Positions 1-64,000 of a DNA stretch of 64,000 nucleotides are shown here, piece by piece. The stretch is taken from positions 1 through 64,000 of the forward strand of contig NZ_JACBXA010000002.1 of the NCBI RefSeq assembly GCF_013870515.1. The letters are read 5' to 3'. Position numbers and translations under genes: made by a program. The notes under the pieces were generated by a model. The model was not told where the DNA came from, made no database searches, and saw only the letters and a program-made list of their open reading frames with translations. Numbering within the stretch: position 1 is the first letter of the stretch; every line of letters begins with the position of its first letter. Source of the stretch: Streptomyces albidus (ex Kaewkla and Franco 2022). Its GTDB lineage: Bacteria > Actinomycetota > Actinomycetes > Streptomycetales > Streptomycetaceae.

Positions 1-68
1 ATGCCGCCAGGACCGCCGGCGGCATCCGGCGCCCCGGTGTGAGGAGCGCGGATCTTCGGCCGGGCTCC

Positions 69-368
69 CTACCCGGTGGGCTCCGGGTTGGTGTCGTCCT
101 CGCCGGGGCGGGCTGCCGCGTCGCCGTGGAACTGCGGGTCGATCGCGTTCGCCGCACCGAGGGCTGTGAGCAGCCAGTCGTCGTCCTGGGACCGTGCCCG
201 GGCGGCTTCGCGGTGGGCCAGCGCGGCTTCCAATTCGTCGAGTGCAGTCTCGAGCTGGGTGCTTTCCATACCGGCAGCCGCTTCGCGAACGTGCTGGCGT
301 GCTTCTTCCACGCCTTGATTCGCGTCCTCGTACAGGGCGTCGAGCTCGGACTTTTTCGGATCAGCCAT
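69..368 (-). CDS. small acidic helical hypothetical protein
   Basis: This 99-residue acidic protein has no signal peptide or membrane segment. Residues 5-70 are rich in Glu, Ala, Leu and Arg with heptad-like spacing, which predicts a helical or coiled-coil hairpin; the last 15 residues are Gly/Asp/Pro-rich and probably disordered. The ATG at 368 follows a GGAG three bases upstream. It stands alone: the next gene to its right runs the same way but is separated by a strong hairpin. I do not recognise a family and assign no function. Codon usage is typical of the neighbours, which is the main reason to call it real. Confidence 0.65.
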   Translation of the reverse strand: MADPKKSELDALYEDANQGVEEARQHVREAAAGMESTQLETALDELEAALAHREAARARSQDDDWLLTALGAANAIDPQFHGDAAARPGEDDTNPEPTG

Positions 369-540
369 GTCTCCGAGCGTACGGTTCCGGAGCCCCGGTC
401 TGTCGCGCCGGGTCCTTCAAAGCGTCGCCATGACGGGCGAGGGCACGGCGAAATCCCTGCCACCGTGCCGCTCCCGACGCGGGAGAGGCGCCGGCACTCG
501 ATTTGCCGACCACGGTCGACAGGGGTGTGGCACCACGTGA

Positions 541-577
541 CGGGGTGGCCTCGCCGAGTCACGGCGAGGCCACCCCG
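541..577 (-). terminator. hairpin terminator after the purine permease
   Basis: A perfect 16-bp inverted repeat with a 5-base loop (arms 541-556 and 562-577) begins 16 bases past the permease stop codon. There is no T-run, which is common for Streptomyces terminators. It could serve transcription from either side. Confidence 0.75.
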
Positions 578-592
578 GTGGGTTCCGCGGTG

Positions 593-2038
593 TTACTTGA
601 TGCCGAGGACCTGCTCCAGCGGGTCGATGGCGAAGTACACGAGGAAGAGCACCGCGGTGCCCCAGAGCAGCCAGTGGACCTCACGGGCCTTGCCCAGGCA
701 CGCCTTGATGATCACGTAGGCGACGAAGCCGGCACCGATGCCGTTGGTGATGGAGTACGTGAACGGCATGACGACGATGGTCAGGAAGGCCGGGATCGCG
801 AGTTCGTAGCGGTCCCAGTCGATGTGCCTGACCTGGGTCATCATCAGGAATCCGACCGCGACCAGGGCGGGGGACGCCGCCTGGAGCGGCACGATCGTCA
901 TGACCGGGGTGAGGAAGAGGGCGAAGGCGAACAGGCCGCCGGTGATGAGGTTGGCGAAGCCGGTCCTGGCTCCTTCCCCGACACCCGCGGCGGACTCGAT
1001 GTAGGTCGTGGCTGACGACGAGGCCGAGGCGCCGCCGGCGACGGCGGCCGCGCCGTCGATGAGCAGGACCCTGCCCAGCCCGGGGACCTGGCCGCGCTCG
1101 TCGAGGAGTCCGGCTTCGGCGGTGACGCCGACGACGGTGCCCATGGTGTCGAAGAAGTCGGACAGGATGAGTGTGAAGACGAGCAGGACGACCGTCAGGA
1201 CGCTGACCTGTCCGAAGGCGCCGAGCAGGTCGAAGTTGCCCAGCAGGCCGAAGTCGGGGGCTGAGACGGGCTTGTCCGGCAGCGACGGCGAGGTCAGGCC
1301 CCAGGTCTTGACCTTGGCGAACTCGTTGACGATGACGGCGACGATGGTCATCAGGACGATGCTGATGAGGATGGCGCCCTTGACCTTGCGGGCGAGCAGG
1401 ACGACCGTCACGAGCACGCCGAGGCAGAAGACGAGCATCGGCCAGCCGGTGAGCGTGCCGGTGCCGAGCTGGACGGGCACGGTGGTCTTCGCGGCGTCCG
1501 GGATGCGGGTGACGAAGCCGGCGTCCACGAAGCCGATGAAGGCGATGAACAGGCCGATGCCGACGCTGATGGCTTGCTTGAGGGGTTGCGGGATGGCGTG
1601 CATGACGGCCTCGCGAAGGCCGGTCATGACCAGGACGCAGATCAGCAGGCCCTCGATCACGATGATGCCCATCGCGTCGTCCCAGGCCATGAGGGGGGCG
1701 ACCTGCACTGCGACGATGGCGTTGATGCCGAGACCCGCGGCCAGGGCGAGCGGCAGGTTACCGCCCACGCCCATGATCAAGGTCATCACCGCGGCCACCA
1801 GGGCCGTGGCGGTGGCCAGTTGGGCGGGATCCAACTGGTCGCCGAACTTGTCCTTGGCGCTGCCGAGGATGATCGGGTTGAGTACGAGGATGTACGCCAT
1901 CGTGAAGAAGGTGGCGAACCCGCCGCGTATCTCCCGGCTGTACGTCGACCCGCGCTCGCTGATGCGGAAGAACCGGTCGAGTGAGCCGCCGGTTCTGGTG
2001 GGCGGCGCCTCGGCAGTGCTCGTCGTGCTGGTCTGCAT
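593..2038 (-). CDS. NCS2 purine permease, AzgA/PbuG (guanine/hypoxanthine) type
   Basis: This 481-residue integral membrane transporter would take up purine bases (adenine, guanine, hypoxanthine) by cation symport. About 12-14 hydrophobic helices run from residue 30 to the end. AzgA-subfamily signatures are visible: AAGLGINAIVA in the first third, SDFFDTMGTVVGV in the middle, and TTYIESAAGVGEGARTG after it. These separate it from uracil/xanthine NCS2 carriers. The ATG at 2038 is chosen because AGGAG lies 8 bases upstream; the open frame extends further but that part is poor in coding character. A helix-turn-helix gene is transcribed divergently from the same intergenic region and may regulate it. 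The exact base transported cannot be read from sequence. Confidence 0.9.
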   Translation of the reverse strand: MQTSTTSTAEAPPTRTGGSLDRFFRISERGSTYSREIRGGFATFFTMAYILVLNPIILGSAKDKFGDQLDPAQLATATALVAAVMTLIMGVGGNLPLALAAGLGINAIVAVQVAPLMAWDDAMGIIVIEGLLICVLVMTGLREAVMHAIPQPLKQAISVGIGLFIAFIGFVDAGFVTRIPDAAKTTVPVQLGTGTLTGWPMLVFCLGVLVTVVLLARKVKGAILISIVLMTIVAVIVNEFAKVKTWGLTSPSLPDKPVSAPDFGLLGNFDLLGAFGQVSVLTVVLLVFTLILSDFFDTMGTVVGVTAEAGLLDERGQVPGLGRVLLIDGAAAVAGGASASSSATTYIESAAGVGEGARTGFANLITGGLFAFALFLTPVMTIVPLQAASPALVAVGFLMMTQVRHIDWDRYELAIPAFLTIVVMPFTYSITNGIGAGFVAYVIIKACLGKAREVHWLLWGTAVLFLVYFAIDPLEQVLGIK

Positions 2039-2315
2039 GACTGCGTCTCCTGGACCTACAGGGTAAGAGGGGGGAAGCGGGACAGTGCCGCCTCGGAGCG
2101 TGTGACGGTAGTCGTGCGAACACGCATGCGGCACCTCGCGAGCCGGATCATACGCGGCACAACGGGATTCACAATCGTGTTGGGGCATCCCGTGGTTGAC
2201 GGCGGCAAGCGGGCCCTGTCGGTTCCTACAGAATCGCTCCCGACCTATCACTCAAAACGGGATGCAGGCGACAGCGGACGTGGAGTTGCGGTCGGTAACT
2301 GCTTACTCTCTGCCC
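2039..2315. promoter_or_regulatory. divergent promoter region between permease and HTH gene
   Basis: These 277 bases separate two divergent genes and must hold both promoters. A TTGAC element is present at 2196-2200 on the plus strand, but I see no convincing -10 at the right distance and no clear operator palindrome. No gene is seen inside. Confidence 0.4.
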
Positions 2316-2990
2316 GTGCACCCTCCGATCCCCTTCAACGCGCGTGCTGCCCGCACCCTGCGCGAGAAGCTCGGGATGGCCCCCGGCCACGTCGCTTATG
2401 GCATGCGTGCTTCTTACGGCATGGCTCACATCACTCCCGAGCACATCGCGGCATGGGAACGCGGCGACGCCCTGCCCAACGCCAGTGAACTCTCCGCTCT
2501 GGCCGGGGCTCTGTGGTGTGCCCCTGACGAACTCATGGGCAGTCCCCACACCTTGCTCGAGCACCGGCTGGCACGCGGAATATCCGTCGAGGACATAGCC
2601 CGCCTCGTGGGCATCGACCTCGAGGCCTACCGTCACATGGAAGGGACCGGGCGGTGGACGGGGGACAAGCGGCAGTCCGCCAACCTCAGCAGCGTCCTCA
2701 ACCTCCCCCCGCGTGACTTCATCGCCATCACGGGCCTGGAGGAAGAGCTCGCCCGTCTGCTCACCGAGGCCGTCTCCACCCGCTGGCAGGCCCACGTCCG
2801 CGCCATCGCCAAGCTCCTCGCCATGGACCGCCGCGACCTGCAGGAGCCCCTGCGGGACATGCAGCAGGAGTACCAGACCCTCATGGCGGCCACCCTCAGC
2901 CGAGCCAGCACCGCCTCCGGCGAAGCCGGACGGCTCTTCATCGAGGACATCATCAACCAGTTCTGGTCCCGGCTCCCGGAGCACCCGTAG
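2316..2990 (+). CDS. XRE-like helix-turn-helix regulator
   Basis: This 224-residue cytoplasmic protein begins at a GTG giving VHPPIPFNARAARTLREKLG. Residues 8-75 form a helix-turn-helix region (ARTLREKLGMAPGHVAYGMR, then PEHIAAWERGDALPN) followed by ALAGALWCAPDELMG. A second HTH-like stretch (GISVEDIARLVGI) lies near residues 90-105. The C-terminal half is helical and charged, with no recognisable ligand domain. I recall similar Streptomyces proteins beside purine/uracil-type permease genes, so it probably controls the divergent permease; that link is inferred from position only. An upstream in-frame ATG exists at 2196, but the extra 40 residues look non-coding. Confidence 0.8.
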   Translation: MHPPIPFNARAARTLREKLGMAPGHVAYGMRASYGMAHITPEHIAAWERGDALPNASELSALAGALWCAPDELMGSPHTLLEHRLARGISVEDIARLVGIDLEAYRHMEGTGRWTGDKRQSANLSSVLNLPPRDFIAITGLEEELARLLTEAVSTRWQAHVRAIAKLLAMDRRDLQEPLRDMQQEYQTLMAATLSRASTASGEAGRLFIEDIINQFWSRLPEHP

Positions 2991-3224
2991 AGCTCGGCCG
3001 GGTTTCGCAGACGCACTGCCGTGTTCGGATGACCGGTCGTTCCGTCGTCGGGCGGCGGATGCGGTCCGGCAGGAACAGGCAGGCACCTCGGGGCTCTTGA
3101 GCAGCCCTGGAGCGCGGGTCACGCCAGTGATCGCGGCGGTGGACGGCCGACTGCTTGAGCATCGCCGGTCAGCCGTCGCCGACTTCACGCCGGATTCGTA
3201 CTCAGGACGTGCCTGCGGCGTGGG

Positions 3225-3827
3225 TCATTCTCCGCGCCAGACGTTGTCGAAGGCCGCCTCCTCGATGGCGCGGCGTTGCCGCACGGCCTCCAGTTCCGTC
3301 AACGCGTCGTTGACCGCAGCGAGCACCGTCGCCACCGCGTCGTCCACCGTCGCGGACTCCCCGCTCCGCTCGCTGCGGACCCCGAGGGCCTCGGTGAGGG
3401 CGGCCAGGACGGGCTCATCCGATTCCCGGCGCTCCGCAGCCGCATGGCGATCCGGCGTATCGGCCAGCACCAGCTGACCGGACTGGAAGAATCTCCAGCG
3501 GCGGGGCCGCCGGGTGAGCTGACCCGCCGACTCGAGGTCGGCCAGATACTCCGCCGACAGACCGCGGCCCCTGCGCCACAGCCACTCCTCGACCGTCTCG
3601 TACGGCGCTCGCCTGACCAGCGACGACTCGGCCTCGTCCAGCAAGCGGTCAGTCGTCTCCGGGCGGTGGCCCGGCACGATGTCCTCGCCGTCCAGCCCGA
3701 CGGCCTGGGCGGTGAGAAGGTCGATCAGCTCGGCCCCCGCCAGCGCCAGCGCCATGTCCCCTCGCTCCAGGGGTCGGTCGGGCGTCACGTCCAGGGCGGT
3801 TATCAACAGGTCCCGTGGTGTGGTCAT
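3225..3827 (-). CDS. GPP34-family phosphoprotein
   Basis: This 200-residue protein matches the bacterial GOLPH3 (GPP34) family. It opens with TPRDLLITAL and shows the pattern RGDMALALAGAELIDLLTAQ near residues 22-42. Next come an LxRRxPYETVEEWLWRRGRGL segment at about 70-95 and a basic LTRRPRRWRFF stretch near 105. In eukaryotes the fold binds phosphatidylinositol-4-phosphate and glycosyltransferase tails; in Streptomyces its role is unknown, and several paralogs per genome are usual. The ATG at 3827 follows GGGGAG at 8 bases; a longer frame start 14 codons upstream lacks such a site. It is a single-gene unit. Confidence 0.85.
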   Translation of the reverse strand: MTTPRDLLITALDVTPDRPLERGDMALALAGAELIDLLTAQAVGLDGEDIVPGHRPETTDRLLDEAESSLVRRAPYETVEEWLWRRGRGLSAEYLADLESAGQLTRRPRRWRFFQSGQLVLADTPDRHAAAERRESDEPVLAALTEALGVRSERSGESATVDDAVATVLAAVNDALTELEAVRQRRAIEEAAFDNVWRGE

Positions 3828-4291
3828 GGTCAGCTCCCCGTCGAGGGCATCCGTGAGTGATGCGTCCACGGCTTGTGCGGCAACGGCACGAGGCCGAGCG
3901 GCAAGTCACGTTCCATTGTCGGCGACCGCCGTGACGGCTGCAGGCGGGAGCGGGGAGATCGGCTGCATCCCGGCTCGGACGGACGGGGCATCGAGCCGTG
4001 CGACCGGCGCTCATGGGAGACCCGGGCGACGCCCTCAGTGGCCGGCCGCGACTCTGCGTTGCCGATCGGCCAAGCCCCCGGCGGCCGGCCGTACGTGCAG
4101 TCCGGCGTGACACGGCTCCGTGTATCCCGTACTACGCTGGAAAAGCAGGCAAATCATGCTGAAACAGCACAATCGGGTGCCGTCACGATGCCTTTCGCAG
4201 AGAAAGAAGCCGGCGCATTCCGTTCATGAGGTGGTGAGGGCAGGAATTCTGCCTCGACCTGCGAACGAGCTCAGACAGTAAGGAGATCCAG
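3828..4291. other. 464-bp divergent intergenic region, no gene seen
   Basis: Open frames here are shadows without coding bias. The right end holds the epoxide hydrolase leader with AAGGAG 6 bases before the ATG, and an imperfect palindrome around an EcoRI-like GAATTC centre (GGCAGGAATTCTGCC, about 4239-4253) that could be an operator. Confidence 0.5.
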
Positions 4292-5482
4292 ATGTCTGTC
4301 TCTCCCGAAAAGCCATCGGTACGGCCGTTCACGTTCGACTTCCCCGAGTCCGATCTCGAGGATTTGCGTGCGCGCATCGCGGCCACGCGTTGGCCCGACA
4401 AGGAGACTGTCGCGGATCAGACGCAGGGCACGCCGCTCGAGACCACTCAGGAACTCGCACGCTACTGGGCGTCGGACTACGACTGGCGCAAGGTCGAGGC
4501 GAGGCTGAAGGCTCTGCCGCATTTCATCACCGAGATCGACGGGCTCGACATCCACTTCATCCACGTCCGCTCGCCGCATGAGAATGCTCTGCCGCTGATC
4601 GTGACGCACGGATGGCCCGGTTCGATCATCGAGCAGATGAAGATCATCGAACCGCTCACCAATCCCACGGCCTACGGCGCGAGCGCGTCGGACGCCTTCC
4701 ATCTGGTGATTCCGTCGTTGCCCGGCTACGGGTTCTCGGGCAAGCCGACCACGAAGGGCTGGGGCCCTGAGCATGTGGCAAGCGCCTGGGCAGAGTTGAT
4801 GACGCGCCTCGGTTACAAGAAGTACGTGGCGCAGGGCGGTGACTGGGGTGCGATCGTCACGGATCTCATGGGTGTGCAAGCGCCCGAGGGTCTGCACGGC
4901 ATCCACACCAACATGGCCTGCGTTGTCCCGCCCGACATCGACATGGCCCTCCAGACCGGCGGTGCGCTGCCCTCAGACCTCTCGGCAGAGGAGAAGACGG
5001 CCTGCGAGCAGTTGGGCTTCTTCTACCAGCACGTCTCCTACGGCCTCATCATGGGTGACCGCCCGCAGACGCTGACCGGACTGGCGGATTCACCCGCCGG
5101 GTTGGCGGCATTTCTGCTCGACCACGATGCGCGCAGTCTTGAGCTGATCTCGCGGGCCTTTGCCGGACGCCCCGGAGGCCTCACGCGAGACGACGTTCTC
5201 GACAACGTGACGCTGTTCTGGTTGACGAATACCGCGATTTCCGCGGCTCGTCTCTACTGGGAGAACACCCTCCCGTTCTTCTCCGTCAAGGGAGTCTCCG
5301 TACCGGTTGCCGTCAGCGTCTTCCCCGACGAGCTCTACCAGGCTCCGAAGAGCTGGGCGGAGGAGGGGTATCCCAAGCTCATGTACTACAACAGGCTCGA
5401 AAAGGGCGGCCACTTCGCCGCCTGGGAGCAGCCGGAACTCTTCGTGGGAGAGCTTCGAGCGGGTTTCCGGCAGCTTCGCTAG
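4292..5482 (+). CDS. epoxide hydrolase, EHN-type alpha/beta hydrolase
   Basis: This 396-residue soluble enzyme would add water to epoxides to give diols. An N-terminal EHN domain (residues 10-110, FDFPESDLEDLRARIAATRW) precedes the alpha/beta-hydrolase core. HGWPGS at 106-111 supplies the oxyanion-hole region. GGDWGA contains the nucleophilic Asp at 184. FPDELYQ near 345 lies in the acid region, and His374 in KGGHFAAWEQP is the catalytic base. Length and motif order match the microsomal/juvenile-hormone-type epoxide hydrolase family common in actinomycetes. The start is fixed by AAGGAG. The gene is followed after 164 bp by an acetoacetate-decarboxylase-like gene on the same strand, so the two may form a small catabolic unit. 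The substrate is unknown. Confidence 0.92.
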   Translation: MSVSPEKPSVRPFTFDFPESDLEDLRARIAATRWPDKETVADQTQGTPLETTQELARYWASDYDWRKVEARLKALPHFITEIDGLDIHFIHVRSPHENALPLIVTHGWPGSIIEQMKIIEPLTNPTAYGASASDAFHLVIPSLPGYGFSGKPTTKGWGPEHVASAWAELMTRLGYKKYVAQGGDWGAIVTDLMGVQAPEGLHGIHTNMACVVPPDIDMALQTGGALPSDLSAEEKTACEQLGFFYQHVSYGLIMGDRPQTLTGLADSPAGLAAFLLDHDARSLELISRAFAGRPGGLTRDDVLDNVTLFWLTNTAISAARLYWENTLPFFSVKGVSVPVAVSVFPDELYQAPKSWAEEGYPKLMYYNRLEKGGHFAAWEQPELFVGELRAGFRQLR

Positions 5483-5646
5483 AGCGCTGGAGAAGGTGGC
5501 TCTCGACGGCACGTCCAGTCACCTGAATGAAGAACCAGGTTCTCGAATCAGGATTCATGGGTCTGACCGGCGTCGGCGGGCCATCTTCCGTCGTGTCGCT
5601 TTTCCCTCCCTGGGCGAGGGCAGAAACCACCACTGGAGGAGGAAGC

Positions 5647-6435
5647 ATGCTGCAGGGTTACACCGTGCCGCTCTCACCGCGGGGAGAGGCGAACCTCGCG
5701 TCCGCACCCCCTTGGCACTACGCCGGTGATCTGGTCGGCGTCGAGTTCTGGACGGACCCGGCGTCAGCCGAAGCGACGCTTCCCGAAGGGCTCGACCCCG
5801 ACCCGAAGACCTCCGGGCGTGTGCTGGCACTGTTCTTCGACTGGCAGTTCTCCGGAGAGAATGACGAGTACCTCGACCCGGTGCGCAGTCAGTACCATGA
5901 ATTCTTCGTCCTCGTCGACGCACACCTGAAGGGCGAGCCGGTCTCCTGGTGCCCCTACATCTACGTCGACAACGACCATGCCCTGGCGCGTGGTTGGGTC
6001 CAGGGGTTCCCGAAGAAGATGGGCGCGGTGCACCAGACGCGCATCTTCGCCTCCCCCGGCCGGGCCTCTCCGACTCTCGCCGCCGGCGCCCGTTTCGGCG
6101 CAAGCATGTCGTCAGGAGAACGGACGCTCGCCGAAGCCAGGGTGAAACTCGAGGAGCCGGTGAGCGAGCCTTCTTCGCTGTTCGGCCGCGACACGATCAA
6201 TCTGCGCTACTTCCCGCGCCTGGCCGCAGGCGAGTACGACAAGCCTGTCGTTCACGAGCTGGTGAGAATGATTGCCGAAGACCAGCAGATCGCCGACATG
6301 TGGGCCGGTACCGGCGAGATCTCCCTCTCTCCGGCGGTCGGCGAGGAGCTGGCGGACCTGGCTCCGGTCCGCATGGGCGCGGGCTTCCGCCTGTCGATGT
6401 CGTACAGCGTCACGGAAGTACGCGACGTCGGCTGA
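5647..6435 (+). CDS. acetoacetate decarboxylase-family protein
   Basis: This 262-residue protein belongs to the ADC fold. The signature GFPKKMG at residues 120-126 holds the adjacent lysines, one of which forms the Schiff base in true acetoacetate decarboxylases. PPWHYAGDLVGVEFWTDP near 21-38 and the aromatic core VSWCPYIYVDND also fit. Many actinobacterial members act on larger oxo-acids or as aldolase-dehydratases, so the substrate is open. The ATG at 5647 follows GGAGGAGGAAGC and is preferred over an ATG 40 codons upstream. It lies downstream of the epoxide hydrolase, probably in the same pathway. Confidence 0.85.
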   Translation: MLQGYTVPLSPRGEANLASAPPWHYAGDLVGVEFWTDPASAEATLPEGLDPDPKTSGRVLALFFDWQFSGENDEYLDPVRSQYHEFFVLVDAHLKGEPVSWCPYIYVDNDHALARGWVQGFPKKMGAVHQTRIFASPGRASPTLAAGARFGASMSSGERTLAEARVKLEEPVSEPSSLFGRDTINLRYFPRLAAGEYDKPVVHELVRMIAEDQQIADMWAGTGEISLSPAVGEELADLAPVRMGAGFRLSMSYSVTEVRDVG

Positions 6436-6514
6436 GGCCTGCACAGGCCTGTACCGAGGGAGGCGTGATGCCTCCGGCTGAATGTGCCCGGCCGTGGAGG
6501 TAACACCGGGGCCG

Positions 6515-6530
6515 GCAGGAGGCCTCCTGC
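6515..6530. terminator. 16-bp perfect palindrome between convergent genes
   Basis: GCAGGAGGCCTCCTGC is self-complementary and lies between the convergent decarboxylase-like and GNAT genes. It overlaps an alternative stem CCGGCAG (6512-6518) / CTGCCGG (6539-6545). It is probably a bidirectional terminator. Confidence 0.5.
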
Positions 6531-6575
6531 ATCCTCGACTGCCGGACACAGCAGGCCGGTTGAAAGCACCAGTGA

Positions 6576-7133
6576 TCAAAGCTCACTCACCGGGTGCCGT
6601 CGGGTGAACTCGTCGGCGAGCATGCCCAGAATGACGAGGTCGTGGTACCGGCCGGCGAGGAAGACGTGATCGCGGAGGCGGCCTTCCTCGACGAAACCGA
6701 GCCGCCGCTGGAGCGCCAACGACCCTTCGTTGTACGCGAAGACCTTCGCTTCGCACTTGTGATAGCGCCGCTCGGCGAACATGTAGCGCAGCAGCAGCAC
6801 GACGGCTTCCGCCGCATAGCCCTCGCGTCGGTGATCGGCACCGATGGTGACGCCGTATTCGAACCTGCCCGCATTCGGGTCGGCGTAGTGAGAGCCGACG
6901 GCACCCACGACCTCGCCCGTGTCGACGGCTTCGATTGCCAGCCTGAAGCAGTCGCCGTCGGACTTGGCAGCGGCCAGCTCGTTGGCCCGGACGCGGTAGC
7001 TCTCGGCGGAACGGGGCGGATGCAGCACGTCCCCCGACCGCTCCTCGTCTTCGGTCAGGCGCATGAACGCGGCCCCGTCGCCGGGCTCGATACCGCGCAG
7101 CCGTATCCGCTTGCTCGTCCAGAACGATGTCAT
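6576..7133 (-). CDS. GNAT-family N-acetyltransferase (RimJ/RimL-like)
   Basis: This 185-residue protein has the full GNAT order. TSKRIRLRGIEPGDGAAF forms the N-terminal strand and helix. Next come VGAVGSHYADPNAGRFEYGVTIG and the acetyl-CoA loop HRREGYAAEAVVLLLRYMF (about 100-118). YHKCEAKVFAYNEGSLALQRRLGFVEEGRLRDHVFLAGRYHDLVILGM then follows. The last portion is typical of RimJ/RimL-like enzymes that acetylate N-termini or small amines. The ATG at 7133 has only a weak GGCGG upstream, so a start slightly further 5' is possible. An MFS exporter gene begins further upstream on the same strand. Confidence 0.85.
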   Translation of the reverse strand: MTSFWTSKRIRLRGIEPGDGAAFMRLTEDEERSGDVLHPPRSAESYRVRANELAAAKSDGDCFRLAIEAVDTGEVVGAVGSHYADPNAGRFEYGVTIGADHRREGYAAEAVVLLLRYMFAERRYHKCEAKVFAYNEGSLALQRRLGFVEEGRLRDHVFLAGRYHDLVILGMLADEFTRRHPVSEL

Positions 7134-7246
7134 CCGCCAATGGAACAGGCCGAGGCATCCGGATTCCAGGCCGAGCCTGTGCTGCTCCGCCTCGCTGTCG
7201 TTGTTGCGTACCCCCCGCGCAGGGCGAGGAGCAGCGGTCACACGGC

Positions 7247-8548
7247 TCAGCGCCCTTGCCGGGCACGCCACTCGGCCAGGCCGAGCGCTGAGAAAGCCGC
7301 GATCGCGGCAAGGACGGCGGCCGTTGGCGGCACGGTGAACGCGGCGGGCCAGGAGAGGTGACGGGCGTGCTCGGCCACCCAGCCTCCGGCGGCCGATCCG
7401 GCGGCGATGCCGCTCAGAAGGGCGGTCACCGCGCACGTCATGCCCTCGTTCAACCGCGCTGCCGGGACCGTCTCCTGGATCAGCGTCATGCCCGTCACCA
7501 TCGCCGGAGCGGTCCCCATCCCGGCGACGAGCAGGGCGACAGCGAGTACCGCCAGGCTCCCGGTGGCGGCCGCCGTGAGGGGCAGCAACGCCAGTACGGC
7601 CACTGCGCCGACGCACAGTGCGAACCGGCGCGTGAGCGGTGTGGCAGGCGGGCGCACCGTGCCCATGAACAGCCCCGCTGCGGCCGACCCCATGGCCTGG
7701 CAGGCGAGCACCACACCCGCCGCCCCCTGCTGCCCTTGCCCGTCGGCGAACGCGATCGTCGCCACCTCCATCGCTCCGAACACGCCGCCGGTGCACAGAA
7801 ACGCCACCAACAGCGGCAGGAGGGCGCGCAGTCGGAGAGGTGGAACGGCATGGCCGGTGGAACTCGCCGCAACTGGGGGCTCGGTGCTGCGCTGTCCCGT
7901 GAAGATCAGCATCCCCAGCAGCAGAAGCGCGGCTCCGACCAACGTGCCGGCTTCTGCGAAGAGTTGGGTGCACAGCACGGCCGCGAGGGGAGGCCCCGCC
8001 ATGAAGCACAACTCGTCGGCAGCCTGCTCGAAGGAGTTGGCGGTGTGGCGGGCGGCGGGATCCGTGCGGAAGAGATGGGCCCACCGGGCACGGGACAGGC
8101 CACCCGTGTTGGGCGTGGTGGCAGTAGCCGCGTACGAGGCGAACAGCATCCAGCCCGGCGCCCCGGACCGTACGCATGCGGCCAGCAACACCGCGCCAGC
8201 CACTGCGACCAGCGTCGCGGGCAGAGCGATCCGTGCCTGCCCGTGCCGGTCGATCAGCCGGGCCGTCAGCGGCCCCACCACGCCGGTGGCGGCGAGTCCC
8301 GTCGCGGTCACGGCCCCAGCGAGCGCGTACGAGCCCCGTGTAGTCGCGATCATGATGACCGCGGAGACACTGAGCATCCCCATGGGGAGCCGGGCGAGCA
8401 GGTTCCCCGCCGTGAAGGCACGAGCTCCCGGCACGGTGAACAGCCGTGCGTACGGGGCGAGTCGGCCTGGCGCAGATCGAGGACAGTGAAGAGGCCGGGC
8501 GCGGTCGGTCGTGGTCTTCGGACGTGCGATGAGTGTGTGACCGGTCAT
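7247..8548 (-). CDS. MFS transporter
   Basis: This 433-residue protein has about 12 hydrophobic segments in two six-helix halves separated by a polar loop (FTGQRSTEPPVAASSTGHAVPP, near residue 230). TARLIDRHGQARIALPAT is the cytoplasmic loop 2-3 motif, a relaxed form of the GxLaDrxGrkr pattern of major facilitators. The family resembles actinobacterial exporters of unknown substrates. The ATG at 8548 (MTGHTLIARPK) is taken as the start, although upstream codons in frame exist. It is in line with the acetyltransferase gene downstream, with 113 bp between them. Confidence 0.82.
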   Translation of the reverse strand: MTGHTLIARPKTTTDRARPLHCPRSAPGRLAPYARLFTVPGARAFTAGNLLARLPMGMLSVSAVIMIATTRGSYALAGAVTATGLAATGVVGPLTARLIDRHGQARIALPATLVAVAGAVLLAACVRSGAPGWMLFASYAATATTPNTGGLSRARWAHLFRTDPAARHTANSFEQAADELCFMAGPPLAAVLCTQLFAEAGTLVGAALLLLGMLIFTGQRSTEPPVAASSTGHAVPPLRLRALLPLLVAFLCTGGVFGAMEVATIAFADGQGQQGAAGVVLACQAMGSAAAGLFMGTVRPPATPLTRRFALCVGAVAVLALLPLTAAATGSLAVLAVALLVAGMGTAPAMVTGMTLIQETVPAARLNEGMTCAVTALLSGIAAGSAAGGWVAEHARHLSWPAAFTVPPTAAVLAAIAAFSALGLAEWRARQGR

Positions 8549-8932
8549 GCCCAGGAACTGCGTGCCGCCCCGGGACGAATGGTGATCGCGCCCGTCACGG
8601 CGGTGGACGGCGGCGCTGGGCATGCCTGCCAGACTCGCGGCCGGCGCAGCATCCCTCAACCTGTTTTCGACCCGGGAGCGGGTGGTCGTTCATTCCAGCG
8701 ATCGCGCGGTCTCGGCGTACACGCGCCGTGGCTTCGCCGTGTCCCCGCGGCTGCTCCAGGTCGACCCCTCCTCGTAGCGGTCCGCAGCAAAGGGCGTCAG
8801 CTGCGGATGTCCCGGCTGATCGGCCACTGTCAGCGGGTCCTCGTAGGGTCTCTGCCGGTGATGCGACGCACCGGGGAGACGAGCGAGCAGCCCGGTCTCA
8901 TCGACGAGGCCAGGAGCCACCAGGGGGATCGG
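8549..8932. other. 384-bp divergent intergenic region, no gene seen
   Basis: The stretch between the MFS gene and the divergent GNAT gene holds only shadow frames. I see no clear promoter consensus or repeat. Confidence 0.45.
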
Positions 8933-9430
8933 ATGATCGAGGTTCGTTGCGCAAGGCCGGACGACGGGGACGTGCTGGGCGAGATCCACGCCGAGGCCTG
9001 GAAGAGCGCCTACGCGCCCTTCTTCGAGCGGGAGTTCGCCGCACGTGCAGTCCAGAGCCGGCGTACGCGATGGCACGCACGGCTCGCTGAGGTGAAATGG
9101 TCGATCCTGCTCGCGGAGCTGGACGGCCGTCCCTTGGCCCTGTCCGCCACCGTCCCGTCGTCGACGCGGCCGGGTCTCGCGGAGATCGCCACCTTCTTCG
9201 GTCATCCCGACGGCTGGGGCAGCGGCGTCGCCACCTCGTTGATGAACGAGACGCTCGGCCGGATCCGCGACGACGGAGTCGCCCGGGTGCATCTGTGGAC
9301 GCTGCGCGACACTCCGCGGTCCCGTCGCTTCTACGCGAAGTGCGGCTTCGCCGAGTCAGGCGCCGTGCGAGCCTTCGACTTCGGCGACGGCAACCCCCTC
9401 GAGCAGGTTGAGTACGAGCGTCCCTGCTGA
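8933..9430 (+). CDS. GNAT-family N-acetyltransferase
   Basis: This 165-residue acetyltransferase starts MIEVRCARPDDGDVLGEIHAEAWKSAY, the usual first strand and helix of small-molecule GNATs. The acetyl-CoA region reads DGWGSGVATSLMNETLGRIRDDG, a variant of the RGxGxG loop in which the second Arg/Gln position is weak. The C-terminal HLWTLRDTPRSRRFYAKCGFAESG is a well-conserved motif of the family. GGGGGAT precedes the ATG. The open frame continues far upstream without a stop, but that part is antisense to the MFS gene and is rejected. The substrate is unknown. Confidence 0.85.
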   Translation: MIEVRCARPDDGDVLGEIHAEAWKSAYAPFFEREFAARAVQSRRTRWHARLAEVKWSILLAELDGRPLALSATVPSSTRPGLAEIATFFGHPDGWGSGVATSLMNETLGRIRDDGVARVHLWTLRDTPRSRRFYAKCGFAESGAVRAFDFGDGNPLEQVEYERPC

Positions 9431-9550
9431 CGTCGGCAGGGAGACGGGCGCTCTCGGACGCGTCAACGCCGGTGCCCCGGAGCGGTCCTGGAGCCGACCG
9501 ACCGTTGTGCAGACATCATCGACGTCCAACACCCGCTGAAAGGGCCCGTC

Positions 9551-9808
9551 ATGACGACCACTCCGAACGACCCGCGCCCCGTTCCCACGCCGTTGGGATG
9601 GTGTGCCGAGTGCGTCCGCGAAGGCGTATGGCTCCGCGCCCTGACGCTCTGGCAAGGCACTGCCATGTGCGCCCAGCACGTCGTGTTCAAAGCGGGCGTC
9701 GGCGACGTCGAGCTGCCGGGTGACCCGGCGCTTCGTGACGGTCCGACCATGCTGGTGGACCAGTTGACGAGTGGGATTCGCAACGACGTCAGAAGTACGG
9801 GGTTCTGA
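9551..9808 (+). CDS. small Cys-rich hypothetical protein (possible zinc knuckle)
   Basis: This 85-residue protein has WCAEC at residues 17-21 and MCAQH at 39-43, a Cx2C...Cx2H arrangement that could bind zinc. The remainder is polar, without signal or membrane segments. A GAAAGGG sequence precedes the ATG. Related small proteins are common and uncharacterised in Streptomyces. It is convergent with the FG-GAP lipoprotein gene and ends just before a strong hairpin. Confidence 0.7.
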   Translation: MTTTPNDPRPVPTPLGWCAECVREGVWLRALTLWQGTAMCAQHVVFKAGVGDVELPGDPALRDGPTMLVDQLTSGIRNDVRSTGF

Positions 9809-9816
9809 TTCCTGCG

Positions 9817-9856
9817 CGGCGCTCGGTGCTGCTGGGCCGACGTACACCGAGCGCCG
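9817..9856. terminator. convergent hairpin terminator
   Basis: A 12-bp stem (9817-9828 with 9845-9856) with a 16-base loop lies between two convergent genes; the core arms are GGCGCTCGGTG and CACCGAGCGCC. Confidence 0.7.
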
Positions 9857-9941
9857 GCGTTCCGGCGTCCCTGAGCGGCTGCCGATCCCCGAATCGCAAC
9901 GAGTGCCGCGCAGTTGCTCACTCTCGGAGAACGGTCAACCG

Positions 9942-11333
9942 CTAGGACGCCCCCCGTGCGAGTTCCGTCGCCGCGAAGGACGCCTTGTCCCGCGACGTCG
10001 TCCCGTCCGTGATCCACCAGTGTGTGGGGTCCTCGCCGTACAGGCCGAACACCCCGTCGGATGCCCAGTTGAGGATCAGCTCGTCCTTGCCGTCGTCGTC
10101 GAAGTCGGCGGCTCCCGCGGGGCGGGCGCGCCGCTGACTCGCAGGTCCCTTCTTCACGTTGCGCCCGAGGGCGATGCGTCTGTCGCCGTCCATGAGCGTG
10201 GCGCCTTCGTATGTCGCGACGAGGACACCGTCGCGGCCGTCGCCGTCCGGGTCGGCAGCCGCGAAACCGCCGGGCCCGTAGTCGGTGGCAGCGCCCTCGG
10301 GTGCCGCGGGCAGCCGGTGTGTGACGGGGGCGCCTCGGTGCGGGTACACGGCGAGCGATCCGTCGACCTCGTGCGGTTCCGTTTCGTAGCCGGGCTCGTC
10401 GTTGCGGCTGCCGTCGTCCCCGACGGCCACATCACGCTTCCCGTCCCCGTCGAAGTCGCCGAACGCGTGGGCGTTGCCTTCGCGCAGCTGCTTGCTGACC
10501 GCCGACAGGCCGGTGCCGCGACGGGCCGGGTAGAGGAGGTTGCCGGACTGCTCGCCGTCGTTTGCTTCGTGCAGCAGCACGGAGGTCGCGCGCGGCTTGC
10601 CGGACGGGTCGATGTCGTCCACGACGAGCTCACCCTCCGACAACGACAGGTCGGTACCGGTGCGCGCGGGCACTCCGGACCGCGTGAACGGGCCGTAGAG
10701 CACCGCCAGGGAGGCATCGCCCAGGGACAACTCGGTCCCCGTGCGTGCCGCGAGGTCATGGTGCCCGTCCCCGTCGAAGTCGCCGCGCATCACGGACCCA
10801 AGTCCCAGGCTGGACACGCTCTTCGGCAGCCGCACCGGAGTGGCCTCGCCCCCCGCTTCCGGCCCGCCGGGCCCACCCCAGGTCACGTACGGAGCGGTGC
10901 GACGATCCTCCTCTGCCTGGTTCTCCACGTGCTTGTCCTCGACGGTCGTGACGAAGTCCGGGAACCCGTCGCCGTCCAGATCGGCGACCGTGTCCGGGGC
11001 GGCGCTCCCGCTCCCTGCTGCATCGTCCGGCGGGTCGGCCAGGCCCAGTTCGCTGCGGCCGTAGACCCTGCGCGTCGACGGATCGAGCCCCTTGGCCGAG
11101 CCGTAGAGCACCGCGACTCGCCCGTCCTCGGGGATGGGCATGACGAGGTCGCGGTACCCGTCGCCGTTGATGTCGTCGGGGTCCTTCGACCCCTTTCCGT
11201 GTGCCGGCGCGTGGCTCGCCTCGGGCGCCCCGGGCAGCGGGACTTCGTGAGCTGTTCCCCCGTCGCTGCATCCGGTGAGTGGGGCAAGCACCGCACAAGC
11301 AGCGAGGAAGGTGATGACCGTACGAGACTTCAT
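9942..11333 (-). CDS. FG-GAP (VCBS/integrin-type) repeat lipoprotein
   Basis: This 463-residue exported lipoprotein has a signal peptide ending in LTGC, so Cys22 would be lipidated. The mature part is a series of FG-GAP beta-propeller repeats with calcium-loop motifs: DINGDGYRD, DLDGDGFPD, DFDGDGHHD, DFDGDGKRD, DPDGDGRDG and DFDDDGKDE. Together they predict a seven-bladed, calcium-stabilised propeller outside the membrane. Such proteins often mediate adhesion or binding, but the partner is unknown. ATG 11333 (MKSRTVITFL) gives the cleanest signal peptide; a GTG five codons upstream is an alternative. It is divergent from the rifampin monooxygenase, separated by 635 bp. Confidence 0.88.
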   Translation of the reverse strand: MKSRTVITFLAACAVLAPLTGCSDGGTAHEVPLPGAPEASHAPAHGKGSKDPDDINGDGYRDLVMPIPEDGRVAVLYGSAKGLDPSTRRVYGRSELGLADPPDDAAGSGSAAPDTVADLDGDGFPDFVTTVEDKHVENQAEEDRRTAPYVTWGGPGGPEAGGEATPVRLPKSVSSLGLGSVMRGDFDGDGHHDLAARTGTELSLGDASLAVLYGPFTRSGVPARTGTDLSLSEGELVVDDIDPSGKPRATSVLLHEANDGEQSGNLLYPARRGTGLSAVSKQLREGNAHAFGDFDGDGKRDVAVGDDGSRNDEPGYETEPHEVDGSLAVYPHRGAPVTHRLPAAPEGAATDYGPGGFAAADPDGDGRDGVLVATYEGATLMDGDRRIALGRNVKKGPASQRRARPAGAADFDDDGKDELILNWASDGVFGLYGEDPTHWWITDGTTSRDKASFAATELARGAS

Positions 11334-13441
<2,108 letters not shown>

Positions 13442-13698
13442 GTGCGCTGCCGCGGCACGAAGGTGTGCGGTGGTGACGGGACGCGCGAATCGCGGCGCCG
13501 ATCCAGACCCCCTCGGCTTCGCCGGCGGCAGCATCATTCGGTGTTGCAGTCCGTCCGTGCCTTCGCCTGGTCTCGACGGGCCAGACGGGGGCGGGCTTTG
13601 TCCGTATGGCCGATGCACGCCGTGAGCATCGTGTTCACAAGATCGTGAAGGCTGACGGACCAGGGTGCCGGGTGAGGAGCTGGCTGGGCGAATGCAAT

Positions 13699-13745
13699 GG
13701 GCCCCTCGCCGGATCGTCACTCCGGCGGGGGCCTTGTTCTGTCTC
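13699..13745 (+). terminator. rho-independent-type terminator downstream of rox
   Basis: A GC-rich stem (13699-13712 with 13721-13733, one bulge) is followed by TTGTTCTGTCT, a T-rich tail on the plus strand. It lies 258 bases beyond the rox stop, leaving a long untranslated tail or an unnoticed short transcript. Confidence 0.65.
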
Positions 13746-13804
13746 AGGGGACTTGATGCGTGCCGGGGCGGCGGGTGATCCGCGGCCCGCTCGGAGGACG
13801 GCAA

Positions 13805-13842
13805 GACTCAGGGGCCGAGCTTGAGGGCTCGGCCCCTGAGTC
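13805..13842 (-). terminator. strong hairpin terminator for the small secreted protein gene
   Basis: A perfect 16-bp inverted repeat (13805-13820 and 13827-13842, 6-base loop) sits 27 bases beyond the stop codon of the leftward gene at 13869. It can also stop rightward transcription from rox. Confidence 0.8.
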
Positions 13843-13868
13843 GTACCGGCGAAGGCCGGTCGCAGTGA

Positions 13869-14177
13869 TTACGCGGCGAGCGCCGAGGTGCCGGTGCCGC
13901 CGGTGGCGTCACCAGCGGTGTTCTCGTTGTCCTCGTTGCCGATGCCGCAGAGCTGCTGGGTGGCGCTGGAGTCGGCGTCGCCCGCGTCCCCGATGGTCAC
14001 CGGAGCGCCCGTGCCGATGAGGTCGAACGTCAGGGTGTTGCTGTCCGCGTCCTGCACGCAGTTGACGGGCGGGAGCTCCTGGGGCTCCCCACCGCCGGCG
14101 TACGCAGCACCGGCACCGAGCATGCTGACGCCGGCGACCATGGCGGCCACAACCGCTGCTTCGCGAAGCTTGCGCAT
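13869..14177 (-). CDS. small secreted protein
   Basis: This 102-residue protein has a clear Sec signal peptide (MRKLREAAVVAAMVAGVSMLGAGAAYA). The mature part of about 75 residues is acidic, with two cysteines (NCVQDAD and LCGIGNED) that could form one disulfide. The end, ENTAGDATGGTGTSALAA, is Gly/Thr/Ala-rich. It resembles the many short secreted Streptomyces proteins found near development genes, but it is not a chaplin: the chaplin core is missing. GGAGAAGTA precedes the ATG. The promoter region is unusually rich in palindromes, so regulation is probably tight. Function unknown. Confidence 0.8.
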   Translation of the reverse strand: MRKLREAAVVAAMVAGVSMLGAGAAYAGGGEPQELPPVNCVQDADSNTLTFDLIGTGAPVTIGDAGDADSSATQQLCGIGNEDNENTAGDATGGTGTSALAA

Positions 14178-14201
14178 TACTTCTCCACTTCCATGAGATC
14201 C

Positions 14202-14300
14202 AGATCGCGATCTCCAAGATCGCTGATGCCATAGAAGCTATTGGCGTAGATCGGCGCTTGATGCCGTAACACGCCGCTTTATCTGATTCTGTGTCAGATA
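14202..14300 (-). promoter_or_regulatory. palindrome-rich promoter region of the small secreted protein
   Basis: Three symmetric elements lie within 100 bases upstream of the start at 14177: a perfect 12-bp palindrome AGATCGCGATCT (14202-14213), an imperfect GCCATAG-aag-CTATTGGC (about 14228-14245), and TATCTGA-n7-TCAGATA (14280-14300). The stretch is noticeably richer in A/T than its surroundings. These could be operator sites or leader structures. Confidence 0.5.
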
Positions 14301-14538
14301 GTGGCCTTTCGAGCCTCTTGCTGTTCTGTGCGGCGCCAGGGCCTGTCGCGCTGATGCCGCTCGCGTTGATTACTGAACGGGCCGGCTGGAGTCTCCGCCG
14401 GCAGGCGGAGAGTGTGCGCCAGGCGGGCCGCGCGAGGTGCACACGCAGGCCGCCCGGCTGTGCTTCGCGGCCGGCTCAGCGATCAACAACGGGCGGGGCA
14501 GTGGCCAGTTCGGGTCGGGCCGCTGCTCGGACCTGGTC

Positions 14539-15234
14539 TCAGCTCAGTGCGGATGGCTTCCGCGGCGGTGGAAGGCGCTGCAGCAGTTCCCACAGGGGTC
14601 GTGAGCCACCGGCCCATTCGCTCAACACGTGTCGGTCGACCAGATGGAGCTTCTGGGACTCGGCGAGCGGAGCACACGGTGCGGAGAACCGGCCGTTGGT
14701 CACCAGAACGACGACATCGGCACCGTGCAACTGCCGTGCGGTCCCGTTGAGGACGTGCAGGTCGGGAGTGCCGACGGGGGAGCCGACCGGCCCTCCGCGG
14801 CGGTGTTTGCACTGGATTACCCAGCGCCGCCCGAACGGATCCGTGGCTTTGACGTCCGCGCCGTTGTCGCCGGCCCCGCCGACCTGAAGCGCGTCTGAAC
14901 ATCCGTCGCGCAGCATCAGGTCACGTATCGCGTGCTCGAACTGCCGGTGATGAAGGGCGTCCAGTTGCGGCAGCAGGTACCGCAGTCTCTGTGCGGCGAC
15001 TCTTTCCCACTTGGCGCGTTCGGTGCGAGTGGTCCACCACGTGTAGACCGCGAGCACCGCCAGGGTGCTGAGGACGATCAGCACCACCCGATGCGTCAGC
15101 AGCCACTGGACGACGGCGAGTGCCAGCGCGAAGAGGCTCGCTGCGGCGCCGAGCAGCAGGAGCAGTTGCTGCTCCTGCTGCTTCTTGCTGCGTCGCCTGC
15201 GCGTTCGCCGTCGAGGTGCCCGCCGAGCGCTCAT
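14539..15234 (-). CDS. membrane-tethered Mrr-type restriction endonuclease
   Basis: This 231-residue protein begins with a very basic stretch (RRRTRRRRSKKQQEQQ), then two transmembrane helices (about 22-45 and 48-68). An Mrr_cat nuclease domain occupies residues 90-200. The PD-(D/E)xK core is visible as GADVKATDPFGRRWVIQCKH, with the metal-binding Asp and the QxK motif. YLLPQLDALHHRQFEHAIRDLMLRDG is the usual leading helix. The catalytic domain should face the cytoplasm. Family members cut modified or foreign DNA; membrane anchoring is seen in several actinobacterial versions. GGGGAGGG precedes the ATG, which overlaps the stop of the upstream small gene by four bases, so translation is probably coupled. 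Confidence 0.85.
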   Translation of the reverse strand: MSARRAPRRRTRRRRSKKQQEQQLLLLLGAAASLFALALAVVQWLLTHRVVLIVLSTLAVLAVYTWWTTRTERAKWERVAAQRLRYLLPQLDALHHRQFEHAIRDLMLRDGCSDALQVGGAGDNGADVKATDPFGRRWVIQCKHRRGGPVGSPVGTPDLHVLNGTARQLHGADVVVLVTNGRFSAPCAPLAESQKLHLVDRHVLSEWAGGSRPLWELLQRLPPPRKPSALS

Positions 15235-15512
15235 CGTCCCTCCCCTTCCCCCGGAACGGCCGGAGCGGAGGCGTGCGGACGTGGCGCCGGCGCTGCTTCC
15301 CTTTCGGCGTCGGTGATGTGCAACTGGCCGCTGCCGATGGCCCAGATCATCAACATCGCCATCCCGAAGGTGGTCAGTTCACGGCGCGAACCCGGCGACG
15401 ACCGGGCGTGCTCCGACACCTCGGTGCCGTCCTTCCTCGCGTACCTGCCGATCCACGGCATCGGCCCCCACCCCTTTCGCCAGCAATCTCCCGACAACAG
15501 CCAGCGTGACAT
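15231..15512 (-). CDS. small single-pass membrane protein coupled to the Mrr-type nuclease
   Basis: This frame of about 93 residues (from Met at 15512) is Trp-rich at the start (SRWLLSGDCWRKGWGPMPWIGRYARKDG). One hydrophobic stretch, LTTFGMAMLMIWAIGSG, could cross the membrane. Its stop overlaps the nuclease start by four bases, which suggests co-translation. I do not recognise a family. No strong ribosome binding site is visible, so the start is uncertain; an upstream Met (MTITVRAASL) is possible. It may help place the nuclease at the membrane. Confidence 0.5.
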   Translation of the reverse strand: MSRWLLSGDCWRKGWGPMPWIGRYARKDGTEVSEHARSSPGSRRELTTFGMAMLMIWAIGSGQLHITDAEREAAPAPRPHASAPAVPGEGEGR

Positions 15513-15851
15513 CAGGCACTGACAATCAGTCAGGGAGGCTGCACGGACGGTGATCGTCATCAAGCCGCGGTAAGGGCCGGTCGGGGGGTGACGTGGCACG
15601 CGCCGCCGCAAGTGCACGCTGAGCAATCGGGCTCAATGCGGGCTGTTCGGCCGTGAGTTGAGGCTCCTCTCTGCCCTGGGGGTCCATGGCCGGGCTGGGT
15701 GAACGGCAGGCGCCTGAAGCTCCCAAGCGTCGCGCCTGCTTGGCGAACCCCAGCCCCCGTGATGGAGCTGCTTGTTGACGGGTGGTCAGCGCCACGCTTC
15801 GGCAGGGTCGGCGTGGGGGAGTCGGTCGTTGATGCCCGGACAGGCGCCTTC
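15513..15851. other. 339-bp intergenic region, no gene seen
   Basis: Only shadow frames occur here. It separates the nuclease pair from the decayed MarR gene. No clear repeats or promoter elements stand out. Confidence 0.4.
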
Positions 15852-16120
15852 TCAGTCGACGAGGCGGCGAAGGTAGTCCGTGAGTCGGCGGACCTCTTCG
15901 GGGGTCGGTGCGTTGAAGGCTTCAGCGTTGGCTTCGGCCGCCGCCTCGGTGGCCGCCGGCAGAATCTCGCGGGCCTTGGGCGTGAGATGCAGCCGGGACG
16001 AACGAGCATCGGATTCGTGCTCGGTGAGCTGCCGGCCAGGCTCGCGGTCCGCCGCCACGGCGCAACTCCCGTCCTCCGGGCCCTCAGCCGCGCCGAACGG
16101 GCCCCCGAGACCATCGCCGC
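15852..16120 (-). pseudogene. decayed MarR-family regulator (3' remnant)
   Basis: The last about 60 codons read as a typical MarR C-terminus: DARSSRLHLTPKAREIL, then a helical Ala/Glu stretch and PEEVRRLTDYLRRLVD. The expected winged-helix part upstream is missing. Weakly similar pieces (VSGARSARLRA and EDGSCAVAADREPG) sit in different frames, which suggests frameshifts or a deletion. GC-rich third positions persist only in the 3' part. It lies 40 bases past the MFS gene stop, at the edge of the catabolic cluster, and may be a lost regulator of it. Confidence 0.55.
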
Positions 16121-16159
16121 CATCTGAGAGAAGAGGCCCGTTCGCGAGCTGGCAGTGCT

Positions 16160-17506
16160 TTACGGGGACTCTTGCGGCGACTTGGCCGTAAGCCCGTCCG
16201 CCTGGGTCTGAGGGCTGTCCGTGGGGGGCACCGAGTGCGGCTGCTCCCGCTTGGGCAGCAGCAGCATCGCTCCCGCACCGATCACGGCGAGAACGGTCAT
16301 CACCACGAAGCCGCTGGAGTAGCTGCCGGTGGTGGTGACGATGAAGCCCATCACCGACGGCGCGACGATCCCGGACGCGGCGAACGCCGCGTCGGCGAAG
16401 CCGGCCGCCGCACCGGGCTGCGCGGGCAGCGCGTCGATCGACGCCACCCACCAGATGCCGCCCGTGACGAACCCGGCTCCGACCCCGATCGAGATGAAGG
16501 TGACCGACACCGTCAGGGAAGGCGCGGCGAAGATCGGGATCAGCGCGGCGCCGGACGCCAGGAGCGCCACGCCCATGATGGTCAGCCGGCTCCTGGGGCT
16601 GCCCGTCCGCTTGAAGATCCTGTCGGTGAGCAGGCCGCCGATGAGCGCACCGATCACGCCGGCAGCCCACGGTGCGATGGTGAACAGGCCGACCGAGGTG
16701 ATGCTCAGGCCGTACTCGTCGGTGAGGTAGCCGGGCAGCCAGTACATGAAGCCCCAGAACATGAAGCCCCAGGCGAAATAGCCCACAGCGATGATCCACA
16801 GGTTCCGGTTGGTCAGCAGGGGACGCCACTGGACCTTGTTCTTGGACGGACGCTCCTCGGCGAGCTGTCCGGCGGCGATGTACGCGCGCTCCGACTCGGA
16901 GACCTTCCCGTGCTCCTCGGGCGTGTTCCACAGCAGCCCGTACGCGACGGCGAACCACAGCACACCGACCCCGGCGAGCACCCAGAACATGCCGCGCCAG
17001 CCGACTCCGGCTATCAGCTGGGTCATCAGCGGCCCGCCGATCAGCAGCGAACCGGACACGGCCACGCCGCCGACCATGGCGAGGGCGATGCCGCGTTCCT
17101 TCTGCGGTATCCAGCGGCTCACCGTGCGGGTCGCCGCGGGGAAGCCGGGCCCCTCACCAGCGCCGAGAATGATCCGGGCCACGAACAGTCCCATGAACGT
17201 GCCGCTGACAGGCGTGACCGCCGTGACGACCGACCACAGGGCGACACCGACCAGCAGGATGCGCCGCGAGCCGTAGCGGTCGACGAGCGGGCCCGCGAGG
17301 AACGCGAACACCATGTACCCGATGGAGAAAGCGCTGCTGATCAGCCCGTACTCGTACTTGCTGATGCCGAACGCCTTGGTGAGCGGATCGATCGCGAAGC
17401 TGATCGCCGCCCGGTCGATGTAGTTGATGACGATGAGGGTGACGATCAACGAGAGCGTCAGCCATCGGTACTGGGTCCGGGTCTGGGTCTGGGGCTGGGT
17501 ACGCAT
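16160..17506 (-). CDS. MFS transporter, anion:cation symporter (ACS) type
   Basis: This 448-residue importer has 12 predicted helices. Family marks are INYIDRAAISFAIDPLTKAFGIS in helix 1, LAGPLVDRYGSRRILLVG in loop 2-3, and RIILGAGEGPGFPAATRTVSRWIPQKERG, the signature of ACS carriers for organic anions such as tartrate, galactonate or phthalate. The ATG at 17506 is preceded by GAGGTGA at a good distance; a GTG three codons upstream is less likely. It is the last gene of the leftward operon, 42 bp after MmgE/PrpD, and presumably imports the cluster's substrate. Confidence 0.9.
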   Translation of the reverse strand: MRTQPQTQTRTQYRWLTLSLIVTLIVINYIDRAAISFAIDPLTKAFGISKYEYGLISSAFSIGYMVFAFLAGPLVDRYGSRRILLVGVALWSVVTAVTPVSGTFMGLFVARIILGAGEGPGFPAATRTVSRWIPQKERGIALAMVGGVAVSGSLLIGGPLMTQLIAGVGWRGMFWVLAGVGVLWFAVAYGLLWNTPEEHGKVSESERAYIAAGQLAEERPSKNKVQWRPLLTNRNLWIIAVGYFAWGFMFWGFMYWLPGYLTDEYGLSITSVGLFTIAPWAAGVIGALIGGLLTDRIFKRTGSPRSRLTIMGVALLASGAALIPIFAAPSLTVSVTFISIGVGAGFVTGGIWWVASIDALPAQPGAAAGFADAAFAASGIVAPSVMGFIVTTTGSYSSGFVVMTVLAVIGAGAMLLLPKREQPHSVPPTDSPQTQADGLTAKSPQESP

Positions 17507-17548
17507 GGGGTTCACCTCACGCTGGTGTGGTGGAGAGTTCCTGGTGCC

Positions 17549-19075
17549 TCATGTGCCGGTCACCACGTTGGACAGCGCACGGGTGAGACCCGCGGTGTCA
17601 TGGGAGTTGCCGATGTTCCAGACCTCGTCGGCCAGGTCCTTCACGGCCTGCTCCCGCCCTGCGTCCGCGACCCGGGTGGTGCCTCCACCCGAACCGAGCG
17701 CGTTGGCGGTGAACTTGGCGGTGAGTTCTCCGGCGTGCAGAGGGTTCTCCGGGCTGCCCCTGTTGACCATGACCCGCTCGGTGACGGTCGAGCCGTCGTC
17801 GAGTTCCGCGGTGAGCACGGCGGGGAACTGATGGGGGAAGGCAGCAGTGCACTCGTCGTCGGCGACGCAGGTCACGCGAGCGGCGAGAGCGAGTCGTGCG
17901 GGGTCGGCCGCGGCCTCGTCGGTGAAGTCCTCGTGAAAGACACCGAGTCCGGCGGCGGGGGATGCCGATCCGTCGGGGGTGCCCCCTTGGCCGCAGGCCG
18001 AGGGGGAGAGGAATCCGGCCGCCACGGTGTACGGGCCGCTGAACGCCGAGTGATAGCCGGAACGCGGACGGGCCTTCTCCGCGGCCGGTTCGGCGATCGT
18101 GCGCAGGACGGGCGCGGGTACGCCGAGAGTCAGTCGGGTCAGCGAGCCCGGGTCGATGCCCCGGTCCCGCAGCCGCATCGCCGCGTCCACTCCGGCGTGC
18201 GTGAAGTGGTTGCAGGGGTAGGGCTTGATGAACAGCCGTGACAGTTCCCAGCGTTGACCGAGGTCCGCGGTGAGGGCGTCGACGGTCGTCTCCTCGTCGA
18301 AGCGTTCGCCGCAGTACGCCTGGAAGAAGCCGAACCGGCCTTCCAGCACGGTGGGCGGACCCGTCAGCCCGAGCCGCGCCATGTCGGCGGCGACCACACC
18401 CGCGTGAGCGGCCCAGCCGCAGTGGACGCGCTTGACGGTGCCGCCGGTGCGGTTGGCCTCGATGATGCCGGACCCCATGCTGGCGGCGATGCCGATCGCG
18501 GAGCAGACCCCATCGGCGTCCAGTCCGCGCAGCACGGCTGCGGCGACCGCGGCGCCGATCGCACCGCAGATGGCGGTGGCGTGCAGACCGCGGTCGAAGA
18601 AGACGGAGTTGCCCAACTCGGCGTCGTACTGGGCCATTCCGAGGCGGCAGGTGATCTCGATGCCGGCCGCGGAGGCGGCCAGCAGCTCGGAACCGGTGGC
18701 GCCGGCCGCCTCCGCGACCGCGAGAGCGGCGGGCAGCACGGAGGCGGAGGGGTGCAGTACGGACGGCAGATGGGTGTCGTCGAAGTCCAGGCTGTGCGCA
18801 AGAGTGCCGTTGACCAGCGCCGCGGACGGCGCCGGCAGCTTGGTGGCGGAGCCGATGACCGTGGCGACGGGGGCGCCGCCCCACTCCTCGGTCAGTTCGC
18901 GCACCGCTGCGCCCGGCCGTTCGGAGAGTGCCGCGAGGCTGTTGCCGATCAGATCGAGCAGATGCCCGGTGACCTTCTCGCGAAGGACGGGGTCGAGGCC
19001 GTCCGCGGACACGTCCACGGCGAAGCGCGCGAGCTGCTGCGCGGGAGTGAGTTCCGCGGGGGTCCGGGCCGTCAC
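17549..19075 (-). CDS. MmgE/PrpD-family protein
   Basis: This 508-residue protein belongs to the MmgE/PrpD fold, which includes 2-methylcitrate dehydratase, cis-aconitate decarboxylase and iminodisuccinate epimerase. Visible marks are HSLDFDDTHLPSVLHPSASVLPAALAVAEAAG (about 105-136), GIEITCRLG, FDRGLHATAICGAIGAA, a CGWAAHAG stretch and KPYPCNHFTHAGVDAA (about 280-295). Members act on acidic substrates by dehydration, isomerisation or decarboxylation. It starts at a GTG overlapping the cyclase stop by four bases. It is about 50 residues longer than many members. Its exact reaction in the cluster is not determinable here. Confidence 0.88.
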   Translation of the reverse strand: MTARTPAELTPAQQLARFAVDVSADGLDPVLREKVTGHLLDLIGNSLAALSERPGAAVRELTEEWGGAPVATVIGSATKLPAPSAALVNGTLAHSLDFDDTHLPSVLHPSASVLPAALAVAEAAGATGSELLAASAAGIEITCRLGMAQYDAELGNSVFFDRGLHATAICGAIGAAVAAAVLRGLDADGVCSAIGIAASMGSGIIEANRTGGTVKRVHCGWAAHAGVVAADMARLGLTGPPTVLEGRFGFFQAYCGERFDEETTVDALTADLGQRWELSRLFIKPYPCNHFTHAGVDAAMRLRDRGIDPGSLTRLTLGVPAPVLRTIAEPAAEKARPRSGYHSAFSGPYTVAAGFLSPSACGQGGTPDGSASPAAGLGVFHEDFTDEAAADPARLALAARVTCVADDECTAAFPHQFPAVLTAELDDGSTVTERVMVNRGSPENPLHAGELTAKFTANALGSGGGTTRVADAGREQAVKDLADEVWNIGNSHDTAGLTRALSNVVTGT

Positions 19076-19899
19076 GCGATCACCGCCAGCGGACGGATGG
19101 GCGAGCCGGTACCGCCGACGATCCTCAACGGCGCGACGACGAACAGGAATTCGTGCTGTCCGGTGGCCGCGAGATCTTCGAGCGCCAGGTGCTCCATGAT
19201 GTAGATGCCGGACTCGACCAGCAGCAGCCGGTGGACGGGAAGCACGCTGTGCCCCGCGCCCGCCGGTATCTGCTCGCAGGCGGTGGTGTCCGCGCCCACG
19301 GCCCGCACACCGCGCTCGGCCAGCCACCTGCCCGCGTCCTCGGTGATGCCGGGAACGCCGGACTCCTTGCCCAGATAGGCGACCGTGTCCTCGAAGTGGC
19401 GCGCCCAGCCCGTACGTACGACAGCGACATCGCCCTGCCGGGGCTCCGCACCGCCGAGACCTGCTGCGCGCTCCAAGTCCTCGGCGGTGACGCCGTATCC
19501 GCCGGGCAGCGTGTCCGTCCCGTGCGCGGCGGCCACGTCGAGGAGGACGCCCCGCGTGACCATGGCCGGGGTCTGCTCGGCGCCGTGCTGCGAGAAGGAG
19601 CCGCCGGACTGCGCCTCGGCGGCGTCGACGCCGCCGTGCAGCTTGCCGTCGTGGCTGACGTGGGACAGGGCGTCGATGTGGGTGCCGACATGACCGCCGG
19701 TGATGATGACCTCGTTGGAGGCGGAGCCTCCGTCAGGGCGGACCATGTCGCCGTGACGCCGCGCCAACGTCATGCGGAAACCCGGATGGTTGGGCGAACA
19801 GGGCATGCCGGTGAACAGAGGCTGTCCCAGCTCGACGATGTGGGGGTCGGCCGGAAGCGCGTCGAGCAGCGGGTTCGGGGAGTTCGGTACTGCAGTCAT
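19072..19899 (-). CDS. cyclase-family metal-dependent hydrolase
   Basis: This 275-residue protein has the cyclase/kynurenine-formamidase fold. The metal site reads GGHVGTHIDALSHVS near residues 67-81, corresponding to the HxGTHxDxxxH pattern. TRGVLLDVAAAHG, GDVAVVRTGWARHFED and GADTTACEQ follow in the usual order. Known members hydrolyse cyclic or acyl amides (isatin, N-formylkynurenine) or lactone-like rings. It lies 57 bp after the lyase gene and overlaps the next gene, so it is part of the operon. It could open or deacylate a ring-derived intermediate. Confidence 0.87.
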   Translation of the reverse strand: MTAVPNSPNPLLDALPADPHIVELGQPLFTGMPCSPNHPGFRMTLARRHGDMVRPDGGSASNEVIITGGHVGTHIDALSHVSHDGKLHGGVDAAEAQSGGSFSQHGAEQTPAMVTRGVLLDVAAAHGTDTLPGGYGVTAEDLERAAGLGGAEPRQGDVAVVRTGWARHFEDTVAYLGKESGVPGITEDAGRWLAERGVRAVGADTTACEQIPAGAGHSVLPVHRLLLVESGIYIMEHLALEDLAATGQHEFLFVVAPLRIVGGTGSPIRPLAVIA

Positions 19900-19956
19900 G
19901 GCCTGCCTTGCGTGGAACGGTGCGGGGGGACGGACGGGGGAGTGCGGGGGGACGCT

Positions 19957-20832
19957 TCAGCCGGCCGGTACGCGGCCCGTGGCCAGTTCGAGCACCCAGT
20001 ACGCCTGAGCGACGACCGCTGGGTCGATCAGCCGGCCGTCGTCGTCGAGCCAGGCGGCGCTGCCCGCCTCTCCGGCCTGCGCCTGCTGCAGCGAGTCGAC
20101 GAGGCGGCGGGCGCTGTCGACCTCCGCCTGCTCCGGGGTGAATGCGGCGTTGACGGGGGCGACTTGACGCGGGTGCACGACGGAACGGCCGTGGTATCCC
20201 CGTTCCCGGGCGCGTCCTGTGCTCGTGGCGAGCCCGTCCAGGTCGGCCACGTCGGTCCATACGCTCTGAACGGGCGGGGCGAGCCCGGCGGCCCGCGCCG
20301 CGTTGACGATGCGGTCGCGCGCCCAGTCGAGCGCTTCACCGGTACGTACGCGCAGATCCGCACCGAGGTCCGCCTCGCCGAGCGAGAGGAGCGTCACCTG
20401 CGGGGCGGCGGTGGCGAGTTCGTAGGCGCGCTCCACACCGAGGGCCGTTTCGATCAGCAGGTGGAGGGGTGCATCGAGATGCCGCAGCACGGTCGCGATC
20501 TGCTCCGGCGACTCGCACTTGGGAAGCCTCAGCCCCTGAACGGGGACGTCGCCGAGGACGGCCAAGTCGGCGGCACCGTCCGGTAGTTGCACCTGGTTGA
20601 TGCGGATCCACAGGGGCTTCGGCCACGTGCGGCGGGCGGCCTCGACGGCCCGGTCGCGTGCCTCGTTCTTGCGCTGCGCGGGCACCGAGTCCTCCAGGTC
20701 GAGGACGACGGCGTCGGCGTCGCCGCGCATCGCCTTCTCCAGAAGATCGGGCCTGGTGGCGGGCACGTACAGCCAGGACCGCACGGCCGCAACAGCCGCT
20801 TTGTCGCCGTCGGTTGAGCTGGCGCCGGTCAT
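19957..20832 (-). CDS. CitE-like CoA-ester lyase (HpcH/HpaI family)
   Basis: This 291-residue TIM-barrel enzyme would cleave or form a C-C bond in a 3-hydroxyacyl-CoA such as malyl-, citramalyl- or beta-methylmalyl-CoA. Motifs are RSWLYVPATRPDLLEKAMRG, VVLDLEDSVP with the metal/CoA-side acidic residues, WIRINQV with the catalytic Arg, LIETALGVERA with the metal-binding Glu, LGEADLGADL with the Asp, and GRSVVHPRQVAPVNAAFTP. All key residues are present. The ATG overlaps the CoA-transferase stop by four bases, implying coupled translation and consecutive reactions: activation to a CoA ester, then cleavage. Confidence 0.9.
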   Translation of the reverse strand: MTGASSTDGDKAAVAAVRSWLYVPATRPDLLEKAMRGDADAVVLDLEDSVPAQRKNEARDRAVEAARRTWPKPLWIRINQVQLPDGAADLAVLGDVPVQGLRLPKCESPEQIATVLRHLDAPLHLLIETALGVERAYELATAAPQVTLLSLGEADLGADLRVRTGEALDWARDRIVNAARAAGLAPPVQSVWTDVADLDGLATSTGRARERGYHGRSVVHPRQVAPVNAAFTPEQAEVDSARRLVDSLQQAQAGEAGSAAWLDDDGRLIDPAVVAQAYWVLELATGRVPAG

Positions 20833-22058
20833 ACGACGCCCCGCTCCGCCAGGTCGGCGAGCTCGGCGGCGCCGATGCCGTACGCACCGAGGACCTCGGC
20901 GTTGTCGCGGCCTTTGCGGGGCCCCGGCCAGCGGACCTCGCCGGGCGTCTCGCTGAGCCTGAACGGCACGTTCTGGAAGCGGAGTTGCCCGAGCTCCTCG
21001 TCGTCGACCGTCGTGATCGTCTCCAACGCCTGGTACTGCGGGTCGGTGAAGATGTCACTCATGTCGTAGATCGGCGCGACCGCGGCCTGTGCCTCCTCGA
21101 AGGCGTCGGTGACCTCGCTGCGGGTGTGCCGGGCGATCCAGGAACCGACCGCCTCGTCCAACTCCTCCGCGTGCTCGGCCCGTTCGGCTCCCGATGCGAA
21201 CCACGGCTCGTCCACGAACTCGGGACGTCCGACGAGCCGCATCACCCGCTCCGCGACCGACTGCGCGCTGGTCGAGACGGCGACCCAACTGCCGTCCTTG
21301 GTGCGGTAGGTGTTGCGCGGCGCGTTGTTCGCGGACCTGTTGCCCGTGCGTGGCTGAAGCTCCCCGAGCTGGTCGTAGGTGATGGCCTGCGGACCCAGCA
21401 GCGTCACCATCGGCTCGATGATCGCGAGGTCGAGCACCTGGCCCCGGCCGGTGCGCTCCCGTGCGTGCAGCGCGGTCATGATGCCGAACGCGGCGGTGAG
21501 CGCGGAGACTCCGTCGGCCAGTCCGAACGGCGGCAGCGTCGGCGGCCCGTCCGGCTGGCCGGTGATGGCGGCGAATCCGCTCATGGCCTCCGCGAGGGTG
21601 CCGAAGCCGGGGCGCTTCGCGTACGGGCCGAACTGGCCGAAGCCGGTGACCCGGGCCAGCACGAGGCGGGGGTTGATCTCGGAGAGCACGTCATAGCCGA
21701 GGCCCCAGCGCTCCAGCGTCCCGGGCCGGAAGTTCTCGATGACCACGTCCGCGTCCGCGACCATGCGGCGGAAGGTCTCCTGGCCTTCAGGGCTGCCCAG
21801 ATAGAGGGTGATCGCCTTCTTGTTGCGGGCGAGCATCTTCCACCACAGGCCCACGCCGTCCTTGCTCGCGCCGTGGCTGCGTACCGGATCTCCCTTGGGG
21901 TGCTCGATCTTGACGACGTCGGCGCCGTAGTCGCCGAGCAGGGTGGCGGCGAGCGGGCCCGCGAAGAGCGTGGCGATGTCCAGCACCTTGACGCCGGCCA
22001 GGGCGGGAGCGGCACCGGATGCCGCCCCGGCCGTGGTCGCGGGTTCGGTGTCGGTCAT
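20829..22058 (-). CDS. CaiB/BaiF family (class III) CoA-transferase
   Basis: This 409-residue enzyme would move CoA between carboxylic acids. It opens with LAGVKVLDIATLFAGPLAATLLGDYGADVVKIEHPKGDPVR (about 20-61), a textbook N-terminus. WWKMLARNKKAITLYLGSPEGQ and ADVVIENFRPGTLERWGLGYDVL follow. The catalytic Asp is in PPFGLADGVSALTAAFGIMTALH (near 185). It is the first structural gene after iclR and overlaps both neighbours by four bases. Its partner in the pathway is presumably the CitE-like lyase. The acid activated (for example itaconate, mesaconate or a malate analogue) is unknown. Confidence 0.92.
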   Translation of the reverse strand: MTDTEPATTAGAASGAAPALAGVKVLDIATLFAGPLAATLLGDYGADVVKIEHPKGDPVRSHGASKDGVGLWWKMLARNKKAITLYLGSPEGQETFRRMVADADVVIENFRPGTLERWGLGYDVLSEINPRLVLARVTGFGQFGPYAKRPGFGTLAEAMSGFAAITGQPDGPPTLPPFGLADGVSALTAAFGIMTALHARERTGRGQVLDLAIIEPMVTLLGPQAITYDQLGELQPRTGNRSANNAPRNTYRTKDGSWVAVSTSAQSVAERVMRLVGRPEFVDEPWFASGAERAEHAEELDEAVGSWIARHTRSEVTDAFEEAQAAVAPIYDMSDIFTDPQYQALETITTVDDEELGQLRFQNVPFRLSETPGEVRWPGPRKGRDNAEVLGAYGIGAAELADLAERGVV

Positions 22059-22843
22059 GGAGATCGTGATCCTTCCGTCGTGCCGGTCCAGCCGAGCGCC
22101 TTGGAGATGTGGTGGGCCGCCTCGACCACGCGCGGCGCGCAGTCGCGGACGAACTCCGCCGTGAACCGGGAGCGCGGCCCGCAGATGGAGACCGCGCCGC
22201 GGACGTCGCCGTCGAGCCCGAAGAGCGGTGCGGCCACCGACCCGGCGTCCGCCTGGCGCTCGCCGGCGGAGCTCGCGTATCCCAGGTCCTGGATCGCGGA
22301 CAGCTCCGCGCGGAGCTCGACGGGGTCGGTCGGCGTGCTGCCCGTGAGCGCCGTCAGCCCGTCGGCGAGGATCTCCTCGCGTCGCTGCTCCGGCAGGAAC
22401 GCCAGTACGGACTTGCCGGAGCTGCCGGCGTGCAGCGGGAACCTGCGGCCCAACTCCACGGTCATCTTCACCTCGTGGGTGCTGACGATCTGGTCGACGT
22501 AGGCCCGTCCGCCCGGCACCAGCGCGGTGAGGGTCACCGTCTCGTGCGTCTCCTCCTGCAGCCGCCGCAGGGTGCTCGCGGCGACGGCCCGCAGGTCGAG
22601 GTCGCGCAAGGCGCGGGCGCCGAGCGCGGCGGTGGTGGGACCGAGTTGGTAGAGCCGGGTCTGCTGATCCAGCGTCACCATGCCGCGCGCGACGAGCGTC
22701 TGCAGGATGCGGTGCACCACGGCCTTGCTCAGGCCGAGTTCGCGAGCGATACGGGACACCCCGAGCTCGTCCGTCCCGTCGGTGAACAGCAGCAGGACGT
22801 CGATCACGCGGCCTGCGGTCTCGGTTCCGGGTTGAGTCGTCAT
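22055..22843 (-). CDS. IclR-family transcriptional regulator
   Basis: This 262-residue regulator has an N-terminal winged helix (GRVIDVLLLFTDGTDELGVSRIARELGLSKAVVHRILQTLVARG, about 11-55). The C-terminal effector domain runs from about 85 to 255, with LQEETHETVTLTAL, GRRFPLHAGSSGKSVLAFLP and GYASSAGERQADAGSVAAPLF. It is the first gene of the leftward operon and its stop overlaps the CoA-transferase start. Two 17-bp inverted repeats of IclR type lie in the 233-bp divergent region, so it probably controls both arms and itself in response to the pathway substrate. ATG 22843 is preferred to an ATG 13 codons upstream. Confidence 0.92.
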   Translation of the reverse strand: MTTQPGTETAGRVIDVLLLFTDGTDELGVSRIARELGLSKAVVHRILQTLVARGMVTLDQQTRLYQLGPTTAALGARALRDLDLRAVAASTLRRLQEETHETVTLTALVPGGRAYVDQIVSTHEVKMTVELGRRFPLHAGSSGKSVLAFLPEQRREEILADGLTALTGSTPTDPVELRAELSAIQDLGYASSAGERQADAGSVAAPLFGLDGDVRGAVSICGPRSRFTAEFVRDCAPRVVEAAHHISKALGWTGTTEGSRSP

Positions 22844-22897
22844 GGCCCTATTCTCACCTGCCCCCTCCCGCTCGATCCGCATGCCTGGAAGTATTCC

Positions 22898-22914
22898 GTA
22901 CCGCTCAATGGAAC
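22898..22914. promoter_or_regulatory. putative IclR operator 1
   Basis: GTACCGCTCAATGGAAC matches operator 2 at 14 of 17 positions, with GTnCC/GGAAC half-sites spaced 7 bases. It overlaps the flank of another inverted pair, GGAA-gta-TTCC (22887-22897). It lies 55 bases upstream of the iclR start. Confidence 0.6.
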
Positions 22915-23039
22915 ATCAGGGAAGCATCGGTTCCGGTTGAGGTCAAGGGTCGGCCAGTGGTTGGCCTCGCTGTTGCCCGGGATTCGCTGACGGGCATTGA
23001 CGGTCCCTGGAAGCGCTGGAATCATCGTCCAGCAATCGT

Positions 23040-23056
23040 GTTCCGCTGACTGGAAC
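23040..23056. promoter_or_regulatory. putative IclR operator 2
   Basis: GTTCCGCTGACTGGAAC has perfect GTTCC/GGAAC arms with a 7-base centre. It ends 20 bases before the GTG start of the flavoprotein gene, so binding would overlap its transcription start or leader. Confidence 0.62.
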
Positions 23057-23076
23057 GAGTGGAGGGAGGTGAGCCG

Positions 23077-24501
23077 GTGCCCACCGACCGGACCGACGGC
23101 ACGACGGACGACGCTGAAGTCGACCTGGTGGTGGCCGGCGCGGGCGGCGGCCTGGCCGGTGCGCTGCGGGCGGCCGAGGCCGGGCTCGGCGTCCTCGTCG
23201 TCGACCCCGACGAGCAGTTCCTGCACGGCAACAACACCTCGATGTCGACGGCGATGATTCCCGGAGCGGGAACGCGCTGGCAGCGCGAGGCGGGCGTCGA
23301 GGACAGTCCGGAGCGCTTCCTCGCCGACATCACCGCCAAGACGCACGGCGCGGCCGACCCCTTGCTCGCCGCCGCGCTCGCCGGACTCAGCGCGCCGCTG
23401 GTGGAGTGGCTGGCGGACAGCGCGGGCCTGCCGCTCCAACTCGTACGGGACTTCAGCTACCCGGGGCACTCCGCGGACCGACTGCACACCGTCGAAGGAC
23501 GGCACGGGTCGGCGCTGCTGCGGCACCTGCACGAGCGGGTGCGGGCCCAGCCCTCCATCGACCTGCTCACTCCGGCCCGCCTCGTGGACGTCACGCTCGA
23601 CGCGGCAGGGTCCGTGTCCGCAGCGGTGGTCGAGTACCCGAGCAGCCACCGCGAGACCATCACGACCCGCGGCGTGCTGCTGGCCACGAACGGATACGGC
23701 GCGAACCGCGCCCTGGTGGCCCGGCACATGCCCGAGATCGCTACGGCGGACTATCACGGCGGGCAGTTCTCACTCGGCGACGGCCTGGAGATCGGGCTGC
23801 GGCACGGGGCGGCATCCGCCTTCATGGACGCCTACCAGGGACACGCCGCCCTCGCCCGCCGCTCCCGGACGCTGGTCGGCTGGGCCACGGTGATGCACGG
23901 CGCGATCATGGTCGACGCGGACGGCGAACGGTTCGGTGACGAGACCACCGGCTATTCGGAATACGCGGCTGCGCTCGCGGCCCGTCCCGGCGCGCGCGGC
24001 TGGATCGTCCTCGACGAACGCATCCACGACCTGTGCCGCTCGTTCACGGACTTCCGCCTCACCGTCGAGGCCGGCGCGCTGCTCTGGGCGGACGACCTGG
24101 ACACGCTCGCCACACGTACCGGATGCCACGCGAAGGCGCTCGAGGCCTCCGTCGCGGGGCAGGTGGCACTCGCCTCCGGCCGGGCGGAGCACGACGAGTT
24201 CGGCCGCAGCTTCTTCGAGGAGCCGCTGCGGGCACCCTTCGCCGCCGTCGAGGTGATACCCGCCCTGTTCCACACCCAGGGCGGCCTCGTCGTGGACGGC
24301 GAGGCGCGCGTACTGCGCGGCGGGGACGGCGCACCGATCGGGGGGCTCTACGCCTCGGGCGGTGCAGCACACGGTATCTCCGGCCACGGCGCGGACGGCT
24401 ATCTCGCGGGCAACGGCCTGCTGCCGGCGCTGGGCCTCGCGTGGCAGGCGGCGAACACCCTGTCACGCACCGACGCACACGGAGAGGGCACAGCGCGATG
24501 A
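23077..24501 (+). CDS. FAD-dependent fumarate-reductase-like flavoprotein
   Basis: This 474-residue soluble flavoprotein starts at GTG behind GGAGGTGA. The FAD Rossmann motif VVAGAGGGLAGALRAAEAGLGVLVVD is at about 18-43, and NNTSMSTAMIPGAGTRWQREAG follows it. The C-terminal FAD cap reads FHTQGGLVVDGEARVLRGG, then GGLYASGGAAHGISGHGADGYLAGNGLLPALGLAWQAAN. This is the order seen in fumarate reductase, urocanate reductase and 3-ketosteroid dehydrogenase relatives, which reduce or form an activated C=C bond. No haem motif or membrane segment is seen. Its last base overlaps the amidohydrolase start (ATGA), so the two are coupled and may act in sequence. Confidence 0.85.
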   Translation: MPTDRTDGTTDDAEVDLVVAGAGGGLAGALRAAEAGLGVLVVDPDEQFLHGNNTSMSTAMIPGAGTRWQREAGVEDSPERFLADITAKTHGAADPLLAAALAGLSAPLVEWLADSAGLPLQLVRDFSYPGHSADRLHTVEGRHGSALLRHLHERVRAQPSIDLLTPARLVDVTLDAAGSVSAAVVEYPSSHRETITTRGVLLATNGYGANRALVARHMPEIATADYHGGQFSLGDGLEIGLRHGAASAFMDAYQGHAALARRSRTLVGWATVMHGAIMVDADGERFGDETTGYSEYAAALAARPGARGWIVLDERIHDLCRSFTDFRLTVEAGALLWADDLDTLATRTGCHAKALEASVAGQVALASGRAEHDEFGRSFFEEPLRAPFAAVEVIPALFHTQGGLVVDGEARVLRGGDGAPIGGLYASGGAAHGISGHGADGYLAGNGLLPALGLAWQAANTLSRTDAHGEGTAR

Positions 24502-25970
24502 CGCAACCGGAACTGGACCTGCTGATCAAGAACGTGCGTCTGGTGAGGCACGACGCCGCCGACATCCCCACGACGGACATCGGCATCGCGGACGGCGTCT
24601 TCCGGCGCACAGCCCCCGACATCCCGGCCGAGGACGCCCGCGAAGTGATCGACGGCAAGGGCCTGTTGGCCTTCCCCGGCGTCGTGGACGCGCACCAGCA
24701 CTGGGGGATCTACAACCCGCTGCCCGACGACACCGCGAGCGAGAGCCGCGCCTGCGCACAGGGCGGCGTGACGAGCGCGCTCACGTACATGCGCACCGGG
24801 CAGTACTACATGAACCGCGGCGGCAGCTACGAAGAGGTCTTCCCCCTCGTCCTCGAAGCCTCCGAGGGCCGCAGCCACGTCGACTACGGCTTCCACCTCG
24901 CGCCGATGCAGAAGTCGCACATCGAGGAGATCCCGGAGCTCATCGCCCGCTTCGGCGTCCCCTCGTTCAAGGTGTTCATGTTCTACGGCAGCCACGGCCT
25001 GCACGGCCGCTCCGCCGACCAGAACTCGTTCCTGATGATCCCGCCGGAAGAGCGGTACGACCTGGCGCACTTCGAGTTCGTGATGCGGGGCGTACAGGCG
25101 GCGCGTGAGAAGTACCCGGAGCTGGCGGACTCCATCTCCCTGTCGCTGCACTGCGAGACGGCGGAGATCATGACGGCGTACACCAAGCTGGTCGAGGAGG
25201 CGGGCGACCTGTCCGGCCTCGCCGCGTACAGCGCCTCTCGCCCGCCGCACTCGGAGGGCCTGGCGGTCACCATCGCGAGCTTCCTGGCCGCGGAGACGGA
25301 ACTGCCCAACATCAACCTGCTGCACCTCTCCTCTCGCAACGCCATCGAGTCCGCGATGCGCATGGCGAGGACGTTCCCGCAGGTCGACTTCCGCCGCGAG
25401 GTCACCATCGGGCACCTGCTGGCGAACATCGAGACCGCCTCCGGCATCGGCGGCAAGGTCAACCCGCCGCTGCGCCCGCAGGAGGACGTCGACGCGCTGT
25501 GGGAGCACCTCGTGGCGGGCAACATCGACTGGGTGGTCAGCGATCACGCGTGCTGCAAGGAGGAGACGAAGTTCGGCGACCCGAAGAGCGATGTGTTCGC
25601 GGCGAAGTCGGGCTTCGGCGGAACGGAGTACCTGCTTCCCGGCCTGGCCGGCGCGGCCGCCTCCCACGGCCTTCCGCTACAGAAGGTCGCGGAGCTGACG
25701 TCCTGGACTCCCGCCCGGCGCTTCGGACTCGGCGCCAAGGGCCTCATCGCCGAGGGATACGACGCCGATCTGGCCCTGGTCGATCCCACCCGCTCCTGGA
25801 CGGCGGACGCGGCGGCCTCCGAGTCGACGCAGGAGTACACCCCGCTGCAGGGCCTTGAGATCGGTGCCACGGTCGAATCGACGTTCCTGCGCGGCCGGCA
25901 GATCTACGCCGGCGGTGAGGTGAAGGGCACGCCGAGCGGCCGCTACCTCTCGCGCCCCGACAAGCGCTGA
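24498..25970 (+). CDS. hydantoinase/dihydroorotase-like cyclic amidohydrolase
   Basis: This 490-residue amidohydrolase would hydrolyse a ring amide. All binuclear metal ligands can be read: DAHQHW (the HxH pair, about 63-68), SFKVFMFYG (carboxylated Lys, near 157), LHCETAE (His near 218), INLLHLSS (His near 275) and VSDHACC (Asp near 350). KEETKFGDPKSDVFAAKSGFGGTEYLLP and AEGYDADLALVD complete the pattern of hydantoinase-type enzymes. The substrate loops differ from uracil-type dihydropyrimidinases as I know them, so a different cyclic amide is likely. It follows the reductase by overlap. No ureidopropionase or carbamoylase gene is present in the cluster. Confidence 0.9.
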   Translation: MTQPELDLLIKNVRLVRHDAADIPTTDIGIADGVFRRTAPDIPAEDAREVIDGKGLLAFPGVVDAHQHWGIYNPLPDDTASESRACAQGGVTSALTYMRTGQYYMNRGGSYEEVFPLVLEASEGRSHVDYGFHLAPMQKSHIEEIPELIARFGVPSFKVFMFYGSHGLHGRSADQNSFLMIPPEERYDLAHFEFVMRGVQAAREKYPELADSISLSLHCETAEIMTAYTKLVEEAGDLSGLAAYSASRPPHSEGLAVTIASFLAAETELPNINLLHLSSRNAIESAMRMARTFPQVDFRREVTIGHLLANIETASGIGGKVNPPLRPQEDVDALWEHLVAGNIDWVVSDHACCKEETKFGDPKSDVFAAKSGFGGTEYLLPGLAGAAASHGLPLQKVAELTSWTPARRFGLGAKGLIAEGYDADLALVDPTRSWTADAAASESTQEYTPLQGLEIGATVESTFLRGRQIYAGGEVKGTPSGRYLSRPDKR

Positions 25971-26092
25971 GAGCGGGCTCGCATCAGGGGGCGGCCGTCC
26001 GGGCGAAGTCCCGGTCGGCCGAGGCGTGACAGCCGTGCCCCCTGACCTGTGACATGCGGCTTCAGACGCAACCTGCGTGGAACCCGGGCTGC

Positions 26093-26569
26093 ATGAGTTC
26101 TCAGGATCAGCCAGGGGCCGGCCACGAGGCACCCTCAACAAGGCTCCGCGTCACCGATACGCCCGGGCGAGAGGCATCCGCCTCGATTGCGAGCTCACTG
26201 AGCGAGTTCAACGTGCAGGAAGCCGGCGCGGAGGACGAGCGGGAACTGGCCGTGCTGGTCGTGGACGCCACCACTGATCAGGTGCTCGGCGGCCTGACGG
26301 GACGAACGTCGTTGGGGCTCCTCTTCGTGGACTCCTTCCACCTTCCGCCACAGCTGCGCGGTTCTGGCCTCGGTGGGGAAGTCCTCCGGGCGGCAGAGGA
26401 GGAAGGACGCCGACGAGGATGTCTCAACGCCGTCCTCTACACGCTCAGCTTTCAAGCACCGGATTTCTACCGGAAGCACGGATGGACCGTCTTCGGCACG
26501 ATTCCTTGCCGACCGCCGGGTGCCAGCCGTGTGTTCATGACCAAGCAACTCGCACAGGCACGTCGGTGA
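26093..26569 (+). CDS. GNAT-family N-acetyltransferase
   Basis: This 158-residue protein carries a compact GNAT core: LGGLTGRTSLGLLFVDSFHLPPQLRGSGLGGEVLRAAEEEGRRRG holds the acetyl-CoA loop RGSGLG, followed by YTLSFQAPDFYRKHGWTVFGTIPC. The first 45 residues are polar and poorly conserved. The start (MSSQDQPGAG) has only a weak ribosome site and could lie elsewhere. It is 122 bp beyond the amidohydrolase on the same strand, but nothing ties it to the catabolic pathway. Substrate unknown. Confidence 0.8.
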   Translation: MSSQDQPGAGHEAPSTRLRVTDTPGREASASIASSLSEFNVQEAGAEDERELAVLVVDATTDQVLGGLTGRTSLGLLFVDSFHLPPQLRGSGLGGEVLRAAEEEGRRRGCLNAVLYTLSFQAPDFYRKHGWTVFGTIPCRPPGASRVFMTKQLAQARR

Positions 26570-26677
26570 GGCGGAATGCCGCGAGGTGTCAGACGTCGGC
26601 GCTTCCCGAAGCTTGATGAGAACCGGGACCGAGGAGGGCTGGGCCTCGTGTGGGCGGCCCAGCCCTCGGAACGTCCG

Positions 26678-27319
26678 TCATGGGCCGTCGTTCACGGTCA
26701 CTTGCTCTTGTTCAGCACGCTGCCGCTCGGCCCGCATGCAGCGCAGCAGTTCCTCGGCGTACGGCAATGCCACGCACGTGAAGACGGCGGCGCCGATCCC
26801 CGCCAGGTAGGTGCGCGGCAGCGGGCGCTTGCGCGGGATCAGCCGCCACGCGTCTCGGTCACCGCGCCCGCCCCGCAGCAGCGACCGGACCTGACCGGGG
26901 TGCAGGCATGCCAGGGATGTCAGCGCGCTGAAGGGCAGCGATTCCAGGAAGCTGTGCACGTGCTGCTCGAACGGCTTGATCTCGCGGTCACTGTGGTGCG
27001 CCGTACGTACGTCCCACACGGCCGTCGCCTCGTGCGCCGCCGTGGCGCCCAACTGCACCGCCAGCAGCAGCGGATTCATCTCGCACAGCAGGGTGAGCGC
27101 GATCGGCGCACCCACCTCCGCCATCATCAGCGAGTGGATCAGCGACTCCCGGGTGCCCGGCGAGTCCTCGATGCGGGTACGCCTGTGCAGCCACCAATCC
27201 ACCAGCCCCGGCACAACCCACGCAGGCAGCAGCCCGTACATCAGGTAGCGGACCGTCGCCTCCTCGACATCGTGCCCGCCGAAGGCGCCGCGACGGCGCG
27301 CCAGCAATGCCTTTCGCAT
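26678..27319 (-). CDS. conserved integral membrane protein with His/Glu-rich conserved core
   Basis: This 213-residue protein has about four membrane segments. Conserved polar residues recur: VDWWLHRRTRIE, LIHSLMMAEVGAPI, HEATAVWDVRTAHHSDREIKPFEQHVHSFLESLP. The pattern of His and Glu within and between helices suggests a metal site. Similar proteins with the HEATAxWDV...EQHxHSxLE stretch occur widely in bacteria without assigned function. Its ATG shares a base with the TGA of the upstream decarboxylase gene (TGATG), so translation is coupled. It may be a membrane enzyme; that is inference. Confidence 0.75.
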   Translation of the reverse strand: MRKALLARRRGAFGGHDVEEATVRYLMYGLLPAWVVPGLVDWWLHRRTRIEDSPGTRESLIHSLMMAEVGAPIALTLLCEMNPLLLAVQLGATAAHEATAVWDVRTAHHSDREIKPFEQHVHSFLESLPFSALTSLACLHPGQVRSLLRGGRGDRDAWRLIPRKRPLPRTYLAGIGAAVFTCVALPYAEELLRCMRAERQRAEQEQVTVNDGP

Positions 27320-28833
27320 CAGTCCTCCACTACCACTCGCAGTGTGCGCAGGGACGGGTCGGCCGTGTCCGGGACGTACATCCCGGCGGCCACGCCCGTC
27401 CGCAGGTATTCCATCGCCTCGTGTTCGATCCGTTCGCCGGGCACCGCCACCGGCACTCCCGGCGGGTAAGGGCTGGCGTACTCCGCGGCGATACGGCCGA
27501 CCGCCGCCTCGACGGGCACATGCTCGGCCGGCCCGAAGTACGCGTCGCGCGGCAACATCACCGTCTTCAGTCGCAGCCCCTCAGGCGAGGGCAGCCGCAC
27601 CTGGGCGGGCGGAGCGAGCTGGTCGCGTCGACTGACCAGTTCCGTCAGCGCGTCCAGCAGGAAGGCGGCTGAGGTGTCGTCGTCGGCGTGCGTGAGGTTG
27701 GCGATGACCCGGCGGTGATCGGCAAGGCCCACATTGATGTTCCTCTGCTCGCGCAGCCAGTCCGCGACACCGTAACCACTTGTGCCCAGGCCGTGTACAT
27801 CGAGTACGAGAACGAGCGGGTCGTGCTCGTAGGCCAGGCGGGGCCCCAACAACTCGGTGGCCAGCGGCGTCAGTCCGGGCAGCTCTGCGATGTCGCGGCG
27901 GAGTCGCCGCGCCAACGACAGGGCTCCGTCCAGCAGTTGCTGTCCCTGCTCCACCATCTGCCGCCGCCAGCCGTCCAGCGCCGCGTACATCAGCACCGAC
28001 GGACTGGTCGTGCCCAGCAGATCCTCCCGCAGCTTCAGCACGGCCGGGTCGACACGGTTTCCCTGCTGATGGAAGACCGACCCCTGCTCCAGACCCGCGC
28101 CCATCTTGTGCACGCTGGTCACGCACACGTCCGCGCCCGCGTCCATCGCCCAGCTGGGCAGCTCCGGATGGAACGGCAGGTGCGCGCCCCACGCCTCGTC
28201 GACGATCAACGGCTTGTCGTGTCGGTGACAGACATCCGCGACGCCCCGGATGTCGGCGCATGCGCCGTATGCGGTCGGAGTGATCAGGAGCATGCCCTTC
28301 GCGTCCGGTTCGCGGTCGAACGCGGCGGCCACCTCGTCGGGCCCCGGAGGATGTGCGAAGTGGTGTTCGGTGTCCCAGCGCGGCTCGACCCACACCGGGT
28401 CGATGCCGGCCAACACCAGGCCTGACACCACGGACTTGTGCGCGTTGCGGGCCACCAGGAGCTTCTCGTGCGGGCCCGCGACCGCCAGCATCGCCGACTT
28501 GACCGACAGCGAACTGCCGCAGGTGGAGAAGAAGGTGTGCTCGGCGTCGACCGCGTCGGCCATCAACTCCTGTGCGCGCCCCAGTACTTGCTGAGACATC
28601 CGCCGGTCGTCCAGCCCGCTCATCGCGAGCACGTCGGAGGCGAAGACGTCGGCCCCGAGCACCTCCACGACTCGCGGGTCGACTCCGCCGCCCTGTTTGT
28701 GGCCGGGCGGGGAGAAGTTACGTCCTCGCTGGTTGCGCTTGTAGTCGGCCAGTGCGTCGAGCACGGGCGTCTGAGAATGATCGAGTGTCACCGGTGGCAC
28801 CTGGTGAGTGCCGCGTGAAGCCCGTTCGGGCAT
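27319..28833 (-). CDS. Orn/Lys/Arg-type PLP-dependent decarboxylase
   Basis: This 504-residue fold-type-I PLP enzyme resembles the short, YaaO-like arginine/lysine/ornithine decarboxylases. Marks are NFSPPGHKQGGGVDPRV near 38-54, TFFSTCGSSLSVKSAMLA, RNAHKSVVSGLVLAG, PTAYGACADIRGVADVCHRHDKPLIVDEAWGAH (the Asp binding the pyridine N) and TSVHKMGAG with the Schiff-base Lys (near 243). The C-terminal Orn_DC domain ends in GVPVAVPGERI. It would make a polyamine or cadaverine. It overlaps a conserved membrane protein gene by one base. Substrate choice cannot be read. Confidence 0.9.
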   Translation of the reverse strand: MPERASRGTHQVPPVTLDHSQTPVLDALADYKRNQRGRNFSPPGHKQGGGVDPRVVEVLGADVFASDVLAMSGLDDRRMSQQVLGRAQELMADAVDAEHTFFSTCGSSLSVKSAMLAVAGPHEKLLVARNAHKSVVSGLVLAGIDPVWVEPRWDTEHHFAHPPGPDEVAAAFDREPDAKGMLLITPTAYGACADIRGVADVCHRHDKPLIVDEAWGAHLPFHPELPSWAMDAGADVCVTSVHKMGAGLEQGSVFHQQGNRVDPAVLKLREDLLGTTSPSVLMYAALDGWRRQMVEQGQQLLDGALSLARRLRRDIAELPGLTPLATELLGPRLAYEHDPLVLVLDVHGLGTSGYGVADWLREQRNINVGLADHRRVIANLTHADDDTSAAFLLDALTELVSRRDQLAPPAQVRLPSPEGLRLKTVMLPRDAYFGPAEHVPVEAAVGRIAAEYASPYPPGVPVAVPGERIEHEAMEYLRTGVAAGMYVPDTADPSLRTLRVVVED

Positions 28834-28881
28834 GGACGTGCGCTCCTCTGAACGATCTGCAGGACTCGGCCTCCGCTCACC

Positions 28882-29859
28882 TCAGCGGGTCAGCTGCGGC
28901 AGCACCTTCGTGCGGTAGAAGTCGAAGAAGCCATGCAGGTCGGGGCCGATCTGGTTGACGAAGACAGCGTCGAAGCCGGCATCCGCGTAGGCCGTCAGAC
29001 CGCGGATGTGCTCCTCGGGGTCGTCTCCGCAGGCCAGGCCCGCGTCGGTCACGTGCTGCTCGGTCACCAGCTGGCCGGCCTGCTCGAAGTGGGCCGGTGT
29101 GGGCAGCACTTGGCCCAGCTCGCCGGGTAGGAACATGTTCGGCCAGCGCTGACGTACGGTGCGCACCGCAGCCTCACGATCCACGTCGTAGCAGACCTTC
29201 ACCCCGCCGCGGGCGGGCGCCTGGCCGCCCCCGGCCCGCCGGAAGTGGGCTACGCCTTCCTCGTCCGGGTCCATGGTGATGAAGCCGTCCCCGATCCGCG
29301 CGGCCAACTCGACGGCAGCCGGACCGAATCCGGAGACGTCGATGGGCACGGGCCGGTCCGGCACGTCGTAGAGGCGCGCGTTCTCCACCGTGTAGTGCTT
29401 GCCGTAGTGGCTCGTCTGCTCCCCGGTCATCAGCTGCCGGATGACGCCGACCGCCTCCTCCAACATCTCCAGACGCACCGGAGCCTCCGGCCAGACGGTC
29501 CCCAGGATGTGCTCGTTCAGCGCCTCGCCACTGCCGACACCCAGCCGGAAACGGTCCTCGCCCAGCAGTACCGCGGACGTCGCCGCTGCCTGTGCGATGA
29601 CCGCGGGGTGGGTACGGACCGTCGGGCAGGTGACCGCGGTCTGCACCGGAAGCGAGGTGGCCTCAGCCAGCGCACCGATGACCGACCACACGAAGGGGGA
29701 GTGGCCCTGGGCGCCGGTCCACGGATGGAAGTGGTCCGAGATCCACAGCGACGTGAACCCGGCCTGTTCAGCCATTCGTGCCTGCTCCACAAGCGCCCGC
29801 GGGCCGTAGTCCTCACTGGCCAGGAAATATCCGTAGGTCATCGCCTGGGGTGTCGTCAT
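28882..29859 (-). CDS. LLM-class F420-dependent oxidoreductase (TIGR03557-like)
   Basis: This 325-residue TIM-barrel enzyme matches the F420-dependent luciferase-like family. YGYFLASEDYGPRALVEQARMAEQAGFTSLWISDHFHPWTGAQGHSPFVWSVIGALAEAT opens it. Next come TCPTVRTHPAVIAQAAATSAVL, GVGSGEALNEHILG and PIDVSGFGPAAVELAARIGDGFI. The C-terminus has YADAGFDAVFVNQIGPD. These fit the glucose-6-phosphate-dehydrogenase-like TIGR03557 group, whose natural substrate is often unknown. ATG 29859 is chosen; a start 13 codons upstream is possible. It is divergent from a hemerythrin-like gene, which hints at redox stress. Confidence 0.88.
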   Translation of the reverse strand: MTTPQAMTYGYFLASEDYGPRALVEQARMAEQAGFTSLWISDHFHPWTGAQGHSPFVWSVIGALAEATSLPVQTAVTCPTVRTHPAVIAQAAATSAVLLGEDRFRLGVGSGEALNEHILGTVWPEAPVRLEMLEEAVGVIRQLMTGEQTSHYGKHYTVENARLYDVPDRPVPIDVSGFGPAAVELAARIGDGFITMDPDEEGVAHFRRAGGGQAPARGGVKVCYDVDREAAVRTVRQRWPNMFLPGELGQVLPTPAHFEQAGQLVTEQHVTDAGLACGDDPEEHIRGLTAYADAGFDAVFVNQIGPDLHGFFDFYRTKVLPQLTR

Positions 29860-30180
29860 GCGCCGCGAGTTACCGGCCGCACGCTGCGGAAACATCACGC
29901 GGAGCCGGGAGGAGCAACGTGAGGATGAAGGCCGCGCATCGCGCTCCAGGCCGCCTCAGGAACTGGGGGCCGCATTCGTCGAGCCGCAGAGGAAGAGCCG
30001 AGACCGAGACCCCCGCGAGCGACAAGCCATTCGGGCGGCGGGGGTGGGAATTTCGCCAAATGACCATCAGCCACCAGTGGACGGTTTGCCCTCAAGCACA
30101 CGAGCTACTCGAGGACGCAGATCCGGCTCACCGAACCGGTGTTGTACGGCCGGAAAGCAGGATGAAGCGAAGGAGTGCCC
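29860..30180. promoter_or_regulatory. 321-bp divergent region, LLM oxidoreductase / hemerythrin
   Basis: No gene is seen. The right end holds AAGGAG before the hemerythrin GTG. GGTTTG at about 30085 with AGCTAC 14 bases on is a loose match to stress-sigma promoters of the GTTT-n14-16-GGGTA type, too weak to assert. Confidence 0.35.
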
Positions 30181-30810
30181 GTGAGCAACGCAGCCCAGGA
30201 ACGCGCGGAAGCAGCTCTGCTTCCGGAGGACGACATCATCGGGATTCTGCTGAGCCAACATGCCCGTATCCGGGAGCTGTTCGCAGAGGTGCACCAGTCG
30301 CAGAGTGACGTGAAGAGGGCCAAGTTCGACGAACTACGGGCCCTGTTGGCCGTCCACGAGGTGGCTGAGGAGATGATTCTGCGTCCCGTCGCGAAGAAGG
30401 AGGCCGGGGAGAAGGAAGCGGCCGCCCGCAACGAGGAAGAAGCAGAGGCGAACAAGGTGCTCGCGGAACTGGAGAAGATGGACCTGGCCGGTTCCCAGTT
30501 CGAACTGAAACTGGCGGAGCTTGAGAAGGCCGTGAGGAAGCACGCCGATCACGAGGAACGGGATGAATTCCCGCACCTCCGTGCCCGATGCTCGTCGGAG
30601 CAGCTGCAGAAGATGGGCAAGAGGCTGCTGATGGCCGAGAAGGCGGCGCCGACGCATCCGCATCCGACCTCAGCCGGATCTCCTGCCGCCCAGTGGGCCG
30701 TCGGCCCGTTCGCCTCACTGGTGGACCGGGCGAGGGACGCACTGGCAGCACCCTCCGGCAAGGGACTGACGGACACGGGCCCGGCCTCCCCGGGCCGAGA
30801 AGTCCGATAG
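30181..30810 (+). CDS. hemerythrin HHE-domain protein
   Basis: This 209-residue cytoplasmic protein has a four-helix hemerythrin-like domain. SQHARIRELFAEV (His27), LLAVHEVAEEMILRPV (His59 and Glu63) and RKHADHEERDEFPHL (near 120-135) give the usual di-iron ligands. A charged Lys/Glu helix at 70-100 and a flexible Pro/Ala tail follow. In actinomycetes such proteins bind oxygen or sense redox and often belong to stress regulons. GTG 30181 sits five bases after AAGGAG and is preferred to a GTG two codons upstream. A near-perfect tandem 15-bp repeat begins immediately after the stop. Confidence 0.88.
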   Translation: MSNAAQERAEAALLPEDDIIGILLSQHARIRELFAEVHQSQSDVKRAKFDELRALLAVHEVAEEMILRPVAKKEAGEKEAAARNEEEAEANKVLAELEKMDLAGSQFELKLAELEKAVRKHADHEERDEFPHLRARCSSEQLQKMGKRLLMAEKAAPTHPHPTSAGSPAAQWAVGPFASLVDRARDALAAPSGKGLTDTGPASPGREVR

Positions 30811-30840
30811 CACCGTCGGAGACCGCACCGTCAGAGACCG
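30811..30840 (+). repeat. tandem 15-bp repeat
   Basis: CACCGTCGGAGACCG is followed directly by CACCGTCAGAGACCG (14 of 15 identical), starting at the base after the hemerythrin stop codon. It may be slippage-derived. Confidence 0.7.
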
Positions 30841-30961
30841 CAGCGACCGCCGCCTGGGCGGGAAGCCGTCACCGTGCCCACCTCCGGAGTCGGCCGAGCC
30901 GGCCCATGCCGAGCTGAATCCGTGCGGGATGAGCGTGAGCCGTGGCGCCGGTTGCGCGGGC

Positions 30962-31867
30962 TCATCGTGTCGTCGCATGGCCGACGTCGTCGAGGATGCA
31001 GCGACGGGCGTGACGCCCTTCTCGAATGGGCCACAGCGGATAGACGTGGATCTGGCCGGCCGCCTCGTGGAAATCAACCGCGACGCCCGCCGATGTCGCC
31101 ATGTCGCGGAATCGGCGGGCATCAGGGCAGAGGACGTCGTCGGTGCCGACGTACACCGTCGTTGGCGGAAGCCCGGTCATCGTCCCGTTGATCGGGCTGA
31201 CCGCGGCGTCCGACAATTCCCGCTCGTCTGCCCAGAGGGCGCCGGTGTAGCGGAGCGACTCCGTTGAGAGCATCGGGTCCCTCGGCTGGACCCGAGCTGC
31301 CTCCGGGTTGCCGAGCGCCACGTCCAGCCACGGTGAGATCAGCACGAGCCGCGCTGGAGGGGCGGTGGCGGCGTCGCGTAGTCGCTGAGCGATGGCCAGA
31401 GCCAGCCCACCGCCCGCCGAGTCCCCCATGAAGACGGTGGGCAGGGCGGAATCCGTGGTCAGCGATCCTGCGAGGGCCGTGACGGCGGGAAGGAAACGGC
31501 TGGCCGTGCCGCGTGGCGCCAGGGGATACACCGGCACCGTCACAGCTGCCGGGACATTCGTGGCCAACTCCTTGATCAGGGCCCAGTGGTTGCTCCCGAT
31601 CTCCTCGATGTAGGCACCACCGTGCAGGTAGAGCACCTGGACCTTCGGGTCGCGTCCCCGTGGACTGATGCGGTAGCAGGGCCAGCCGTGCTCGAAGGAC
31701 AAGTGGACGACGCAGCTCTTGTCCAGATGCTTGGGCGGCTTGTACGAGGCGGGGCGGAGGAGCTGCTTTTCGACCTTGCGTCGAACCTCTGTGAGGTCGC
31801 GGTATCCGAGCTTCTTCCCGACCGCGGACATGACCAGCTTCAAGGCCCGGCTGCCCATGCTCGGCAC
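30962..31867 (-). CDS. alpha/beta hydrolase, hormone-sensitive-lipase (HSL) type
   Basis: This 301-residue esterase has YLHGGAYIEE, the HGG oxyanion motif of the HSL family, near residue 80. FMGDSAGGGLALAIAQRL holds the nucleophile Ser in GDSAGG (near 150). YVGTDDVLCPDARRF contains the Asp and GQIHVYPLWPI the His. It would hydrolyse short-chain esters or lactones. The GTG at 31867 has AAGG eight bases upstream; ATG 31858 three codons later is an alternative. The gene lies downstream of the WhiB-like gene on the same strand but 302 bp away. Related proteins act in lipid or steroid ester turnover; the substrate is unknown. Confidence 0.85.
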   Translation of the reverse strand: MPSMGSRALKLVMSAVGKKLGYRDLTEVRRKVEKQLLRPASYKPPKHLDKSCVVHLSFEHGWPCYRISPRGRDPKVQVLYLHGGAYIEEIGSNHWALIKELATNVPAAVTVPVYPLAPRGTASRFLPAVTALAGSLTTDSALPTVFMGDSAGGGLALAIAQRLRDAATAPPARLVLISPWLDVALGNPEAARVQPRDPMLSTESLRYTGALWADERELSDAAVSPINGTMTGLPPTTVYVGTDDVLCPDARRFRDMATSAGVAVDFHEAAGQIHVYPLWPIREGRHARRCILDDVGHATTR

Positions 31868-32169
31868 GTCATCCACCTTCCGCGAGCAGTCCCTTTCACC
31901 GGCCGTAACGCTCTGCCGAGCGTAGCAACCGCGATGGCGGCGCCCCTGGGCACGGCGTCCAAGGGGTCGTGACCGGCCCTTCGAGGCGCGGGAGGCGGAG
32001 TGCTTTCGAGGGCCCGACGGCACGGAGTTCGGCAAGCAGAGAGTGCCGCAGAAGGGCTGTGCGAGGCAGGACGAAAGACCCCAGGGGGAGCAGTGCTGCT
32101 CCGGGGGCCGGCCGGATCGACGCAGAGCTGGGGGCGCGTCCTGGTGTTGTGCGCCGGAAATTCGACGAC
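31868..32169 (-). promoter_or_regulatory. 302-bp region between WhiB-like gene and hydrolase
   Basis: No gene is seen. A compact hairpin GGAGCAG-tg-CTGCTCC (32087-32102), about 70 bases beyond the WhiB-like stop, may terminate that gene. The hydrolase promoter must lie to its left, but no consensus stands out. Confidence 0.45.
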
Positions 32170-32418
32170 TCAGGGGCGACGTCGAAGAGCCGCCTTGTGG
32201 GCGCGGTGCCTGCTGGACCGCCGTTCCGTCTCGGAGACCCCGCCCCAGACTCCGTAGTGCTGATCGAGGCCCGCGCTCAGACAACGGTCCGTGACAGGGC
32301 AGCGCCGGCAGACCGTTTTGGCCTCCTCGACCTGCAGAGACGTCGGGCCGGTCGTGCCGATCGGGAAGAACAGTTCGGGGTCCTCGTCTTTGCAGGCCGC
32401 GTGGTGTAGCCAGTCCAC
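32170..32418 (-). CDS. WhiB-like iron-sulfur regulator
   Basis: This 82-residue protein has the four cysteines that bind a [4Fe-4S] cluster (Cys9, Cys37, Cys40 and Cys46). AKTVCRRCPV and the turn GVWGG near residues 57-61 follow, then a basic tail (RRSSRHRAHKAALRRRP). The opening DWLHHAACKDEDPELFFPIG resembles WblE/WhiB proteins rather than WhiB7, which has a longer N-terminus and an AT-hook tail. Such proteins bind the primary sigma factor and act in development or redox response. It starts at GTG behind GGGAG. The segment between Cys46 and GVWGG is slightly shorter than in WblE. Confidence 0.93.
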   Translation of the reverse strand: MDWLHHAACKDEDPELFFPIGTTGPTSLQVEEAKTVCRRCPVTDRCLSAGLDQHYGVWGGVSETERRSSRHRAHKAALRRRP

Positions 32419-33301
32419 GGACCGCTCCCTTCAGGCAGTTCAGGTGCTTTTGCTCCAGACGGAGTTCCGGGTTGCCCCCGTCTTATTCGTCGCGAGAAGC
32501 AGAAATTTGCGGTGCGGCCCGCCTCGATGCCTCCTTCCAGAACGGCCTCCACCGCAGTGAAGAGCCCCTGGGGAGGCGACCTTTGCAGACCCGCGGGCCG
32601 AGGAAGTGCTGGTCGGCCCGATCGGAGGTCTCCTCTGAGCCTCACGTCGGCACCTCAACCGGCAGGAACTCCGCCCTGATTGCAGACAGGCGGTTTTGTT
32701 CTGTGCGCAGTGGTTACTGGGAGGCCGCGGCCAGGTGAGGCCGGCGATTCCTCGCGTGGAAGACGCCACTCCTTGCCGGGCGGATGAACGGGCAGGGCGG
32801 GATTCAAGCTGCGTTTCGCCTCAACTGGCCGTCCGTTGCGCCGCGGAGCCCTGACCCCCCGCACACTGGCCTGGCGGGAGGGAACGGTGCTTCCCGGGGG
32901 CCGCCGTTCCGTGGGAGGTCTGGCGGCCCCCGCCCCTCCGCTCACGGCGTGGGAAGGTGCACACGAAGGCCACGGCCTGCCTTCAATCCCGCCCGCGCAC
33001 ACGGCACTTGCCGTGGGCCTCCCGGAGTGTGGCTGCCGTGAGGACTCACGAGGGAAAACGCTCCGGGAAACCGCATGGGTCCCGAAGGCGACCTGCGGCC
33101 AGCTCTGCAACGAGGCGGCGACCTCGCGGTGGTCGGCGTCGTCCGTGGCCGCGTAGAAGTTCGTGGCGTGGACACTGATCGGTAACTAGCCAGCGATGGG
33201 GGAACTGCGATTAGCCTGCTCCATCCGATGGGAGTCTCCTCGCGACATCGCGGCAGGTTCCTCGCCGGTGTTCTGTGAGCGTCATTGCAGGGAGCCCCCC
33301 A
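32419..33301. other. 883-bp intergenic region with a possible gene fragment
   Basis: Most frames here lack coding character. The exception is the minus strand at about 33060-33185, where some 40 codons with nearly all-G/C third positions read HATNFYAATDDADHREVAAS and onward. They have a stop just upstream and no start codon, so this may be a truncated gene. The WhiB-like promoter lies at the left end. The right end carries the AGGGAG site of the next gene. Confidence 0.45.
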
Positions 33302-34210
33302 TTGAGCACTGAAGAGCCCGAAGTCCCCGCCGACAGTTCCGGGAACGACGAGGGATCGACGTCACCTGAGACCCCTGAGCCGCCACTCGTGCGCCCGTAC
33401 GCCGACATTCCGGCGCACATGGTGGAGGCGCCGGCCGTGCTGACGGCGTCGGTGCGCGAGGTTCTGGACCGTCCGACCGCCGGGGCGGACAAGTCCGAGG
33501 CCGATGCCGCGGGCGAGTCCGGGCCCCGGTTCTCGCCGCTGCGGCGGTGGTTGGCCGGTGCTGCCGAGTACCGTCGCCTTCACGCCGCGCGCCTCGTGCT
33601 GGGGAGTGCCGCGGTCGCGATGCTCCTGTTCACCGGGGTCCTGCTCCATCAGTTCGGCACATGGCCCTTCTCACGGGACGCGAATTCCGCCGCTCCCGTT
33701 CCCGATGCGAAGCTGCCTCTTCCGCCCGCCACCGGCACCGACGCGTCACCGTCCGACCGTCCCACGAAGGACAAGAAGGACCCCGAGCCGTCCAAGTCCG
33801 CCGAAGCGAAGAAGGACGCGGTCAAGCACGAAGCGCCGACGAGCGCTCCGCCCTCCCCGCCGGAGACTCCCGTGCCCGGAGGGGGCGCAGTCGGCGGCGA
33901 CCAGGCGGGAAGCCCTGGCTGCGATCCCAGTTGGCAGGTCGACAGCCAGTGGGAGCACTTCAGCGTGACGGTGAGGATCACCAACAGTTCGGGGAAGCGG
34001 ATCAACGGCTGGGAGGTCAGCTGGACCTGGCCGGGTGACCAGCACGTGGTGAAGTACTGGAACGCCGACGTACGGCAGTCGGGGAACACCGTCACGGCTG
34101 GCAACGTCGACACCAACGCGGAGATCGCCACGACCGGCGAGGCCTCGTTCGGACTCGAAGCCACCGGCAGCGGCGACCGCACTCCGCAGCTCACCTGCCG
34201 AGTCCTCTGA
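33302..34210 (+). CDS. membrane-anchored CBM2 (cellulose-binding) protein
   Basis: This 302-residue protein has three parts. Residues 1-95 are acidic, Pro-rich and presumably cytoplasmic. One transmembrane helix, ARLVLGSAAVAMLLFTGVLL, spans about 96-115. A long Lys/Pro/Glu linker leads to a C-terminal family-2 carbohydrate-binding module (about 205-302). The module shows the flanking cysteines (GCDPSW and TCRVL) and the aromatic residues INGWEVSWTWPGDQHV and YWNADVRQSG. No catalytic domain is present. Topology predicts the module outside the cell, where it may hold cellulose, chitin or the cell's own glucan. TTG 33302 has AGGGAG 7 bases upstream and is preferred to GTG 33275. Confidence 0.85.
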   Translation: MSTEEPEVPADSSGNDEGSTSPETPEPPLVRPYADIPAHMVEAPAVLTASVREVLDRPTAGADKSEADAAGESGPRFSPLRRWLAGAAEYRRLHAARLVLGSAAVAMLLFTGVLLHQFGTWPFSRDANSAAPVPDAKLPLPPATGTDASPSDRPTKDKKDPEPSKSAEAKKDAVKHEAPTSAPPSPPETPVPGGGAVGGDQAGSPGCDPSWQVDSQWEHFSVTVRITNSSGKRINGWEVSWTWPGDQHVVKYWNADVRQSGNTVTAGNVDTNAEIATTGEASFGLEATGSGDRTPQLTCRVL

Positions 34211-34304
34211 GGGGCGCCACGCGGCCAACGACGGGACGACGTCGGGGGACTTGCCGTCACCCACTGTCGGGTTGCGACGAATGCGTCGACGACACCGCAC
34301 CATT

Positions 34305-34337
34305 CAGCCGCGGGACGGCGGTGACGCCCCGCGGCTG
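34305..34337. terminator. convergent hairpin terminator
   Basis: CAGCCGCGGG (34305-34314) pairs perfectly with CCCGCGGCTG (34328-34337) around a 13-base loop, between the CBM2 gene and the convergent hydrolase gene. Confidence 0.65.
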
Positions 34338-34425
34338 CCGTACGTCCCGGGCCCAGCGGCCTCCGCATGGGCTCCGGTCACGCATCCCCGCCCGGACCGC
34401 CGGTGCGCCGCACCCCGCTGAGGCG

Positions 34426-35241
34426 TCAGCGGTCGCGAACGAAGTCCCCGAGCAGCCGGTTGACCTCATCCGGCTGCTCCAGGCTGCTCGAATGTCCGCA
34501 GGCTTCGACGACTTCGAGACGGGCGTCGTCGATCCGCTCGGCGATGAACTCGGCCTTGTGCACCGGGGTCGCGCCGTCCTGAGCGCCCACGATCACGAGC
34601 GTCGGCGCGGTGACGGCATCGAGCTCGCCGTCGATCGGATCGCGGTCGGCGACACCGAAGACCGCCTTGGCCATTCCTGACCTCTTGACCTTGGCCAGGC
34701 GCGCCAACCACTCGTCGATCACCGCGGCGAACGTGGGGTCGGCCAGGGAACTCTGCGCGAACATGATCGGCAGCACCTGCTTCTTGACCGGCTTGATGCC
34801 CACCAGCCGATAGACGTGCGCGAGCAGGCGATAACGCGACACCTTGTCGGGGTCCTCGGGGCCCGCGCTCGTATCGAGCAACGTGAGAGACCGGATGAGT
34901 TCAGGCCGGCGTGCTGCCATCCGCATGCCGATGAAGCCGCCCATCGAAAGCCCCGCAAAGTGCACGGCGCCCACGTCCAGCTGCTCGACGAGTGCGATGG
35001 CGTCGAGGGTCAGCGTGTCCATGTCGTAGTCGCCTGCCGGCGCATTCGACTCGCCCTGCCCGCGCCAGTCCACCGTCACGCAACGGAACTCCCGTGCCAG
35101 CGCCCGCACTTGTGGCTCGAACATCCAGCCGCTGAACAACAGGCCGTGCCCGAAGACGATCGTCGGGGCCTCGGGATTCTCCGGGGGCGCACCGGTATCG
35201 GTGTAGTGGATCACGGCGGCACCGCGGTTCAGGGTCGGCAT
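34426..35241 (-). CDS. alpha/beta hydrolase
   Basis: This 271-residue enzyme shows a full triad. FGHGLLFSGWMFEPQVRAL gives the oxyanion loop. FAGLSMGGFIGMRMAARRPELIRSL holds Ser in GLSMGG (near 104). IVGAQDGATPVHKAEF gives the Asp and EACGHSSSLEQP the His (near 249). It resembles 3-oxoadipate enol-lactonase and other small esterases or lactonases of the family, but no neighbouring pathway genes support that role. GGAGG lies 8 bases before ATG 35241. It is divergent from a MetE-like gene. Confidence 0.87.
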   Translation of the reverse strand: MPTLNRGAAVIHYTDTGAPPENPEAPTIVFGHGLLFSGWMFEPQVRALAREFRCVTVDWRGQGESNAPAGDYDMDTLTLDAIALVEQLDVGAVHFAGLSMGGFIGMRMAARRPELIRSLTLLDTSAGPEDPDKVSRYRLLAHVYRLVGIKPVKKQVLPIMFAQSSLADPTFAAVIDEWLARLAKVKRSGMAKAVFGVADRDPIDGELDAVTAPTLVIVGAQDGATPVHKAEFIAERIDDARLEVVEACGHSSSLEQPDEVNRLLGDFVRDR

Positions 35242-35456
35242 GGGGGGGGCCTCCAGGCCATCGCTTGCCGGATCATGGGCGGGAATGCGGGTCACGCGCG
35301 GGATGAGTGATGTCGCCGGGGGAGCGGCCTCGCAACAGGGATGCGCGTCAGGCGCGGCCTGCACCATTTCGCTCTGTACCGCTTCCCGGTTTCGCAGCCG
35401 TGGACGGCGGGGTACACGAGGGCTCCCATCGCTCTGGACACACACCGCGAGGAACT

Positions 35457-36581
35457 GTGAAGCGATCGACGGACACCATCCTGACCACGCATACCGGCAG
35501 CCTGCCCCGGCCCCCCGAGCTGACGCGTGTTCTTGAGAAGCGGGACAGAGGGCTGGACGTCGAGGAGGAGCTGGCACAGCAGACGAGAACGGCTACGGCT
35601 GCGATCGTGAAGCAGCAGTTGCAGGCCGGGATCGCCGTGGTCAACGACGGCGAGGCGAGCAAGATCGGCTACTCGACCTATGTCAAGGACCGGCTCGAAG
35701 GCTTCGGAGGCGAGGGCGGTTCACCCGCCCCTTCCCCCGACCTCGAGGAGTTTCCCGAGTACGTGCGGAGCGTTTCGCAACCACAGGCAGCGGCGACGCC
35801 TGCGTGCATCGGGCCCGTCGCGTACGGGGACCTGGATCCGGTGCGTTCGGACATCGCGAACCTCCGCGAGGCCACCGCAGACACGGACTGCGCAGACGCC
35901 TTCATGACGGCTGCATCGCCAGGAGTGATCTCCATCTTCCTGGAGAACCAGCATTACCCCAGCCATGAGGAGTACATCTGGGCCCTCGCGGAGGCGATGA
36001 AGACCGAATACGACGCGATTCACCGCGGGGGCTTCGTCCTCCAACTCGACTGTCCGGACTTGGCAGCCGCACGTCACCGGTTCGGGGAGGACCTGGGGGA
36101 GTTCCGCCGGCGAATCAGCCTGCACATCGAGGCGCTCAACCACGCCACACGCGACGTGCCTTCCGACGACATGCGCCTTCACCTGTGCTGGGGCAACTAC
36201 GAAGGCCCGCACACCCGCGACGTACCGCTGTCCGACATCGTCGACCTCATCATGCGGGCGCGCCCGGCGGCGATCTCGTTCGAGGCGGCGAATCCTCGCC
36301 ACGCACACGAGTGGACGGTGTTCGAGGAGGTCGAAGTGCCGCAGGACAAGGTGCTGATCCCCGGAGTTCTCGACTCGACCACCAACTACGTCGAGCATCC
36401 GGAGCTCGTGGGGCAGAGGATCGCTCGCTACGCGAATCTGGTGGGCCGCGAGAACGTTCTCGCCGGCTCCGACTGCGGCTTCGCCACCTTCGCCGCCCGG
36501 CCCACGGTTCACCCCACAGTCGTGTGGGCCAAGTTGCGCGCACTGGCCGACGGCGCCCGTCTTGCCTCCGAGCGTCTCTGA
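35457..36581 (+). CDS. cobalamin-independent methionine synthase (MetE C-terminal-like) family protein
   Basis: This 374-residue protein equals the catalytic half of MetE. ILTTHTGSLPRPPEL opens it. Zinc ligands are visible in LHLCWGNYEGPH (His and Cys, near 242-244) and AGSDCGFATF (Cys, near 341), with a conserved Glu in the barrel. Stand-alone members of this size use other methyl or alkyl donors and acceptors, for example the epoxyalkane:coenzyme M transferase group, and are not true methionine synthases. The GTG at 35457 has GAGGA upstream; the frame continues upstream but is not coding-like. It ends before a very strong hairpin. Confidence 0.88.
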   Translation: MKRSTDTILTTHTGSLPRPPELTRVLEKRDRGLDVEEELAQQTRTATAAIVKQQLQAGIAVVNDGEASKIGYSTYVKDRLEGFGGEGGSPAPSPDLEEFPEYVRSVSQPQAAATPACIGPVAYGDLDPVRSDIANLREATADTDCADAFMTAASPGVISIFLENQHYPSHEEYIWALAEAMKTEYDAIHRGGFVLQLDCPDLAAARHRFGEDLGEFRRRISLHIEALNHATRDVPSDDMRLHLCWGNYEGPHTRDVPLSDIVDLIMRARPAAISFEAANPRHAHEWTVFEEVEVPQDKVLIPGVLDSTTNYVEHPELVGQRIARYANLVGRENVLAGSDCGFATFAARPTVHPTVVWAKLRALADGARLASERL

Positions 36582-36617
36582 AGCTTGCGGGCTGCCCGTC
36601 ACTGGCCGAGGGCACGC

Positions 36618-36654
36618 CGTTTGGATCTTCGCGCGATCCACGAAGATCCAAACG
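36618..36654. terminator. bidirectional terminator, 14-bp perfect stem
   Basis: CGTTTGGATCTTCG (36618-36631) and CGAAGATCCAAACG (36641-36654) form a perfect stem with a 9-base loop in the 80-bp gap between two convergent genes. A/T-rich stem ends give short T-runs in both directions. Confidence 0.85.
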
Positions 36655-36661
36655 CCGCAGC

Positions 36662-37456
36662 CTAGACGGCCGTGCCCTGCTCCTTGAGTACGGGGACGCG
36701 GTCGAGTTCGATGCCGAAGTGCTCGCGGTAGGCGGGCCGTACGGCATCCCCGGCGAGCTCCTCCTCGCGCCGTCCGTCCGGGCCGGTGACCGTCAGGGTG
36801 CGGCCGCTGAGCGTGATCCGGCCGTCCTCCGTCAGCAAGGAGCACACCAGGGACTGTGTGAAGTGGGACTTGGGCGAGGTGCGATGCCACCAGCAGCCGA
36901 GCTCGAAGTCGTCCAGTGTGCGCGGACGTTGCTCGAGCCGGTACTGCGCTACTCCGTCCCGGTGGACGTCCAGGTCGCCCTGCTGGGTCTCCTCGATGCG
37001 GAACAGGCCGCCGGGGTCCGCCTGTTCGTCCCGGGAGTCCAGGCGCAGCGGATACTCGCTGTGCCTGCCGAATCCGACGTCCACAAGCCAGGGCCGGGGC
37101 GTCTCCACGCGCAGTGCGAGGTGGTCGAAGAGCGGCCCGGGCCCGTCGTCGCCGAAGACCCGCGCCGCCAGGAGCGTCACGGGAAAGCCCAGAGTGCTGA
37201 GCAACGCGGCGAACGCGCCGTTGAGTTCGTAGCAGAAGCCACCGCGACGACCCTCGACGATCTTGTGCGTGAGCGCCTCGGCCTCGAGCACGATGTCCTC
37301 GCCCAGGTGCACGCTCAGATTCTCGAACGGAACGGTGAGCAGATGCCGCCGGTGCAGGTCGCGCAGCGCTTCCTCGTCCTGTCGTCCGGGGTGCCGCGCG
37401 CCGATGCGGGCCAGGTAGGCGCGGGTGCTGGACGAGTCGATCGGAAGGCCGTTCAT
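36662..37456 (-). CDS. arylamine N-acetyltransferase
   Basis: This 264-residue NAT transfers acetyl from acetyl-CoA to arylamines or hydrazines. The triad is complete: Cys75 in RRGGFCYELNG, His112 in LFDHLALRV and Asp126 in WLVDVGFG. VPFENLSVHLGEDI near 42-55 is the family hallmark. The ATG at 37456 follows AGGAG closely; an upstream start 12 codons earlier is possible. The fold also includes amide synthases that close ansamycin macrolides (RifF), but no polyketide genes are seen here, so a detoxifying role is likelier. It is convergent with the MetE-like gene. Confidence 0.92.
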   Translation of the reverse strand: MNGLPIDSSSTRAYLARIGARHPGRQDEEALRDLHRRHLLTVPFENLSVHLGEDIVLEAEALTHKIVEGRRGGFCYELNGAFAALLSTLGFPVTLLAARVFGDDGPGPLFDHLALRVETPRPWLVDVGFGRHSEYPLRLDSRDEQADPGGLFRIEETQQGDLDVHRDGVAQYRLEQRPRTLDDFELGCWWHRTSPKSHFTQSLVCSLLTEDGRITLSGRTLTVTGPDGRREEELAGDAVRPAYREHFGIELDRVPVLKEQGTAV

Positions 37457-37602
37457 GACTCCTGTTATCCCAGCTCCAAGGCGGGTGCGCATCCGGCGTG
37501 CGGACTACGTCCGGCGGCGTACGGGCCCCTCGCCGGCCGGGGTGCCCCCACAGCCCGGCCGGGGAAGGCTTCGGCCTCCTGCTCGCCGCCGCCCGTCATG
37601 GC

Positions 37603-37983
37603 CTACGTGGCCTGCTCCCTGCAGAGGCAGAACGGGTGGCCGACAGGGTCGGCGAAGACCCTGAACTCCCTCGTGCCACCGGCGTCGTCGAGGTCGAGCG
37701 CGGTCGCTCCGAGGCTCAGGACGTGCTCCTGCCCGGCCTCCATGTCCTCGACATAGAAGTCGAGATGCATCTGCTGGGAGTTGCCGTCGGCCCTGGGCCA
37801 GCTGGGCGGCTGATAACCGGGGGCTCGCTGGAAGGCGAGTCGGGGGCCTCCCGGCACGTAGAGGTCGTACCAGTCGTCGTCGCCCTTGCGGGGTTCGCCG
37901 CCGAGGACGGCTGCGTAGAAGTCGGCCAGGGCTTTCGGGTCGGGACAGTCCAGGGCGACGAGACAGAACTTCACTGGAGCCAC
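37603..37983 (-). CDS. VOC-family (glyoxalase/bleomycin-resistance-like) protein
   Basis: This 126-residue protein forms two beta-alpha-beta-beta-beta modules: VKFCLVALDCPDPKALADFYAAVLGGEP, then QQMHLDFYVEDMEAGQEHVLSLGATAL, with DPVGHPFCLCRE at the end. The paired HLDF and DPVGHPFCL segments are typical of vicinal-oxygen-chelate proteins that bind a metal or a drug. The exact reaction cannot be assigned. GTG 37983 is chosen because GGAGG lies five bases upstream. It stands alone, divergent from an alpha/beta hydrolase. Confidence 0.88.
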   Translation of the reverse strand: MAPVKFCLVALDCPDPKALADFYAAVLGGEPRKGDDDWYDLYVPGGPRLAFQRAPGYQPPSWPRADGNSQQMHLDFYVEDMEAGQEHVLSLGATALDLDDAGGTREFRVFADPVGHPFCLCREQAT

Positions 37984-38211
37984 GGCTTCCTCCGCACATC
38001 GATTCGGTCTGGGACCCACGAGTGCCAGGGATTCAGTCTGCCCAATCTGCCCATGCCGGGTCACGTTCGATATCGGCAGGGCCCGCCCTGCGGCGCGGCA
38101 TCAGCATCGACGGAGACGCGCGCTCAGCAGATCCCCGATCGAGAGCGGCCGACCTCGGCTGCCCCGCTTGAGGCCGCGTGGTCGCGACCCGTGCGCGGTT
38201 AGCATGCGGGG

Positions 38212-38991
38212 ATGGAGATCCGCGTGGGCCAGGCGACGGTCCACTACGTGGAGCACGGGGCCGGTCGACCCGTGCTGGTGCTCCACGGCGCAGGCGTCGA
38301 CCACCGCGAGGCCGAGGCCTGCTTCGAGCCGGCCTTCGAGGGCGTTGCGGGGCTGCGGCGGATCTATCCCGACCTCCCTGGAATGGGCCGGTCGATCGCT
38401 CCCGAGACGCTGCGAAGCGCCGACGACGTCCTCGACACACTGCTCGAGTTCGTCGACGAGGTCCTTGGCGGCGCGGCGCACCTCCTCGTCGGTCACTCGG
38501 CGGGCGCCTACTTCGCGCAGGCGATGGCAGCGCGGCGCCCGGCGCAGGTCGCTGGTCTGGCGCTCGTCTGTCCGTTGCTGCCAGGAGCGCGCGACGTCCC
38601 GGAGCACCGCGTCGTCGCCGGATCGGGTGAGGTCGGAGACGACGTCTTCCGCAGCTACTTCGTGATCCAGACCCCGGAGATGCTCGAACGGTACGAACGT
38701 CATGTCGCCCCGGCCGCCGCGCTCGTCGACCAGGCAGCTCTCGAGCGAATCGGCGAACGGTGGGCGCTCACCCCCGATCACGGGCCGGCCTACGCGGGCC
38801 CGACAGCAGTCGTGGCGGGGCGGCTGGACTCGGCGGTCGGACATGCCGCCGCCACCGACCTCGTCGACCAGTACCCGCACGCTTCGCTCGCCGTGATCGA
38901 CGACGCGGGACACGCCCTGCCCCACGAGCAGCCGGAGATCCTGCGCGCCCTCGTCGCTGAGTGGCTCGCGCGGGTCGAGCGCTCGAGCTGA
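38212..38991 (+). CDS. alpha/beta hydrolase
   Basis: This 259-residue esterase-like protein has VLVLHGAGVDHREAE (oxyanion loop), LLVGHSAGAYFAQAMAARRPAQV with the nucleophile Ser in GHSAG (near 97), VAGRLDSAVGHAAA with the Asp and DDAGHALPHEQP with the His (near 240). It belongs to the broad alpha/beta hydrolase 6 group. The ATG has only a weak GCGGGG site. No operon partner exists; the gene downstream is convergent. Substrate unknown. Confidence 0.85.
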   Translation: MEIRVGQATVHYVEHGAGRPVLVLHGAGVDHREAEACFEPAFEGVAGLRRIYPDLPGMGRSIAPETLRSADDVLDTLLEFVDEVLGGAAHLLVGHSAGAYFAQAMAARRPAQVAGLALVCPLLPGARDVPEHRVVAGSGEVGDDVFRSYFVIQTPEMLERYERHVAPAAALVDQAALERIGERWALTPDHGPAYAGPTAVVAGRLDSAVGHAAATDLVDQYPHASLAVIDDAGHALPHEQPEILRALVAEWLARVERSS

Positions 38992-39141
38992 CCCCGACGC
39001 CCGGGCGACTGACTTCGAAACACACGCAACTGACCTCGCTGCGCTCCTGGTTGTCAGCGGATGCTTCGGCTGCCGTAGCCACTCCGATGGTCAGCTGTCG
39101 GCCCGGTCGCGTACGTCCCGACGTGGGCTGTGCGGCATGCG

Positions 39142-40743
39142 TCAGCTGCTCACCCCGCGGTCGAGTTCCCAAAGCTGCAGCAGGGACGAGGAGTTGAGCG
39201 CCCAGGCCACGCCTGTGATGTCGTCGTGCGCCGCGACGTACTGCTTGCCCTGCCACAGCGGCAGCACCGGCACCTCGCCGGCGACGATGTTCTGGGCGCG
39301 GGCGAAACTCTTCGTGGTGTCCGCACGGTTGGGCTCGGTCCGGGTCCGCGGTATGAGCTCCTTGCTGATCTCCTTGTTCGTGAACGGGGAGTTGAGGACG
39401 TTGTTCTTCCCGAGGAAGGGCGCGATGAAGTTCTCCGCGTCCGGGAAGTCCGGGAGCCAGGCGTAGGCGTAGACCTGGTACTTCCCCTTCGAGGCCGCCG
39501 AGCTGTAGGAAGTCGGGGACTCGGTCTTGACGGTCGCGTCGAAGAGCCCGGTGTCGTTCAGCTGCTTCTCCAGCAGTGCGAACTCCTTGGCGGACGAGCT
39601 GCCTCGGCCGGACTGAGGGTGGTGAAGGGTGATCTTCACCGGGGCCTTCACCTTGGCGTCATGCAGGGTGCGCTTCGCGGCCTTGGCGCTCGGCTCGCCG
39701 TACTTGTTGAAAAAGGAGTTCGTGTGCCCCGTCAAGCCGCTGGGGACAGCGGTGTACAGCGGCTCCGCGGTACGCGGGTACACCTCACCGACCAACTGCT
39801 TGCGGTCGACGACCTGGGCGAACGCCTGCCGGACTGCGCGCCGTCCCACCGTCTTGTCCTTGGTGTCGAATACGAGGTGGCGTACTGCTTGTCCGGGCTG
39901 CTCGACGAGTTCGATGTGATCGTCCGGGTCCGACTCCAGGCGTTCGGTGTAGCGGGACGAGATGCCGCGACTCATCAGGTCGATGTCACCGGAGTCGAGC
40001 GCCTTCTGGACGGCGTCCGGAGAGGTGAAGAACCGCAGCTCGATCTTGTCGTGCTTCGCCCTGGGGCCGCCCCGGTAGTCCGGGTTCCTGTCGAGGAGCA
40101 CCTTGCGCGCCTTGGGGCGGAAGTCGTCGAGTACGTACGGCCCGGAGCCGGTCCCCTTGAAGCCCTTGGCGAGGCGGTCGGAGGGATAGGTCTCGCTGTC
40201 GACGATCGAGGCTGCGGGGGTGGCGAGCTTGAACGGGAAGGTGGCGTCCGGCTTCCTCAGGTGGAAGACGACCTCGTTGCCCTGTTCTGCTTCGACCTTG
40301 TCGACGTTGCTGAGCAGCGAGGCCGGACCGCCCTGGTGGTTGATGCGGAGCAGGCGCTCGACGGAGAACTCGACATCCTCGGCCGTCAGTTCGTTCCCGT
40401 TGGAGAAGGCCAGCCCGTCCCGCAGAGTGCAGCTGTACTGATCGTTGCGCTTGTCGGTGAAGCCGCACTTCTCGGCCGCGTCCCGTACCGGTTCGGTGCC
40501 CGAGCGGGGCGGCCGCAGCAGCGTCTGGAACGTGTTGCGCATGATGTTCCAGGAGCTGACGTCGTAGGAGCCGGCCGGATCGAAGGGTGCGGGAGTGTCC
40601 TCGGTGACCGCGACGCGCTCGGTCGTACCGACCACGATGGGCTTCTTCGCGTCCTCCTTCCCGTCCACGGCGCCGCTGCATGCAACGAGTGCGGAGGCAA
40701 GCAGCCCTGCCAGGGCGGGGGACGTCAGACTCCTGCGGTTCAT
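39142..40743 (-). CDS. peptide/nickel-type ABC transporter substrate-binding lipoprotein
   Basis: This 533-residue extracellular lipoprotein of SBP family 5 (DppA/OppA type) has a signal peptide ending LVACSG, so Cys22 is the lipidation site. Next are SYDVSSWNIMRNTFQTLLRPP, ELTAEDVEFSVERLLRINHQGGPASLL, KGTGSGPYVLDDFRPKARKVLLDRNPDYRGGPRAKHDKIELRFF and VRQAFAQVVDRKQLVGEVYP. All are standard. No permease or ATPase gene adjoins, so it is an orphan binding protein that may use a transporter elsewhere. GGAG precedes ATG 40743. A palindromic element about 180 bp upstream may be an operator. Confidence 0.9.
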   Translation of the reverse strand: MNRRSLTSPALAGLLASALVACSGAVDGKEDAKKPIVVGTTERVAVTEDTPAPFDPAGSYDVSSWNIMRNTFQTLLRPPRSGTEPVRDAAEKCGFTDKRNDQYSCTLRDGLAFSNGNELTAEDVEFSVERLLRINHQGGPASLLSNVDKVEAEQGNEVVFHLRKPDATFPFKLATPAASIVDSETYPSDRLAKGFKGTGSGPYVLDDFRPKARKVLLDRNPDYRGGPRAKHDKIELRFFTSPDAVQKALDSGDIDLMSRGISSRYTERLESDPDDHIELVEQPGQAVRHLVFDTKDKTVGRRAVRQAFAQVVDRKQLVGEVYPRTAEPLYTAVPSGLTGHTNSFFNKYGEPSAKAAKRTLHDAKVKAPVKITLHHPQSGRGSSSAKEFALLEKQLNDTGLFDATVKTESPTSYSSAASKGKYQVYAYAWLPDFPDAENFIAPFLGKNNVLNSPFTNKEISKELIPRTRTEPNRADTTKSFARAQNIVAGEVPVLPLWQGKQYVAAHDDITGVAWALNSSSLLQLWELDRGVSS

Positions 40744-40917
40744 GGGGCGGCGCTCTCCTTCAAACGGCCAGAGGTCGTCGTGCAGGCAATGGCGCGGAAG
40801 GTCGTCGATACTTCTGCGGTGGCACATCCTGAACAAGTGGCCGAGGAATGGCCACCCGATCCAGATTTAAGGACCACCGGAATTCAAAATACAGACGCAG
40901 GAACGATCGCACCGCCA

Positions 40918-40944
40918 ACGAACCAATGCGTGAACCAGGTTCGT
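40918..40944 (-). promoter_or_regulatory. palindromic operator-like element upstream of the binding lipoprotein
   Basis: ACGAACC (40918-40924) and GGTTCGT (40938-40944) are perfect inverted arms. The right part also contains the short palindrome GAACC-a-GGTTC (40932-40942). The surrounding 100 bases are A/T-richer than average, as expected for a promoter. Confidence 0.45.
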
Positions 40945-41006
40945 GGATCTGATCACCTGTCTGACTCGACTTTCACCACATGGGCTGGGCGTTGTCGATA
41001 CCTTGC

Positions 41007-41537
41007 TCAGTGATGAACCTCACCGTCAACTCCGACGCGGGGCAGGCGAGTTGACTCTTCAGGGAGTCTCTTCGACTGTCTGCGGAGCTTCAGTGTCGTC
41101 ACCGCGGCCGGCACTTCCCTGTTTCCGTCGGCGCCATGCGGGACGGAGTCATTCGGGTTGCCGAGTTCTCCATAGCTGCTTCGCTCTTGGTCCCCGGCTG
41201 CGCGATCGGGTCTTATCTTCGCGGCGATGCCGTGCCCGATGAGGAGGTAGACGAGAGCAGGCAGGCCGTAGTTGAGGACGAGGCGCAGGTGTTCGTTCTC
41301 CACTGTGGAGATGTTCTGTGACCAGCCCGCGAGCCAGTGCGCCATGTCTTGCACGTACTGGACGAACAAGGCGGTTCGGTCGGCGCCGGTCAGGTGAAGA
41401 ATGATCCACAGACCCACGAAGGCGGCCGCGATATCGGCGATCGTGTGGACCACGAAGGCTGTCCATTTTGAGGGCGACTCATCGCGAGGTCCGCCCTGTC
41501 GATGGCTGGTGGGGCCACGTTCCTGGACGTGACTCAT
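41007..41537 (-). CDS. hypothetical membrane protein
   Basis: This 176-residue protein has two to three hydrophobic segments: TIADIAAAFVGLWIILHLTG (about 33-52), an amphipathic stretch (ALFVQYVQDMAHWLAGWSQ) and LVLNYGLPALVYLLIGHGIA (about 86-105). Hydrophilic ends flank them. The core resembles small Streptomyces membrane proteins of unknown role. GGAG lies five bases before the ATG. I assign no function. The last 60 residues are polar and look disordered. Confidence 0.65.
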   Translation of the reverse strand: MSHVQERGPTSHRQGGPRDESPSKWTAFVVHTIADIAAAFVGLWIILHLTGADRTALFVQYVQDMAHWLAGWSQNISTVENEHLRLVLNYGLPALVYLLIGHGIAAKIRPDRAAGDQERSSYGELGNPNDSVPHGADGNREVPAAVTTLKLRRQSKRLPEESTRLPRVGVDGEVHH

Positions 41538-42003
41538 GACGCTCCGATCTCTGGGGTGCGAATTCCTGGCGCGGCAGGGCTAAGGCATGGCGAATGCGAT
41601 GAGTCGGCCTCTCTGCTTCAGCAGGCCCATCGCCTCCTCCTACGCATGATCCCGGCTCCGGCTGTGCCTTGTTCCACGCACTGTGCGAACTACGCCGTGA
41701 CCGCGTTGCGCGGTTGCAGACCCCTGGAGATGGTTACGAGAGTCCCACAACGGTTTCACAGCGAACGGTGTGACGGATTTCTCGGTTTCGGAGCGCAGAA
41801 AGGAACGCGGCCGGGTGGCTCCGGTCGTCCGAACCCCAGGGGCCTCAGGCGGCGCGGCGGCAGGCGCCTGCCCGCTGTTGATGACGGCCCAGGGCCGCCA
41901 TGGTCCTGGGTCGTGGGCGTCAGTAAGGGGCGTCAACAGCTCAGGAGGGAACGGCCGAACAGCGGATGAAGGAGTGCTGCAATCCTTCTGATGAAGGGCG
42001 ATG
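41538..42003. other. 466-bp intergenic region, no gene seen
   Basis: A 14-bp perfect palindrome GGCAGGCGCCTGCC lies at 41859-41872. Otherwise only shadow frames occur. The minus-strand frame across 41640-42003 has no start and mixed third-position composition, so I do not call it. Confidence 0.4.
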
Positions 42004-42681
42004 TCAGTACCAGATCGCGATCGGCTGCTTGTGGCGGTCGAGTTGCGGGGTGCCGGGCAAACTGATCGCCAGCCCCTGAGCGATGCGATGCGCGCTCCAC
42101 GCCGCTGCCGCCGCATCAAGGATGTCGTCGGGTGGTACTTGTCCCGTCGCGCCCAGGTCGTCGGGGAGGACGACGCCGCCTTTGCGGAGCAGGGAGCGTC
42201 GTTGCATCTGACCCGCCCAGGTCTTCTTCGTGTGGGGGAGCGGTGCACTGCCGTTCAGCGCCCAGAAGGACACCTCAGGATGGACCTCGAACAGGCGGCC
42301 CTCAACGTCCTTCAAGCATTCGTTGGCTGCCTTGAGCTTGGCGGCGAGTCCCCAAGTCTGCTGACTCAACCCGCTACCTGTGAGCCTCTGGCACAGCAGG
42401 CTGGCGGCCGTGTAGTCCTTCTGCTGCCACACTCCTCGCGGCGGGACCCGGAATACCGAGTTCGCGCGGGGCCCGAGGACGGCCTTCGCCGCCGTGTCTG
42501 CCTGCCGCCATCCCTCTTCCAGAAGCCCGAGAGGCATGTCCACTGCGACAACTTCGGCCTTCGGGGCCCCACCGAGCAGTGTGCGTAGGTCGTCACTGAA
42601 CCGCGCGCCGGAATAGGCGCCATCGGTGAGTTCGACGGCGACCCACCCCTTCTTGTATGCATCCACCCCAAGAATCACCAT
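42004..42681 (-). CDS. DUF429 (RNase-H-fold) protein
   Basis: This 225-residue protein matches DUF429, a family with an RNase-H-like fold and predicted nuclease activity. MVILGVDAYKKGWVAVEL gives the first strand with the conserved Asp. VVAVDMPLGLLEEGWRQAD follows near 48-66, then RANSVFRVPPRGVW, FEVHPEVSFWALNG and PDDILDAAAAAWSA, which supply further acidic residues. Codon use is less biased than in neighbours. The start at 42681 has only a weak ribosome site. The role is unknown; members are often near mobile or accessory genes. Confidence 0.82.
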   Translation of the reverse strand: MVILGVDAYKKGWVAVELTDGAYSGARFSDDLRTLLGGAPKAEVVAVDMPLGLLEEGWRQADTAAKAVLGPRANSVFRVPPRGVWQQKDYTAASLLCQRLTGSGLSQQTWGLAAKLKAANECLKDVEGRLFEVHPEVSFWALNGSAPLPHTKKTWAGQMQRRSLLRKGGVVLPDDLGATGQVPPDDILDAAAAAWSAHRIAQGLAISLPGTPQLDRHKQPIAIWY

Positions 42682-43164
42682 TCGGCCAGTATCGGGGTCA
42701 TGGGACCTCTCGGCCAACGCGGCTAAGTGCGTAGCTGTTGTGACCCACTGAGCCCCAAGGAGGGTGATGGCCTGAACCCCGGTCCGTCGCCCGCTCGTTG
42801 TGAACCACGGGAGGGCCGGTCGCCGGAGCCGCGTTGGCCACTGGGACCGCCCGCTGATGACGCGGAGCGCCAGGACGGGCACCGCAACCCCGCTCCCCAG
42901 GCCCATCCCCATGGCAGTACCAATACCGGCCGCCTTCCGCATATTGCGGGTGCAAGTGCAATGTCACGGTTCGGATCACCCTGCAACCATTCGAAGCTCC
43001 CACATGTCGCAAGTCGGTACATGAGTCAACTAACTCGATGTTGTGGGAGCTTCCTTGTCGTTCTGTTTCAAATCGGCACCTTCCTGGCGTCGGCTCCCAC
43101 AGCCCAGTGGGTCTCTTGCGGCGACCCGACTCTTCACCATCAACAGCCCAGCGAAAGGCCGCCC
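42682..43164. promoter_or_regulatory. 483-bp divergent region with a widely spaced 12-bp inverted repeat
   Basis: No gene is supported. GAAGCTCCCACA (42993-43004) is matched perfectly by TGTGGGAGCTTC (43042-43053), 37 bases apart, in an A/T-richer stretch 112 bases before the phospholipase start. It could be a leader stem or paired operator half-sites. Confidence 0.5.
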
Positions 43165-44469
43165 ATGAAGCGAACGTTCACGCTGATCACCGCGCTGGTC
43201 GTCACCGTGCTGTCGCTGACACCGGCGCACGCCGCGGTCAAGAAGGCCAAGCCGCCGCTCAGTTGCGAGTATCGGACGTTCACCTCCAGCCCGGGTCCGC
43301 GCTTCAACGACCCGGAGGACCCCGCCGCCCAGATGAAGGTCATGGGCCCGATCATCGAGTCGATCAACAGCGCCAGCTGCGGGCAGACCATCCGCGTCGC
43401 CATGTACTCGATCAGCAGCGCACATCCGGGGCCGGAGTTCGCCAACGCCCTGATCGCCGCGCACCAGCGCGGCGTCATCGTCAAGGCGCTGATGGACGCA
43501 CACAGCGACAACTCGATCTGGCAGTCGATGGTCACCGAGTTGGGCAACGACCCGCGAGCCTCCAGCTTCGCCGCGATGTGCCCGGGCGGCTGCCTGACCC
43601 ACTACGCCGGCTCCTCCCTGCACGCGAAGTACTACATGCTCAGCGGCGGGCAAGATGCGAACAGGACGGTGACCGTCAGCAGCGCCAACCCCACCTCCGC
43701 CCAGGCCAGTACCGCGTGGAACAGCAGCGCCACCGTCAAGGGCAACGTCGCCCTGTACAACTCCTACGTCAGCTACTTCACCGCCATGGCCAGGGGGGCG
43801 ATCAACGGCCCGGGCCCGCTGGCGAAGGACTACTACAACTCCACCAGCGCCACGGCCGCCAGGAAACTGTCCCCGCCCTCCTACCAGTGGCCCAAGGCGC
43901 GCACCAAGAGCGACACCTGGGTCGACTTCCTGAGCAACATCAAGGCACCGGCCACGATCAACATCGCCATGTTCCAGTGGACTTCTCACGGAAAGCCGGG
44001 CGAACGGAACTATCTCGAGCTGCCGAAGAAGCTGGTGAGCCTGGCAGGAACCGGCGTCAAGATCCACATCTTGATCACCGCTGGAATGGTCGATGACAGC
44101 GTGCAGAACTACCTGAAGAACCGTCCGAACATCAACGTGCACGACACCACCCGCTACACCGACGAGAACGGCTACGCCAAGCACTACACGCACGACAAGT
44201 ACATGATGGTCAGCGGCAATTACGCCGGTGCCGCCAACTCCAGGGTCGTGTTCGTCGGTTCGTCGAACTGGACGAGCAACGGCGTCTGGCACAACGACGA
44301 GTCGGACCTGAAGCTGGTCGGCGGGGCCAGCTACGACACGTTCATGGGGGACTGGCAGAACCAGTACGACCGCTGCTGCGGGACCGCGGGCCGGCAGTTG
44401 ACTGCCGAACAGCGCGCCGAGAACACGGCGCGAGAGATTCCGATCGATCCCAGGCAGGCCCGGGAGTAG
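43165..44469 (+). CDS. secreted phospholipase-D-like protein
   Basis: This 434-residue exported protein has a signal peptide (MKRTFTLITALVVTVLSLTPAHAA). Two PLD-like half-domains follow. The catalytic segments are LHAKYYMLSGGQDANRTVTVSS (near 155-175) and THDKYMMVSGNYAGAANSRV with GSSNWTSNG (near 340-375). Each keeps the HxK pair, but the Asp of the classic HxKx4D motif is Ser in both. The protein may cleave phosphodiesters in lipid or nucleic acid outside the cell; which is unknown. Four or more cysteines suggest disulfides. ATG 43165 follows GAAAGG; an in-frame ATG 48 codons upstream would bury the signal peptide and is rejected. Confidence 0.85.
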   Translation: MKRTFTLITALVVTVLSLTPAHAAVKKAKPPLSCEYRTFTSSPGPRFNDPEDPAAQMKVMGPIIESINSASCGQTIRVAMYSISSAHPGPEFANALIAAHQRGVIVKALMDAHSDNSIWQSMVTELGNDPRASSFAAMCPGGCLTHYAGSSLHAKYYMLSGGQDANRTVTVSSANPTSAQASTAWNSSATVKGNVALYNSYVSYFTAMARGAINGPGPLAKDYYNSTSATAARKLSPPSYQWPKARTKSDTWVDFLSNIKAPATINIAMFQWTSHGKPGERNYLELPKKLVSLAGTGVKIHILITAGMVDDSVQNYLKNRPNINVHDTTRYTDENGYAKHYTHDKYMMVSGNYAGAANSRVVFVGSSNWTSNGVWHNDESDLKLVGGASYDTFMGDWQNQYDRCCGTAGRQLTAEQRAENTAREIPIDPRQARE

Positions 44470-44519
44470 GCGTTCTCGGTCCGGACAGTGACAGTGAGCA
44501 GGCGTCCGGACGTGAGGAA

Positions 44520-44566
44520 GCTCCTGGTGGACGGGTCAAGACCAAGATCGCCCGTCCGCCAGGAGC
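44520..44566. terminator. convergent hairpin terminator
   Basis: Arms of 16 bases with one mismatch (44520-44535 and 44551-44566) and a 15-base loop lie between the phospholipase-like gene and the convergent GYD gene. Confidence 0.7.
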
Positions 44567-44614
44567 GGGCCCGGTCGCCGGAGCGGTCCGGGCTCGTGCA
44601 GTCCGGGAGCCCGC

Positions 44615-44935
44615 TCAGGCGCCGGGGGCGCGGTAGGGGACCTGCCGGTGGGCGGCCTCGTCGATCTCCTCCAGAGTGAGGAGTGGCGTGGCCCGGGTGT
44701 GGACGGCACCGCTGGCTTTGGCGGTGAGGCTGATGGCCGCCATGGACGCCGGGTCGGGGACGTCGACGATGAGCACGAGATCGTCCTCACCGAAAGCGAA
44801 GTACATGCCCTCAACCGTGCCGCCGAGGCCGGTGACGACCTGGTCGACGGCGGCGCGGCGGCCACTCGCGCCTTCGTTGAGCAGTCCTTTCGTGCCCTCG
44901 GTTGTGTAGGTGGACTGAATGAGGAACTTCGGCAT
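44615..44935 (-). CDS. GYD-domain protein
   Basis: This 106-residue protein is a small ferredoxin-like-fold GYD protein. PKFLIQSTYTTEGTKGLLNEGASGRRAAVDQVVTGLGGTVEGMYFAFGEDDLVLIVDVPDPASMAAISL contains the conserved GEDDLVLIVDVPD stretch; the usual FGxYD is FGEDD here. TRATPLLTLEEIDEAAHR ends it. Function is unknown. The ATG at 44935 lies in a GC-rich context with a GGGAG a little further upstream. It appears monocistronic. Confidence 0.85.
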   Translation of the reverse strand: MPKFLIQSTYTTEGTKGLLNEGASGRRAAVDQVVTGLGGTVEGMYFAFGEDDLVLIVDVPDPASMAAISLTAKASGAVHTRATPLLTLEEIDEAAHRQVPYRAPGA

Positions 44936-45422
44936 GCGGACGCTCCCTGCCCATCGCTCGACCGGTGTGAACAAGCGCCTTCCCGCTCTGACCTCGGCCG
45001 CCGCCCATCGAGCGGCTGGATTCACCTGACCGCGCCGAGCGGGGCCGGCGTGACGCACCATCGAGTCGATGGGCTGCGGCGCGCTGCCAGGACGCGGGGT
45101 ATCCGTGACCTCAAGGCCGATCCTCACCGGTGCAGCATCAGGTTTGACCCATCGGCGAGGGAGTCGTCCAGGTGCGCCCCCCGGAGGGGCAAACGGGGCA
45201 TGGACTGTGCCGGGCCATCCTGCGCGTCCCGGCTCACCTCGGGCTCCCGTGACGTCGTCGCCGGAGGTGGCGTGGAAAGCCGCTGACCCGCCGGGCGACG
45301 AGCGCCCGGCGGGTCAGTGCCAGGGGTCAGACGGACCGGACGACGGCGTCCGGCCGTGCGGGACCGATCACCGGCGACAGGGCCGGGTCGAGCCGGTCAA
45401 CCTGGCGGATCCTGCGACCGGT
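44936..45422. other. 487-bp intergenic region with a strong terminator
   Basis: Apart from the hairpin at 45283-45317 nothing gene-like is seen; frames on both strands are shadows. The left part must hold the GYD promoter. Confidence 0.45.
45283..45317 (-). terminator. terminator of the LVIVD gene
   Basis: A perfect 15-bp stem (45283-45297 and 45303-45317) with a 5-base loop lies 105 bases beyond the LVIVD stop codon. Confidence 0.75.
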
Positions 45423-46904
45423 TCATCGGTACCTGGGCTGCGTCTGCACGTTGAGCTCGTCCAGGCGCACGCGCTTGGCTCCGTTCGTCCGGGGGTCGTC
45501 GATGCGCAGTACGTCGAAGCCCTTCTCGATGTCGTTCGAGAAGATGTGGCCGTTGTAGTAATACGCCGACCACGACCCGCCGACCTGGAGGGTGTCCGTG
45601 GCGAGCGGGCCGCGCTCGAAGTAGCCGATCTCCTTGGGCTTCCGGGAGTCGGTGAAGTCCCAGATGGAGACGCCCCCCTGGTACCACGCCTGGACCATGA
45701 TGTCGCGGCCCCGGACGGGGATGAGCGAACCGTTGTGGGCGACGCAGTTCTCCGTCTCGGCCTGGTGCCGCGGGATCTTGAAGTAACTGCGGAACGCGAG
45801 CTGCCTCTTGTCGCCCTTTCCGACGATCTGGTAGATCCCGTCCGCGCCGTGGTTCGGGCCGGTCGCCTCGTTGCACGTCGGCGCACCGCCGCCGCCCAAC
45901 TCGTCCGTGAACACGACCTTGTTGCCTCGCTGGTTGAACGTCGCGGAGTGCCAGAAGGCGAAGTTGACGTTGTCCTGCACCCGGTCGATCACCCGTGGCT
46001 TCACCGGGTTCGAGATGTCCATCAGGAGGCCGTCACCCATGCAGGCGCCCGCGGCCAGCTTCAACTTCGGGTATGCGGTGATGTCGTGGCAGCCCGAGGT
46101 CGTGGACACGCCGGGGTTGGTCGGCGCACCTGGGTTCCCACCGTCCGGGAAGAGCACCGGGAAGTCCACGACCGCGGCGGCCTCAGGCGCCGAACGCGGC
46201 ACCTTGATGACCGAGATCCCGTCGTGTGGCGGCTGGCAGTCCGGGAAGGCCTCACTCGGCGAGTAGGACGACACGTAGACGTAGACGTTGCGCTTCTCCG
46301 GCACGAGGGTGTGCGTGTGAGAGCCGCAGGCGGTCTCGACGGCAGAGACGTACTTCGGGTTCCTCTTGTCGCTGATGTCGAAGATCTTCATGCCCTCCCA
46401 CGACGACTTCTCGCTCGCGGGCCGGGTCGTGCTGTTGCAGGAGTTGTCGCTGCGCGAGGAGTCGGTGGACAGGAAGAGCAGGTCGCCGGAGACGGATATG
46501 TCGTTCTGCGAGCCGGGGCAGAGCACCTGACTCACCGTCTTCGGGTCCGTCGGGTCGCTGACGTCGAAGATCCGGAAACCGTCGTAGTTGCCGGCGAAGG
46601 CGTACTTGCCTTGGAAGGCGAGGTCCGAGTTGAAGCCCTTCAGCGCGTCCTTGGGGACACTGGCCAGCTTCTTCACGTTGGCGCTGTGGGCTTCTTCGTC
46701 CACGCCAGGTATGTCGCCGTTCTTGATGGCCGCCTTGGCCTCGGCCTCATCGCTCTTGCTCACCCCGGATTCGGCTGATGAACCCCCGGGTTCGGGTATC
46801 GCAGCTGCGGGCCCGGCCGCGAGGAGCGAAGCGATCAGCCCGGCAGCGGCCGCTGCGACGACGAGACGTCTACGTCGCTTGCGGATCTTATGAAATGACG
46901 CCAC
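45423..46904 (-). CDS. secreted LVIVD-repeat beta-propeller protein
   Basis: This 493-residue exported protein has a long twin-basic signal peptide (KIRKRRRRLVVAAAAAGLIASLLAAGPAAA), cut near 36. The rest is a beta-propeller of LVIVD-type repeats: FQGKYAFAGNYDGFRIFDVSDPTDPK, GMKIFDISDKRNPKYV, GLLMDISNPVKPRVID, GVSIWDFTDSRKPKEIG and GFDVLRIDDPRTNG. Several His and Cys residues (GSHTHTL, CHDI, CVAHNGS) could bind metal. It is divergent from a DUF305 lipoprotein over 175 bp, a pairing I recall in Streptomyces and suggesting shared control. Function unknown. Confidence 0.88.
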   Translation of the reverse strand: MASFHKIRKRRRRLVVAAAAAGLIASLLAAGPAAAIPEPGGSSAESGVSKSDEAEAKAAIKNGDIPGVDEEAHSANVKKLASVPKDALKGFNSDLAFQGKYAFAGNYDGFRIFDVSDPTDPKTVSQVLCPGSQNDISVSGDLLFLSTDSSRSDNSCNSTTRPASEKSSWEGMKIFDISDKRNPKYVSAVETACGSHTHTLVPEKRNVYVYVSSYSPSEAFPDCQPPHDGISVIKVPRSAPEAAAVVDFPVLFPDGGNPGAPTNPGVSTTSGCHDITAYPKLKLAAGACMGDGLLMDISNPVKPRVIDRVQDNVNFAFWHSATFNQRGNKVVFTDELGGGGAPTCNEATGPNHGADGIYQIVGKGDKRQLAFRSYFKIPRHQAETENCVAHNGSLIPVRGRDIMVQAWYQGGVSIWDFTDSRKPKEIGYFERGPLATDTLQVGGSWSAYYYNGHIFSNDIEKGFDVLRIDDPRTNGAKRVRLDELNVQTQPRYR

Positions 46905-47079
46905 GACCTACTCCTCTGTTCAGTTTCGGGGTGAACGGTTGGATCGCGCCAAGTATGACCACACTATGGGCGCAGCAGAAGATGAAATGACGTTGTGATG
47001 GGGAGTCACGCTGACAGGGTCGGCTGTGTCAGCGCGTGCCAGGACAGGTTCTTGTCGGTTCCAGGGCCCAGGAGGTCTC

Positions 47080-47769
47080 GTGCTCGACCGCAGTACAACA
47101 CCGCTTACACCCGCCCTCATGGCCGCGACCAGGACCGTGATCGCGGCCGCGGCGGTCCTCGCCCTGGCAGGCTGCACCTCGGAGCCGGCTGCTCAGTCGG
47201 ACTCCGACAGAGCCTCGGTGGTGGCTCCGGGCAAGCCCGGGGAAGCGGCCAAGAAGCTGTCGGCTGAGGAGGCCCGCAAGTCCGTGGGGGACGACAGCCC
47301 CAACTCGGCGGACTTCGGCTACGTCCAGAGCATGATCAAGCATCACGGGCAGGCGCTGGTGATGACCTCACTCGCGTCGAAGCAGGGGGACTCCGCCAAG
47401 GTGAAGCGGATGGCCGGCCGCATCGATGCGGCGCAAGGGCCCGAAATCAAAGCCATGCGCGCCTGGTTGAAGAAGCAGGGCGGCGATCACAAGTCCGGCT
47501 CTCACGGTGGGCACGAGCACGGCAGCGCGCACGACCACGGGTCGATGCCCGGCATGGCGACCGAACGGCAACTCGATGAGCTGCGTGACGCCGAGGGCGA
47601 GGACTTCGACCGGCTCTTCCTGAAGTTGATGATCACCCATCACCAAGGCGCGGTCACCATGGCCACGGAGGTCTCCATGGAGGGCCGCAACGCCTTCGTC
47701 GGGGACATGGCGAACGACGTGATCGCGCAGCAGACGAGCGAGATCCATCGCATGCGGGGGATGTCGTAG
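47080..47769 (+). CDS. DUF305 lipoprotein
   Basis: This 229-residue protein has a signal peptide ending VLALAGCTSEP, so it should be a lipoprotein. Two DUF305 halves follow, each with a paired-His motif: YVQSMIKHHGQALVMTSLA and LKLMITHHQGAVTMATEV, separated by a His-rich linker (GSHGGHEHGSAHDHGS). The fold is a ferritin-like helical bundle, and the His-rich parts suggest copper or other metal binding at the cell surface. GTG 47080 follows AGGAGG by four bases, a decisive site. It is divergent from the LVIVD protein and may act with it. Confidence 0.9.
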   Translation: MLDRSTTPLTPALMAATRTVIAAAAVLALAGCTSEPAAQSDSDRASVVAPGKPGEAAKKLSAEEARKSVGDDSPNSADFGYVQSMIKHHGQALVMTSLASKQGDSAKVKRMAGRIDAAQGPEIKAMRAWLKKQGGDHKSGSHGGHEHGSAHDHGSMPGMATERQLDELRDAEGEDFDRLFLKLMITHHQGAVTMATEVSMEGRNAFVGDMANDVIAQQTSEIHRMRGMS

Positions 47770-47826
47770 CGAAGGGGGCGAGCCAACCGGACCGGCGGTC
47801 ACCGTCGCCACGCAACACCCGCCGCG

Positions 47827-47857
47827 CCGTCGCCTGCCGTGAGGAGCGCGGCGACGG
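47827..47857. terminator. convergent hairpin
   Basis: CCGTCGCC (47827-47834) pairs with GGCGACGG (47850-47857) in the 131-bp gap between the DUF305 gene and the convergent kinase-like gene. Confidence 0.45.
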
Positions 47858-47900
47858 GACGGGCACCTAGCGGCCACCACACCCGACTCGAAGTCCGCGT

Positions 47901-48752
47901 TCAGCCCTGGGTACCCGGGCCGTTGCGATCGAGGGCCGCCCGGATCTGGCTGAGCCACTCCGTGCCCAGCCGGCGCCCGTTCGGGAGTTGGTCGCCTCGA
48001 TCCCAGCGCCACGTCGTGATCATCGCCAGCACGAGGACCCGGCACTCGCGCAGCAGGTCCTGATTCACGCCCGGACAGTGCCCGCTGACTTCTTCGGGCA
48101 CATGGGCGAGGTCGAATTCGACGGGCCCACGGCAACACGTCTCAAGGTCGATGAACAACAGCCCGTTCTTCGTGGCGAGCACGTTGCCCGGGTGAGGCTC
48201 GCCGTGCAGCAGCTGCTCGGCTCCGTCGTGCTCGCCGATCACTCGTCTCAGGCTTCGTAGCGTGTCGCCGAGCAACTCCCGGTCCGCGCCGGCGAGCGCC
48301 GGAGTGCGGTCGCGGTTCGCCACGAGTTGCTGAGCCTGCTCGACTCGATCCGTGAATCGCGGCGTCGGGACATCAAGCCTGCGCATGCCGGCATGAAGCC
48401 GCTCGAGCGCGCTGGCGTAGTCGGCAGGTGAGACCTCTCGCGGTGTCACGGGTTGGTAGTAGGTCCACAGCGTGACCTCGAAGCCGTCGCTCTCGTGGAC
48501 GCGCGGCTCCACTCGAGGTTCGAGAGCAGCCACAGGGCACCCGGATTCGGCGAGCCGTTGAGCGAGATCGATCTCGAACTGTGCGACCTGATGCGCTACA
48601 GGTGCCACCCGGGCCAGGACGTCACAAGGCAGCAGACGCAGAGTGAGCTTGTTCGAGTCATGAAGAACGGTGGCGTCGTCGACTGCCAGGCCGAGTGATG
48701 AGGCGGTCGACATGGCGGCGGCCACCGCACGCTGAACCTCTGAGGCGTGCAT
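47901..48752 (-). CDS. aminoglycoside phosphotransferase (APH)-fold kinase-like protein
   Basis: This 283-residue protein has the protein-kinase-like APH fold. The catalytic loop reads LLHGEPHPGNVLATKNG (about 195-211), then LLFIDLETCCRGPVEFDLAH with the metal-binding Asp. The usual HGDxHPGN Asp is Glu, so activity may be reduced or altered; I recall similar HGEPHPGN proteins as a separate actinobacterial branch. RLHAGMRRLDVP and the Trp-rich WRWDRGDQ end it. The natural substrate is unknown and resistance should not be assumed. ATG 48752 is chosen over one 15 codons upstream. Confidence 0.82.
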   Translation of the reverse strand: MHASEVQRAVAAAMSTASSLGLAVDDATVLHDSNKLTLRLLPCDVLARVAPVAHQVAQFEIDLAQRLAESGCPVAALEPRVEPRVHESDGFEVTLWTYYQPVTPREVSPADYASALERLHAGMRRLDVPTPRFTDRVEQAQQLVANRDRTPALAGADRELLGDTLRSLRRVIGEHDGAEQLLHGEPHPGNVLATKNGLLFIDLETCCRGPVEFDLAHVPEEVSGHCPGVNQDLLRECRVLVLAMITTWRWDRGDQLPNGRRLGTEWLSQIRAALDRNGPGTQG

Positions 48753-49179
48753 CTTCGCCCGGCCCCTTCCGTTTACTTCGGCTGTTCGGCCCGACAACCG
48801 TCAAACCACGCAAGTGATTCAGCTCAAGGTACTGGTCAAGCCGTCAGGAGGCGGCGTCCGTCGTGGCTGCGGACATGCGGCCCGCTGTCCTCCAGGACGT
48901 CCAGCAGCCGGATCGTGTAGACCTCGGAACGCGGTCTGCCACCCCTCCAGGGGTGAGCCAGGAGGCGCTACTGGTCGACCGCGCCGGACGTTGCAGGGCG
49001 TCGGTCTCGCCAGTGGCGACGGCGTTTCGACGGCCGGCTCGATCGTCGCGATCGCACTGGCCGACCGGTAGTCATCGAACAAGACCCACCGGCCAGTTGG
49101 CACGAGCGCCCCGAGGACAGCGTGCGAGACAACGAGGATGCGGCAACGACGGGGCCGGCTCGCTCCCGTCGTGCCAAGG
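48753..49179. other. 427-bp intergenic region, possible decayed coding stretch
   Basis: On the minus strand at about 49010-49145 some 45 codons read RILVVSHAVLGALVPTGRWV and onward with coding-like third positions, but there is no start codon with a ribosome site and bias is lost after it. Otherwise nothing is seen. Confidence 0.35.
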
Positions 49180-50685
49180 CTATTCGTCGGCGTCGTAGAC
49201 GGTCAGCTCGCGATGCTTGGAGAAGCCGTGCCTGGAGAAGAGGCGGGGGAGGTCCGTCGGTTGGTTGCGAAGCTCGGCGTCGAGGAAGCCGATGGTCAGC
49301 TCGGTGATGATGCGGTTGGGTTCGGTGCGTCCGCGGGTGCCGACCAGCGACGGCACCGGCGGCATCCACAGGGGCGCGTCGGTGAAGGTCGGGTGGGTGG
49401 TGCCGGGGATGGTGAGCATGTAGGCGGTCGTCGTGCTGCGCTCGAGCCCTTGTCCCAGCTCGGGGAGATAGGTGGGGTTGTCCTCCAGCCCGATCTGGCT
49501 GGTCATCGCCAGCGCCGGCTGGTCGTATGGCCCGGGATGGGCGTCGTACGGACGGCCGTCGAGGGCGATCACCGCGGAGAAGCGTTCATCGGTGCGGGCG
49601 GCTTGGAAGGCGCCGCCTACGCCGGCCGACATGCCGACGGCCGCGGCGCGGTCGGTGTCCAGCCGGCCGGTGAGGACGCTCTTCACTTGGCCGCTGTCGA
49701 GGCGGCCGAGGTGGGTGAGGGCCGAGCTGAGATCGCGGGCCTTCACCGCTGCCAACTTCTCGCTCAACTGTCGGGCTTCGGCATCGGAGCTGAATTTCTG
49801 CTCCGCCCAGCGAACCGTCCGGCCGTCGGCGAACCTGACCGCTGCCGAGACGTAGGGGTGGTCGAGCGCGGCGACCACGTAGCCTTTGCTGGCCAGTTCC
49901 TCGGCCCAGGCGGTGTTCGTGGTGCGCCCCATGCCTCCACCCGGGGAGAACAGCACCACCGGGAACTGTTCCTTGCCGGAGGCGACCGGCGCGTCGGGCA
50001 CCGAGTTGGTGCGGGCCTTCGCCTGGCCGTCGAGAACGAATCGGGGGATCCCGAGAAAGTCTCCGAAGCCCTCGGCGACGGCGTTCACCTCGGCCTCCGA
50101 GCGGCCCAGGTAGGGCGCCCGCTCCACCTTGTCCGGGCTTGCCTGGGCCGGGTACCAGATCTGGGCCTGCAGCTCACGCCCATCATCGGGATCGGACGTC
50201 CACTTCTCGGGCCGGTCGGGGTCGGTCCACTCGATGACGGTGGTGCCGACCGCGTGCTTTCCGGTCGGCGTGGGGAAGTCCGGGGCGGGGAAGGTGATCG
50301 CCGTGCCCACACCGGCGACGATCGCCAGGACGCCGGCCGCGGAACCTGGTCCGGCCAGCCACCAGCGCATGCGCCGACCGCCGGGCTTCCCCGACATGGT
50401 CCGGGCCGTGAACGGCAGCACCACCACGACCGCCACCAGCACCGGGACCATCTGCCAGCGAAGACCGGCCACCGCGAGCACCGCCGCGGACACCAACGAC
50501 ACTGCTGTAGCACCGATCGCGACCCGGCGCCGGAATCGCGGTGGCAGCCAGCGGGCCGACACCAGCGCGAGTGCGCTCACGACAAGGACTGCTTCGATCG
50601 GGGTCATGCCGATTCCGCCGATCGTCTCGTTCACAGAGGCGGTGGCAAGGGAGATCGGCTGAGTACTGCTGCTCGATGCTGGCAT
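49180..50685 (-). CDS. membrane-anchored alpha/beta hydrolase, PAF-acetylhydrolase/chlorophyllase-like
   Basis: This 501-residue protein has three to four transmembrane helices in its first 135 residues (AVLVVSALALVSARWLP, VAIGATAVSLVSAAVLAVAGL, VPVLVAVVVVLPFTA, AAGVLAIVAGVGTAITFP). An alpha/beta-hydrolase domain follows. FPVVLFSPGGGMGR is the oxyanion loop, VGMSAGVGGAFQAA holds the nucleophile Ser (near 355), AVIALDGRPYDAHPG carries the acid region and IPGTTHPTFTD the His. It resembles bacterial PAF-acetylhydrolase-like lipases of actinomycetes. ATG 50685 follows GGAG. It lies beyond the response regulator on the same strand, 129 bp away, and may be read through from that operon. Confidence 0.82.
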   Translation of the reverse strand: MPASSSSTQPISLATASVNETIGGIGMTPIEAVLVVSALALVSARWLPPRFRRRVAIGATAVSLVSAAVLAVAGLRWQMVPVLVAVVVVLPFTARTMSGKPGGRRMRWWLAGPGSAAGVLAIVAGVGTAITFPAPDFPTPTGKHAVGTTVIEWTDPDRPEKWTSDPDDGRELQAQIWYPAQASPDKVERAPYLGRSEAEVNAVAEGFGDFLGIPRFVLDGQAKARTNSVPDAPVASGKEQFPVVLFSPGGGMGRTTNTAWAEELASKGYVVAALDHPYVSAAVRFADGRTVRWAEQKFSSDAEARQLSEKLAAVKARDLSSALTHLGRLDSGQVKSVLTGRLDTDRAAAVGMSAGVGGAFQAARTDERFSAVIALDGRPYDAHPGPYDQPALAMTSQIGLEDNPTYLPELGQGLERSTTTAYMLTIPGTTHPTFTDAPLWMPPVPSLVGTRGRTEPNRIITELTIGFLDAELRNQPTDLPRLFSRHGFSKHRELTVYDADE

Positions 50686-50814
50686 GACGGCTCCAGAGTG
50701 CACGGCCTCAAGGGCCGCCCGGTAAGGGTCTTTTGGTGGAAGCCCAGTGGCTGGGCGACCCATGGGTGGTGGGCTGACGGAAGGTGCTGACACCGCGCGG
50801 CGGTCCGTCCGCTG

Positions 50815-51477
50815 TCATCCGGGGCGGACGAGCCGCGTCTCGTAGGCGAGGACCACGGCCTGCACCCGGTCGCGCAGCTCCAACTTCGCCAGGATCCGGT
50901 TGAGATGGGTCTTGACGGTGGCCTCGGCCAGGTGGAGCGCGGCGGCGATCTCGGCGTTCGACAAGCCGCTCGCTACCTCGATGAGCACTTCGCGCTCGCG
51001 TGTCGTGAGCCTCTCCAGCCGGTCGTCCTCCACCGTGCCGCGGTCGGCGGGCAGTTGGTGGGCGAAGGTCTCCAGCAGACGGCGGGTGATCCGCGGGGAG
51101 ACCACCGCGTCCCCCGCGGCGACGCTGCGGATCGCGGCGAGCAGTTCCTCGGGCAGTGCGTTCTTCAAGAGGAAGCCCGACGCCCCGGACTTGAGTCCCG
51201 CGAAGGCGTGTTCGTCGAGGTCGAAGGTGGTGAGGATGAGCACCCGGGTCTCTGGGCAGTCCCGGGTGATGCGTGCTGTCGCCTCGATTCCGTCGGTGCC
51301 GGGCATGCGCACGTCCATCAGCACGACATCGGGGTTCAACTGCCGTACCAGGCGTACGGCTTCGGCGCCGTCACCGGCCTCGCCGACCGGTTCCATGTCC
51401 GGCTGGGCCTCCAGCACCATGGTGAAGGCCAGGCGCAGCAGCGGTTCGTCATCGGCGAGCAGGATGCGGATCGTCAC
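50815..51477 (-). CDS. NarL/LuxR-family response regulator
   Basis: This 220-residue regulator has a receiver domain (residues 3-120) with the acidic pair ADDE at 8-11, phospho-acceptor Asp55 in VVLMDVRMPG, Thr in LILTTFD and the conserved Lys in GFLLKNALPEEL. The C-terminal LuxR helix-turn-helix (LTTREREVLIEVASGLSNAEIAAALHLAEATVKTHLNRILAKL) is at about 150-205. GTG overlaps the kinase stop by four bases. It completes an ABC-kinase-regulator operon and probably controls the exporter genes upstream of it. Confidence 0.95.
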   Translation of the reverse strand: MTIRILLADDEPLLRLAFTMVLEAQPDMEPVGEAGDGAEAVRLVRQLNPDVVLMDVRMPGTDGIEATARITRDCPETRVLILTTFDLDEHAFAGLKSGASGFLLKNALPEELLAAIRSVAAGDAVVSPRITRRLLETFAHQLPADRGTVEDDRLERLTTREREVLIEVASGLSNAEIAAALHLAEATVKTHLNRILAKLELRDRVQAVVLAYETRLVRPG

Positions 51478-52700
51478 GCGGCACCGGCTCCCGCCGTGCC
51501 GAGACCGAGGCGGGCCGACACCCGCCAACCACTGCCGTGCGGGAGAGGGCCCGCCTCCAACGTCGCCCCGTACGCGGCCGCGCGCTCCCGCATACCCGGG
51601 ATGCCGTGCCCGGACGGTGAGCCGTCTGCCTCCGCGTTGCGGTCGGTGCCCGCGCCGTCGTCTGTGACATCGACGGCGACGGCCTCGGCGGAGCACCGCA
51701 CCCGGACTTCGGCGCGGGTGCCTACCGGGGTGTGCTTGAGGGTGTTGGTCAACGCCTCCTGCACCAGGCGGTAGACGGTCAGTTGCGCGGCGGCGGAGAC
51801 GGGAGACGGATCACCCGTCTGATCGAGACGGGTCGGCAGTCCGGCGGCCCGCACCTGGTCGGCGAGAGACTCCAACTGCGCGATGCCGGGCATCGGATGG
51901 CGCAGTGAGTCCGGTTCGTCCGCCCGCAGGACTCCGAGGAACCGCCGCATGTCGGTGAGGGCTTGCCGTCCCGTACGGGAGATCTGCCGCATGGCGGCGG
52001 TCGTCGTGTCGGGGGAGCGGAACTGGGCGAAGACCGCGCCGTCGGCAAGTGCGACCATCACGGACAGGTTGTGGCTGACGATGTCGTGCATCTCGCGGGC
52101 GATACGGGCCCGTTCGTCCGCCACAGCGAGTTGGGCCCGCTGGTCGCGTTCACGCTCCAGACGTACGGCTCGGTCCTCCACGGACGCGAGGTAGGCACGC
52201 CTGGTCCGGACGTTCGTACCGATGACGGCGGCGGCGACGGCCATGGCGGTGAGGCTGATGATGTCGCCGACGACTCCGTCCTCGGGCGCCCAACTCAGGG
52301 AGTTCAGCACGATGCCCACTTCGAGGACGGCACCGGCCAGCAACGTGCGGCGCCGGTCGCAGTACGCGGCCACCGAGTAGAGGGCGATCAACAGCCCGAC
52401 ATCAGCGGAGAGTTGAACGTCGGTGAGCCACTGGACGAACGCCGTGGCGGCCACCGCACCGAACACGGCCAGCGGTGCCCGTCGCCGCCACACCAGGGGC
52501 ACCAGCAGCCCCGCCAGGAGGGCCAGGATGCACGGTTGGTCCCTCAGGTCGTCGCGGATGACGACGGCGGTCGGGACGAAGAGCAGGGCAACCAGCAGCG
52601 CGTCCACCGCCGTCGGCGACAGCCGGGCACGCGCCCGCAGCAGATGGAGACACCTGGTCAGGGTGCCCCGCGACAGTAGGTGCGGTGCCGAGGCCGTCAT
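51474..52700 (-). CDS. sensor histidine kinase (HisKA_3 type)
   Basis: This 408-residue membrane kinase has four to five transmembrane helices in the first 165 residues with almost no extracytoplasmic domain, as in intramembrane-sensing kinases. The dimerisation/phospho-acceptor helix ARIAREMHDIVSHNLSVM has His205. The HATPase domain carries VQEALTNTLKHTPVG, VDVTDDGAGT and GHGIPGMRERAAAYG (about 305-390). It overlaps the permease stop by one base and the regulator start by four. The arrangement fits a sensor for cell-envelope stress or peptide antibiotics that signals via the adjacent exporter. Confidence 0.94.
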   Translation of the reverse strand: MTASAPHLLSRGTLTRCLHLLRARARLSPTAVDALLVALLFVPTAVVIRDDLRDQPCILALLAGLLVPLVWRRRAPLAVFGAVAATAFVQWLTDVQLSADVGLLIALYSVAAYCDRRRTLLAGAVLEVGIVLNSLSWAPEDGVVGDIISLTAMAVAAAVIGTNVRTRRAYLASVEDRAVRLERERDQRAQLAVADERARIAREMHDIVSHNLSVMVALADGAVFAQFRSPDTTTAAMRQISRTGRQALTDMRRFLGVLRADEPDSLRHPMPGIAQLESLADQVRAAGLPTRLDQTGDPSPVSAAAQLTVYRLVQEALTNTLKHTPVGTRAEVRVRCSAEAVAVDVTDDGAGTDRNAEADGSPSGHGIPGMRERAAAYGATLEAGPLPHGSGWRVSARLGLGTAGAGAA

Positions 52701-53524
52701 TACGCGTCCCGCCGTTTCAGCACCACGGCGGCAGCGGCGAGCGCCACGGCCGCGTACAGGCACAGGACCGCGAAGCCGGCCCACGGGGCCGGCGACGCCG
52801 GGCCCGGATCAAGGGTGGCGACAGCGCGTCCGGCGTTGTTCGGCAGGTACTTGCCGATGCTGTCGGCCCAGGAGGCCGGGAGCGTCTTGACGACTTCCGG
52901 CACCACCAGCAGCAATCCGAAGACGGTGGTCGTGCCGCCCGCTGTGTTGCGGATCAGCGCGCCGATGCCGACGCTCAGCAGCCCCAGCATCGTCAGATAA
53001 AGACCGTTGCCGAGGACGACACGGGCGACACCGGGATCGCCCAGTGAGACCCCGATGCCCGTGGGTTTCAGCAGGTCCTGGCTGACCAGGAAGGCCGCCA
53101 GGGAAGCGGCGGTCATCAGGACGAAGACCACCGTTCCGTACACGGCGGCCTTGGCCCACAGGACCGGCAGACGGCGCGGTACCGAGGTGAGCGTGGCACG
53201 GATCATGCCGGTCGAGTACTCGGCCGTGATCACGAGAACACCCAGTACGCCGACTGCGAGTTGGGCGAGGTAGTAGCCGATCAGGCTCAGTGCGGCCGGT
53301 TCGTACGCTGCCCGCTCCGCCGCGGTCAGGTCCGGCCAGCGGCCGGCGGTGACGTTCGCGAAGAGAGGTCCCAGCCCGATCATCGCGATCGTCGCGGCGA
53401 CGAGCGTGAAGAACGTGGAGCGCACGGTGCGGAGTTTGACCCATTCGGAGATCAGAATCCGTGCCTGGGTGACATGGCCGTGGGCCGGCCGGGGGCGGGG
53501 GAACGCACCGGTGCTCGTGCTCAT
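52700..53524 (-). CDS. ABC transporter permease (ABC-2 type)
   Basis: This 274-residue permease has six hydrophobic helices in the ABC-2 order: an N-terminal ILISEWVKLRTVRSTFFTLVAATIAMIG, then LSLIGYYLAQLAVGVLGVLVITAEYSTGMIRATLTSVPRR. This is the coupling motif typical of NatB/BcrB-like exporters of antibiotics or ions. The C-terminal part has a large outside loop (PASWADSIGKYLPNNAGRAV). It overlaps the ATPase gene by four bases. Confidence 0.93.
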   Translation of the reverse strand: MSTSTGAFPRPRPAHGHVTQARILISEWVKLRTVRSTFFTLVAATIAMIGLGPLFANVTAGRWPDLTAAERAAYEPAALSLIGYYLAQLAVGVLGVLVITAEYSTGMIRATLTSVPRRLPVLWAKAAVYGTVVFVLMTAASLAAFLVSQDLLKPTGIGVSLGDPGVARVVLGNGLYLTMLGLLSVGIGALIRNTAGGTTTVFGLLLVVPEVVKTLPASWADSIGKYLPNNAGRAVATLDPGPASPAPWAGFAVLCLYAAVALAAAAVVLKRRDA

Positions 53525-54477
53525 GCCGCACCTGCTTCGGCGCCGGTCCGGCGTGTCGCCCCAGCCGTGACCGGCCGGGCAGTCGCGTACTCGACGGCGT
53601 CGCGGGTGAGTTCCATGAACGCCTCCTCCAACGAGGCCTGCCGCGGGGTCAGTTCGGAGAGTGCGATCCCGTTGTCGGCGGCGATCCGGCCGATCCGCTC
53701 GCCGCTCAGACCGGTCACCTCCAGTGCTCCGCGGGCGTACGACGCGACGGTCACCTCCGGACCTGCCAGCAAGGTGCGCAGCCGATCCGTCTCGTCGGTG
53801 CGTACGTGCACCGAACTGTGCGCCGCGTTCCGCGTGAACTCCTCGACCGAGGTGTCCGCGATCAGCCGCCCGCGCCCGACCACGATGAGGTGCTCGGCGG
53901 TCAGCGCCATCTCGCTCATCAGGTGCGAGGAGACCAGCACGGTGCGGCCTTCGGCCGCGAGCTGCTTGAGGAGGTTGCGGATCCAGAGGATGCCTTCGGG
54001 ATCAAGGCCGTTCACCGGCTCGTCGAGGACGAGGGTGGCCGGGTCGCCGAGCAGGGCGCTCGCGATGCCGAGCCGCTGGCCCATGCCCAGCGAGAAGCCG
54101 CCGGCGCGTCTGGCGGCCACCTCCCGCAGGCCGACGATGTCGATCACCTCCTCCACCCGGCTACGGGGTATGCCCGTGGTCGCCGCCAGGGAGAGCAGAT
54201 GATGGAACGCGGAACGGCCGGTGTGGACCGAGCGTGCCTCCAGCATCGCGCCGACCTCGTGCAGCGGTGCGCGGTGCGCGGCGTAGTGCTTTCCGTTGAC
54301 CGTGACGTGACCTGCGGTCGGGGCGTCCAGGCCCAGGATCATCCGCATCGTGGTGGACTTCCCGGCGCCGTTCGGCCCGAGGAAGCCGGTGACGGCGCCG
54401 GGCCTTACGGTGAAGCTGAGATCGGCGACGGCGGTCTTGTCTCCATAGCGCTTGGTGAGCGCGTGAGCTTCGATCAT
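53521..54477 (-). CDS. ABC transporter ATP-binding protein (BcrA/drug-export type)
   Basis: This 318-residue ATPase has Walker A GPNGAGKSTT (near 34-43), Q-loop region LHEVGAMLEARSVHTGR, signature FSLGMGQRLGIASALLG, Walker B LVLDEPVNGLDPEG and switch SSHLMSEM. A C-terminal extension of about 90 residues (VHVRTDETDRLRTLL onwards) is usual in bacitracin/antibiotic-type exporters. It is the first gene of the four-gene leftward operon, so its promoter lies in the 530-bp region to the right. The cargo may be a lipid, peptide or drug. Confidence 0.95.
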   Translation of the reverse strand: MIEAHALTKRYGDKTAVADLSFTVRPGAVTGFLGPNGAGKSTTMRMILGLDAPTAGHVTVNGKHYAAHRAPLHEVGAMLEARSVHTGRSAFHHLLSLAATTGIPRSRVEEVIDIVGLREVAARRAGGFSLGMGQRLGIASALLGDPATLVLDEPVNGLDPEGILWIRNLLKQLAAEGRTVLVSSHLMSEMALTAEHLIVVGRGRLIADTSVEEFTRNAAHSSVHVRTDETDRLRTLLAGPEVTVASYARGALEVTGLSGERIGRIAADNGIALSELTPRQASLEEAFMELTRDAVEYATARPVTAGATRRTGAEAGAA

Positions 54478-55008
54478 CGAAACGTCCTCGTCGGGGGCGG
54501 TAGCTGGATGACTCCCAAGCTAGATTTCGCCGCCCGCCGGGCGCGTGAGCCCACAGGTTGGACTCCCCGCCGATGAACTGCATCCACAGGTGGATCCCCG
54601 CTACGCCTTGAGGCGCACCGCGGCCGGAGTGTGGCGACAGCGGCATGGACCGGCGGTCACCTGTCTGTGGGCAGTCGCTGCCGCGGTTCTTGCGGGATGC
54701 GCGGACACCGAGTGGGTCGAGATCGAAGAGGTCGACGAGACTGCCCGCAACCCGCGCACGTGGAATTGGTAGAGCCTGCTTCTGAACCTTGCTCGGCCCC
54801 GAGGGCGCGTAGCGAACCTCGGTGTGACGGACCGCGTTCCGTGACGTTCGGGCGACTGCGTCGACGCCGGGGCAGACGGAGGCGTGGCGGGATCGGACCA
54901 GACAGGTGAATCGGCCCGGAAGTTCATGCGGTTGATGAGCACTGGCCTGCGAGCGCGGTGTAGTTGAGGGGTCCGGGCTGATCGAGCTTCGATGAAGTAG
55001 GGGAAGTC
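54478..55008. promoter_or_regulatory. 531-bp divergent region before the exporter operon
   Basis: It holds the promoter of the ABC/two-component operon (left part; GAGG lies before its ATG), a doubtful small frame at 54545-54772 and the SDR leader with GGGGAAG before 55009. No clear palindrome was found. Confidence 0.4.
54545..54772 (+). CDS. possible small lipoprotein (uncertain)
   Basis: This 75-codon frame includes LWAVAAAVLAGCADTEW, which resembles a lipobox, followed by a short acidic tail (VEIEEVDETARNPRTWNW). A TTG near 54608 would give a shorter, more plausible signal peptide. There is no convincing ribosome site and no recognised homolog, so it may be chance. Confidence 0.3.
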   Translation: MSPQVGLPADELHPQVDPRYALRRTAAGVWRQRHGPAVTCLWAVAAAVLAGCADTEWVEIEEVDETARNPRTWNW

Positions 55009-55740
55009 ATGCTGCTGGAGAACAAGACCGCCATCGTCTACGGCGGCGCTGGAGCGATCGGCTCCGCGGTCGCCCGCGTCTTTGCCGGCGAAGGCGCCGC
55101 GGTCCACTTGGTCGGACGTACCCACGCACCTCTGGTGGAACTGGCTGGCGCCATCGGCGAGTTCGGGGGTCGCGTCGAGGTCGCCACCCTCGACGCGACG
55201 GACCCCGCCGCGGTCGAGCAGCACGCCGACGCCGTCGCCCGGCACTCCGTGGGGATCGACATCGCCTTCAACGCCACTTCCAACGACGACCTGCACGGCA
55301 CCCCGCTGGTCGACATGGCCCACGAAGACGTGCTGCGCCCCGTCACCAAGGCGGTCACCACCCACTTGACTCTGGCCACCGCCGTCGCCCGCCACATGAT
55401 CCCCCGCCGCACCGGGGTGATCCTGGCCATGGGTGGCGGCCGTGAAGCCATCCCTGGCCTCGGCGGCTCCCACATCGCCTGGTCCGCCCTCGCGGGTCTG
55501 TGCCGCCAGCTCGCCGGCGAACTCGGCCCGCACGGCATCCGAGCAGCCTGGTTGCTCTCTCCCGGCTCGCCCGATCCGTCCAGCCCGCCCGAGGACGACC
55601 CTGAGGCGAGCGCGACTCTGCTCCGCCGCCGTCCTCGTCTCGACGACGTCGCCCACGCCGCAGCCTTCCTCGCCTCCGACCGCGCGCCGACCATGACCGC
55701 CACAGAGTTCAATGTCACCGGCGGCGCAGTCGTCGACTGA
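55009..55740 (+). CDS. SDR-fold protein lacking the catalytic Tyr and Lys
   Basis: This 243-residue protein has the Rossmann start TAIVYGGAGAIGSAVARVFAGEGAAVHLVGR and the C-terminal DVAHAAAFLASDRAPTMTATEFNVTGGAVVD of short-chain dehydrogenases. Where YxxxK should be, it reads GGSHIAWSALAGLCRQLAGELGP: by alignment on the following helix, Ser replaces Tyr and Trp replaces Lys. The catalytic Ser region is MGGG. It probably binds NAD(P) but may not be a normal oxidoreductase. It lies upstream of a PIG-L gene on the same strand, 219 bp away. Confidence 0.85.
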   Translation: MLLENKTAIVYGGAGAIGSAVARVFAGEGAAVHLVGRTHAPLVELAGAIGEFGGRVEVATLDATDPAAVEQHADAVARHSVGIDIAFNATSNDDLHGTPLVDMAHEDVLRPVTKAVTTHLTLATAVARHMIPRRTGVILAMGGGREAIPGLGGSHIAWSALAGLCRQLAGELGPHGIRAAWLLSPGSPDPSSPPEDDPEASATLLRRRPRLDDVAHAAAFLASDRAPTMTATEFNVTGGAVVD

Positions 55741-55959
55741 ACGCAATCGCCGAGCCGGCCCCGTCTCACTCGCTTCAGCGGTCGCGCCGGGAACAACCGA
55801 TCCGGTCGGCACGGTTGCATCGACCGAGGGACCGGCGCCCGCACGGACGGGGAAGACGGAGGCCACAAGGTCGTCCGCCCTGCCAGGAGCCGGGCCCCAG
55901 GATCGCGGTACGCCCACTGCCGACTCGGACCAAGACGCATGTCTACAGGAGGACGCTTC

Positions 55960-56793
55960 ATGACTGACCGGCCCTTGACGCTCATGGCAGTACACGCCCA
56001 CCCCGACGACGAGGCCACCGGAACCGGAGGGGTCCTCGCGCGGTACGCGGCGGAGGGCATCCGCACGGTTCTCGTGACGTGTACCGACGGCGGCTGCGGT
56101 GACGGACCGGGGGGTGTCAAGCCGGGCGATCCCGCGCACGAGCCGGCGGCCGTCGCCTTGATGCGCCGTCAAGAACTCAAGGCGAGCTGTGACGTCCTGA
56201 AGGTCAGCGATCTGGAGATGCTGGACTACGCCGACTCCGGGATGACGGGCTGGCCGAGCAACGACGCCCCCGGATCCTTCTGGCAGACCCCCGTGGAGGA
56301 AGCCGCCGCCCGGCTTGCGGAACTCATGCGGCACTACCGGCCTGATGTGGTCGTCACCTATGACGAGAACGGCTTCTACGGTCACCCCGACCACATCCAG
56401 GCCCACCGCATCACGATGGCGGCACTGGAGATGACCACGCTGACGCCGAAGACGTACTGGACGACGGTCCCCCGCTCGATCATGCAGCGATTCGGGGAGA
56501 CCGTCCGCGAGTTCCAGGAGGACATGCCGGAGCCGGATCCTGCCGAGGCCGCCGCGATGGCCGAGATCGGCCTCCCCGACGATGAGATCACCACGTGGGT
56601 GGACACCACCGCATTCAGCGGTCAGAAGTTCGATGCGCTGGCCGCGCACGCCAGCCAGGGCGAGAACATCTTCTTCCTCAGGATGGGCAAGGAGAGGTTC
56701 GGCGAGTTGATGGGCATGGAGACCTTCGTACGTGTCAAGGACTCCACCGGCGCGGCCGTCCCCGAGAACGATCTGTTCGCCGGGCTGCGCTGA
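55960..56793 (+). CDS. PIG-L family deacetylase (mycothiol conjugate amidase-like)
   Basis: This 277-residue zinc enzyme opens with TLMAVHAHPDDEATGTGGVLARYAAEGIRTVLVTCTDGGCGD, with the AHPDDE metal motif at 12-17. RRQELKASCDVLKVSDLEMLDYADSGM and YDENGFYGHPDHIQAHRI (third zinc-binding His, near 144-147) follow. The overall length and the DSGM...GHPDH spacing resemble mycothiol S-conjugate amidase (Mca) more than MshB. It may detoxify mycothiol adducts, or deacetylate another amino sugar. GGAGG precedes ATG 55960; a start seven codons upstream is unlikely. Confidence 0.88.
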   Translation: MTDRPLTLMAVHAHPDDEATGTGGVLARYAAEGIRTVLVTCTDGGCGDGPGGVKPGDPAHEPAAVALMRRQELKASCDVLKVSDLEMLDYADSGMTGWPSNDAPGSFWQTPVEEAAARLAELMRHYRPDVVVTYDENGFYGHPDHIQAHRITMAALEMTTLTPKTYWTTVPRSIMQRFGETVREFQEDMPEPDPAEAAAMAEIGLPDDEITTWVDTTAFSGQKFDALAAHASQGENIFFLRMGKERFGELMGMETFVRVKDSTGAAVPENDLFAGLR

Positions 56794-57075
56794 TCCGCCC
56801 GTCCGACCTGGCCGCCGAGTCCGCTACTCAGATCCGGGGATCAGTGGTCTCGCCCCCGGCGCCAGGCCGGCCCGGTGCAACGGCGAGCATGGTCCCGGTC
56901 ACTTCCGCCCGGGTTCCCCCACCATGCGTTTGGACAGCGGCGGCGCCGGAATTCCCCCCGAGTTCCGCTGAGCGCCGCCGCCTGTCCGTGCCGCGTGAAT
57001 CAGCCTGATGCCCCCACGTGGTCGAGGGAAGTGCATCTTGATCGGCCTTCGACTTGCATTGATACGCTCTCGCCT

Positions 57076-58011
57076 ATGACGCGAGCTGAAGGGCCGTTAG
57101 GCCCTGCCGTCAGGCCTGGGGACCCCAGCGCACATCAGTTGCGGCTGTTTCTGCTCCTGGCAGACGAGCTGCACTTCGGGCGAGCTGCACAACGGGCGTT
57201 CATGACCCAGCCGGCCTTCTCCCAGCAGATCCGCTCGCTGGAGCGCCGCCTCGGCGTCGAGCTGGCTGATCGCACCACCCGTACCGCAGGTCTCACGGCG
57301 GAGGGGTGTGCTCTGCTCCCTGAGATTCGCCAGGTGGTGGAGGCAGCTGACCAACTTCGCCTCGCCGCCGGCCGGCAGGCGTGTGGTCCCTCTGGTCGAG
57401 TGGTGATCGGATCCTTCGAAGCCGTCACAGCGCTGCCTCCGATCCCGGCCATTCTTGAGGAACTGCTGGCCACATACCCAGGCATTGAGCTGGAAGTACT
57501 GCGCATGAGCTTCGTCGACTGCGCCGATATCCTTCTTGAGGGAGCTGTGGACGCGGCATTCGTCTTTCCGCCCTTGCCCGCGGGCATCCAGACGCAGGCG
57601 CTGACCGGCATGAAACGGGTCGCTTGCATGGCGGCCGGTGATCCTCTTGCGGCCGAGGGCCCGTTGACTCTCCAGCAGCTCTCCGACCACCCGCACATCG
57701 GTTGGTCACCCAAGATCCCCAAGTGCTGGCGTGACTTCTGGGCCACCGACCCCCGGCCGGACGGCAAGCCAGTCCAGTACACCGCGCACCAGGTCACCGA
57801 GTTCGAACCTGCGCTGACCGCCGTGGCCCTCGGCGACGGCATTCAACTCCCCCCGGAACCAGCCCGGTTGCTGTATCAACGCCCGGGCGTGGCCTACGTG
57901 GACGTCACCGACCTTCCGCCATGCAGCACCGCGCTCGCCTGGCGCAGGCAGGATCGCGACCGGCCCGTCGTCGCCGCCCTCCGGAAGGCAGCGAGTCATC
58001 AACTGACGTAG
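57076..58011 (+). CDS. LysR-family transcriptional regulator
   Basis: This 311-residue regulator has the LysR winged helix (HQLRLFLLLADELHFGRAAQRAFMTQPAFSQQIRSLERRLGVELADRTTRTAGLTAEG, about 20-77). A C-terminal substrate-binding domain (about 100-305) begins GRVVIGSFEAVTALPPI. The ATG is only about 10 bases after a GATACG that sits 17 bases from TTGATC, so the mRNA may be nearly leaderless. No divergent target gene adjoins: the gene upstream runs the same way. It may control the PIG-L/SDR pair or act at a distance. Confidence 0.9.
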   Translation: MTRAEGPLGPAVRPGDPSAHQLRLFLLLADELHFGRAAQRAFMTQPAFSQQIRSLERRLGVELADRTTRTAGLTAEGCALLPEIRQVVEAADQLRLAAGRQACGPSGRVVIGSFEAVTALPPIPAILEELLATYPGIELEVLRMSFVDCADILLEGAVDAAFVFPPLPAGIQTQALTGMKRVACMAAGDPLAAEGPLTLQQLSDHPHIGWSPKIPKCWRDFWATDPRPDGKPVQYTAHQVTEFEPALTAVALGDGIQLPPEPARLLYQRPGVAYVDVTDLPPCSTALAWRRQDRDRPVVAALRKAASHQLT

Positions 58012-58183
58012 ACGTCCCGGGCATCGTCTCGCTCTGGTACGCATATGACCGGACTGTCCGGAGCGGATTGCTCAGGCCGGGACAGGTATCCGCCGAAGGG
58101 CTTGGAACCCGAGTAACCGAGTAGTAGCTTTCACCGCTCAACCCCCCACGGGCCGCGTGCCCGCGCGAGCGAAGAGGTTCCGC

Positions 58184-59581
58184 GTGAAGCGTGTATTCAG
58201 CCGCGCCTGGTTCCCAGTGATCTGCGTATCCGGCTTGCTGGTCGCGGGCATGACGGTTCCGAGCGCGTTCGGCACCACCACCGAGGGCGCCGGCCCTGAC
58301 GGTCTCTCCGCGGACGACAGCCGAAGACCCGGCTCCGAACTGACCGTCGCACCGGGCGGGTCCGAGTCCGCGAGGATCAGCCGCCCGTCGGACCGCCGGG
58401 GACCCAACACGGTCAAGGACGCGGACGTCACCGTCTCGTCCTACGACGCCGAGGCCGGACAGGTCGTTCTCAGCCAGAAGGACCGGGACGGCGGCACCGG
58501 AAACATCGACGTCCGCAAGGGCGACGTGATCGCCAGCCCGCCCACGAAGGCAGCCCCCGCCGGCGCACTCGTCAAGGTCACAGACGTGCGGTCCGATGAC
58601 GGCGGGAAGGCTGAACTCCGCACCTCCCGGGCCAACCTCGCAGAGGTCCTCGGCGGCGCGAATGCCGACGGGACGGTCCCCGTCTCGCCCTCAGCCTGGA
58701 AGGTCGACCCGCAGGTCAAGGGACTCGACGTTGTACGAGGCGCCGCGAAGACCTCCCGCGGAGCATCGGCGTCCGGGAAGAAATCGGGCAGTGCCGGCGC
58801 CAAGAGCAGCAACCTGCACTTCGACTTCGACACCGAACTGCCCGGCTCCGCAGACGATGCGGGCCAACAGCCCGGGACCGCGCTGGGCGGGTTCCTGGAC
58901 ATCTCACCCGAGGTGGACTTCTCCTACGACGGTCACGGCTCGGGCGACCCCGCGGACGCGACCGCATCCATCGGCATCGGCGCGGACTACAAGGCCAGTT
59001 GGCGCGTGCAAGGCACCGTCGAACCCGACTTCGCGAAGCGCATCCCCCTGGCCGAGGCGACCGCACATCCCGTGATCATGGTCGGTCCGGTGCCGGTCGT
59101 CGTCACGGTGAAGTTGACCTTGGCACTGAAGGTGCAAGCGAACGGCCGGATACAGGTGGATGTCGACCAGGACGCGACCGGATCGGTGAAGGTGGGCACG
59201 CAGTACGCGAAGGAGTCGGGCTGGGAGCCCGACACCCACGCCGACGGCGAGACCCTTCCGGGCGGCAGGGCCGAAGTCTCCGGCCAGGGCGAACTGCGCA
59301 CAGCACTCGGCCCCGAGGCGAATGTCAGCCTCTACGACACCGTGGGAGTGGTCGCCTTCATCGGCCCGTACCTGCGGGCGACCGGCCAGTTGGCGGACTC
59401 GGGGCAGGACCCCCAGGGACGCGGCGCGTGGAAGCTGTACGGGGGCCTGACTCTCGAGAGCTCTCTGTACGCACAACTGCCGTTCGTGATCATCGGCAAC
59501 CGTCCCTCGAAGCACATCGACTTCCCACCCGTGAACCGCGAGTGGCTCATCACCGAAGGGCAAATTCCGGCAAGCTCCTGA
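58184..59581 (+). CDS. large secreted protein of unknown function
   Basis: This 465-residue protein has a signal peptide (VKRVFSRAWFPVICVSGLLVAGMTVPSAFG). A disordered acidic stretch follows to about residue 80. Next is a small domain of beta strands (VTVSSYDAEAGQVVLSQKD, GDVIASPPTKAAPAGALVKV, about 80-145). A long beta-rich C-terminal domain begins near 200 (SNLHFDFDTELPG, FLDISPEVDFSYDGHG, VTVKLTLALKVQANGRIQVDV). The latter alternates in the manner of a beta-barrel or adhesin. I recognise no catalytic motif. GTG 58184 has AAGAGG upstream; GTG 58157 is the alternative. It ends before a very strong terminator. Confidence 0.8.
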   Translation: MKRVFSRAWFPVICVSGLLVAGMTVPSAFGTTTEGAGPDGLSADDSRRPGSELTVAPGGSESARISRPSDRRGPNTVKDADVTVSSYDAEAGQVVLSQKDRDGGTGNIDVRKGDVIASPPTKAAPAGALVKVTDVRSDDGGKAELRTSRANLAEVLGGANADGTVPVSPSAWKVDPQVKGLDVVRGAAKTSRGASASGKKSGSAGAKSSNLHFDFDTELPGSADDAGQQPGTALGGFLDISPEVDFSYDGHGSGDPADATASIGIGADYKASWRVQGTVEPDFAKRIPLAEATAHPVIMVGPVPVVVTVKLTLALKVQANGRIQVDVDQDATGSVKVGTQYAKESGWEPDTHADGETLPGGRAEVSGQGELRTALGPEANVSLYDTVGVVAFIGPYLRATGQLADSGQDPQGRGAWKLYGGLTLESSLYAQLPFVIIGNRPSKHIDFPPVNREWLITEGQIPASS

Positions 59582-59617
59582 TCCCTGGCAGAACGCGGGG
59601 TTCGAACGCTCCTCTGA

Positions 59618-59656
59618 ACGACGTGGGCCCGGGTCGGTGACCCGGGCCCACGTCGT
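59618..59656 (+). terminator. very strong hairpin terminator
   Basis: A perfect 18-bp stem (59618-59635 and 59639-59656) with a 3-base loop lies 36 bases beyond the stop of the secreted protein gene. No T-run follows. Confidence 0.85.
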
Positions 59657-59889
59657 CGAACGCCTCCCTGTTTCTGATTGCCGCAACGGATGCGCAGTCC
59701 GGGAGGCCGCCGGTGGTCAGGCACCGGATCGCGGGGCTGCGTCGGTCGCCATGACAGCTCGTCAGGTCAAAGGGACGGCTGTACAGCGGTCCCGCTCGGA
59801 CGGCATGCGCTGAACCCTCCCTGCCGCTCGCACAGTTCGACGTCTGGCACCGCATAGGCGCCCGCGGAGGCCCGCGGGAGCGGACGGCA

Positions 59890-60075
59890 CCCGGATGGAA
59901 TGATGGCCGGTGACATGGCGACGGCGGTCCGAGGAAGCCGGTGTGAATCCGGCGCGGTCCCGCCACTGTGATCGGCGAGCGGATCCCCGACAGGCCACTG
60001 CCTCAAGCAGGTGGGAAGGCCGGGACGAGCCTTGACCCGAGAGCCAGGAGACTCACGCGGTCGCCTCCTCGACGG
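59890..60075 (+). ncRNA. cobalamin riboswitch
   Basis: The conserved order is present: GGTCCGAGGAAGCCGGTGTG, then AATCCGGCGCGGTCCCGCCACTGTGA (about 59926-59971), then the peripheral helices, and the B12-box-like GAGCCAGGAGACTCAC at 60041-60056. About 20 bases on, CCGGGG/CCCCGG (60079-60097) forms a stem beside the GAGAGAGGG ribosome site and is the probable expression platform. Adenosylcobalamin binding should lower translation of the ferredoxin gene downstream. Confidence 0.93.
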
Positions 60076-60114
60076 GTACCGGGGCGGATCTCCCCGGAGA
60101 GAGGGTGGTTCGGC

Positions 60115-60558
60115 GTGTCCGAGGCATCGGTCGATGAGGCATCCGGCGAAGCGGAGGCAGCGGAGACGGCCGGCCTTGCGCCGTGTCGGATCGTCGTGTG
60201 CCGGGACTGCTGCTGCGGCAGTCCCAAGGTGACCGGACTGGATCACGTGGCGCAGACGGCTCGACTGCGGGAGGAGGCACCTGTTCGCGTGTCCGCCTGC
60301 CTGGACGTATGTGACCAGGCCAATGTCATCGTCGTACAGCCTTCCGCCGAGGCCCGTGCCGCAGGCGCCCGACCCGTCTGGCTGGGGCTGGTCAACAACC
60401 CGGATGCGACCGAGGACGTCACCGCCTGGGTGCGTGCGGGCGGCCCCGGCGTCGCCCCGTGGCCGGAGATCCTTGACCTGCACGTCATCACGCCGCCGCG
60501 ACGAGGGCTCGCCGAGAGTCGCCGCGCCGCGTCGCCGATCCGTGGTCAGGGGCAATGA
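60115..60558 (+). CDS. thioredoxin-like [2Fe-2S] ferredoxin under cobalamin control
   Basis: This 147-residue protein has the thioredoxin-like ferredoxin fold: PCRIVVCRDCCCGSPKVTG (about 23-41) and RVSACLDVCDQANVIVVQP (about 59-77) hold the four cluster cysteines plus two extra. WLGLVNNPDATEDVTAWVRAGGPGVAPWPEIL ends the domain. Related proteins in Streptomyces sit with cobalamin biosynthesis or cobalt uptake genes, where they may supply electrons for cobalt or corrin reduction. Here it is alone after a B12 riboswitch. The GTG start at 60115 has GAGGG upstream; the frame runs into the riboswitch but that part is not coding. Confidence 0.9.
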   Translation: MSEASVDEASGEAEAAETAGLAPCRIVVCRDCCCGSPKVTGLDHVAQTARLREEAPVRVSACLDVCDQANVIVVQPSAEARAAGARPVWLGLVNNPDATEDVTAWVRAGGPGVAPWPEILDLHVITPPRRGLAESRRAASPIRGQGQ

Positions 60559-60968
60559 GACCACCGCCGTTACCGACTCCCGGGCCTGCGCAGATCGAGG
60601 CCCGGGCCGCCTTGAGCGGAAACCCTCAACGCCGTTTCTGGTCTGGGCCGTTGGGAGAGCCCCTCCGCAGGCCCAACAGGCTGCCCACCGCGCCGGCGCG
60701 AAGATCCGGGCGCTGGGGGATGAGCCCGACCTCGGCTCTGCTCCACCAATACGGGTTCGCCGTGCGGGTTGTTGTGCTTGCTCAGGGGCGGATGCGCTCT
60801 CGGCCGGCCCGAGCACTGCCCGCTCGGTGACGCCTTCTCGACGTCACCAGAGCAGCGAGACCGACCGAGAGTCGGCGCCAACCACTCGGCCGTTACCTGC
60901 CTTTGTGGACATGTGGGGGGAAGTCCTCCTCGCCGGAGAACCAGCAAGCCGCGTGCCTCTCCGCCGGC
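60559..60968. other. 410-bp convergent intergenic region, no gene seen
   Basis: It separates the ferredoxin and helD-like genes, which converge. Only shadow frames appear and I see no strong hairpin. Confidence 0.4.
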
Positions 60969-63203
60969 TCAGCGGCGCCCCGCTTCCTCCAGCCCTCCGA
61001 GCGCCCCGGGCAGATCGCCGGTGTGCAGTACTCCGAGGCGCTGGGTGGCGCGGGTCAGTGCCACGTACAGATCGCTCACCCCGTACTCCGCGGGCTCGAC
61101 GACCAGGACCGTGTCGAACTCCAGCCCCTTCGCCTGCCGTGCGTCCAGCAGAACGACGTCCCGGGTGAGGTCGGGCGCCTGCCCGTGACCCCCGTCCGGC
61201 AGCTCCGCGAGGAGCGGCGCGTGCAGCGTCGCAGGGGCGATGACCGCGACCCGTCCTCCGTCCGTGGCCGCTGCGGCCTCCCGCGCGACGGCGGAGGCGA
61301 GACCGTCCGCGGTGACTCGTAGCGCCCAGGGCCGCACCTCGGTCGACCGCACCGAACTGGGCGGCTCGAAAGACCGGGTGTGCGCCCGCAGGAACCCGGC
61401 CGCGACGTCCATGATCTCGGCGGGCGTACGGTAGTTGACCCCCAGTCGTACGTGCTCCCAGCGGTCGCCCACGTACGGTTCCAAGATGCGTTTCCAGGAG
61501 CCGAGTCCGGCCGTTTCCGCGGTCTGCGCCGGGTCCCCGACGAGCGTCATGGAGCGCGTCGGGACGCGCCGCATCAGCAACCGCCAGGCCATAGCCGAGA
61601 GTTCCTGCGCCTCGTCGACGACGAGGTGCCCGAATGCCCAGGTGCGGTCGGCCGCCGCACGCTCGGCCGCGCTTCGGTGGTCGGCCTCCTCGTGCCGCTC
61701 GGCCATCCGCTCGGCGTCGATGATGTCGTGCGCGGCAAGGACCTCGGACTCCTCGTCCTCGTACTCGTAGGTCTCCGAGCCGGCGGAAAGCTCCAACACG
61801 CCCTGGGCGTAGGCGATCCGTTCCTCGCGTTCGGCCGCGGCCGCGGCGCGGGCCGCACTGTCGTCCTCGCCCAGCAGTTCGGCGGCCTCGTCGAGGAGGG
61901 GTACGTCGGCCTGGGTCCACGCTCCGCCCTGCCGCCGGATCAGCTCTGCCGACTCCTCGTCGAGGTGGACCGGCTCCGCGAGGAAGTCCGCGACGAACTC
62001 CTGCGGGGTGAGCTGCGGCCACAACTCGTCGACGGCTGCGTGGACTTCAGGGTTCGTCGCGATCTCCTTGCCCATCTGGGCGATGTCGTCGGGCCCCAGC
62101 AGATTCGGCCCGCCGAACGGGTCGGCGCCGATCCGTTCAGCCAGTTGCTCGGTGAGCGCGTCGATGACGTGGAACGTGAAGGCGGGCCTGGCCAGGTTGT
62201 GGGGCAGCCCGCTCTCGCGCGCACGATGGCGCGCGTCCTCCGCCATGGCCCGCTCCAGGAAGAGCGTCCCGTAGTCGTCGTGGTCGATCTCCGTCGCCCA
62301 CTCGGGCACGGTCTGCCGGTCGCGCAGCGCCTTCGCCAGCACATCTGCCATCGCGGTACGCCCCTTCACCTCGGCGGCGGCGGGACTGTCGGTGCCGGTG
62401 GCGCGCACGCCTGGGAAGAGCTCGCCGAGGGTTGCCAGCAGCACCCCGGTCTCGCCCAGGGACGGCAGGACGTCGCCGATGTAGCTCAGGAAGGCCGGGT
62501 TGGGGCCGACGATCAGCACCGCCCGACGGGCCAGCAACTCCCGGTGCTCGTAGAGCAGATACGCCGCCCGGTGCAGCGCGACGACGGTCTTGCCGGTGCC
62601 GGGGCCGCCCTCGACCACCATGACGCCCTGGTGGGGCGCCCTGATGATGTGGTCCTGTTCAGCCTGGATGGTCCGGACGATGTCGTGCATCCGCCCCGTG
62701 CGGGCCGCGTCCAGTGAGGCCAGCAGGACCTCGTCGGCGCCCTCGTGGCCGGTGCGGGTCGCGTCGTCCAGGTCCATCAGTTCGTCGTGGAGTGCGGTGA
62801 CCGTGCGTCCCTCGGTGGTGATGTGCCGCCTCCGCCGCAGGCCCATCGGAGAATGGCCGGTGGCCAGATAGAAGGGACGTGCGACGTCCGCGCGCCAGTC
62901 GATCACCAGGGGTGTACGAGACGAGTCGTCCTGGCGAATTCCGATGCGCCCGATGTGGTGGGTAGCGCCGTCCCGGAAGTCGAGGCGTCCGAAGCAGAGC
63001 CCGTTCTCTCCCGCGTGGATAGCGCTGAGCAGCCCGGACTGCTCAGCCACCATCACATCCCGCTCGAGTTTGGCCTGGAAGCCGGTCCCGACCTGCACGA
63101 GCGCGTCGCGGACCGAGTTCTCTGCCTGCTCCCTGAGTTGATCGAGCCGGGCGTAGAGGCCGGTGACGAATTGCTGTTCCTGCTGCATTTCCTCGGTTGA
63201 CAA
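60969..63203 (-). CDS. HelD/HelR-family RNA-polymerase-recycling ATPase
   Basis: This 744-residue UvrD-like ATPase binds RNA polymerase and frees it from stalled complexes; HelR members also displace rifamycins. An N-terminal coiled coil (EEMQQEQQFVTGLYARLDQLREQAEN) is followed by VIDWRADVARPFYLATGHSPMGLRRRRHI, typical of HelD. Walker A GGPGTGKT is at 199-206. An acidic insertion (YEYEDEESEVLAAHDIIDAERMAERHEEADHRSAAER) lies before HLVVDEAQELSAMAWRLLMRR. VGDPAQTAETAGLGSW, VNYRTPAEIMDVA and LLDARQAKGLEFDTVLVVEP with YVALTRATQRLGVLHTGDLPG complete it. TTG 63203 with AGGAG seven bases upstream is preferred to ATG 63278. No RAE motif is seen upstream, so whether it is HelD or HelR is open. Confidence 0.92.
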   Translation of the reverse strand: MSTEEMQQEQQFVTGLYARLDQLREQAENSVRDALVQVGTGFQAKLERDVMVAEQSGLLSAIHAGENGLCFGRLDFRDGATHHIGRIGIRQDDSSRTPLVIDWRADVARPFYLATGHSPMGLRRRRHITTEGRTVTALHDELMDLDDATRTGHEGADEVLLASLDAARTGRMHDIVRTIQAEQDHIIRAPHQGVMVVEGGPGTGKTVVALHRAAYLLYEHRELLARRAVLIVGPNPAFLSYIGDVLPSLGETGVLLATLGELFPGVRATGTDSPAAAEVKGRTAMADVLAKALRDRQTVPEWATEIDHDDYGTLFLERAMAEDARHRARESGLPHNLARPAFTFHVIDALTEQLAERIGADPFGGPNLLGPDDIAQMGKEIATNPEVHAAVDELWPQLTPQEFVADFLAEPVHLDEESAELIRRQGGAWTQADVPLLDEAAELLGEDDSAARAAAAAEREERIAYAQGVLELSAGSETYEYEDEESEVLAAHDIIDAERMAERHEEADHRSAAERAAADRTWAFGHLVVDEAQELSAMAWRLLMRRVPTRSMTLVGDPAQTAETAGLGSWKRILEPYVGDRWEHVRLGVNYRTPAEIMDVAAGFLRAHTRSFEPPSSVRSTEVRPWALRVTADGLASAVAREAAAATDGGRVAVIAPATLHAPLLAELPDGGHGQAPDLTRDVVLLDARQAKGLEFDTVLVVEPAEYGVSDLYVALTRATQRLGVLHTGDLPGALGGLEEAGRR

Positions 63204-63244
63204 TTCCGCTCCTGACGCGATATGCTTCTCGCAGAAGAATTCCT

Positions 63245-63272
63245 CTTCATGTCTTTTCGTGAAGACATGAAG
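63245..63272 (-). promoter_or_regulatory. 11-bp-arm palindrome over the predicted helD start site
   Basis: CTTCATGTCTT (63245-63255) and AAGACATGAAG (63262-63272) are perfect inverted arms with a 6-base centre. The predicted transcription start (about 63270) falls inside, so it may be an operator or a 5'-terminal hairpin of the mRNA. Confidence 0.6.
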
Positions 63273-63276
63273 GATC

Positions 63277-63307
63277 AATATACGCAGAATCGAGCCCCGG
63301 ATGTCAA
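63277..63307 (-). promoter_or_regulatory. predicted sigma-70-type promoter of the helD-like gene
   Basis: On the minus strand, TTGACA (complement of 63302-63307) and TATATT (complement of 63277-63282) are spaced 19 bases, or 18 with GTATAT as -10. The region is strongly A/T-rich compared with the rest of the window. Confidence 0.65.
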
Positions 63308-63329
63308 TTCATCCAGGGCTCTTCTTTTT
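63292..63329 (+). terminator. rho-independent terminator overlapping the helD -35 box
   Basis: A 12-bp stem (63292-63303 with 63310-63321, one G-T type mismatch) is followed by TTCTTTTT on the plus strand (63322-63329). The same hairpin could end the leftward polysaccharide lyase transcript. The TTGACA of the helD promoter lies in its loop and arm. Confidence 0.8.
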
Positions 63330-63434
63330 GAGGAATCACCGGTTCCTGCCGGCCTGTGCGGCGATGTGCGAGGAGCCCGTCCACCAGTGCCCCTACGGGG
63401 CGGCGGTGAGTGCGGCAGCCGGTGCGGGTGGCTC

Positions 63435-64000
63435 CTACCGCAGCCGTGCCACGAAGCTTCGTCCGTAGGCGTGCCGGGTGGTGACGTCGATTCGGGTGGC
63501 GCCGGGGGGCCGGGTGACGTGGACACCGTCGTCTGCGGAGATCAGACGCAGAGAGCGGCCGCGCAGGGTGACGGTGACCTTGTCGCGTTCGGTGGTCGGA
63601 TCTGCGACGGCGACGGTGGTGATGCCGTCGGGGCCGCGCCGGATGAGTACTGACGCGGGGCCGTCCACAGCGAGTGGTCCGGCGAAGTGGGTGCCCGGCG
63701 TGAAGGTGTTGGCGGCGAGCAGGCCCAGCTCGGGGTGGGCGATCGCCTGGAGGTCCGGGGTGTTCGCGAGGACCTTCAGCGGGCCGTGCGCGTAGCGGCG
63801 CAGCTGCCGTTCGGTGGCGCCCGGCACCAGGGCGTAGGCCAGCGTGGCGGCGGGCGTGCCGGGCGGCTGCTCGAAGGCGATGCTGAAGACCTGCTTGGTG
63901 ATTCGGGTGTCGGGGTTGGAGGCGTTGACGTCCTGGCGGCTGTGGGTGACGGTCTCGAGCGTGACGGTGGGGCGAGGGCCGTGAGGTGAGTCCGGGGAGT
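63435..64000 (-). CDS. family-8 polysaccharide lyase (hyaluronate/xanthan/chondroitin lyase type), 3' part
   Basis: The last 188 codons of a gene that enters from beyond the window. Readable pieces are THSRQDVNASNPDTRITKQV, FSIAFEQPPGTPAATLAYAL, LANTPDLQAIAHPELGLLAA, NTFTPGTHFAGPLAVDGPAS and TRHAYGRSFVARLR. These match the C-terminal beta-sandwich domains of PL8 lyases, which follow the catalytic alpha/alpha toroid not seen here. Such enzymes are secreted and cleave uronic-acid polymers by beta-elimination. The stop is at 63435; a hairpin terminator follows at 63292-63321. An internal Met at 63827 is not the start, because family sequence continues upstream of it. Confidence 0.82.
   Translation of the reverse strand, partial: SPDSPHGPRPTVTLETVTHSRQDVNASNPDTRITKQVFSIAFEQPPGTPAATLAYALVPGATERQLRRYAHGPLKVLANTPDLQAIAHPELGLLAANTFTPGTHFAGPLAVDGPASVLIRRGPDGITTVAVADPTTERDKVTVTLRGRSLRLISADDGVHVTRPPGATRIDVTTRHAYGRSFVARLR

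Follow-up and report, generated by a model that had tools for sequence, protein, structure and literature searches.

The helD Locus and Its Leader

The stretch of Streptomyces albidus DNA analysed here (64,000 nt, hereafter called the window) carries a helD gene on its minus strand (Table 1). The start of the gene was picked by its ribosome-binding site and by conservation. The product aligns with M. smegmatis HelD (PDB 6yxu) over residues 4-741 with an E value of 1.8e-173, indicating full-length homology. It scores 669 bits against NCBIfam HelD_MYCSM (cut-off 1051) and 729.5 of 1100 and 425.5 of 750 bits against the HelR models NF041258 and NF041254, respectively. By homology, the product is a mycobacterial-type Class II HelD that lies below all curated NCBIfam HelD/HelR cut-offs. 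The genome carries three more HelD-like genes, and in these paralogs (L176-L178), each tested at three places, no antisense promoter lies 90 nt or less from any of them. Upstream of one of them (L177, contig C27) a different inverted repeat, TCTCGCA...TGCGAGA, is visible by eye. The upstream neighbor of helD is a family 8 polysaccharide lyase gene on the same strand. Elsewhere in the window, a 474-aa open frame on the plus strand (58157-59581), which has no Pfam match at E 0.001, adjoins a LysR-type regulator gene at 56875-58011.

Table 1. Coordinates of helD and of the elements of its leader in the window
Feature	Position	Strand	Details and basis
helD	60969..63203	-	Class II HelD-type RNA polymerase recycling factor, 744 aa; TTG start 63203-63201
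Antisense promoter	63197..63226	+	TTGACA 63197-63202, 18-nt spacer, TATGCT 63221-63226; promoter scan and conservation
helD ribosome-binding site	63209..63213	-	AGGAG, in the antisense-promoter spacer; sequence
Predicted antisense RNA	63233..63329	+	About 97 nt; predicted start to end of T-tract
Palindrome	63245..63272	.	11-bp arms 63245-63255/63262-63272, 6-nt loop; perfect inverted repeat
helD promoter	63277..63307	-	TTGACA 63307-63302, 19-nt spacer, TATATT 63282-63277; sequence
Second inverted repeat	63292-63303/63310-63321		12-bp arms, 11/12 paired, 6-nt loop
Intrinsic-terminator-like hairpin and T-tract	63292..63329	+	T-tract 63322-63329; reads antisense to helD

Positions 63245-63329 of the leader have a GC content of 0.435 compared to a mean of 0.687, and only 0.036% of the 85-nt stretches of the window have a GC content as low. 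This agrees with a first-pass annotation of this DNA, which had described the A/T content as far from the local norm. The same annotation had read a TTGACA in the loop and arm of a terminator-like stem, a TATATT 19 nt further on, and a perfect repeat spanning the expected +1. These elements are present as described, with four bases of the helD -35 box in the loop of the hairpin and two in its arm. The helD start, when predicted at seven bases after the -10 box as was done for both promoters, falls at about 63270, inside the right arm of the palindrome. The 12-bp stem with its T-tail is also present, except for one unpaired position. However, its T-tail lies on the plus strand and there is none on the helD strand, so as a terminator the hairpin would act on transcripts that run against helD.

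The key element of the leader, a plus-strand promoter that faces the helD promoter, is absent from the first-pass annotation. Its -35 box overlaps codons 1 and 2 of helD, including the TTG start codon, and its start is predicted at about 63233. The two predicted starts are 38 bp apart (both counted), and the palindrome separating the -10 boxes would fold into a hairpin in the sense as well as the antisense RNA. The antisense promoter is the sole sigma-70-like site reported by a promoter scan of positions 60000-64000, where shuffled sequences gave a mean of 0.1. The scan did not report the sense helD promoter, whose spacer of 19 nt lies outside the scan, and a terminator scan did not report the hairpin at 63292-63321, which has a mismatch. 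In the window the -10 boxes of the antisense and sense promoters match the consensus at four and five of six positions, respectively; relative promoter strengths are unreadable from the letters.

A thioredoxin-like frame precedes the S. violaceoruber ortholog of helD (L097) by eye, and SCO5438 of S. coelicolor is reported to be a thioredoxin (PMC9952706). The S. coelicolor ortholog should therefore be SCO5439, which fits by neighborhood only. The small RNA scr2952 of S. coelicolor (PMC8388888) was considered as the antisense RNA and was dropped, since the ortholog should be SCO5439 and not SCO2952. Rfam searches of seven loci gave weak sub-threshold matches and none at gathering score. The literature passages retrieved on SCO5439 make no mention of an antisense promoter, and 5439 is absent from the main texts of three S. 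coelicolor transcriptome papers. Among the titles and abstract openings listed for the question, only PMC12802891 concerns helD.

Conservation of the Promoter Pair in Streptomyces

In a scan of named genomes, 384 relatives were confirmed. The best 80 of these (L043-L122), with none dropped, and the window itself make up the set of 81 leaders used below. The leader sequences are related, and counts across leaders or genomes are not independent. All 81 leaders carry an in-frame TTGTCAA, which reads TTGACA on the antisense strand, at the helD start. An antisense TANNNT, the -10 motif reported at 80.4% of mapped S. coelicolor starts (PMC4895711), follows at a spacer of 18 nt in 73 leaders and of 17 nt in 8. 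Elsewhere between 6 and 45 nt, each spacer has the motif in no leader or in one, except for 11 leaders at 20 nt and 8 at 31 nt. Every one of the 81 leaders has TCA as codon 2 of helD, yet TCA accounts for only 26 of 1974 serine codons further along these genes, so it is the bases and not the protein that are constrained. The GG of the ribosome-binding site (positions -9 and -8) is likewise found in every leader of this set (the window and the best 80 of 384). The sense promoter has TATATT as its -10 box in 77 of the 81 leaders and one of three near variants, picked after looking at the data, in the other 4. The best match to the sense -35 box lies at a spacer of 19 nt in 54 leaders, 18 nt in 26 and 17 nt in 1.

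A strict pattern for the promoter pair was found in 160 of 199 genomes of the genus and was absent in 39, while the same pattern read backward was found in none. Each of the 160 genomes has one match, except G185 which has two. A HelD match at 1e-10 is lacking in 12 of the 199 genomes. All 49 strict-pattern loci examined, the window among them, are immediately followed by a helD frame. In a class-wide sample of 296 genomes, the pattern occurs in 23, all among the 28 genomes of the genus, and in none of the 268 outside it (backward control, 2 of 296).

The arrangement of the helD leader as a pair of convergent housekeeping-type promoters looks secure at the level of sequence, and it supports in outline the earlier suggestion that helD is under dedicated control. 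Single consensus matches are weak evidence by themselves, and the window holds perfect 11-bp hairpins at 9 separate sites (22 overlapping matches), which would suit a chance juxtaposition in which the hairpin is the terminator of a neighboring gene and the plus-strand promoter is fortuitous. This explanation is very improbable given that the antisense -35 and -10 boxes are conserved at a fixed spacing. Moreover, the hairpin was rejected as a terminator of the lyase gene because its T-tract lies on the wrong strand, opposite to that gene. The stacking of elements had been called unusual: a single perfect 11-bp hairpin is not rare in the window, but the conserved combination exceeds chance. Transcriptional interference from the lyase gene had also been suggested. 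Interference is retained in outline, with the antisense promoter in the helD leader as its putative source; the lyase gene, which runs in the same direction as helD, would not be the source.

The Antisense Promoter beyond Streptomyces

Beyond the genus, the sample consisted of the stretches upstream of HelD matches picked from score lists. An antisense promoter was counted where at least five of six bases of TTGACA were followed after 17-18 nt by TANNNT, within -75 to +25 of the start of the match. The counts beyond Streptomyces cover the antisense promoter alone. Of the 37 matches taken from other genera of the family, 36 have the antisense promoter at the helD start, 33 of them with an exact TTGACA. 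So do both of two divergent Streptomyces, one of which the pattern search had already revealed. Among matches from the order's other families, it was found in 4 of 12 best matches and in none of 4 second matches (paralogs). In other families of the class it was found in 13 of 20 matches (8 with exact TTGACA). The sense strand gave none in any group, and shuffled sequences gave 0.3-0.6%.

A start-codon TTGACA is kept in all 12 order-level best matches. In the 8 misses it is followed after 18 nt by CAGAAT (6), CAGACT (1) or TAGAAC (1). The start reads ATGTCAA in 3 of these 12 best matches, and GTGTCAA starts occur in other genera of the family. These starts also keep TTGACA, so it is TGTCAA, and not the TTG codon, that is invariant. 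This also disproves the idea that a TTG start is forced by the antisense -35 box. On this sequence evidence, a main helD of streptomycetes and the helD genes of several other actinobacterial families would appear to have a start-codon antisense promoter of the B. subtilis kind. Seven loci from genera of the same order (L250-L255 and L258) have a start-codon TTGACA with a CAGAAT or CAGACT -10 box, and a UUCG-type antisense terminator can be seen upstream by eye.

The Predicted Antisense Terminator and the +1 Hairpin

A terminator-like hairpin with a T-tract is found on the antisense strand within 130 nt past the antisense start in 65 of the 81 leaders (best 80 of 384 and the window). The same scan gave 5.6% in shuffled sequences and 29 of 81 leaders on the sense strand. 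The remaining 16 leaders have no antisense terminator as defined by the scan. In 8 of the 81 leaders (L086, L088, L092, L099, L100, L108, L112 and L122), a T-tailed hairpin lies less than 60 nt from the antisense start. The antisense RNA of these leaders would be much shorter and would end at the helD start site.

In the set of 81 leaders (best 80 of 384 and the window), folding between the -10 boxes is more stable on average than that of shuffled sequences, with a mean z of -2.0 on the sense strand (below -2 in 40 leaders) and -2.2 on the antisense strand (below -2 in 46 leaders). Perfect arms of at least 8 bp occur in 21 leaders compared to 1.3% of shuffled sequences. Taken singly, 31 leaders reach a hairpin p of 0.05 or less, and the arms are 5 bp or shorter in 30. 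Among the 32 leaders with arms of at least 7 bp there are 24 distinct arms. The first-pass annotation had made its proposal depend on conservation of the palindrome in orthologous promoters. On this point the outcome is split: the +1 hairpin is conserved as pairing in part of the leaders and not as letters, and the promoter layout around it is strongly conserved.

A repressor binding to the +1 palindrome had been proposed, and perfect 11-bp arms at the predicted start would suit such a protein. However, the arms vary between species to an extent that leaves no common site, and folding is more stable on average than in shuffled sequences; a repressor is highly unlikely. A hairpin at the 5' end of the helD mRNA, which had been suggested as well, is possible. 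The sense and antisense RNAs would overlap by about 38 nt, hairpin included, and could act at the RNA level by the antisense RNA and the 5' hairpins pairing with, shielding or stabilizing the helD leader with no collision of polymerases. The stability of the folds and the maintenance of pairing while arm letters vary are consistent with such control. It is nevertheless improbable as the main explanation, since short arms and singly insignificant hairpins are common among these leaders and since conservation is much stronger for the promoter boxes and the distance between them than for the hairpin.

Relation to Known Systems and Proposed Mechanism

In B. subtilis, helD is reported to have a weaker sense promoter with slow escape and a stronger antisense promoter (PMC12802891). 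When rifampicin is present below inhibitory levels, polymerase becomes arrested at the antisense promoter and helD is released, and removal of 17 bp abolished induction. The B. subtilis helD and pps genes both carry this dual convergent-promoter rifampicin alarm (PMC12802891). The S. albidus locus resembles B. subtilis helD in gene family and in the convergent promoters of the leader, with starts 38 bp apart here (predicted) and 39 bp apart in B. subtilis. The antisense RNA of B. subtilis is about 90-94 nt long and ends at an intrinsic terminator; the one predicted here would be about 97 nt long and would end at a terminator-like hairpin. Both loci have unusually long spacers (sense 19 and antisense 18 nt here; antisense 19 nt in B. 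subtilis) (PMC12802891). Unlike B. subtilis helD, the gene encodes a Class II HelD and belongs to another phylum, the antisense -35 box overlaps the start codon, the sense -35 box falls partly in the loop and partly in an arm of the predicted antisense terminator, and a hairpin is present at +1. The distance from the helD start site to the translation start also differs (about 67 nt here, predicted; 98 nt in B. subtilis, PMC12802891).

Passages of the same paper, published in 2026, state that actinobacterial helD genes carry the RAE and contrast this with convergent promoters. Its genome search retained only pairs 45-100 bp apart that did not overlap other annotated regions, a filter by which promoters that overlap a start codon may have been lost. 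The published description of the RAE is of a 19-bp palindrome that overlaps the -35 box of the second of two promoters in the same direction (PMC10719064). The S. albidus gene and the RAE-controlled helD/helR genes are alike Class II helD genes of Actinobacteria, and each has promoter elements overlapped by a palindrome. Compared with the RAE as described, the palindromes here are longer (28 and 30 bp), the arms of the +1 palindrome vary in sequence, and the two promoters face each other. Phage 186 and Shigella icsA (cited in PMC12802891) and scbA-scbR of S. coelicolor (PMC3134472) are also reported to have transcription running head-on across a promoter; they involve other genes and signals and no polymerase-rescue gene. 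The design of dual-promoter control is already known and the actinobacterial variant is new.

Because geometry and gene family match those of B. subtilis helD, the same interference mechanism is proposed here. Antisense transcription would cross the helD promoter and hold helD expression low. Arrest of RNA polymerase at the antisense promoter by rifamycins, by other polymerase inhibitors or by general stalling would end this interference. The sense polymerase would then escape and HelD would be made, which would clear stalled polymerases. We infer promoter activity, interference and drug response at helD by analogy with B. subtilis. That the convergent pair is a dual-promoter alarm of the B. 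subtilis type in an actinobacterial Class II helD is favored with a probability of roughly 0.55. The drug-sensing reading is kept near even odds by the unreadable promoter strengths and by two reports in PMC8655204. In S. venezuelae only the RAE-bearing helD of five was induced by rifampicin, and the four helD genes of S. coelicolor were all expressed without drug.

The promoters may also be real and interfering but have an input other than a polymerase-binding drug, in which case the pair would damp helD or would read polymerase availability, initiating-nucleotide levels or growth phase. The evidence from the layout is identical for this alternative, which is further favored by the induction of only another paralog in S. 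venezuelae (PMC8655204) and by the reported response of the B. subtilis antisense promoter to GTP (PMC12802891). It is rather unlikely given that the gene functions in polymerase rescue and that the geometry is near-identical to that of the proven drug alarm of B. subtilis. If the drug alarm works alike in both organisms, one and the same polymerase-rescue gene would be preceded in two phyla by almost the same 39-bp polymerase-arrest sensor, and how helD paralogs lacking the RAE are controlled would be directly testable in S. coelicolor.

Distance between the Two Starts

The predicted starts are 38-42 bp apart in 62 of the 81 leaders (best 80 of 384 and the window) and 48-79 bp apart in 19, with none closer than 38 bp. 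The distance was also counted in a larger set of 178 leaders, those of 180 matches with a detectable helD frame after them, with one value per leader. In 5 merged leaders that had more than one distance the smallest was taken, and a length limit applied to the leaders that came from the pattern search. The distance is 36-43 bp in 148 of these 178 leaders and 48-54 bp in 24, and the rest have distances of 59, 63 (two), 66, 75 and 79 bp. No leader has a distance of 44-47, 49 or 55-58 bp or one below 36 bp, though distances of at least 18 bp were allowed.

The clustering at about 40 and about 51 bp with gaps suggests a tentative, and on balance doubtful, reading in which the leader is a widespread actinobacterial sensor of stalled polymerase that requires two opposed polymerases to keep a fixed rotational register. 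A polymerase arrested at the start-codon promoter would then free the other one. If true, such a register sensor would be a RAE-independent switch of helD for any polymerase inhibitor. The clusters near 40 and 51 bp lie about one helical turn apart, uncorrected for relatedness. The 193 distinct matches gave the same picture of distances.
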